Shown here piece by piece: positions 1 through 35,006 of a stretch of 35,006 bases of DNA. Position 1 is the first letter of the stretch. Every line of letters begins with the position of its first letter. Source of the stretch: Thermoplasmatota archaeon (GTDB taxonomy: Archaea; Thermoplasmatota; Thermoplasmata; Thermoplasmatales; Thermoplasmataceae); NCBI GenBank assembly GCA_023484805.1, contig JAMDAM010000003.1:1-35006 (forward strand), read 5' to 3'. The notes under the pieces are model-generated. The model was not told where the DNA came from. It was given only the letters and a program-made list of their open reading frames with translations, and did no database searches. A program made the position numbers and the translations under genes.

Positions 1-305
1 TCCAGCGAAATGGCCGTTTCATACATAAGCCTGCCTTCCTGTTCGGTGGAAAACCTGTAAGTGAAGATGAAATCAACCGACATGTCCTTAAGACCGGAAA
101 CAAGTTTCCTGAGATCGCCTGAATCTCTTCGTTTGAAAAGGTCGTACCTGACTTCATAGACGAATCGGGGATTATAAGTTCCCTCACGGAATCTCGAAAG
201 GAGGGAATCCGAGTCACCCGAAAATATGGAAGTGACTATGGTTGTTTTCCCTCCGCCGATGGCAGTCCCCCCAATATTGACAGGGGTAGCTTCGATTATG
301 GGCAT
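1..305 (-). CDS. aroD: Type I 3-dehydroquinate dehydratase (N-terminal part; gene runs off the left edge)
   Basis: Reverse-strand translation from the ATG at 303-305 gives MPIIEATPVNIGGTAIGGGKTTIVTSIFSGDSDSLLSRFREGTYNPRFVYEVRYDLFKR...VDFIFTYRFSTEQEGRLMYETAISL. The EVRYD and FTYR..EG motifs are typical of type I DHQ dehydratase. Not in the ORF track because it is truncated. Confidence 0.75.
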   Translation of the reverse strand, partial: MPIIEATPVNIGGTAIGGGKTTIVTSIFSGDSDSLLSRFREGTYNPRFVYEVRYDLFKRRDSGDLRKLVSGLKDMSVDFIFTYRFSTEQEGRLMYETAISL

Positions 306-406
306 ATGTGAATATTATATCGGTCTATTAAAGATTTTTACGAATATCGTTATTTCACGTTCTAAACGGTTTTATACGTCCTGAGTATCTAACTGAAGGA
401 AGTCAA

Positions 407-844
407 ATGTTCAGGATGACAATCGTATCAGCACCATCCAGAGCAGCGGAGAATGATCTGGATAAAACAATAGCATTTTTTCTGTCGGACATTGGTTACA
501 TACCACGGCTCAAGCCATCAACGGATTTTCAGGTAATATCAAAATCTGCATATTTCAGGCTTTTCAAGGAATGCTTCCTCGCGAGATCGGACAGATACTG
601 GACCGGGGATGAACTCCTGGCATACCTAAACACAAGCAGGACTACGCTTTACAGGCATCTGAATAAGCTCAAGGCCATGGATATACTTGAAGAGATACAG
701 GAAGGCAAGGTCAAGAAATACAGGCTGCGTTCCGGAGACATACTCAGGGCGTGGAGCTGGGTGGAAGTTAACATCAAGATGGCTCTTGACAATTACAAAA
801 AGACTGTAGAGCAAATTGAAGCAGGAATCAGTGCGCTGAAATAG
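407..844 (+). CDS. Winged-helix/HTH transcriptional regulator
   Basis: 145 aa ORF with HTH-like segment ELLAYLNTSRTTLYRHLNKLKAMDILEEIQEGKVKKYRL. TATA-like gttttatacg about 30 nt upstream fits a near-leaderless start. Confidence 0.7.
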   Translation: MFRMTIVSAPSRAAENDLDKTIAFFLSDIGYIPRLKPSTDFQVISKSAYFRLFKECFLARSDRYWTGDELLAYLNTSRTTLYRHLNKLKAMDILEEIQEGKVKKYRLRSGDILRAWSWVEVNIKMALDNYKKTVEQIEAGISALK

Positions 845-966
845 TTGTATTTCTCATTCTTGTTCCATTGCCGTCTCGAAAACATTTTTATGATAATAAT
901 GCCTAAGCCGTCCGGGGGAAGCGGACGAATAATATTCTTAAAGTTTTGTCACGCTCGCTGATAAAT

Positions 967-1239
967 ATGGAAATGATCGAAATCAAGAAAGGAGGAAAAT
1001 ATCTGGTAATATCGAACAGTGGTGATGATGCTCCAATGAAGACAGAGGGAGAATTTGTTGGATATACGATTCTTGGGGAGGATGGGGCCATCTGTTTCAA
1101 GATTAGCGACGCCGAGAATAAGACATTGTTCAGGCTGATACCGGTTTCCGGAATTATTGCGATAGAGTTTAGCGATGAGGCATTGCTCAGCCCAAAGGCA
1201 AAGACCGAGGACAAGGACAAGACCACTTATATCAGCTGA
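967..1239 (+). CDS. Small conserved-looking hypothetical protein
   Basis: ORF 946..1239; the ATG at 967 (MEMIEIKKGGKYLVISNSG...) is a more likely start than the upstream alternative. Acidic/lysine-rich C-terminus. Confidence 0.55.
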   Translation: MEMIEIKKGGKYLVISNSGDDAPMKTEGEFVGYTILGEDGAICFKISDAENKTLFRLIPVSGIIAIEFSDEALLSPKAKTEDKDKTTYIS

Positions 1240-1742
1240 ACGGAACTGATAACGGTATACACTGGGCCTGATGGCCTAAGTTCACTCTTATAATAGCAGA
1301 GTTCATTGATGTCTGCATTCCCGAAATAAAATTTGCCGTATTTTGCAATCAGAGCCGATGAATCTGTACGCGCGTGAAACCTGGCAAATGTTATGTGCGG
1401 CGTAAATGCCTTGCCATCAACATAACTTCCAAGGCTTTTGGTTAGCTTTGCGTGAAGATCATGAGGGAATCCCGAAACCCTGATATAAGCGATTCTTGGA
1501 CTGGCGGCCGTTGGGAAGAACCCTATCCCCGTCAGGCTGATGCTGAATTTCCTGTAGTCAAAGTGCTTCAATACCTCTGATACACGCTCAGCGGTTTCAT
1601 TAGAAGTATCTCCGTTAAAATAAAGCGTCAGGTGAAGCTCCGGAGTCCTGACAGGCGTCACCCCCCTTATTGATTCCAATTCGCTCAGAAGTCCATCGAT
1701 TTCCGCGGTTCTTTTCACATGGCAGGCAATAAAAGTCCTCAA
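1227..1742 (-). CDS. thpR: RNA 2',3'-cyclic phosphodiesterase (2'-5' RNA ligase family)
   Basis: Two HxTx motifs (HLTLYF and HITFAR) in a 171 aa protein beginning MRTFIACHV. Confidence 0.88.
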   Translation of the reverse strand: MRTFIACHVKRTAEIDGLLSELESIRGVTPVRTPELHLTLYFNGDTSNETAERVSEVLKHFDYRKFSISLTGIGFFPTAASPRIAYIRVSGFPHDLHAKLTKSLGSYVDGKAFTPHITFARFHARTDSSALIAKYGKFYFGNADINELCYYKSELRPSGPVYTVISSVQLI

Positions 1743-1795
1743 CTTACATAGATTTGAAAAATATTATTTATATATTCTCTTATGCTCTTGGAGAT

Positions 1796-2176
1796 ATGTT
1801 TAAGGTACCAGAGGACTTGAAATACACAAAGACACATGAGTGGTTCAGGAGCGACGGGAAAACTGTAACTGTAGGCATCACTGATTATGCACAGCACCAA
1901 CTAACGGATATAGTTTATGTTGATTTTCCAAAGCCTGGCTCCGAGCTGGTTGCAGGCAAGCCCATGCTCACCATTGAATCCGTTAAGTCTGCGGAGGACG
2001 TTTTTTCTCCAGCAACAGGAGAGATTGTTGAGGTTAACCAGGCAGTTGCATCCAAGCCGGAGATCCTTAATCAGGATCCTTATACAAACTGGCTGGTTAA
2101 GATCAGGGTATCTGGTAACTCAATGACCCAGTCACTATCTCCAGCCGAATACAGGGAGCTAACTGCAGAAAATTAA
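1796..2176 (+). CDS. gcvH: Glycine cleavage system H protein
   Basis: MFKVPEDLKYTKTHEWFRSDG...VGITDYAQHQLTDIVYVDFPKPG...ESVKSAEDVFSPATGEIVEVN contains the lipoylation motif ESVKSA. TATA-like atttatatattc just upstream favours ATG 1796 over 1754. Confidence 0.93.
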   Translation: MFKVPEDLKYTKTHEWFRSDGKTVTVGITDYAQHQLTDIVYVDFPKPGSELVAGKPMLTIESVKSAEDVFSPATGEIVEVNQAVASKPEILNQDPYTNWLVKIRVSGNSMTQSLSPAEYRELTAEN

Positions 2177-2177
2177 A

Positions 2178-2777
2178 ATGACTGATCGCAGGGATAGCTA
2201 TTATCTCAAGGCAAAGAGGGAGAACTTCCGGAGCCGTGCTGTATACAAGCTTAAGGAAATAGAGGATAAGTTCCGCATTGTCAGGGACGGGGACTTTGTG
2301 CTCGAGGTTGGAGCCTCCCCGGGTGGATGGACACAGTACCTGACCTCCATTGAAGGAGTCAGGGTCGTAAGCGTGGATATTGCCCCTCATGATCCGGTCG
2401 AAAACTCCGTGAGCATACGCAGGGACATATTTTCCGCCGATATTTTTGAACTTATTTCGGAAGCGGCAGGCTTGATTGGCGGAGGAAAATTTAACGCAGT
2501 TCTATCTGACGCCATGTCAAACACAAGCGGAAACCATAGCAGGGATCATGCGTCCTCCTACCTCATCTGCGACAGGGTGATGACAATTTCCATGGAATTC
2601 CTGTCTCCGGGGGGCAACGTTCTCGTTAAGCATTTTCAGGGAGATATGACAAAGGATCTCATTGACAAATGGTCGCCTAAATTCAGGGGGCATAAGGTAA
2701 CAACACCGAAGGCGTCAAGATCTGGCAGCCGGGAGATATACATAATTTTCTTCAATCTAATGAGTAAACCCTTGTGA
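2178..2777 (+). CDS. rlmE: 23S rRNA (uridine-2'-O-)-methyltransferase, FtsJ/RlmE family
   Basis: SRAVYKLKEIEDKFRIVRDGDFVLEVGASPGGWTQYL...SDAMSNTSG...LVKHFQGD: FtsJ fold motifs. Confidence 0.9.
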   Translation: MTDRRDSYYLKAKRENFRSRAVYKLKEIEDKFRIVRDGDFVLEVGASPGGWTQYLTSIEGVRVVSVDIAPHDPVENSVSIRRDIFSADIFELISEAAGLIGGGKFNAVLSDAMSNTSGNHSRDHASSYLICDRVMTISMEFLSPGGNVLVKHFQGDMTKDLIDKWSPKFRGHKVTTPKASRSGSREIYIIFFNLMSKPL

Positions 2778-3414
2778 ACTCGATTTCGCTGCTCTTCAGA
2801 AATTGCTCTATCCTGTCGGTAAATTCAAAATCAACGATTATAAATATGGATTTCCCGGAATACTGTTTCAGTGCCTGCTTCATCCGCTCCTCTATGTATG
2901 AGAGCCTTTCCTCGTCAATGACTCTAAACCCCTTTATTCTGTTTATGGCTTTTTCCCAGTTTCGCACGAACTCTTCAACGTTCCTGTCCCTGAAGTCCTT
3001 CTTCAACAATCTCTTCTTCCTTATTGAATGCCTGACAAGATCGAGAGTTCTCATTGATTTTGTGTAAAGGTCTCCGTACTCTTCCTCGTTCATGTCCATG
3101 GGAACTATTGGAATGCCTGTTGAGTCAGAGTATTTCAATGCTTCTATGTAAACCGGCGGAGGAGTCATAACCTCACCATACATCGAAAGCCTGACTCCAT
3201 AGATTATCTCATAATCTGACAGTTCAATTTCATAAGGCCGTTGAAGAAAGTCGCGCAGTCCCAGAATATGTTCGTTCGAGAGTGTGATGAGTACAACTTC
3301 CGGCTTGAGCTTTGTGAGATCGTCAGAAAGGATTTCACCGTCCCTCACAAGTCCCTTAATCCCGCCAAATAACCAGATCCGCCCTGCATCGGGTTTAGTG
3401 GTCTCTTCATTCAT
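2752..3414 (-). CDS. Conserved hypothetical protein
   Basis: 220 aa ORF; ATGA-type overlap with the upstream HTH regulator gene suggests one operon. No firm family match by eye. Confidence 0.6.
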   Translation of the reverse strand: MNEETTKPDAGRIWLFGGIKGLVRDGEILSDDLTKLKPEVVLITLSNEHILGLRDFLQRPYEIELSDYEIIYGVRLSMYGEVMTPPPVYIEALKYSDSTGIPIVPMDMNEEEYGDLYTKSMRTLDLVRHSIRKKRLLKKDFRDRNVEEFVRNWEKAINRIKGFRVIDEERLSYIEERMKQALKQYSGKSIFIIVDFEFTDRIEQFLKSSEIEFTRVYSLD

Positions 3415-4364
3415 TGAAGATTCTTCTTTCTCTCGATAATCATTTCCAGGCTATCCTTCGATGACGCTTCCTTCAATTCATGCAGGCTCACAACCGGGCA
3501 CTTGGCTATATTGTCCTTAGTTGTTTCCATTCTGGTTATTATCAGGGGTTCTGTCTGGAAAATTTCGCTGACGTTCTTTATTGCCAGGGCTCTACCCATC
3601 TTCTCGCTCAGGCTCTCGAATAGCCCTATGAGGAACATTGTGTCCATTGCCCTGTTTGCTATGGCGTCAAATGGTGCCTTCTTCATGCTGTAAAATTCGT
3701 AGCCGGTTTTCACTATATTGTCTATCACTTCCCTTATGAATTCGTTAATTTCTCCAGGGTCATCGGCCGGCAGCTCGATTTCATTTACAATTTTCAAGAT
3801 ATCAATGCTGGAACTGATATCATACCTCAGCAGTTCCTCGAGTTTCGTATACACGTCAATTGTAGAGGCACTCCCCCCTTCGTAAAGAGAGATTGACCGC
3901 CTGGATGTTCCAACTTTGTTGGATACAAAACCTATGGAATATCCAAGCTTCTCCCTGATGGTGTGCATTGCTACGCCATTTATGGGAATATAAAATCCAC
4001 CCGGGCCCGAGAATATATTAGGCTTCCTTCCGTCCACATAATCCATGAAAGTTATTGGTGACATTATGGGAACGTGGTGCCTGTAGTAAACAACGCTGTC
4101 CTCAAGCAATCCGTTTCCGGCTCTCTCGCCTATAACCACTGCGGCAGCTCCTGTAACTCTGGATAGCCTGACCATCTCTATTGCATTTGAAATCCTGAAG
4201 GTGTCAACGTTGTGAAGAATCTTTATAATATATTTTTCCTGTTCCCTGCGCGCTATCAGCTCAAAGCTGACCAGTCCGCCGAGATCAGGATCAGAGGTGA
4301 CAAAGCCTCTTTTTTCCAGAGCTTCGCAAAGCTTCCTGATAAAAATGCGCCTGTTCTCCTCCAT
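3411..4364 (-). CDS. Putative archaeal HTH-type transcriptional regulator (XRE-like HTH)
   Basis: HTH segment IREKLGYSIGFVSNKVGTSRRSISLYEGG in a protein with an N-terminal restriction-endonuclease-like region. MEENRR (4364) is the likelier start than 4382. Confidence 0.7.
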   Translation of the reverse strand: MEENRRIFIRKLCEALEKRGFVTSDPDLGGLVSFELIARREQEKYIIKILHNVDTFRISNAIEMVRLSRVTGAAAVVIGERAGNGLLEDSVVYYRHHVPIMSPITFMDYVDGRKPNIFSGPGGFYIPINGVAMHTIREKLGYSIGFVSNKVGTSRRSISLYEGGSASTIDVYTKLEELLRYDISSSIDILKIVNEIELPADDPGEINEFIREVIDNIVKTGYEFYSMKKAPFDAIANRAMDTMFLIGLFESLSEKMGRALAIKNVSEIFQTEPLIITRMETTKDNIAKCPVVSLHELKEASSKDSLEMIIERKKNLQ

Positions 4365-4434
4365 ATTTAACAAATATTGCATCCAGTATTTAAGTTATTC
4401 TATTACTTGGCTCTCACGTGCCTGTGTATGAAAT

Positions 4435-5034
4435 TCAATCCATCTCAACCTTTTCCCAGGCACTTGAGGAAAGTTTGTTCGGACAGACAATAACTTCGCA
4501 TTTCGCGCACGCAAGGTATTCAGGATTCAGTTCTGGAGTGGCTATTATTACCTTGCTGACGCCAAAGATGCTGCCCACCTGGTCGAAAATCTTCGTCGGC
4601 ACTGACCTGTAAAACACCGCTCTTATGAAGGTGTCTTCCTTTCCACAGTTCCTACCGGTTATGTCTCTCACATTGCATCCGTAACGCTTTATTATCTCCG
4701 TAAATTCATTCAGCACCCGCGAGAAATAGCCGGGAGAGGTCACGACGGTTATGACCTGGCTACCTATGACCGGCGCTACCCTGGAAATGTCCTCCATTGG
4801 AAGCAATTTGCTCATGACCATCTTCAGCACTTCAACTGATTCCACAACCTTGATGGTCTCGTACACGGTTCTTCTGTTCACGTCTAGGGATTTGGCTATT
4901 TCTGAAATAGAAATTTCTATGTTCCTGAGAAAAAGTTTTCCGTCAACTATTGAAATGCCGTTGTTGTAGAGCCCCTCTATGACTCTTTTCCTGGTGGGAT
5001 AAGTTTTGAAGTATTCTTCAAGCAACAATAGCAT
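4435..5034 (-). CDS. HTH regulator, possibly ACT-domain-like (COG2150-type)
   Basis: N-terminal HTH (ISISEIAKSLDVNRRTVYETIKVVES), then an ACT-like alpha/beta region; four cysteines near the C-terminus (CAKCEVIVC). Confidence 0.55.
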   Translation of the reverse strand: MLLLLEEYFKTYPTRKRVIEGLYNNGISIVDGKLFLRNIEISISEIAKSLDVNRRTVYETIKVVESVEVLKMVMSKLLPMEDISRVAPVIGSQVITVVTSPGYFSRVLNEFTEIIKRYGCNVRDITGRNCGKEDTFIRAVFYRSVPTKIFDQVGSIFGVSKVIIATPELNPEYLACAKCEVIVCPNKLSSSAWEKVEMD

Positions 5035-5070
5035 AAAATGTAATTTGGTGAAAATATAAATACTGTGTGA

Positions 5071-6837
5071 TTAACCCAGAATCACTCTGCTGCGAATTGC
5101 TGAAGTCTTGTCCTCGCGATCAAGTATCGGTTCATAATATTCTGGTGGAGCCATCGAAAGCTGGACTTCCAGGGTATAGAGCATGCCTCTCCTGAACAGG
5201 TCGACCTTCACCTTATCTCCGGGCTTGAATATATAAGGATTATCAGTCTTGATCGTTCTTAAATCATCCCTTATATTCTTAAGAAACAGGTCGGAAAACC
5301 TTATCCGGTTGATGGCTACCAGCTCATCGCCGGCATTGATTCCTGCCTGGAACGCAGGCGATCCTTCAAGGACTGAGGATACGATAATTTTGCCGTTCTC
5401 TGATTTTGTGAACAAGCCCATGTACGATTTCTCAGCAGGTTCGTTATTGTCTATTTTCCTGTATCCCTTCTTGATTTTTACCCCTATTCTTGCAAACTCG
5501 GAATCGAAGTCTATTTTCTCAATGCCCCTGACATATCGTGAGTAAAATTCAGAGAAATCCTTCCCTGACACATCTCTTAGTGCGGAGAGCAGGTCCTTCT
5601 CCACAAAGCCTTTACCATCCTTCTTGTATTTTTCATAGAGATGCCTCATTACGTCATCAAGGCTCTTCAATCCTCCAGTGGCTTCAGATATTCTGCTACT
5701 GAGGAGGAAGCCGAGGATCTCTCCCTTAAGATAGTATGATATGTAACTGTTGGTGTTGTTTGGAGACGGGCGGTAAAGCTTTATCCATGAATCGAAAGAG
5801 GAGTCGGATGCGGATTCGATAGCAGACCCGGGCAGGAGTTCGTAGTACCTTGCATATTCAAGGATATGCTTCAGGTATTCCTCTTCCGTAATCAGCCCTG
5901 CACGGAAGAGTGCAATCCATTCGTAGTAGCTGGTAATTCCCTCACTCACCCACAGCATTGTTGTGTAGTTCTCTTCCTTGTAGTTGAACGGCCCCAGTTC
6001 GATCGGCCTGATCCTCTTGACATTCCACAGGTGGAAATATTCGTGCGACGTGACTGAAAGGAAATCCAGATATCTATCCCTAGGGGAAAAACTGAACCTT
6101 TCAATATCAATGGTGGTGGAATTCAGGTGTTCCAAACCACCCCCCTGTCCACCTTCCTGAACGAGGTGATATATGAAAACGTATCTTTTGAAGGGATACT
6201 GGTTAAACATCTTTGAAAATGAGGAGACTATTTTCTGGACATCATTCAGAATCATCGTCTCGTTTTCGTTTCCATGCCCGTAGATGGCTATTTCATGCTG
6301 TTTTCCGTCAACCTCAAAAAAGAGGCTGCGATGAGTGCCGATTTCCAGCGGAGAATCGACAAGAATGTCATAATTAACTGCCCTGAACCTGTTTTCGCCT
6401 ATCTTTTCAAGTCCGGTCGATATTTTCCATTCCGGAGGCGGAGAAACAAAGAGTTCCACCGCCTGATCCTTGTATCCTTCTATGTAAAGGAAAACGCTGG
6501 TTCCAAGAACAAATGCATGCGTCGAGTCAAGATGACTTGTATGCACTGAAAATTCATCCGCATATACTTCATAGCTTATTTCCATGGTGCTGGTGCCAGA
6601 AGAGGCTACGATCCAGGTAGACTTATCTTTCTTTGTCACCACCAGTTGCGCTCCAGATTCGGAGACGGCCTGAAGCTTCCTTACATTTCTGGCAAAATCA
6701 AGTATCGCATAGGATCCAGGAGTCCATGCCGGCATCGTGAGCAATGTCCGTTCCTCACTGACACCGTCAAGCTTCATCTTTACTCTGAAGAAGTGTGTGT
6801 GTGGATTATTCATCTCTAGCGTGTATGTTATATTCAT
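5071..6837 (-). CDS. M61 family (glycyl aminopeptidase-like) metallopeptidase with PDZ domain
   Basis: HEYFHLWNVKRIRP zinc motif, GGGLEHLNST, WVSEGITSYYE, and a C-terminal PDZ segment (GSPAFQAGINAGDELVAINRIR). Confidence 0.9.
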   Translation of the reverse strand: MNITYTLEMNNPHTHFFRVKMKLDGVSEERTLLTMPAWTPGSYAILDFARNVRKLQAVSESGAQLVVTKKDKSTWIVASSGTSTMEISYEVYADEFSVHTSHLDSTHAFVLGTSVFLYIEGYKDQAVELFVSPPPEWKISTGLEKIGENRFRAVNYDILVDSPLEIGTHRSLFFEVDGKQHEIAIYGHGNENETMILNDVQKIVSSFSKMFNQYPFKRYVFIYHLVQEGGQGGGLEHLNSTTIDIERFSFSPRDRYLDFLSVTSHEYFHLWNVKRIRPIELGPFNYKEENYTTMLWVSEGITSYYEWIALFRAGLITEEEYLKHILEYARYYELLPGSAIESASDSSFDSWIKLYRPSPNNTNSYISYYLKGEILGFLLSSRISEATGGLKSLDDVMRHLYEKYKKDGKGFVEKDLLSALRDVSGKDFSEFYSRYVRGIEKIDFDSEFARIGVKIKKGYRKIDNNEPAEKSYMGLFTKSENGKIIVSSVLEGSPAFQAGINAGDELVAINRIRFSDLFLKNIRDDLRTIKTDNPYIFKPGDKVKVDLFRRGMLYTLEVQLSMAPPEYYEPILDREDKTSAIRSRVILG

Positions 6838-6883
6838 AACTTTTAGTGTGATGTAGAAAATGATTTAAATTTAGTGGATGCGT

Positions 6884-8383
6884 TCACTGGTACGAACGGT
6901 CGTCCCTGTAGTTATGGTAATTGGAAAAGTATTCGCTCTGCTTCTGTGAGTCGGTGGATTCTGAAGATACTGCCGCACCGAAATTTCCGTAGTATTTTTT
7001 GATCTTCTCTTCGACTGGCAGATACATGTTCAAAGCTTCCTTCACGTGTCTTTTTTCAATAAGTTTTTCCTCTTCAGAGACGCAAATGTCACCTGCCGCT
7101 CTGATTAATCCGCCAAGTTCGCGGAGCTTAAGGGTGAGTGCCCTTTCCTTGTGATCTATATCCTTTGCCCTTCTTGCTCCCTCGTCTATTATCATTGTGG
7201 CTGCGTCCATAGCCATGTGTGGTATCTTGCCATCGACAATGATTTCCTGTGCGATGAACTGAATGTATTTTGTCCTGTTTTCCAGGTTATCTGGGATCGT
7301 TGTCTCCATCAGTATCTCATAACCGCTACCTACAATCCTGGATCTCAACGGACTCAATATATACTGAAGATCCTGTATGTTGCAAGCGGCCACAAGAATA
7401 AAATTTGCAGGGACCTTGTCAACCCTTACGCTTGCTCCTGCGCTCTGTGGGTTCCGCCCTGTTATGGGAAAATTTCTCTCCTGCATGGCGGTAAGAATGA
7501 ACCTCTGCAAGTTTCCAAGATGGGTTATCTCATCAATAAACAGCACACCCTCATGTGCCTCGTGCACAGACCCTGCTATGACTCTTTCATATGGCAAAGT
7601 GCCGAGTTGTGGATGCCCGCCGTAAGGGTCATGCCTTACATCCCCAAGCAATTCAGTCTCGCTCGCTCCGGTTGCAAGTACAAACGGGTTTCTGTCTAGA
7701 GGAACTATGACCTTGCTTGGGCTTTTCTTTTCCATTTTTCTCTTGCGTTCCAGTGTTTTCTCGTCGAGTATCCTGATGTTCTCCCCGGCTCTTTCATAAA
7801 CGATTACCTCTTCACGGTCCCCGAATTTCCTTGTTGAGGTGACCCGCTCGCTGTTGTTCTGTACGCCAAAGGCCGCTCCAATCACATTAAAAACATCACC
7901 AAACGGACCCTGGGTATTAACCTGTACCTTTGGAGAATTACAATTCGGGCATACTTGTTCTGTATAAACGGAATAAAAACCACACTTGGGGCAGCGATAT
8001 CCAAGTCTCTCTGCTACGCTGACGGGGACGTTCTGCGGATCCATTATCATTCCCTCGACAGATCCAAGCTCCAGAGCTTCAGTATTAACTTCTTCCGCGC
8101 TCTTTACTTCTACAAAGGGACGTTCGGGGTATTGTGGATTATGTACGACTCTTATCTCCTCCTTAGGTCTCTGGATGTAAAATGACATCGCCTGGGCAAT
8201 CATGGACTTTCCAACTCCAGGCGGTCCGACAAGGAGAAGGTGTCTCCTTTGCCTTGCAGCAATCATGGCCATCTTCACTGCTTCATCCTGGCCTATCACT
8301 CTATCAAGCGGGTTGCTGGGGATCTTCACATATGAAGTGTCAGGAAATTCTTCAAAATTAGCGTTCAGGAATGGCGTTCCCAT
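6884..8383 (-). CDS. Lon-like AAA+ ATPase with inserted zinc ribbon and no evident protease domain
   Basis: Walker A GPPGVGKSM, Walker B GVLFIDEI, SPLRSRI arginine-finger region, CPKCGFYSVYTEQVCPNC insertion. No Lon Ser-Lys protease domain in the 499 aa. Confidence 0.8.
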   Translation of the reverse strand: MGTPFLNANFEEFPDTSYVKIPSNPLDRVIGQDEAVKMAMIAARQRRHLLLVGPPGVGKSMIAQAMSFYIQRPKEEIRVVHNPQYPERPFVEVKSAEEVNTEALELGSVEGMIMDPQNVPVSVAERLGYRCPKCGFYSVYTEQVCPNCNSPKVQVNTQGPFGDVFNVIGAAFGVQNNSERVTSTRKFGDREEVIVYERAGENIRILDEKTLERKRKMEKKSPSKVIVPLDRNPFVLATGASETELLGDVRHDPYGGHPQLGTLPYERVIAGSVHEAHEGVLFIDEITHLGNLQRFILTAMQERNFPITGRNPQSAGASVRVDKVPANFILVAACNIQDLQYILSPLRSRIVGSGYEILMETTIPDNLENRTKYIQFIAQEIIVDGKIPHMAMDAATMIIDEGARRAKDIDHKERALTLKLRELGGLIRAAGDICVSEEEKLIEKRHVKEALNMYLPVEEKIKKYYGNFGAAVSSESTDSQKQSEYFSNYHNYRDDRSYQ

Positions 8384-9690
8384 GATACTACCCTAATTTC
8401 AGATGGCTTCTTTGTCACGTGCCCCATCTTCACTCCGTAAATATTCTTGATGCCCTTAGTAAAAGCTACGTCAACAAGCCTCTGTGATATAACTCCACCT
8501 GTTATGAGAGTGTCAGCAGAGGCCACTTCCACCATCTTATCCACAGCTTCAGCGACCGGGAACGAGGCAATTTTCGTGCCATCGTTTCCATAGAACTCCG
8601 TAAGTTTATCCTGGAGCAATGAATTCGCTCTCTTCTCGATTGCCCGAGGGTTAGAAAGATCCACCTTATCCGGGTTATCTTCAATTACCTCCTCTTCAGG
8701 TACTTCTTCCGGGGGTATAACCTCCTCTCGTGGTTTTTTCTGCTCCACGGGTTCTGCCTGTTTCTGATTGGGCTTCTTGTGTATCTTCTGGGATTCAGTT
8801 GCATTTCTTTCTGAAAGTTCCTTCAGCTCTTCTGTCATCCCCCTCATGGATAGGTACTGATCAACAGGGGTCTTGTATCTCAATGCTTTAACTATCTGCT
8901 TGTATGTCAGTTCTTCAACTTCGGTTCCGGGCGGTGCCCTGGCAACGAAATCCACTTCAGCTACCTGGAGCATTTCTTTCAGTATGAGGTCTCCTCCCCT
9001 GTCGCCATCCAGGAATACTGTAACCGTCCTCTCCCTGGATAACATCTGTACAGTTTTCGGGATGTTGGTTCCCTGTACTGCTATTGTGTTTTTTATTCCG
9101 TATCTCAGAAGGTTCAGGATATCACTCCTGCCTTCTACAACGATTATTGAATCGGAATCCTTCACGGCGGGGCCTGCCGGCAGGTGCTCCTCGCCATAGC
9201 TCATTATTTCTCCCTTCTCTACCTCTTCCCTTACAGTCTGAACTATGGACTCACTGACAGTTTTGCCGTTCTCGCCCATTCTTTTGTAAAGCTCTTCGGC
9301 CCTTTCAACCACTTTTTTCCTTTTCTGTATCCTTACGTCTTCTATGTTCTCTATCTCTACTTTAGCCTTGCATGGGCCAATCCTGTCTATAGTTTCCAGA
9401 GATGCGGCAAGTATGGAACTTTCAACCTGATCAAGTCCGGACGGAATCAGTGCAAAACCCTCGGTCCTTCCTTTCTTGCTGTCTATCTCAACTTCTATTC
9501 TTCCTATTTTTCCGCTTTTCTGCAGGTCTCTTAAGTCAAGCTCGTTTCCCAATAATCCTTCAGTCTGACCAAATATGGCGCCGACTACGTCTGGTTTTTC
9601 AACCACCCCATCGGTTGCAATTTTGGCCTTGATCATGTATTTCGTTAAATTTGGATCTACATTCATCACTATCACCCTTGATATCTTCAT
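8365..9690 (-). CDS. dnaG: Archaeal DnaG-type primase (TOPRIM)
   Basis: TOPRIM motifs IIVVEGRSDILNLLRYGIKNTIAVQGTNIP and TVFLDGDRGGDLILKEML. Confidence 0.93.
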   Translation of the reverse strand: MKISRVIVMNVDPNLTKYMIKAKIATDGVVEKPDVVGAIFGQTEGLLGNELDLRDLQKSGKIGRIEVEIDSKKGRTEGFALIPSGLDQVESSILAASLETIDRIGPCKAKVEIENIEDVRIQKRKKVVERAEELYKRMGENGKTVSESIVQTVREEVEKGEIMSYGEEHLPAGPAVKDSDSIIVVEGRSDILNLLRYGIKNTIAVQGTNIPKTVQMLSRERTVTVFLDGDRGGDLILKEMLQVAEVDFVARAPPGTEVEELTYKQIVKALRYKTPVDQYLSMRGMTEELKELSERNATESQKIHKKPNQKQAEPVEQKKPREEVIPPEEVPEEEVIEDNPDKVDLSNPRAIEKRANSLLQDKLTEFYGNDGTKIASFPVAEAVDKMVEVASADTLITGGVISQRLVDVAFTKGIKNIYGVKMGHVTKKPSEIRVVSWERHS

Positions 9691-9892
9691 TTAAGATAAC
9701 GATAGAACAAGGAGTTTTTCCCTCTATCACCATCGAGTTTGTATAACTTATGAATATATAATCTGTTCGTTAGCCTATTCCCCCACCTATGATTGAGTTC
9801 CGAAAAACCGGCAACTCTGGTGCACCGATCCACTCGCAGTAAATTCATCGTAAAATTATATAATGCATTAACTATTAGCTAAAAAGTTTATT

Positions 9893-10915
9893 ATGATCAG
9901 ATTTGGCATTGCCGGGATTCCTTTGACCAGCAAGGGGAGAACTTTCATTGAATCAGTTGAGGATGTTCACAACCTGGGACTAAATGCCCTTGAAGTGCAG
10001 CTGCTCAGGGTGAACATTGAGGAGAGGCCGGCGCTGGAATACACAGGCATGAAGCCAAAAGATGTGGACGGTTCAATTATTGTAGAGGTGCTGAGGAGCG
10101 ACGAGAACGGTAACTACCGACCAGTAGGAATCGAGTCAACAATAGAGGAAGATGACATAGTCCAGGAAATATTCTGGAACATGGCTAAAAATTACGACGA
10201 GTTGAGGGAAGGTGGAGAGTTGGCAAAAGAGCTTGATGTCAACCTGTCCATGCATGCGCCTTATTACATGGACCTACTCGACGATGGAGACATAGGGGAA
10301 AAGTCGTACGATCACCTAAGATGGACTCTCATAGCCGGAAAAGCAATGCAGGCAAAGAGGGTTGTAACTCATACGGGGTTTTACAAGGTCAACAAGAAGG
10401 AAAGCCTGAAAAGGGCAATTGAGGTTTATACACGTGTAGCAAAGGCGTGCCCGCCCAGTGAAAATTTCCCATTCGTCTCAGTAGAATGTTCAGGAAAGGC
10501 AGAAATATTTGGCGCAACGTCAGACCTGACAGCGCTTGCAAAGAAAGTCCCCGACGTAGAGCCTATAATAAATTTCCCACACATTCACTCACTGACCGGA
10601 GGTTCCCTTATTGAAATAAAGGATTTCGAAGAAGTCCTCGACGAATTTTCAAAATTTTCAAAGGGTGATCTGTACACAGAATTCTCGGGTGTTGAATACC
10701 AGGATCACAACGAGACGAAGCTCACTGCAATAAAGCATGGGGACCTAAAGTTCGAGACGCTGGCTGAAGCAATTGTCAACAGGGAGGAAGACATTACCCT
10801 AATATCTTCATCCCCACTCCTTGAACACGATGCCCAATACATGTATCTGATATACCTGAGAACGTTTTCAAAGAGGCTCCAGAAAAAATCTCCGGTTAAG
10901 AAAGCAATTCACTAG
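9893..10915 (+). CDS. Endonuclease IV-like / xylose isomerase-like TIM-barrel protein
   Basis: SMHAPYYMDL, VVTHTGFY, SVECSGKAEIFG and HGDLKFETL resemble AP endonuclease family 2 metal-site motifs. Confidence 0.7.
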   Translation: MIRFGIAGIPLTSKGRTFIESVEDVHNLGLNALEVQLLRVNIEERPALEYTGMKPKDVDGSIIVEVLRSDENGNYRPVGIESTIEEDDIVQEIFWNMAKNYDELREGGELAKELDVNLSMHAPYYMDLLDDGDIGEKSYDHLRWTLIAGKAMQAKRVVTHTGFYKVNKKESLKRAIEVYTRVAKACPPSENFPFVSVECSGKAEIFGATSDLTALAKKVPDVEPIINFPHIHSLTGGSLIEIKDFEEVLDEFSKFSKGDLYTEFSGVEYQDHNETKLTAIKHGDLKFETLAEAIVNREEDITLISSSPLLEHDAQYMYLIYLRTFSKRLQKKSPVKKAIH

Positions 10916-10926
10916 AGGTGATAAAC

Positions 10927-11220
10927 ATGGCGAGAGAATATCCAGTTAAGAAAGGAATAAAACTGAGTCTGGAAACGATCAGAGAAAAGGCCGAGAGCAT
11001 AGCCGGTGAGGCTAGAATTGACGGATCCCACGTATTTTCCAGATGCCCTGGCCTATCGGAGATTGATCTTACCACTGACGGAAAGAAACTCCTGGTCCAG
11101 ACTAAGTCGGACGGAATAAAAGAAAATGCAGCAGAGGCTTTACGTATCTACAACCGGCTGATAGAGGAGATTACGGGCTACTCCTCAAAGGAAAGGAAAA
11201 AGCTGATTTCAAAGGTTTAG
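10927..11220 (+). CDS. Small conserved hypothetical protein
   Basis: 98 aa MAREYPVKKGIKLSLETIREKAES...; follows the endonuclease IV-like gene closely, likely same operon. Confidence 0.6.
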   Translation: MAREYPVKKGIKLSLETIREKAESIAGEARIDGSHVFSRCPGLSEIDLTTDGKKLLVQTKSDGIKENAAEALRIYNRLIEEITGYSSKERKKLISKV

Positions 11221-11245
11221 TAGAAAATATCCGGAGATAGCTCAT

Positions 11246-12430
11246 TTGGGGTACAGACTGCAGGCAGGGTCGATCCATTTTTCAAGGGCGGTTTATGCCC
11301 TGAACTGGTTCGTCATGGCCCCTAGCCTGATCTATATAAGCAGCGACCTTAGCCTTCAATTGATACAGCTGGGCGTGATAACAACAGGATTTTATGCGGG
11401 TCTTGCTGCCTTCCAGCTCGTAGGCGGAATACTGGCTTCAAGGATAGGCAACGCATACATCGCAATCTCCGGCCTTGCTATTCTGGGTATTTCAACGGTG
11501 TTCAGCGGGCTTTCATACAACCTGGTTATGCTCCTTGTATCAAGGGTTTTTGCCGGCATTGGTGCAGCGCTGTTCTTCTCTCCGGGGATCGGTGCCCTGA
11601 GCAACATAGTTCCTATAGAAAGGTTCGGTACACATGTGGGAATATATAACGGTGCGTTCAACATTGGGGCGGGAGTAGGCATTTTTGGATGGTCTATACT
11701 CGATAAAGCCTTTGGATGGCGTCCATCACTGATTTTTTCCGGTATTCTGGCAATTGCACTTGCCTTAGAAAATGTGGTTGCACTTCGTGGCATCAGGGAG
11801 GTACGATCGGTTACGAGGGACATCCCCGGAAAGATAATATCCATTATAAAGAAACCTCATATATGGATACTTTCCCTGGCAGGCCTTTCAAGCATAATAG
11901 GCGAAACTCTCATCGGGCAATTTTTTGTTTACTATGCTGAGAACGTGGCCAACATTCCATCTTTCACTGCAGGCCTGATGGCCGGAGTATCAATGGTGAT
12001 AGGTATAGCCGGTGGAATAATTGGCGGAAAGCAAATACAGAAAACTGCTCACAAGGGGCGTGCATTTTTACTGACGATGCTTATTGGAGGCATATTCATT
12101 GCCCTGATCCCAGTAACATACAATGTGATACTTTTGATGCTTATTCTCATAGCTGAGGGGCTGTTTGTTGTTGCAGGGTTTTCGGTTCTCTACACAATGG
12201 TATCAATGGAGATTGCAGACAGGTCAATGGTTTCCTTCTCACTTTCCCTGACAAATTCCATCCAGATGGGGTTTAGCATAGCTCTTCCGGTGATATTCAC
12301 TTCCTTGGCTTATTTTCTGAACTACTCAGATGCGTGGGTGATCGCTGGTGCCCTTGCCATAGCTACCTCCGGAATTATCTATGTCGGCAGGTACTCCAGC
12401 GCGCTTTCGAGATTTTTTCCCGGCTCTTAG
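11246..12430 (+). CDS. Major facilitator superfamily transporter
   Basis: 394 aa with about 12 hydrophobic segments and MFS-like loop features (GLAAFQLVGGILASRIGNAY). Starts with TTG. Confidence 0.8.
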   Translation: MGYRLQAGSIHFSRAVYALNWFVMAPSLIYISSDLSLQLIQLGVITTGFYAGLAAFQLVGGILASRIGNAYIAISGLAILGISTVFSGLSYNLVMLLVSRVFAGIGAALFFSPGIGALSNIVPIERFGTHVGIYNGAFNIGAGVGIFGWSILDKAFGWRPSLIFSGILAIALALENVVALRGIREVRSVTRDIPGKIISIIKKPHIWILSLAGLSSIIGETLIGQFFVYYAENVANIPSFTAGLMAGVSMVIGIAGGIIGGKQIQKTAHKGRAFLLTMLIGGIFIALIPVTYNVILLMLILIAEGLFVVAGFSVLYTMVSMEIADRSMVSFSLSLTNSIQMGFSIALPVIFTSLAYFLNYSDAWVIAGALAIATSGIIYVGRYSSALSRFFPGS

Positions 12431-12587
12431 AGATCTAAACCTGGATAGTGTGAAAAAAAGGATGGCGAAAACAAGGTACTTAATTGCAGGATAATCATTT
12501 TTGGAAGTTTGCTCATCCTCGTCCGGAGGTGCAATGGAGCATTCGAGAATTGGCATGGTATTTCAGTTTATCTCTATATATAAAGTT

Positions 12588-13703
12588 TCACACTGGGACT
12601 TCCCGTTCTCTCCGTTCGGGGATATAACTGCAGGCAGGGTCGCTGGCAAAAAGATCTCCCGTTGAGGTAAAGGCACGCGCACGGGATCCACCGCACACAC
12701 TGTTGTATGAGCAGTAACCACATTTTCCTCCAAAAGTCCATGGTTCTTCAAGGCGAATAAGTACGTCATTATCTGTGCATATGTCAAGTAGTGGAGTGTT
12801 TTTCACATTGCCGAGTGGTTGCTCTATAAATCCATTGATGAGGACGTTTCCATCATGGCCAACAAAAAGTGTCCGCATCCGACCGGCAGGATGTCCTGCC
12901 TGCACCCTGGTCACGTTCCTGATAAATTTCTGATCAGTAATTGCCATAAGGTCCCTGTAAAGTTTACCGCCATTATATATCTGACCGGAACTGCGGCTTG
13001 ACTCTATGCGTTTGAATATGGGGGACTCCACGGTTCTAATTGTGATGTTTGGACCGTTCACGTCGAACAGCCAGTTGTTTACTTCCTCCATCTTTTCAGC
13101 TGAGAGGTCCATTAGGGTCTCCCCCCTGCCAATTCTTATGAGGAAAAAGATTTCCCAGACTCTCACTCCAAGCCCGGAGATAATGCTGAGGATCTTTGGT
13201 AACTCCAGTACATTGTCCTCAAACACTGTGGTGTTGATCTGCAGAGTAATACCAGCATGGTTGAACATTTTGATTGCGTTTATGCTTTCATCAAAGACGC
13301 CTTGTTTTCCTCGGAATTCATCCTGCTTTTCAGCATCAGCCCAGTCAAGGCTCAGCGATACCGAATGTACACCGTATCTCTTAGCCATGGCAACCAGACT
13401 TGCATCAATCCTACCGGACACGGCCGGGCTCAATGCAGTTTTGATTCCGAGTTCTGTTGCCCTCTTCAGCAGGGGCTCCAGATCGCTCCTCATGAGTACA
13501 TCCCCTCCGGTAAGGATCAGAACAGGGTATGGCTTGGGAAATTGTGCTATTTCATCAAGAAGTTTGAAGGACTCCTTTGTAGTCAATTCACCAGGAAAAG
13601 GTTCGAAAATGGCTTCGGCCCGGCAATGCTTGCATGCGAGCGGGCATGCCTTGGTTGTTTCCCAAAAAATAAGCTGCGGCTTATAAATAGTATGCGCTAT
13701 CAC
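12588..13703 (-). CDS. Radical SAM/SPASM-type protein (AhbC/AhbD/NirJ-like)
   Basis: CPLACKHC (CX3CX2C) radical SAM motif, LTGGDVLMR, and a C-terminal CGYCSYNSVCGGSRARAF...DPAC SPASM-like cluster. GTG start. Confidence 0.85.
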   Translation of the reverse strand: MIAHTIYKPQLIFWETTKACPLACKHCRAEAIFEPFPGELTTKESFKLLDEIAQFPKPYPVLILTGGDVLMRSDLEPLLKRATELGIKTALSPAVSGRIDASLVAMAKRYGVHSVSLSLDWADAEKQDEFRGKQGVFDESINAIKMFNHAGITLQINTTVFEDNVLELPKILSIISGLGVRVWEIFFLIRIGRGETLMDLSAEKMEEVNNWLFDVNGPNITIRTVESPIFKRIESSRSSGQIYNGGKLYRDLMAITDQKFIRNVTRVQAGHPAGRMRTLFVGHDGNVLINGFIEQPLGNVKNTPLLDICTDNDVLIRLEEPWTFGGKCGYCSYNSVCGGSRARAFTSTGDLFASDPACSYIPERREREVPV

Positions 13704-13795
13704 TTCAGATGGATATTAAATTAGGATAAAAGACAGGAACCTTAATAATCAGGTCAAAAAGAGAATTTAAAAAAAATTAATAGATTGTTCTAAAA

Positions 13796-14068
13796 TTACT
13801 TTTTGTATTTTATCTTGCTGGATGCCCTGAAGACGAATTTCTTCTTTGAGGGCACGTCAATAATCTTCTTTGTCTGTGGGTTCCTAGCCTTCCTGGCCAT
13901 CTGGGTTCTTCTTTCGAAGATACCAAATCCGGCAAGGTTGATCTTAGATCCCCTGTCCGACTCCATGATCACTGTGTCCAGAAAAGTCTTTATGACATTT
14001 CTAGCCACTTTCTGGGTTGTGTTTGTCTTCTTTGCTACAGACTTAGAGATTTCACTAATTCCTACCAC
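13796..14068 (-). CDS. HU/IHF-family DNA-binding protein (HTa-like)
   Basis: MVGISEISKSVAKKTNTTQKVARNVIKTFLDTVIMESDRGSKINLAGFGIFERRTQMARKARNPQTKKIIDVPSKKKFVFRASSKIK: full HU fold including the GFGIFE..RKARNPQT arm. Confidence 0.93.
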   Translation of the reverse strand: MVGISEISKSVAKKTNTTQKVARNVIKTFLDTVIMESDRGSKINLAGFGIFERRTQMARKARNPQTKKIIDVPSKKKFVFRASSKIKYKK

Positions 14069-14388
14069 TTAATCCCTCCACTATGATAATATAATTAGAA
14101 GTATTAAAATATTTGCATTGGATTTTATATAAACAGCATATAACAAACATTTTGGGGATATGTCATTATTATAATAAAAATTTCTGGATATAACTATAGC
14201 TCACGGAAGCAGTATTATGGCTCTTTTCTGCTTGTTCTTCTCCTTATTTAACAGTTTCGTAAAATTTCAGAGGCAGAGGTATTGCATCAAGCAACGGGCA
14301 CAATTTCATAAAAATCGAAAGCGCTTGGTAGGAATCACGAACCAATTGCGGAAAAATATAATTATATATGGAGAAATGATGAAGACTG

Positions 14389-15216
14389 ATGAGACTTATA
14401 GAGAACTGGTTCTCCGAGAGATACTCTGAAAATCTCCAGCTTTCATTCAGGGTCATGGATCAACTTCTTTCAGTCAAGACAGATTTCCAGAGAATAGATG
14501 TATTTGAGACGTACGATTTTGGTAAGCTGCTTTCCATTGATGGCACTGTCCAGCTGACAGAAAAGGATGAATTTGTTTACCACGAGATGATCACCCGGGT
14601 TCCATATTTCATGGCATCTCGCAAACCACGGAGTGCACTTATCATTGGGGGTGGTGATGGTGGCGCGGCAAGGGAATTCCTCAAGCTCGGACTAGAGAGG
14701 ATCACAAACGTGGAAATAGATTCCCAGGTCGTTGAAGTCTCCAGGAAATTCTTTCCCTCTCTTGCGTCTTCATTTTCTGACAGCCGGGTCACACTTATCA
14801 TAGGCGATGGCGCTGAGTTCCTAAAGGAAAACAGGGACAAGTTTGACATAATAATTGTTGATTCAACCGATCCTGTAGGCCCAGCAGAGGTGCTTTTCCA
14901 CAAGGAATTCTACAATTCGGTCAAGAAGGCGCTTTCAAAGGACGGCATCATAGTTACTCAATCCGGATCCCCGTTCTATCAGCCGAATGGACTCAAGCTC
15001 GCTTACAATGGCATGAAGGAGGTTTTTAGAAACGTTTCAGTATATACCGCCTTTATTCCAACCTACCCCAGCGGTTTCTGGTCATTTACAATGGGCAGTG
15101 ACTCCCCCCTCTCGGCTAGAGGCGACGAAGTGGACCCTGGAAAGTACTTCAATGCCCGGGTGCTGGAGGGCGCTTTCAGTCTTCCGCAGTTTGTTTATGA
15201 GCTGATATCAGGTTAA
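14389..15216 (+). CDS. speE: Polyamine aminopropyltransferase (spermidine synthase)
   Basis: [49 protein letters not shown]: canonical SpeE motifs. Confidence 0.93.
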
Positions 15217-15240
15217 CCATCCTGAATGAAATCAGGGGTT
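15215..15240 (+). terminator. Stem-loop immediately after the speE stop codon
   Basis: AACC(at)CCTGA-ATGAAA-TCAGGGGTT: 9 base pairs interrupted by a 2-nt bulge, overlapping the TAA stop. Confidence 0.35.
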
Positions 15241-15308
15241 CAACTTCCGATTATGGTACCGTGCCATAGCGTCGGGTCACGATGTAAAGACCTTTGAGTC
15301 CCCGAGTT

Positions 15309-15683
15309 CTATTTCACCTTGAATTTTTCCATTGCCGCGGCAAGTTGCCTCTCGTACTTCGGCCCCAGGCGTCTTGCTATCTTCTGCAGGTCTTTCATGG
15401 ATTTCACAAAATTATACTTGCTCTGCTTTGAGACAAGTTCCTCGAATTTTCTCATGTCTATGGTAATCTTGTAAAGAAAATAGAAAAAAAGGAGGGTAAA
15501 AATGACACCTGCGACAAAAATCCAGTAGTCCCAGTTTCCAAGGGAGGAAAAGGAGAGAGCGGAGTTCGAAAGAAAATCGCTGTGGAATATGACATCGTTC
15601 GCTGATATCACCAATACAAAGAAAGAAATCACGAATGCAACGAGATATATATAAAACTGGTAATCCTTAATCCTGGCTGACAT
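15309..15683 (-). CDS. Small membrane protein, hypothetical
   Basis: Two hydrophobic helices and a charged C-terminal tail; ATGA coupling with upstream rdgB at 15701-15704 if the longer start (15704) is used. Confidence 0.6.
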   Translation of the reverse strand: MSARIKDYQFYIYLVAFVISFFVLVISANDVIFHSDFLSNSALSFSSLGNWDYWIFVAGVIFTLLFFYFLYKITIDMRKFEELVSKQSKYNFVKSMKDLQKIARRLGPKYERQLAAAMEKFKVK

Positions 15684-15700
15684 GTATAAGAAGAGTATAA

Positions 15701-16261
15701 TCACTCATTATTTAATTCATTTCTAGTCTTGATAAAATCGATCAGCTTTTCAGCAGCTTTCCTTCTGTGTGAAATCGTGTTCTTGCGTTCAGGATCCATT
15801 TCGGCAAGTGTGAATCCTTCACCCTCCGGAATAAAGACGGGATCAAACCCGAACCCGTTTTCACCGCGCTCTTCCGTCGATATTGTCCCACGCAGCGTAG
15901 AAGAGAACTGGTAGACTTTCCTTCCATAACTCAGTGAAATTACAGTCTGGAAATGCGCCCTGCGGTCTACTCCGAGCAGTGATAATATGCCCTTGTTGCC
16001 AATCGTCGAGTTCACATATGAGGAATAAGGTCCGGGGAACCCTTTCAGGGGAGAGATGTAAAGCCCGGTGTCTTCCATGAAGAATGCGCCTTCGATCACT
16101 GACTGAAGTTTTCTGCAGCTGTCAAGAGAAATCTCCTCTGTGGTATCCGCCTGGATTTCCTCATACTTCATCTTTACCCATTCTATTTCAATATCATGGG
16201 CTGAAAAAATGCTATTGAGTTCCCTGTATTTATGCTCATTGCTTGTTACAAATTTTATCAA
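15701..16261 (-). CDS. rdgB: XTP/dITP diphosphatase (RdgB/HAM1 family)
   Basis: VTSNEHKYRELNSIF, FFMEDTGLYISPLKGFPGPYSSYV, GFGFDPVFIPEG. Confidence 0.93.
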   Translation of the reverse strand: MIKFVTSNEHKYRELNSIFSAHDIEIEWVKMKYEEIQADTTEEISLDSCRKLQSVIEGAFFMEDTGLYISPLKGFPGPYSSYVNSTIGNKGILSLLGVDRRAHFQTVISLSYGRKVYQFSSTLRGTISTEERGENGFGFDPVFIPEGEGFTLAEMDPERKNTISHRRKAAEKLIDFIKTRNELNNE

Positions 16262-17856
16262 ACGTACCTTCTCCTTTTCTCCATAAGACTCAGCGTTTCT
16301 ATAACTGCTGGTGAATCTGGAAAATTTTTGCTGTAACTCTCCATAAACTCATCGAGAATGTCCTTCCTGTTGCTGTTCAGGCTCCTGAACGATTCCAGGA
16401 GGAGGAAGACATCGGAAGCAATGTCTTCCATGGTAGAATCCAGCTTGCCCATGCTTGGATCAATCAAGCATACTTTTCCATCCATGACCATAATATTATT
16501 TGTAGTCAGGTCCCCATGGGTTATTCTCTTTGAATGTATTGCGCCAATCACTCTTCCGAGATCTGGAACAACAGTTCCAGTCTCTTCGTTTGCTGAAAGG
16601 AATTGTGAGAGCATTACCCCATCAATCCTCTCGATAGTGATAGAATTTCCAAAAGGGTCGTAGTCATAGACAATAGGTACCCTGATTCCCATTTCATACA
16701 TCTTTTTGAGAATTATGAATTCGTTTCTCTGCCTCATTGACCTTATCCGGGAATCAAGGACGTGGTTCCGGTACTTTTTAGATGCCCTTCTCTTTATCAC
16801 CACATCCCTCCCATAGAAACTTCCCATAACTGTTATGGATTCTGCCCCGGTTCCCATTTCAGGAAAAAGTTTTTTTGACCTGACCCAGGGGGCCTCGACA
16901 GTATCTATCCTCTCCCTCTGGTTTATGTGTGTGTCTTCTACCCTTTCACCGCCGCGATCCTTGTATATCAAAATTCCAGCCTGCGCAATCATTGCTCCAT
17001 TGTCCATACAGAATTGCTTGTCGGTCAGCATTGCATTATAACCTGATTCTGCAGCCATATCAGTTATCATCTGCCGCAGACGGTCATTCCTGGCAACACC
17101 TCCAGCGATCATGATCTCTTTCTTGCCTGTGAGATAGAGGGCTCTTTCAAGTATCTCCACGAGCATGGCAAAAGCCGTTTCCTGAACACTGTAAAAAATA
17201 TCCTCGGTTCTCTTCCCGCTTTTAGTCAGAGACAGGGCTGCAGTTAGTATTCCTGAGAACGAACAGTTCATGCCCTTTACGGAGTATGGAAGTTCGTGCA
17301 GTTCCGATCCGCTGGCTGCCATTTTCTCTATTATCGGACCGCCGGGAAACGGTATCCCGGATTCTCTGGCAAGCTTGTCAAGCATGTTTCCAACCCCAAT
17401 ATCTATGGTCTCCCCTATGACCCTGTATCTTCCGTCAAGGTGAGCTAGCACCTGTGTGTTTCCTCCTGACACATAAAGCATCACCGGGTCTAGCGCGCCG
17501 GTTAATTTCCTGCCTATTTCGATATGACCGAGCGGATGGTTAACCCTCACTATGGGCTTCGCAAATTTTATTGATAGCGTCCTCGCAGCTGTAGCAGCAA
17601 CTCTCAGGCATGGACCGAGGCCAGGTCCAGAAGAGAAGGCGATCACGTCAATGTCTTTCATCTCTACAGAGGCATCTTCAAGCGATCTGCGGATAACTGA
17701 AACGACTTCTGCTGAATGATGTATTGCAGCTTCTCTGGGATGGATACCTCCAGTGGGGGGTATATACGTTGAATTTACGTTGGAAAGGACATGCGCCTCG
17801 TCTATGATCCCGGAACTAATTGTATGGGCAGTCCCCTCAATTCCCAGAACGAGCAT
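16258..17856 (-). CDS. Kae1-Bud32 fusion (tRNA t6A synthesis, KEOPS)
   Basis: N-terminal Kae1 motifs (HHSAEV, GPGLGPCLRVA, VNHPLGHIEIG, LYVSGGNTQV) fused to a Bud32 kinase (HGDLTTNNIMV, LIDPSMGK). MLVLGIEGTAHT at 17856 is the likely start. Confidence 0.94.
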   Translation of the reverse strand: MLVLGIEGTAHTISSGIIDEAHVLSNVNSTYIPPTGGIHPREAAIHHSAEVVSVIRRSLEDASVEMKDIDVIAFSSGPGLGPCLRVAATAARTLSIKFAKPIVRVNHPLGHIEIGRKLTGALDPVMLYVSGGNTQVLAHLDGRYRVIGETIDIGVGNMLDKLARESGIPFPGGPIIEKMAASGSELHELPYSVKGMNCSFSGILTAALSLTKSGKRTEDIFYSVQETAFAMLVEILERALYLTGKKEIMIAGGVARNDRLRQMITDMAAESGYNAMLTDKQFCMDNGAMIAQAGILIYKDRGGERVEDTHINQRERIDTVEAPWVRSKKLFPEMGTGAESITVMGSFYGRDVVIKRRASKKYRNHVLDSRIRSMRQRNEFIILKKMYEMGIRVPIVYDYDPFGNSITIERIDGVMLSQFLSANEETGTVVPDLGRVIGAIHSKRITHGDLTTNNIMVMDGKVCLIDPSMGKLDSTMEDIASDVFLLLESFRSLNSNRKDILDEFMESYSKNFPDSPAVIETLSLMEKRRRYV

Positions 17857-18158
17857 CGAACTCCAATATACCATGACTAAAAAAACATTTATGATCTCTT
17901 GGGCATCAAATATTCTTGATCAGCAGATGATTAGAATCATAGATCATTCTGCACCGATGAATCTAGGGAAACCACCAGCTAGCAGGGACAAAATCTCCAG
18001 AGGGGGAAAGCTTTGAATTCACGGCAGTAGTGAGCACATCTGGATCAAGCAGCGCGACCCTGCTGCAATCTATAATTTTATTAGGAAGCTATTAATTAAG
18101 AATAGCAATTTCAAGGCAAATTTGCTCTATAATACTGATTTAGCAGAAGGTTGTATAA

Positions 18159-18548
18159 ATGGAAAATTCGGTTGCAATAATAGCAGATCCAAAGGTCGGA
18201 AAGACATACAAAGTTGAGGTAACGCAGGATTCACTTAATGCGCTTGTGGGCAGGAAGATCGGGGATGAGCTGGACGGCATATTCTTTAACCTTCCCGGTT
18301 ACAAGATGAAACTAACGGGTGGAAGTTCCAACGACGGGTTTCCCATGAAAAGGGATCTGCAGATCGGCGGTAAGAAAAGAATACTTGTTACATACAGGGA
18401 AGGAAGAAGAGGAAAAAATGGCAAGAGAAAGAGGGTTACATTCAGGGGATCAATTATTGGACCTGACATTTCACAGCTTAACCTTGTCGTAACTCAGTAT
18501 GGCCCGGATCCACTCGGCCCCAAGGAAGAAAAGAAGGATTCCCAGTAA
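18159..18548 (+). CDS. rps6e: Ribosomal protein S6e
   Basis: AIIADPKVGKTYKVEV...GRKIGDELDG...LTGGSSNDGFPMKRDLQIGGKKRILVTYREGRRGKNGKRKR. Confidence 0.93.
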   Translation: MENSVAIIADPKVGKTYKVEVTQDSLNALVGRKIGDELDGIFFNLPGYKMKLTGGSSNDGFPMKRDLQIGGKKRILVTYREGRRGKNGKRKRVTFRGSIIGPDISQLNLVVTQYGPDPLGPKEEKKDSQ

Positions 18549-19771
18549 TGCTTCCACAGCCGTCTGTTAACATTGGAATGGTAGGCCATGTTGACCATGG
18601 CAAAAGTACACTTACCCTGGCACTTACGGGCACAAGAACCGATGTGCATTCGGAGGAAATCAAGAGGGGAATATCAATAAAACTGGGGTACGCTGACGTG
18701 CCCGTCTACAAGTGTACCGATGAATCCGGCGAGGAAGTATATTCCGGAAAAAAACTTGATGACAGCTGCGAATTGAGCAGGGTAATCTCAATCGTTGATG
18801 CGCCGGGGCATGAGACGCTGATGGCGACGATGCTCTCCGGTTCGTCTATAATGAATGGGGCTCTACTTGTGATAGCGGCAAACGAAAAATGCCCTCAGCC
18901 ACAGACCAGGGAACATCTCATCGCCCTGGACATTATGGGCATAAAGAACATAGTGGTAGTTCAGAACAAGATTGACCTTGTAACAAGAGAACGAGCCATG
19001 GAAAGTTACAGGGAGATAAAGGCGTTCCTGAAGGGAAGCGTTGCCCAGGATTCTCCCATTATACCTGTGAGCGCATACCACAGCACCAATATTGATGCGC
19101 TGATGAAGGCGATCAATGATGTTATTCCAACTCCAAAGTATGACATAAATGCCAATCCATTGATGTATGTTGCCAGATCCTTTGATGTCAACAAACCCGG
19201 AACCAACCCTCAAAACATAAAAGGAGGAGTGCTGGGCGGGTCGCTTATCAGGGGTTCCCTTAGCGTTGGCGACGAGATTGAAATTGCGCCAGGCATCCAG
19301 GTCACGAAGGGGAACAAGACAACATGGGAAAACGTTGTCACAGAAGTTGTCAGCCTCATGGCCGGGAAGAGCACATATGACAGGATAATCCCCGGTGGCC
19401 TTGCCGCTGTAGGCACTAAACTTGATCCATTCCTCACGAAGGGAGATTCATTCACCGGGAGAGTAGTAGGAAAGGTGGGAAGGGTACCAAGCGTTGTTTT
19501 CAACATGTCCATTGAAGCCAGTCTGCTAAAGAGAGTGGTGGGATTCGAGGAAGAACAGAATGTAGAGCCATTGAAGTCAAAGGAAAGCCTGATGCTCACT
19601 GTTGGCACAGCGAATACGGTTGGGGTGGCCACTGCCGTTAGAGATCAGAACATAGAGATAACGCTGAAATATCCTGTAGCTTCCGATATTGGGGAGAGAA
19701 TATCCATTGGCAGGAGAATCTCAAACAGGTGGAGACTAATAGGCTATGGCAAGATAGTCAGCATCGGATAA
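18548..19771 (+). CDS. eif2g: Translation initiation factor aIF2 gamma subunit
   Basis: GHVDHGKSTLT, IVDAPGHETLMATMLSGSSIMNGALLVIAANEKCPQPQTREHL, VVQNKIDLV; overlaps the rps6e stop. Confidence 0.95.
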   Translation: MLPQPSVNIGMVGHVDHGKSTLTLALTGTRTDVHSEEIKRGISIKLGYADVPVYKCTDESGEEVYSGKKLDDSCELSRVISIVDAPGHETLMATMLSGSSIMNGALLVIAANEKCPQPQTREHLIALDIMGIKNIVVVQNKIDLVTRERAMESYREIKAFLKGSVAQDSPIIPVSAYHSTNIDALMKAINDVIPTPKYDINANPLMYVARSFDVNKPGTNPQNIKGGVLGGSLIRGSLSVGDEIEIAPGIQVTKGNKTTWENVVTEVVSLMAGKSTYDRIIPGGLAAVGTKLDPFLTKGDSFTGRVVGKVGRVPSVVFNMSIEASLLKRVVGFEEEQNVEPLKSKESLMLTVGTANTVGVATAVRDQNIEITLKYPVASDIGERISIGRRISNRWRLIGYGKIVSIG

Positions 19772-19775
19772 GATC

Positions 19776-20429
19776 CTATTTTTCTTTTTCCAGTGCAAAT
19801 GAGCATTTTGTTTCCAGGGGGCAGCCCCCGCAAACAGGCTTCTTGCGGCAGTGTTCCTTTGCAGTAAGCACCAGCATAGCGTGAATGTTTTTCAATTCCT
19901 CAACATTCAGGGGTATGTCACCGATGGGAACTCTGCCTGTCAGCAGGTCGTGTTGATATTTTTCCTTTCCGGTGAACCGGCTAAAAATCCTGGTTGTGTA
20001 GCTGTCAATGATAAAAGCAGGGAATCCAAGGGCATAAAGCAATATGTCATCCCTGGTTTCTGGCCCGATTCCGTGAATGCTTCCCAGAAAATTCGCCACA
20101 TCCATTGCGGATTGCTTTTTCATGGCTTCCACGCTGCCGAATCTCTCTATTATGCCGGATGAGAGCCGTTTAAGCGTCATTGCCTTCCTGTTATAGAAGC
20201 CGGATGGCATTATAGCTTTCTTAATGGTATCCTCGCTGCTTTTACATATCTCTGAAATTCCCAGGATCTGATAGTCTTTCATCCTCCTGAGTGCAATCTC
20301 GACATTTTTCCAGGATGTGTTCTGTGTGAGGACAGCTCCGATTATGATCTCCTCATCGTTATCTGCAGGCCACCATCCAAGATCGCCATAATGGCTGTAA
20401 AGAAGCTCATAGATCTTCCTAATGTTCAA
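19776..20429 (-). CDS. Endonuclease III-like HhH-GPD DNA glycosylase with 4Fe-4S cluster
   Basis: GAVLTQNTSWKNVEIALRRMK, LGSIHGIGPETRDDILLYALG, and C-terminal CRKKPVCGGCPLETKC. Confidence 0.85.
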   Translation of the reverse strand: MNIRKIYELLYSHYGDLGWWPADNDEEIIIGAVLTQNTSWKNVEIALRRMKDYQILGISEICKSSEDTIKKAIMPSGFYNRKAMTLKRLSSGIIERFGSVEAMKKQSAMDVANFLGSIHGIGPETRDDILLYALGFPAFIIDSYTTRIFSRFTGKEKYQHDLLTGRVPIGDIPLNVEELKNIHAMLVLTAKEHCRKKPVCGGCPLETKCSFALEKEK

Positions 20430-20574
20430 GATTTTTCCAGATTCCAGCCATGTTAAATTATGTTATCGATCTGGAGATAGTACCAAGTCAACTTTCCTTC
20501 CTATTTTCAAGTAATGATTATAGCGTGGGAAACCGAAGAAAACATTATAATTGAATCAGGAATCTCCAAAAGAA

Positions 20575-21867
20575 ATGAGTGAGTTTGACGCCATTGTGAT
20601 TGGTGCTGGCCCTGCTGGGGCATCAGCCGCTATTAGACTCGCATCTTCTAAGAAAAATGTGCTTCTTGTTGAAAAATCAGACCCACCCGGCAGCAAGAAC
20701 GTCTCTGGAGGAGTTCTATGGGGCAGCAGCCTCTCATCCATAATTCCGGATTGGGAAAAGAGCGCCCCGGTAGAGAGATTCGTGGACACCAAATCCGTGG
20801 CGTTTCTGACACAGGATTCAAAGATAGGGATAGATTTTAGTTCAAAGAAGTTACAGCAGAAGAAGACAGGTTATACAGTACTCAGGGCCAAGCTGGACCA
20901 ATGGCTGGCAAGGAAGGCAAAGGAAGCTGGAGCCATGGTCATTAATGGCGTTACAGTTGAGAAGCTCCACATGGAAAATGGGAAAGTGACCGGAGTGGAA
21001 CAGGGCGGGGATGTTATAACGTCAGATGCTGTTATCCTCTGTGAAGGCGCCAACCCAAGGGTGGCTATTGATTCAGGACTGCATAAGCGCCTTTCAGATC
21101 GTGATGTTGCTATTGGAGTCAAGGAGGTTATTAGCCTTCCAGAGGCAACCATAAACGAGCGCTTTCACCTGAAAAGCGGGGCCGGTTTCGCCTGCGAATA
21201 TGTACTCGGATACCTGCAGAACGGGGTCGAGGCAGGAGGATTCCTCTATACGAATAAGGACAGCATATCTGTGGGGATTGTGGTTTCAATGTCTCACCTC
21301 CGGCAAAATGATGCAACCCATTCTTTTGATATTATTGAGTCCTTTACCGGCCATCCATATATCGCACCTCTACTTGAGGGGGGAAACATGCAGGAATACA
21401 GCGCTCATCTTGTACAGGAAGGCGGCATAGGATCCATGCCAAAGCTGTACGGTAATGGATACATGATCGCTGGCGACTCGGCTGGCTTCTCATTCAGCAA
21501 TGGCCTTGTGCTGCAGGGCATGAACTATGCCATAGATTCTGGCATAATAGCAGCCGACACATTTATTGAGGCATCAAAGGGAATGGATTACTCGGAAAGT
21601 GCCTTGAAATTATACCAGGATCGCCTGGAGTCGTCATACGTGATGAAGGACATGCGGACATTCAAGGGCATAGAGAATGTAACCTGGAGCCCCTTCGTTC
21701 ACAAGAAGGTTCCTGCGATGCTTGAATCACTTATGCTGAACCTCTTCATGGAGGAGGGGAAGCCGAAAAAGCACATGACGGGCATGCTTCTCGACGCCAT
21801 GTCTGAAAATGATATGCTCAAGGCTTCCAGCATAATGGAAGCTTACAGAATGATGAGGAGGATGTGA
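20575..21867 (+). CDS. fixC: Electron transfer flavoprotein-quinone oxidoreductase FixC-like
   Basis: MSEFDAIVIGAGPAGASAAIRLASSKKNVLLVEKS, then YMIAGDSAGFSFSNGLVLQGMNYAIDSG. ATG 20575 preferred over 20551. Confidence 0.9.
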   Translation: MSEFDAIVIGAGPAGASAAIRLASSKKNVLLVEKSDPPGSKNVSGGVLWGSSLSSIIPDWEKSAPVERFVDTKSVAFLTQDSKIGIDFSSKKLQQKKTGYTVLRAKLDQWLARKAKEAGAMVINGVTVEKLHMENGKVTGVEQGGDVITSDAVILCEGANPRVAIDSGLHKRLSDRDVAIGVKEVISLPEATINERFHLKSGAGFACEYVLGYLQNGVEAGGFLYTNKDSISVGIVVSMSHLRQNDATHSFDIIESFTGHPYIAPLLEGGNMQEYSAHLVQEGGIGSMPKLYGNGYMIAGDSAGFSFSNGLVLQGMNYAIDSGIIAADTFIEASKGMDYSESALKLYQDRLESSYVMKDMRTFKGIENVTWSPFVHKKVPAMLESLMLNLFMEEGKPKKHMTGMLLDAMSENDMLKASSIMEAYRMMRRM

Positions 21868-22142
21868 AAATGAAGATCGAGGACAGATTATCAGTTTTAA
21901 ATTACAAAACAGACAAATCCTATGCGCATATCACGGTGAAACCGGACATTTGCGAGACGTGTCCCGATCACTTCTGCACATTTGCCTGTCCGGCAAACTG
22001 CTACACGCTGATTGAGGGAAAGCTGAACTTCAAATATGAAGACTGCGTGGAATGCGGCACATGCGATGTTGCCTGTGCGCACGGAAGCGTTACCTGGACA
22101 AACACAAAGGGAGCGCACGGGATAAAGTACAAATTCGGGTGA
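21864..22142 (+). CDS. fixX: FixX-like ferredoxin
   Basis: CETCPDHFCTFACPANCY and CVECGTCDVACAHGSVTW; overlaps the fixC stop. Confidence 0.9.
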   Translation: MKMKIEDRLSVLNYKTDKSYAHITVKPDICETCPDHFCTFACPANCYTLIEGKLNFKYEDCVECGTCDVACAHGSVTWTNTKGAHGIKYKFG

Positions 22143-22148
22143 ACTAAG

Positions 22149-22946
22149 ATGGTTTTGGAAATTATAGTCATGGTCAAGCAGGTTCCGGACAGCCAGGAGG
22201 TCGTAATTGATCCAGTAACAATGAACTTGAACAGGAGCCTTACAAGAAATGTGACAAATAGTGCAGATGAGAATGCGCTTGAGGCTGCCCTGAGGATAAA
22301 GGACAAGGTGGGGGCGAATGTTACCGTTATTTCCATGGGGCCGCCACAGGCGGAAACAACGATGATCGAATGCCTTGCAAGAGGTGCGGACAGGGCAATA
22401 CTTGCATCGGACAGGTTCTTCGGTGGAGCAGATACATACCCGACCGGCCTGACAATCGCAGCGACAATTTCAAAGATTGGAAAGTTTGACATAATATTTG
22501 CAGGGGAGGAATCGTCAGATTCCAGCACCGGGCACGTCGGACCGGGGGTTGCTGAGTTCCTGAACATAGACCAGATCACCTATGCCAGCAGTGTGGACTA
22601 CGAGGATGGATACGTGACTGCCGATCGCGAGCTGGAGGGTGGCACAGAAACAGTGAGGGTTCCAACGCCTGTCCTGGTTACTGTGCTGTTGAATTCGAAT
22701 TCTCCAAGAATGCAGACTCTCAGGAGGAAAATAGATGCCGTAAAGAAGGGCATGGAAGTCTGGGATCACGATAAGATTGGCCTACAGCCCGAATGGGTGG
22801 GTGTAAGAGGATCTCCAACCATAGTGAGGAAGATGAGGCCAATAAAGGAGAGGGAAAGGGCTGCAAAGAAGATAGATGTCGCTGGACTGGGGGATCTCGC
22901 AAGAGAACTCTACGAGAAGAAGATTCTTAAGCTGGAGGAGGAGTAA
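22149..22946 (+). CDS. etfB: Electron transfer flavoprotein beta subunit (FixA)
   Basis: MVKQVPDSQEVVIDPVTMNLNR...NSADENALEAALRIKD...GPPQAETTMIECLARGADRAI. Confidence 0.93.
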   Translation: MVLEIIVMVKQVPDSQEVVIDPVTMNLNRSLTRNVTNSADENALEAALRIKDKVGANVTVISMGPPQAETTMIECLARGADRAILASDRFFGGADTYPTGLTIAATISKIGKFDIIFAGEESSDSSTGHVGPGVAEFLNIDQITYASSVDYEDGYVTADRELEGGTETVRVPTPVLVTVLLNSNSPRMQTLRRKIDAVKKGMEVWDHDKIGLQPEWVGVRGSPTIVRKMRPIKERERAAKKIDVAGLGDLARELYEKKILKLEEE

Positions 22947-22947
22947 A

Positions 22948-24000
22948 ATGGCAGGAATAAAGATGGCAACCCCTGCAGCCAAGCCTGAAGAATACAAGAA
23001 TGTATTCGTGTTCCTCGAAACGAGGGAAGACAAGCTGGTCAGGCCCGCACTGGAAATGATAGGTGTGGGAAAGAGGATAGCAGACAAGGTCGGGGAGAAA
23101 CTCTACTGCCTGCTGCTCGGGGGGAATATCAAGGATGAGGCCAAGGAGGCTGTATCATACGGATGTGATATAGTTCTCGGAGCAGAATCCCCGGATTTAA
23201 GCGTATATAGGACGCTACCATATTCGAAGATAATCTCGGATTTTGTGAAGGAAGAGAAACCTAACATTTTCCTGATACCGGCAACAAGAAACGGGAGGGA
23301 CCTTGCTTCAAGGATCGCCGTAAGCTGCGAGGCCGGGGTTACGGCAGACTGTACGGAACTCGACATCGAGCAGGACACCAGAATTCTTTCCGCGAACAGG
23401 CCAACCTACGGGGAAAGCATGTTGGCTGAAATACTGTGCAAGAAACACCGCCCGCAGATGGCTACCGCAAGGGCTGGAATATTTCCGGTTCCGGACAGGG
23501 TAAAATCGCCAAAGGGGGAAATCAGGATAAATAGCGTGAAGGTTGACAAGTCACTGCTTAAGAAGGAAGTGCTGGAGTTCAAGAAGAAGAACGCCGTGGA
23601 CCTGACCGCAGCCAAGGTAGTCGTGTCCGGAGGCATGGGGCTTGGAAAAGCAGACGGCTTCAAACTCATTGAGGAGCTTGCCAGTGAAATTGGTGGAGTT
23701 GTGGGGTCCACGAGACCTGCTGCAGACATGGGGTGGATAAGCAGGGATCACCAGGTTGGCCAGACCGGGCAGACTGTTCGCCCCAGATTATACGTTGCAG
23801 CCGGAATATCCGGAAAGATCCAGCACATAATGGGCATGAAGAACAGCGAGACAATCATAGCGATAAACACGGACCCTAATGCTGAAATTATAAAGTATTC
23901 GGACTACGTAATAAATGCCGATCTCTATGAGGCAATACCAGCACTTGTAAATTCAATCAGGGAAGAGAAGAAAAAATTGGCACCGGCAGCCGGAAAATGA
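22948..24000 (+). CDS. etfA: Electron transfer flavoprotein alpha subunit (FixB)
   Basis: C-terminal FAD-binding region VVSGGMGLGKADGFKLIEELASEIGGVVGSTRPAADMGWISRDHQVGQTGQTVRPRLYVAAGISGKIQH. Likely start ATG 22948 rather than 22876. Confidence 0.93.
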   Translation: MAGIKMATPAAKPEEYKNVFVFLETREDKLVRPALEMIGVGKRIADKVGEKLYCLLLGGNIKDEAKEAVSYGCDIVLGAESPDLSVYRTLPYSKIISDFVKEEKPNIFLIPATRNGRDLASRIAVSCEAGVTADCTELDIEQDTRILSANRPTYGESMLAEILCKKHRPQMATARAGIFPVPDRVKSPKGEIRINSVKVDKSLLKKEVLEFKKKNAVDLTAAKVVVSGGMGLGKADGFKLIEELASEIGGVVGSTRPAADMGWISRDHQVGQTGQTVRPRLYVAAGISGKIQHIMGMKNSETIIAINTDPNAEIIKYSDYVINADLYEAIPALVNSIREEKKKLAPAAGK

Positions 24001-24018
24001 TCGTCCGGCGATCCGGTC

Positions 24019-26040
24019 CTAGATCATCTGGGCAATTCTTCTTTCCCCGATCTCTTTCTTTATTTCGTCAATAAACTCATCAATCTGGTATGTCTTCTGT
24101 TTATTGTCCCTGCCCCTGATTGTTATGGTCCCGTCCTTAAGCTCATTTTCTCCGACTATTCCTACATACGAGGGTCTTTTCTCGCGGACCATCTTGATTT
24201 TCTTGCTGATTGTCTCCGGCGAAACATCGAGGGTTGTCCGGATGCCACTGTCCTTCAGTTTTTTGTAAACCTGTTCAGCATATGCCTGTGAACCTATGCT
24301 TACTGGAGAAAGGTATACCTGCATGGGCGACAGCCATGTCGGAAGCTTCCCGGCATAGTGTTCAAGCAGAATTGCCATAAATCTCTCGAGGCTGCCGAAT
24401 ATTGCCCTGTGAATCATCACGACCCTGTCCTTCTTGCTTTCGCTGTTTATGTAGTAAAGGCCGAAGTTCGTCGGAAGGAAAAAGTCAAGCTGAATCGTGG
24501 ACAATTGCCAGCTTCTGCCTATTGCGTCCTTGGTGTGTACATCTATTTTCGGGCCGTAGAATGCGGATTCCCCTGGATATTCCTTAAAGTTCAGTCCAGA
24601 TTGTACCAAGGCTTCCCTAAGCTGGTCACTTGCCTGATCCCACAGAGAAAGATCAGGATCCAGATGTTCGGACCCACAATTTGGGCACAGGAATTTTTCT
24701 TCCGATGCTCCTCTCCTTGTCTCTACCTTTGTATGGCAATCCCTGCATACAAATGTGACAAGGTAAAGTTCTGGATGATTTCGATCCATCAGGCTAAGGT
24801 CGAAAGTCGCCTCTGTATTTCCAAGCACAGTTTCGTAAGTTTCCCGCACCAGGGAAATCAGGCTCTTTACTTCTTCAAGAATCTGGTCCATGGAGAGAAA
24901 TGCATGACCATCATCCTGCGTGAAGGCCCTGGGTCTTGTCAATCCACCGACCTCACCGGATTTTTCATACCTGTAGACCGTCCCGAACTCGCTGTACCTG
25001 ACTGGCAGGTCCCTGTAACTGTGGTGTTCCCGTTCGAATATGGTGATATGACCAGGACAGTTCATGGGCTTCAGGCCGTACCCCTCATGGTTCTCAAGCT
25101 CGAACGTGAACATGTCTGGCTTGTATTTCGCGTAATGGCCTGACTGTTTCCACATGGTATCCCTGAACACGTGCGGGGTCCAGACCTCCATCCATCCTCT
25201 TCCGGAGTTTTTCTCCCGCATGTAGTTCATCAGCTCGTTTCTGATTATTGTGCCGTTGGGGGTGTAGAGAGGGAATCCGGGAGCCCTTTCGGAGTTGAAC
25301 AGGAACAGGTCCATCTCTACGCCTATCTTCCGGTGATCCCTCTTCGATGCCTCCTCCTTCATCTTAAGGAATGCGTTCAGTTGCTTTTCATCAGGGAATG
25401 CAGTTCCATAAATGCGTATCATTGGTGTCCCGTCCACTTCTCCCTTGTAATGTGTGGCCGCAATTGAGAGCAGCTTCACCGCCTGAAGGAATACTGTATT
25501 CGGCACATGAGGCCCTTTGCAGAAATCGACGAAGTTGCCCTGCCTGTACAACGTTGATTTTCCACCCTCCTCAACATTATCCCTTATCTTGTCGACCTTA
25601 TACTGGTTTGACCTGAATATATCAAGAAGTTCGGGCTTGCTGTGTTCCTCCCTTACTACGGGTATCCCGCTCCTTGCTATATCCTTCATCCTGGATTCTA
25701 TTACTGCAAGGTCATCCGACGAGATCGGTTTCATGTCAAAATCATAGTAAAACCCATCCTCTGTCACCGGCCCAGCATTGGGAAGAGCCCCCGGGTACAT
25801 TTCAGTGACAGCCTGGGCCAGCAGATGTGCAGCAGAATGCCTCAGGATTTCGAGAGACTGCGCGGAATATCTGGTCAGCAGGTTGCATTCCATTTCATCT
25901 TCAGGCACGATCGACAGGTCAAACAACTTTCCTGCGCATTCAACTGCAATCGCATCCTTCCTGAGCTTATCAGGGATTGAATCCAGAAACGCTTTGCCAG
26001 GGTTGAACCGCAGCTTTATCTTATCATCGTGGGCGACCAT
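24019..26040 (-). CDS. thrS: Threonyl-tRNA synthetase, bacterial-type domain layout
   Basis: TGS-like N-terminus, N2 editing motif HSAAHLLAQAV, class II motifs MNCPGHITIFE, RYSEFGTVYRYEKSGEVGGLTRPRAFTQDDGHAF, VMIHRAIFGSLERF. Confidence 0.95.
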   Translation of the reverse strand: MVAHDDKIKLRFNPGKAFLDSIPDKLRKDAIAVECAGKLFDLSIVPEDEMECNLLTRYSAQSLEILRHSAAHLLAQAVTEMYPGALPNAGPVTEDGFYYDFDMKPISSDDLAVIESRMKDIARSGIPVVREEHSKPELLDIFRSNQYKVDKIRDNVEEGGKSTLYRQGNFVDFCKGPHVPNTVFLQAVKLLSIAATHYKGEVDGTPMIRIYGTAFPDEKQLNAFLKMKEEASKRDHRKIGVEMDLFLFNSERAPGFPLYTPNGTIIRNELMNYMREKNSGRGWMEVWTPHVFRDTMWKQSGHYAKYKPDMFTFELENHEGYGLKPMNCPGHITIFEREHHSYRDLPVRYSEFGTVYRYEKSGEVGGLTRPRAFTQDDGHAFLSMDQILEEVKSLISLVRETYETVLGNTEATFDLSLMDRNHPELYLVTFVCRDCHTKVETRRGASEEKFLCPNCGSEHLDPDLSLWDQASDQLREALVQSGLNFKEYPGESAFYGPKIDVHTKDAIGRSWQLSTIQLDFFLPTNFGLYYINSESKKDRVVMIHRAIFGSLERFMAILLEHYAGKLPTWLSPMQVYLSPVSIGSQAYAEQVYKKLKDSGIRTTLDVSPETISKKIKMVREKRPSYVGIVGENELKDGTITIRGRDNKQKTYQIDEFIDEIKKEIGERRIAQMI

Positions 26041-26074
26041 GATGATGGGTGATTTTGTTTCCGCATAAAATCCT

Positions 26075-27583
26075 TTATTTTAACTTGACGGCTTTCAGGT
26101 TCTCCATGTCAAACCCATCTCCCGTTATCATTTCGTAGATTTTCTCGATGTCAATGTATGGTGGTCTGTCATTGCCCAGAGCTGGCACTATCTTTCTTAT
26201 CTCTTCATATATACCGGAAACAAACCTTGACGGCTTGTCACTGGCGAATTCAAGTGATTGTGCGCCGGTAAGATATTCTATTGAAATAATGTGATACACA
26301 TTTGAGACTATCTCGGAAAGCTTGATTGCCGCATTCATTCCCATGCTGACGTGATCTTCCTGGTTCGCCGAAGTCGGGATTGAGTCTGCAGTTGATGGGA
26401 AACTTAGGGTCTTGTTCCTGTTGCAGAGTGCAGCAGCCACGTATTGTGGGATCATGTAGCCTGAATTAAGGCCGCTGTTCCTGACCAGGAATGGGGGGAG
26501 TCCGCTCAAATTGCCGTCAGTTATTCTGGCAATTCTTCTCTCTGTGATGTTCCCCAGGTCGGTCAGGGCGATGGCAAGGAAGTCACATACAAGTGCGACG
26601 GGCTCACCGTGAAAGTTACCGGCCGATACTATCTCTTCCTCAGAGACCAGGGGATTGTCAGTCGCAGAATTTATTTCCGTTGTGGCTACCCTGCTCGCAT
26701 AGTTAATTGTATCCAGCACTGCACCGTATACCTGTGGAATGCACCTCAGCGTATAGGGGTCCTGTACCTTCTCGGCAGTGGATTTCTTCAGAATCGTGCT
26801 GTCGGAAAGAAGATCCCTGAAAACGGTCGCAACAGAGACCTGTCCAGGGTGACTCCTTGTACCTACCGCCCATTCCCTGAAAGCTTTGAGGGTCCCCCTA
26901 AGTCCCTCGAAGGACAGTGCGGCAGAAGACAGTGAATTTCTCATCAGCCTCATGGCCCTGAAAATCTCCACGGAGAGTATGGCCGATATTGCGGCAGTTC
27001 CATTTATGAACGCTACGCCTTCTTTTTCGGTGAACTGGTACGGCGAAATATTGAGTTTCTTGTACAGGTCATGGGCGTCAGTCACCTCATCCCGGTAATA
27101 AACCGATCCCTCGCCCATCATGGCCAGGGCTATGTGGGCAAGTGGGGCAAGGTCTCCGCTTGCTCCCACTGATCCATATCTCGGAACCACCGGGGTAATT
27201 CCCTCATTGAGCATCATCAGCGCGAACTTAACGAGGTTTTCAGAGACGCCGGAAAAGCCCCTGCAAAAGCTGTTCAGCCTTATGGCCATCATGGCCCTCA
27301 CATATTCCCCTGGCAATGGGCTGCCGACGCCGGAGGAGTGAGAACGGATAAGGTTCCTCTGTAATTCCATTATGTCATCGCTGTCAATCTTTACGTTGAG
27401 CAGGCTGCCGAACCCGGTGTTGACTCCATAAATGGTGGCTCCTCTCCTTATCTGTTTTTCCAGGTTTTCCCTGGAATCATTGATTCTCTTGACTGCGCCT
27501 GGAGAAAGTGAAACTTTCTCCTGAAGCACGGCAATTCTGTAAACTCCTTCTATTGTAAGGCTTTCACCGTCAAGTACAAACAT
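26075..27583 (-). CDS. hutH: Histidine ammonia-lyase
   Basis: YGVNTGFGSLLNVKI, MIO-forming GSVGASGDLAPLAHIALAMMGEG, DNPLVSEEEIVSAGNFHGEPVAL. MFVLDGESL (27583) is a plausible start. Confidence 0.93.
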   Translation of the reverse strand: MFVLDGESLTIEGVYRIAVLQEKVSLSPGAVKRINDSRENLEKQIRRGATIYGVNTGFGSLLNVKIDSDDIMELQRNLIRSHSSGVGSPLPGEYVRAMMAIRLNSFCRGFSGVSENLVKFALMMLNEGITPVVPRYGSVGASGDLAPLAHIALAMMGEGSVYYRDEVTDAHDLYKKLNISPYQFTEKEGVAFINGTAAISAILSVEIFRAMRLMRNSLSSAALSFEGLRGTLKAFREWAVGTRSHPGQVSVATVFRDLLSDSTILKKSTAEKVQDPYTLRCIPQVYGAVLDTINYASRVATTEINSATDNPLVSEEEIVSAGNFHGEPVALVCDFLAIALTDLGNITERRIARITDGNLSGLPPFLVRNSGLNSGYMIPQYVAAALCNRNKTLSFPSTADSIPTSANQEDHVSMGMNAAIKLSEIVSNVYHIISIEYLTGAQSLEFASDKPSRFVSGIYEEIRKIVPALGNDRPPYIDIEKIYEMITGDGFDMENLKAVKLK

Positions 27584-27725
27584 ATGGCACTCATATCCAT
27601 GAAAACTAAATAGTTGTTTGGAAGGCGGTCTCAATCATTCTATATTCCCGAGCTTTGCTTGCCATCTAGTCGTTCAATCACTGTCGGCTGGGTACGAGTC
27701 AGCAGTGAAGGAAAACTTTTATACG

Positions 27726-27742
27726 TTCTATACGATATAGAA
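27726..27742. promoter_or_regulatory. Palindromic operator candidate upstream of the GntR gene
   Basis: ttctata-cga-tatagaa perfect 7-bp inverted repeat, just after a TATA-like ttttatacg and 8 bp before the ATG at 27751. Confidence 0.55.
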
Positions 27743-27750
27743 TATATCAT

Positions 27751-28143
27751 ATGCTCACAATAACTGTGGATCACAACTCAAAGGAACCGCCCTACAAACA
27801 GATTTACGACCAGATAGTATCACAGATATCGGCTGGGATTCTTGTCATGGACGACGTGTTGCCTCCATCCAGAACACTGGCGGGAGTGCTTGACGTCAAT
27901 TTCCATACGGTCAACCGATCCTACCAGATGCTGAGGGATAATGGAGTTATTTCACTTACCAGAAACAGGAAATATGTGGTTACGGCTGGCAGGCATGATG
28001 AGAGGTCCGTCAACGAATTCTTCAGCAGGGAGCAGGATCTGATAAGCGACGCGCTTGCTAGAGGATTTGGCGAAGACGAAATCATTGACATCATAAAGAA
28101 GATACTGACAACTAGGTCAAAGAATAAGAGGGGAGACTGCTGA
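27751..28143 (+). CDS. GntR-family regulator, short YtrA-like type
   Basis: EPPYKQIYDQIVSQISAGILVMDDVLPPSRTLAGVLDVNFHTVNRSYQMLRDNGVISL wHTH, with only a short C-terminal helical extension. Confidence 0.88.
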   Translation: MLTITVDHNSKEPPYKQIYDQIVSQISAGILVMDDVLPPSRTLAGVLDVNFHTVNRSYQMLRDNGVISLTRNRKYVVTAGRHDERSVNEFFSREQDLISDALARGFGEDEIIDIIKKILTTRSKNKRGDC

Positions 28144-28144
28144 A

Positions 28145-29254
28145 ATGTTTGGCCTATCAGACCTTGAAGTCATTGAAATGCTGCTTGTTGCCACTATCGG
28201 TATTATACTGTCTATCATCCCATACGTTACAGAGAAATCCATAATATTTGGAGTAAGAGCTCCAGCGGAATTCAGGTCTACAGCACCAGTAAGAAAGGCA
28301 CAAAAAACCTATCTCATTGCAGTGCTGCTGATCACAGCCCTGTCTGAAGTATTGATTTTCACGATCATATACCGTTACTATCTATTGCTTGCCGTCTACC
28401 CGCTGTTCATTGTACTGGTGGCGTTCTTTGCCTATCTTCCGGAGCATTACGCAATTGCGAAGAGAAAGAGAGACGAAAGATGGGTTGAACGGGCAAGCCA
28501 AACCGTCACTGCACAATTTGTGACGGCAGAAACAGCACAGTTCCCGTGGGTTTATGCAGTTCCCGGTCTGCTGGTGCTGATTGCCCTTTTTGTGATTGGC
28601 ATCCTGTACTATCCAAGCATACCTTCAACGTTCCCGACCCACTTTGGCTCCAATGGCGTACCTAACCAGTACTCGGCCAAATCAATAGGGAGCGTGTTTC
28701 TTGTCGGCTTCATAAGCATCGCCACAACTGCCCTCATGCTGATAATCGCATACGCAATTTCCAGAACCTCATTCAGGGTAGACAATTCATCCAGGCAGTC
28801 CATGGAAAGGGGAGAGATATTCCGGTACCGGATGACAGCTATGCTCTTGATCATCCCAGTTTTCATCAACACTACACTGCTGCTTTCAAGTCTCCAGATA
28901 TGGGGAGTATTCAAGCTCGGAAATTACCTGCTCCCGTTGGTCCTTGCACCGGTATTTGCCATGCTTGTCCTCATAGTTGTGGTCACCTATCTGACAGGAC
29001 AGCTTGGCAGCAACATCCGAAAACCTGGCCATCACGCTGCCTCAGACGATACCGCCGGCATGAAACAGGAATCGATGAAGGACGATGACCTTTACTGGCG
29101 TGGAGGAGTCGTATATGTAAACAGGAAAGACCCAAGATGGCTGGTTCCAAAGCGATTCGGTATGGGCTATACACTCAATTTTGGTCACCCGGGGACTATA
29201 GCTCTCATAATCCTGCCCTTCATGATTATCATGGTTGCCATCTTTATTCACTGA
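28145..29254 (+). CDS. DUF1648/DUF5808-like multipass membrane protein
   Basis: Multiple TM segments, PSTFPTHFGSNGVPNQYSAKSIGSVF (DUF1648-like), C-terminal DDLYWRGGVVYVNRKDPRWLVPKRFGMGYTLNFGHP (DUF5808-like). Confidence 0.75.
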   Translation: MFGLSDLEVIEMLLVATIGIILSIIPYVTEKSIIFGVRAPAEFRSTAPVRKAQKTYLIAVLLITALSEVLIFTIIYRYYLLLAVYPLFIVLVAFFAYLPEHYAIAKRKRDERWVERASQTVTAQFVTAETAQFPWVYAVPGLLVLIALFVIGILYYPSIPSTFPTHFGSNGVPNQYSAKSIGSVFLVGFISIATTALMLIIAYAISRTSFRVDNSSRQSMERGEIFRYRMTAMLLIIPVFINTTLLLSSLQIWGVFKLGNYLLPLVLAPVFAMLVLIVVVTYLTGQLGSNIRKPGHHAASDDTAGMKQESMKDDDLYWRGGVVYVNRKDPRWLVPKRFGMGYTLNFGHPGTIALIILPFMIIMVAIFIH

Positions 29255-29331
29255 AGCCTTGGTGTATTAGCGAAAAAATACAATGGTACTGGAAATGAAC
29301 TGAAAACAGCGAGTTGTGATCTACAATAAAA

Positions 29332-29406
29332 TGCAGGTGCCGGGATTTGGACCCGGGTCGAAAGCTTGGAAGGCTCTCGTGCTGGACCAGTCTACACTAC
29401 ACCTGC
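29332..29406 (-). tRNA. tRNA-Gly (anticodon TCC)
   Basis: Reverse strand folds by hand as cloverleaf: GCAGGTG/CACCTGC acceptor, GTGT/GCAC D-stem, AGAGC-CTTCCAA-GCTTT anticodon arm, CCGGG-TCCAAAT-CCCGG T-arm, A73; no encoded CCA. Confidence 0.93.
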
Positions 29407-29463
29407 TGTTGAAGCCACACGTGATTATATTAATGATTAAATAAGTTTGCCAGCGACGGAAAA

Positions 29464-30147
29464 TCAGGAGGAACCCGCTTCTATCATAAAGTTTGCGCTG
29501 GAGGACACATTATTGTCAGCTATGGCCGTAATGGTAACTGTGTAGATCGTGGCGCTGGATATTGGAGAGAGGTTGAAATACTCATAGTGCGTAATAGAGT
29601 CATAATGCTGGTATCCTACACTCAGAGGGGCGGAAGAAACAGAAGCGGCAGTAACTGAGACATTAGAAATAGGTGAATTGTAGTTCACATATACTCTCAT
29701 GTGATATGATCCAGGGATCCCTAGAATATTAATATTGGACGTGACCGCGGGTGAAATCCATGATCCCGAAGAAAGGTTCTCATACTGAAGTCCTGATATT
29801 TGTATACTCGAAACAGTAGTAATAGGAGGATTTATGAATATTGTCCAGAAAATGATAACTGTGAGAAGGAATTCACCGCCAACAAGGACCCAGTGCCATG
29901 TTCTCTTGGGCAGTGTCAGGCCAAGTCCTTTGAGGATCTGCTTGATAAAAATAATGAAGACGAAGATCAGGAGGATATCCAGGTAACCATAGCCAAGGAC
30001 GTATATATAGCCGGCAAAAAGTCCAAGGAATGCACCTATGACAAATGTTACTATCATAGTCTTGGCTCTTTCCTTTTCCCCCTCCAGGTACTGTCTTTCA
30101 TCGAATTCCGGTTCTTCAAAAATTGGTTCTGCTTTTGGTTTGACCAT
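29464..30147 (-). CDS. Membrane-anchored protein with extracytoplasmic beta-rich domain, hypothetical
   Basis: Three hydrophobic segments followed by a Ser/Thr/Asn-rich Ig-like-looking C-terminal region. Confidence 0.6.
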   Translation of the reverse strand: MVKPKAEPIFEEPEFDERQYLEGEKERAKTMIVTFVIGAFLGLFAGYIYVLGYGYLDILLIFVFIIFIKQILKGLGLTLPKRTWHWVLVGGEFLLTVIIFWTIFINPPITTVSSIQISGLQYENLSSGSWISPAVTSNINILGIPGSYHMRVYVNYNSPISNVSVTAASVSSAPLSVGYQHYDSITHYEYFNLSPISSATIYTVTITAIADNNVSSSANFMIEAGSS

Positions 30148-30157
30148 GAATGCCGCC

Positions 30158-30802
30158 TTATTGGATGCTCATTAATGAATTTAACGCGCCAAGCGGATCT
30201 TGTGCCTTGACAACGCCTGAGGCAACGAGGACTCCCTTGGCACCAAGTTCGAAGGATTTTTCAACATCTCCTGAGTTCTTTATCCCGGCTCCTACCAGGA
30301 GATCAACATCAAATTTACTGCACAATCGCGCGGCATTCTCGATGACGTCAGGCCTGGCCGTCGAAACGGAAATATTCCCTCCAATAAGTTCCCTCGGCTC
30401 GTAGGCGATGTAACGGGGTGTGACTCCAACATACTTCTCGATTTCCCCCATGTTTTCAAGGCATAGGGTGATATTGAATCCTAAATCATCTGCGTGTTTT
30501 ACTGTTGATATTATCTGTTCCGGCGGAATCCTGTTTTCAGAGTGGTTCAGCAAGGACCCATGGATTCCCCTCTCTATCAGGGATTCCATTGATATCTTTC
30601 CGGTGTATGCACCATACCCTACAGGATCTACATGCTGTGCAAGGAAAGAAATGTTCCCAGCAGCATTGCTCAGATTCAGGTCAAGCGGGCTGAGAGCGAC
30701 CTGGAGACTTGACTTCCTTCTATTTTGAATTTTAGAAAAACCGTCAAGAAGAATTCTGGCTCTTTCCCCAGTGGCTTCGAAATAATGCTTGAAATTTACC
30801 AT
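30158..30802 (-). CDS. tpiA: Archaeal-type triosephosphate isomerase
   Basis: VNFKHYFEATGERARIL, LAQHVDPVGYGAYTGKIS, GSLLNHSENRI, IAYEPRELIGG, LLVGAGIKNSGDVEKSFELGAKGVLVASGVV. Confidence 0.93.
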   Translation of the reverse strand: MVNFKHYFEATGERARILLDGFSKIQNRRKSSLQVALSPLDLNLSNAAGNISFLAQHVDPVGYGAYTGKISMESLIERGIHGSLLNHSENRIPPEQIISTVKHADDLGFNITLCLENMGEIEKYVGVTPRYIAYEPRELIGGNISVSTARPDVIENAARLCSKFDVDLLVGAGIKNSGDVEKSFELGAKGVLVASGVVKAQDPLGALNSLMSIQ

Positions 30803-30948
30803 GTAGCAAAAATCCGGCATGCTCCCAAATTTCAGATCCTTATTATTATGTTGCTATGTTTTTCTGTGTAGTTTGGGAGGAGGCATGATGGAAATGCATC
30901 ATCATCAGTAACTTCGGTCAATAAATTCTTCTGCCCGGAAACTTGTAT

Positions 30949-31662
30949 TCAGTAACCTGACCAGGGTCCTTCCAGCGCCTGCTTCAGACGGAGTACCTCA
31001 TCTTCATATTCTTTTGATCCTTTCGGATATCTCTTCGGGGTTGGTTTGTCATCTCTGGCAGCCTTAAGTTGTGAGGTCCCAGATATCAATTCCCTGATCA
31101 ATCTGGGATTTTCCCGGGTATTCCTTGTTCCAGGTTTTGGTTTCAGGAGATGCGATGTTGTTGTGAGCGGTTCCTTGACTATGTCTGGAATCACGACAGG
31201 GGGAGCAGCCTCCAGTAGATTTTCTTCGTGCCCTCCTTCCTTTACTGAATCCCTCTCAGTCCGAGGAACGTGTTCCAGCCTTTCCGGGAGTTCAATAATT
31301 CCTTCTCTTTCCTGCTGTTCGTGTTTCTCTTTTGCGACAACAGCCTTATGATCATTAGGTGGCCAGTAATGCCCCCTTCCCGGCGATTCATTCTTATATG
31401 CAAGCAGGGAGTTCTCTATGCTTGTGATAGTAACAAAGTCCCGGCTTTCTCCGAGCATTTTATCTATCTGCTGGCCAAGTTTCTCCACAAATTCCTTGAG
31501 TCTCGGCATCTCAATCGCTTCGCGAAGAATTCTCTGGATCGCTTCGCGATCAGTTTCACCTGGCCATTTTAGAAGTTCAAGTACTAAGTAATCGTCCCCG
31601 TCCAGCAAAACACTCTTGGCCTCTTCGCCGCTGTCACTCTTTTTTTTCTTGTTTTTATCCAT
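30949..31662 (-). CDS. Charged protein encoded directly downstream of the actin homologue; candidate partner
   Basis: 237 aa; Lys-rich N-terminus, helical N-terminal region, long low-complexity/charged middle, C-terminal amphipathic segment SKEYEDEVLRLKQALEGPWSGY. Confidence 0.7.
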   Translation of the reverse strand: MDKNKKKKSDSGEEAKSVLLDGDDYLVLELLKWPGETDREAIQRILREAIEMPRLKEFVEKLGQQIDKMLGESRDFVTITSIENSLLAYKNESPGRGHYWPPNDHKAVVAKEKHEQQEREGIIELPERLEHVPRTERDSVKEGGHEENLLEAAPPVVIPDIVKEPLTTTSHLLKPKPGTRNTRENPRLIRELISGTSQLKAARDDKPTPKRYPKGSKEYEDEVLRLKQALEGPWSGY

Positions 31663-31720
31663 TTACCCATTACCTCTATGAGTCCATAGAAGCGTGTCGC
31701 ATCATAATAAAATAAAAAAA

Positions 31721-32698
31721 TTATTTGGATCTTTCAGCAGCGTCCCTGTATCCAAGGGCGTTAGCGAACTGAAGATCTTCCGGTGCAGCACTTACAAGCG
31801 CTCCCGGCGCAAGGACATCTAATGACTGCCCAATGAGAGCGGCTCCGCCACCAACGGGTATTAACGCGGTGACACGATCCAGTTCCCCTCTGAGGTTGGC
31901 CCTGAGGCTGTCAAGTATCCTGTTTGAGAGTTCCTTCAGTATAGGCGCGCCAACTTCCGCCCCCCCGACCTGCCTCTGCTTGAACATAACAGGTGTGGTC
32001 AATGCCTGTCTGGCAACATCAGTCGGAACTACGAACCCTGTCTGTCTGGCTATGAGCTTACCGATATTAGAGACCGCGTCTCCTATTCCTGCCTCAATTG
32101 AGAATGACATCTCTACGACTGGCTCCATGTTCATGAGGTTTATGGTCAGAACATCAGTTGTTCTTGATCCTACATCAATCACAAGCCCGTACCCAGGCTG
32201 GCTCTTGACAAGTCCCTTCTCAACGAGATATAGTGCGGCTCCTACTCCCTGTGGTCTCACAACAAGCCTCTCTATGTGTATCTGTCTTGACTGCCCGTTG
32301 TTTGCCTTTATTGTAAGCGTTTTGCCCTCAAGTGATTCCCTTGCAGCCGCGACTTCCTGATCAAAGGTACCAAGAGGTGTTCCGCTACCAAGCGTTATGC
32401 TGGTCTGTGCTCCGCCATCGCCAGCTCCGCTTATCCAGAGAGCCGCTGCAAGCAGTGGCAGTGAATCCGCACTCGACAGTCTTCCATCTCCTAAGGGTTC
32501 CCTTGCACCAGCACCAGTGGCGTTTTCTCCAAATATGAAGGGATCCCCGTCGTCTACGGCCAGCGATAGTATCGATCCTCCAAATCCCCAGGATTTAGAG
32601 TCGTATTTCGCCCACCTGGATGGGAACTTCTCCCTGCGTCCGTCTACACCGATTACTTTCGTATCTCCATAACCCAAATCTATACCTACTGAGACCAT
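31721..32698 (-). CDS. ParM/actin-like ATPase, Thermoplasma Ta0583-like
   Basis: MVSVGIDLGYGDTKVIGVDGRREKFPSRWA, GSGTPLGTFDQEV, VVRPQGVGAALYLV, GLVIDVGSRTTDVLTINLMNMEPVVEMSFS, LIPVGGGAALIG, PEDLQFANALGYRDAAERS: actin-fold phosphate 1, phosphate 2 and adenosine motifs, strongly resembling Ta0583 as remembered. Confidence 0.93.
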   Translation of the reverse strand: MVSVGIDLGYGDTKVIGVDGRREKFPSRWAKYDSKSWGFGGSILSLAVDDGDPFIFGENATGAGAREPLGDGRLSSADSLPLLAAALWISGAGDGGAQTSITLGSGTPLGTFDQEVAAARESLEGKTLTIKANNGQSRQIHIERLVVRPQGVGAALYLVEKGLVKSQPGYGLVIDVGSRTTDVLTINLMNMEPVVEMSFSIEAGIGDAVSNIGKLIARQTGFVVPTDVARQALTTPVMFKQRQVGGAEVGAPILKELSNRILDSLRANLRGELDRVTALIPVGGGAALIGQSLDVLAPGALVSAAPEDLQFANALGYRDAAERSK

Positions 32699-32850
32699 AC
32701 TTTTCTTCCTCTTACGTGCGACCCTGGTTCATTATTCATTTTCTCACTGTACTCTGCTTTTCCTTGAGCGAGTGTGCAAATTTTTCTGTACAAAGAATCG
32801 GTCGTGGCTATCTCCCTCACTGCATTCCATGGCTATCAATGTTCAATATC

Positions 32851-32880
32851 GCATCATTAGATGATCTAGTGATCCGATGC
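32851..32880. promoter_or_regulatory. Nested inverted repeats in the leader/promoter region of the actin-like gene
   Basis: GCATCATTAGATGATCTAGTGATCCGATGC: outer GCATC/GATGC, inner ATCAT-TAG-ATGAT and GATC-TAGT-GATC. Lies just downstream of minus-strand TATA TTTATATTTA (32911-32920). Confidence 0.4.
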
Positions 32881-32910
32881 CAGTCGCACATACCTCATCT
32901 ATTAGCTACA

Positions 32911-32920
32911 TAAATATAAA
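32911..32920 (-). promoter_or_regulatory. Candidate TATA box for the actin-like gene
   Basis: Reverse-strand TTTATATTTA preceded by purine-rich ggcaaaaaga (BRE-like). Confidence 0.45.
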
Positions 32921-33257
32921 TCTTTTTGCCTTTTGCATGAGGATTTTTGTTCACAAATTAACTGCTCATAGAATAAAAAAGCGGTTTTTGTGAATAGAAT
33001 AGAAATTTCGCCCATAACAAGAGACGAAATAATTTACCTCTGATATTGCTATGTACATTATTTTGTACATCATCATTGCGATTTAGTGTGCCCTCTTGGC
33101 GGTTATGTTTCTTCCAGTACTTATTTTTATTCCAACAGGAAAAGTGACCAGGCCTAAATTCGAAAGCTACAACCAACTTGAGAGGTAACATTAATTTGTG
33201 CATCGGTTGACTTTATTTTTCATGCGACCTATTTCACTTAAATATGTAGGATATCCA

Positions 33258-33944
33258 TTAATTGGTAAGTTTCCAAACGTAATACCCCCATTTCCTGCCA
33301 TTACGTACGATATATCTTTTTTTCACGAGTGCTTTCTTGAATTTTGCTCTTTCTATCAGGCTCAGGAAATAATTCAGGTCTCCTGAATCTCCATATTCCA
33401 TTAGTATCCTTCCGTCGGGTTTTAGATAATTCCTCACCTGATCGAAGAACAATGTCATGGATCTGAAATTTTCATCAGCCACAGCCAGTTCTCTCAAGTC
33501 CCTTGCAGCAAACCACCTGAACGGAGGATCGAATATTATCAAGTCAAACTTCTCCGTCACATTCTGGAATAGATCGCTTTCACGGAACTGTATTCTTGCT
33601 GAAACTCCGTTCAACTCAGCGTTCTTCGTGCCAGCTCCAACACAGAATGGGTTGATGTCTACGGCAACCACACTGTATGACTTTGATGCTGCAAGAATAG
33701 CGTTAATTCCACTTCCCGTGCCCATGTCAAGAACGGAATCATTCTCCCCGACTTCTTCCAGTATTGTCTTCCCGAGGAGTTTTGACATCCATGCGGGGGG
33801 CGTGACTTCTCTCGGTACGAACAGTCTTCTGCCAAGATATTGCATGCGGACAGCCTTTCTATCCTCCATTTTCTTGTATAAGGCATCGTGCCACTGTTTT
33901 CTCAGGTTTACCTCGTCATCCGACATGTGAGGTATGTAAGTCAT
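33258..33944 (-). CDS. Class I SAM-dependent methyltransferase (MTS/HemK-like)
   Basis: DSVLDMGTGSGINAILAASKSYSVVAVDINPFCV motif I and LIIFDPPFRWF catalytic-type motif. Confidence 0.85.
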   Translation of the reverse strand: MTYIPHMSDDEVNLRKQWHDALYKKMEDRKAVRMQYLGRRLFVPREVTPPAWMSKLLGKTILEEVGENDSVLDMGTGSGINAILAASKSYSVVAVDINPFCVGAGTKNAELNGVSARIQFRESDLFQNVTEKFDLIIFDPPFRWFAARDLRELAVADENFRSMTLFFDQVRNYLKPDGRILMEYGDSGDLNYFLSLIERAKFKKALVKKRYIVRNGRKWGYYVWKLTN

Positions 33945-34150
33945 TCTATAGACAATACCAGTTCTTTATATTTTAATTACTTTGCTTACAATGGATTGTT
34001 TCCTAGGTTGCGGTCCCGTAATTCATGACTTTCTTTCAAGCAGACTTAATCCAAGTTTCAGCTGCCATGCAAAATGAAAGAAGGATTACTTTCCCACCTT
34101 CAACAAAAATCCAATAATGAAAATACTTACAGAAATAAACGGGGATTGAG

Positions 34151-34200
34151 CGGGTCCGGGGGGGGGGTTTGGACCCCCGACCTATGGATTAAGAGTCCAA
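34151..34200 (-). pseudogene. Truncated tRNA-Lys(CTT)-like 3' fragment
   Basis: Reverse strand TTGGACTCTTAATCCATAGGTCGGGGGTCCAAACCCCCCCCCCGGACCCG: anticodon arm with CTCTTAA loop, AGGTC, T-arm and CGGACCCG 3' end, but no matching GGGTCCG 5' acceptor upstream and a 10-C tract. Confidence 0.55.
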
Positions 34201-34231
34201 CTAATGGTTCACCAATATGACAGCTTCTCCA

Positions 34232-34642
34232 TTATCCTGACTTGATTATCAACCCAGTATTTGCTATCTCTTTTTCCCTTTCTATAAATTCGCGGTCAAA
34301 AGTTATAAAGGTATCTGCCTCGATTATCATGCTAGCGGAAATATGCAATAGGTCCAAGGTCTTCATTCTTATCCTAACTGCAATTTCAATGGCGTTGCTG
34401 ATGATTTTGTTCATGTCCACTCCGGGGATTTCAACATTAATTTCAGGTAAATAATCGACAAAAGCTTCTATTTCATCCAAGCTCAGATTCGTTGTCCTAG
34501 AAAGTACGGATTTTAATTCCAAAACAGCTACTAGGGATGTAACCTTCTTATCTTCGTGGTCAAAGATTTTCAGTGCTCTTGCATGATTAGCATCTCTGCT
34601 ATTAAGGAATGAAATTATAACATTTGTATCAATATAATTCAG
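34232..34642 (-). CDS. vapC: PIN-domain toxin, VapC-like
   Basis: Frame open upstream of the listed ORF: (L)NYIDTNVIISFLNSRDANHARALKIFDHEDKKVTSLVAVLELKSVLSRT...TLDLLHISASMIIEADTFITFDREF. N-terminal YIDTNV and distal DLLHISAS/TFD acidic motifs are PIN-like. Start appears to be CTG (34640-34642) or an ATT six bases upstream. Confidence 0.8.
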   Translation of the reverse strand: MNYIDTNVIISFLNSRDANHARALKIFDHEDKKVTSLVAVLELKSVLSRTTNLSLDEIEAFVDYLPEINVEIPGVDMNKIISNAIEIAVRIRMKTLDLLHISASMIIEADTFITFDREFIEREKEIANTGLIIKSG

Positions 34643-34643
34643 T

Positions 34644-34895
34644 TTAATCCCGCTCCTTTATTGAAATTTCTGATAAGTCAGAGGGAAGTTCCGGAAGTCC
34701 TTTTTCCTTCCATACCTTGATAATGGCTTGACTTTTTTCCCTTCGCTCCACTGTTTTTTTTGCGCTTTGCATACCATACTGCATAATCCATCTCAAGGCA
34801 TCTGTCTTGTTACTAGCAAGCTTATATCTTATCAACTTGTCAATCAAATTCGAAGTGTTATCATCTATCCTCAATGCGATAACATTTGTTACCAT
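34644..34895 (-). CDS. vapB: VapB-like antitoxin
   Basis: 83 aa, N-terminal ribbon-helix-helix-like segment (VIALRIDDNTSNLIDKLIRYKLASNKTDALRWIMQYG); stop lies 1 bp from the apparent VapC start. Confidence 0.75.
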   Translation of the reverse strand: MVTNVIALRIDDNTSNLIDKLIRYKLASNKTDALRWIMQYGMQSAKKTVERREKSQAIIKVWKEKGLPELPSDLSEISIKERD

Positions 34896-35006
34896 GCACT
34901 TTCACATGTTTACGAAGTATAAATTCTTTCTCAAACACTTAGACTTATCCCCTTCCTTATGCGAATTGCTTTTCGATCTCTTCGAATTCGGACTTTGTTA
35001 ACAAAA

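Follow-up and report, generated by a model that had tools for sequence, protein, structure and literature searches.

A Ta0583-type actin and a candidate adaptor form a conserved ParMR-like gene pair in the chromosomes of Thermoplasmatales

The Thermoplasma group comprises acidophilic archaea that lack a cell wall. Within a 35,006-nucleotide stretch of Thermoplasmatales DNA (hereafter the window), a gene for a Ta0583-type actin is directly followed by a gene for a 237-aa partner protein, and this operon-like arrangement is retained across nine genera of the order. The actin is orthologous to Ta0583, the two genes co-occur, and the partner features an RHH-type profile match near its N-terminus and a conserved helix at its C-terminus. 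We think it fairly likely that the two genes constitute a ParMR-like module of the chromosome that derives from plasmid ParMRC or is shared with it, and in which the partner would bind both DNA and the actin groove and the filament would move DNA.

The window actin and its orthologues

The actin-like ATPase (31721..32698, minus strand; 325 aa) was assigned to the ParM/MreB-like proteins by phmmer, Pfam, and motif alignment. Its phmmer match to PDB 2fsj, Ta0583 of T. acidophilum, has an E-value of 6.9e-134; the ParM entries 6izr and 6ixw match at 2e-11 in the PDB search; and the Pfam domains PF17989 (ALP_N) and PF21522 (MreB-like_C) both score well above cut-off. The nucleotide-binding motifs DLGYG[DE]TK, IDxGxxTT, and PVGGG are kept across the family: in 11 divergent orthologues that we aligned, the motifs for phosphate and adenosine are conserved. 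Judged by its sequence, the window actin is an intact Ta0583 orthologue and an actin-like ATPase of the ParM/Alp type that is found in ParMRC systems.

The partner gene (30949..31662, minus strand) lacks a Pfam match. It is separated from the actin gene by 58 bp (31663..31720), compared with 7-84 bp in other genomes, a distance consistent with one transcript.

Pairing across the order

Our survey covered 117 genomes of the order, 37 of which contain the actin or its remnants. Among them are 29 actin-partner pairs (28 genomes, nine genera), all with the partner on the same strand and directly after the actin at gaps of 7-84 bp. A profile of the partner family strongly matched 29 genomes, and all of these but one also encode the actin; in the exception, G092, a 3.2-kb contig breaks off at the partner gene. 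Co-occurrence of the two genes gives a Fisher p of 4e-18, a value that ignores phylogenetic relatedness. The outer neighbours vary by genus and include triosephosphate isomerase (TIM) in the window and peroxiredoxin, prpBD-like, and DsrE-like genes elsewhere; it is thus the pair, and not a larger block, that is the kept unit. Several of the genomes consist of one contig each (1.5-2.2 Mb), which places the pair in the chromosome. One genome (G097) encodes an actin 100% identical to the crystallised Ta0583, with a 102-aa partner ORF 7 bp downstream. We therefore regard the observation as confirmed: the actin and its downstream partner are a real, conserved unit, and their pairing is not due to chance.

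Several loci merit separate mention. The window's triosephosphate isomerase gene (30158-30820, minus strand) lies directly downstream of the pair, a position occupied by other genes in other genera. The chromosome of the uncultured archaeon ASS_A1 (CP009479) harbors two divergent pairs (L074 and L075), each with its own partner, whose actins are 67% and 58% identical to the window actin. In Thermogymnomonas acidicola (L091), the partner ORF is intact and the actin reading frame is broken, which may be a sequencing error in the draft genome.

Nine genomes in total have the actin or its remnants and no partner. Seven of these encode intact actins (Ferroplasma, Acidiplasma, and relatives) with neither an adjacent partner nor a partner-profile match elsewhere in the genome, and the actin may therefore have a partner-independent role. 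These actins occupy two separate places on the actin tree, indicating two losses of the partner. Within the Ferroplasma group, a lineage without the partner, two loci (L054 and L055, in G068 and G062) retain only actin remnants with stop codons. Four actin positions, among them the C-terminal D319 and R323, are changed specifically in the partner-less lineages; control clades yielded 0-17 such positions and D319 is mostly absent from partner-bearing bacteria as well, and we dropped this as a signal of co-evolution.

Architecture of the partner

The partner consists of three parts: an N-terminal RHH-type domain, a disordered linker, and a C-terminal helix. Members are often only 18-30% identical to each other, and conservation is unevenly distributed. 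Genus representatives share on average 60% identity over residues 226-234, 36% over the RHH core, and 17% over the linker, and the three invariant residues (window numbering; 22-29 partner members) are E51, E231, and W234. Sequence searches of Pfam and PDB with the partner returned nothing credible, the best PDB matches being coiled coils or designed helical proteins. The original prediction described the protein as having a basic N-terminus, a helical segment, and a probably disordered middle. AF2 agrees with this gross layout, modeling a confident helical domain after the basic N-tail (pLDDT >90 at roughly residues 20-60) and a low-confidence middle (<50 for the greater part of 94-183). What the prediction had missed are the RHH-type domain at the N-terminus and the highly conserved, confidently modeled helix at residues 217-235. 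The accompanying account of the locus, an actin with its nucleotide-binding motifs and a 237-aa protein 58 bp downstream on the same strand, holds, now with orthology to Ta0583 and family-wide motifs.

The RHH-type domain spans residues 12-51 (31510..31629, minus strand) and was delineated by hhalign and by the AF2 layout, in which an extended strand (16-21) is followed by a helix (22-31), a turn, and the beginning of a second helix (38-91) at a pLDDT of about 90-95. Aligned by hhalign to RHH_1 domains of related genomes, the partner reached a probability of 86.5, a pairwise E of 4.5e-6, and a score of 27.8 over 40 columns. None of 200 column shuffles reached that score (maximum 16.9); the reversed profile scored 10.4, and no 61-column window of the actin exceeded 14.7. 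The Thermoplasma partner shows the same order of elements in AF2 at lower confidence. Direct searches were negative: no partner member reached the gathering cut-off of Pfam RHH_1 (PF01402), the best E-value being 0.26, in 2 of 22 members, and Foldseek of two AF2 partner monomers against PDB returned no match, neither an RHH nor a ParR structure. RHH is an obligate dimer fold, and in a model of one monomer its strand has nothing to pair with; the Foldseek result is therefore weak evidence against it. Overall, the profile-profile comparison points to an adjacent ParR-like protein with an RHH domain, for which DNA binding is predicted, and the monomer models do not reproduce that match. In the E-plasma genus (L069-L071), the N-terminal RHH strand is poorly conserved and the partners run on beyond LExxW as a charged stretch, which suggests a derived form.

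The linker (residues 76-216; 31015..31437, minus strand) is mostly disordered in AF2, and its length varies between genera, some linkers having a few dozen residues and others more than 130. It leads to the C-terminal helix (residues 217-235; 30958..31014, minus strand; pLDDT about 90) with the motif L-x3-LE-x2-W, the best conserved part of the protein, in which the Glu and Trp are invariant. In 28 of 29 partners the pattern [LIM]x3[LIM]ExxW falls among the final 45 residues, the 29th having Phe at the first position, and a near-identical pattern occurs at the same place in none of 873 background ORFs. Because this Trp helix is conserved, ends a flexible linker, and is encoded beside an actin gene, it is best read as a candidate actin-groove-binding peptide. 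What it has in common with the filament-binding C-terminus of ParR is its architecture, and binding is predicted from that likeness.

DNA upstream of the pair

A probable archaeal promoter of the actin-partner unit (AAAAAGATTTATATTTAT; 32910..32930, minus strand) was recognized by eye and is kept in 4/4 congeners. The palindrome TAGATCATCTA (32858..32868, minus strand), also upstream of the actin, is a weak candidate operator or parC site; it is kept in three of four congeners, altered in the fourth, and occurs once in 400 kb of G044, at the same place. We looked for parC iterons as 8-mer repeats, direct or inverted, in the 400 bp upstream of each actin; compared with shuffles, the archaea showed no consistent excess, and no further significant copies of the upstream region were present in its own genome.

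An upstream block common to the four congeners was considered as a centromere signal and rejected, its conservation being unremarkable, ninth among 35 upstream regions (z 0.6, G044 vs G046). Likewise, a structured RNA in this block was discarded after no Rfam match was obtained up to E 5. Further along the window (34232-34895, minus strand), a gene for an RHH-looking protein of 83 aa precedes an ORF that resembles a PIN domain (Pfam PIN E 0.019, short of the cut-off); together they look like a VapBC toxin-antitoxin pair.

Plasmid-like relatives in bacteria

In a scan of genome contigs, the nearest non-archaeal actins, at 40-50% identity, came from Bacillota metagenome bins; no relatives were found on viral contigs. 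Neighbouring genes encode a T4SS coupling protein, MobL relaxase, TraG, and ParB, and the contigs are therefore probably conjugative plasmids. After nearly all of these actins comes a small ORF that begins with a hydrophobic, strand-like stretch and whose C-terminus takes forms such as LAALEGRWAGDDG, KLAAIQGPWANDD, or RLSALDRAFGDDP. In an actin tree with a midpoint root only, no other bacterial branch lies as near to the archaea as that of the two loci with the Trp form of the C-terminus (L083 and L084). Profiles of the bacterial and the archaeal partners gave no significant alignment (E 0.31), their best local match being the C-terminal aLE..W; common descent of the two is plausible. When the bacterial partners were compared with RHH domains, the strand alone aligned and the shuffle control contained two outlier scores, and we set this comparison aside. 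Earlier work had already grouped Ta0583 with ParM/MreB-type proteins by way of horizontal transfer from bacteria.

Comparison with known systems

The closest characterized relative is Ta0583 of T. acidophilum itself (PDB 2fsj, 2fsk, and 2fsn), an orthologous actin whose own partner has the same RHH-type start and ends in ELKKNLESRWK. This partner comprises 102 aa rather than the 237 aa of the window protein, in which the linker is much longer. The accessible part of the open-access literature on Ta0583 does not name the partner gene, and an earlier remark in the structure paper is possible; our searches of the open-access literature on Thermoplasma, ParR, and archaeal actin returned no report of a Thermoplasmata ParR.

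In type II plasmid partition (ParMRC; R1 and pSK41), parM likewise precedes parR, and ParR combines an RHH domain with a ParM-binding C-terminus. PMC4911067 describes both features of ParR, its RHH DNA-binding domain and its C-terminal binding to ParM, from pSK41 and R1 evidence. In contrast, the module of the window is archaeal and chromosomal, no parC was found, and the partner is not alignable to known ParR (Pfam, PDB). More distant are the ParM of Sulfobacillus plasmid pY0017 and WP_014107011.1: a ParM/StbA protein with 28% identity precedes, by 187 bp, a 93-aa RHH-looking ORF ending in AILGAFGIEDDE; this system differs in lying on a conjugative plasmid and in having Phe, not Trp, as the C-terminal aromatic residue.

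Chromosomal ParMR systems were described from bacteria in 2025, in a paper that does not discuss archaeal systems (PMC12270681). The cParMR of Desulfitobacterium and Clostridium resembles the present pair as a chromosomal actin with an RHH adaptor predicted by context and fold, and a conserved parC was likewise not identified in the Desulfitobacterium strains. It differs in being bacterial and of another ParM subfamily, 8x1i matching the window actin only at E 9e-5.

Among archaea, crenactin of Pyrobaculum shares its gene cluster with arcadin-2, whose C-terminal 17-residue helix sits in the hydrophobic groove of crenactin, probably via a tryptophan; the authors liken this site to ParM:ParR (PMC5173319). 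Crenactin itself, however, belongs to the eukaryote-actin-like branch. Arcadin-2, to our knowledge, lacks an RHH DNA-binding domain. Salactin, a haloarchaeal actin, has been proposed to partition DNA.

Interpretation and alternatives

The original prediction likened the pair to ParM and ParR, tied that likeness to conserved synteny beside Ta0583 orthologues, and called for a fold comparison with RHH and ParR proteins. The synteny was recovered in nine genera, and the fold comparison gave a mixed result, an hhalign match to RHH_1 without a Foldseek counterpart for the monomer models. Together with the variable disordered linker, the Trp helix, and the plasmid-like relatives, these findings favor the analogy; that parC was not found and that two lineages lack the partner count against it, and the function as a DNA adaptor is what we infer. 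The finding is now better supported than could have been known at the outset and is most aptly classed as a ParMR-like module of an archaeal chromosome.

The partner could instead be mainly a regulator of the filament, sequestering or depolymerising actin as arcadin-2 does, with an RHH domain that serves only to form dimers and to autoregulate the operon, and with no DNA being moved as cargo. Such activities have precedents, as the C-terminal Trp helix of arcadin-2 depolymerises crenactin (PMC5173319) and Cb-cParR depolymerises mature cParM filaments (PMC12270681). That parC was not found also suits a regulator of this kind. Nevertheless, we hold it to be unlikely: the parallel with arcadin-2 does not extend to any RHH domain that we know of, and a predicted DNA-binding fold fused to a putative filament-binding tail across nine genera fits a DNA adaptor better. 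We judge it more improbable still that the module was co-opted for cell organization or shape, with the partner linking filaments to another scaffold and DNA binding being vestigial. The family does occur in wall-less archaea, a role in cell organization was reportedly suggested in the Ta0583 structure paper, the E-plasma genus has a degenerate RHH strand, and Ferroplasma and Acidiplasma retain the actin without the partner; yet in conservation the RHH core ranks second among the parts of the partner, and the partner features no membrane or scaffold domain. Finally, the nine genomes without the partner might be taken to mean that the adjoining gene is functionally unrelated to the actin and adjacent by accident. 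This is scarcely credible in view of 29 pairs with changing outer neighbours, the co-occurrence p-value, and a similar arrangement on bacterial contigs of plasmid-like character, and synteny refutes it for practical purposes.

In the ParMR-like module that we favor, the Ta0583-type actin would form ATP-dependent filaments and the partner would dimerize through its N-terminal RHH domain, bound to a DNA site, where it would probably also repress its own operon. The flexible linker would span the distance to the filament, the C-terminal Trp helix would dock in the hydrophobic groove of the actin, and filament growth would move or anchor the partner-bound DNA.

The crystal structure and filament biochemistry of Ta0583 date back about twenty years, with no cellular partner known for this actin; it now has a conserved candidate adaptor. 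Because the pair looks like a plasmid DNA-segregation machine that has settled in the chromosome, the orphan actin gains a testable job, and the candidate adaptor of T. acidophilum itself, at 102 aa, is easy to make and offers a specific mechanism to test. The bacterial relatives suggest an exchange of plasmid actin with acidophilic Bacillota, and the ParMR-like reading, if true, would extend chromosome-borne ParMR modules to archaea. That Thermoplasmata segregate or anchor their own chromosome with a domesticated plasmid ParMR, an actin with an RHH adaptor, is a more tentative proposal, possible and on present evidence somewhat doubtful; if true, it would represent an actin-driven chromosome segregation apparatus in archaea.
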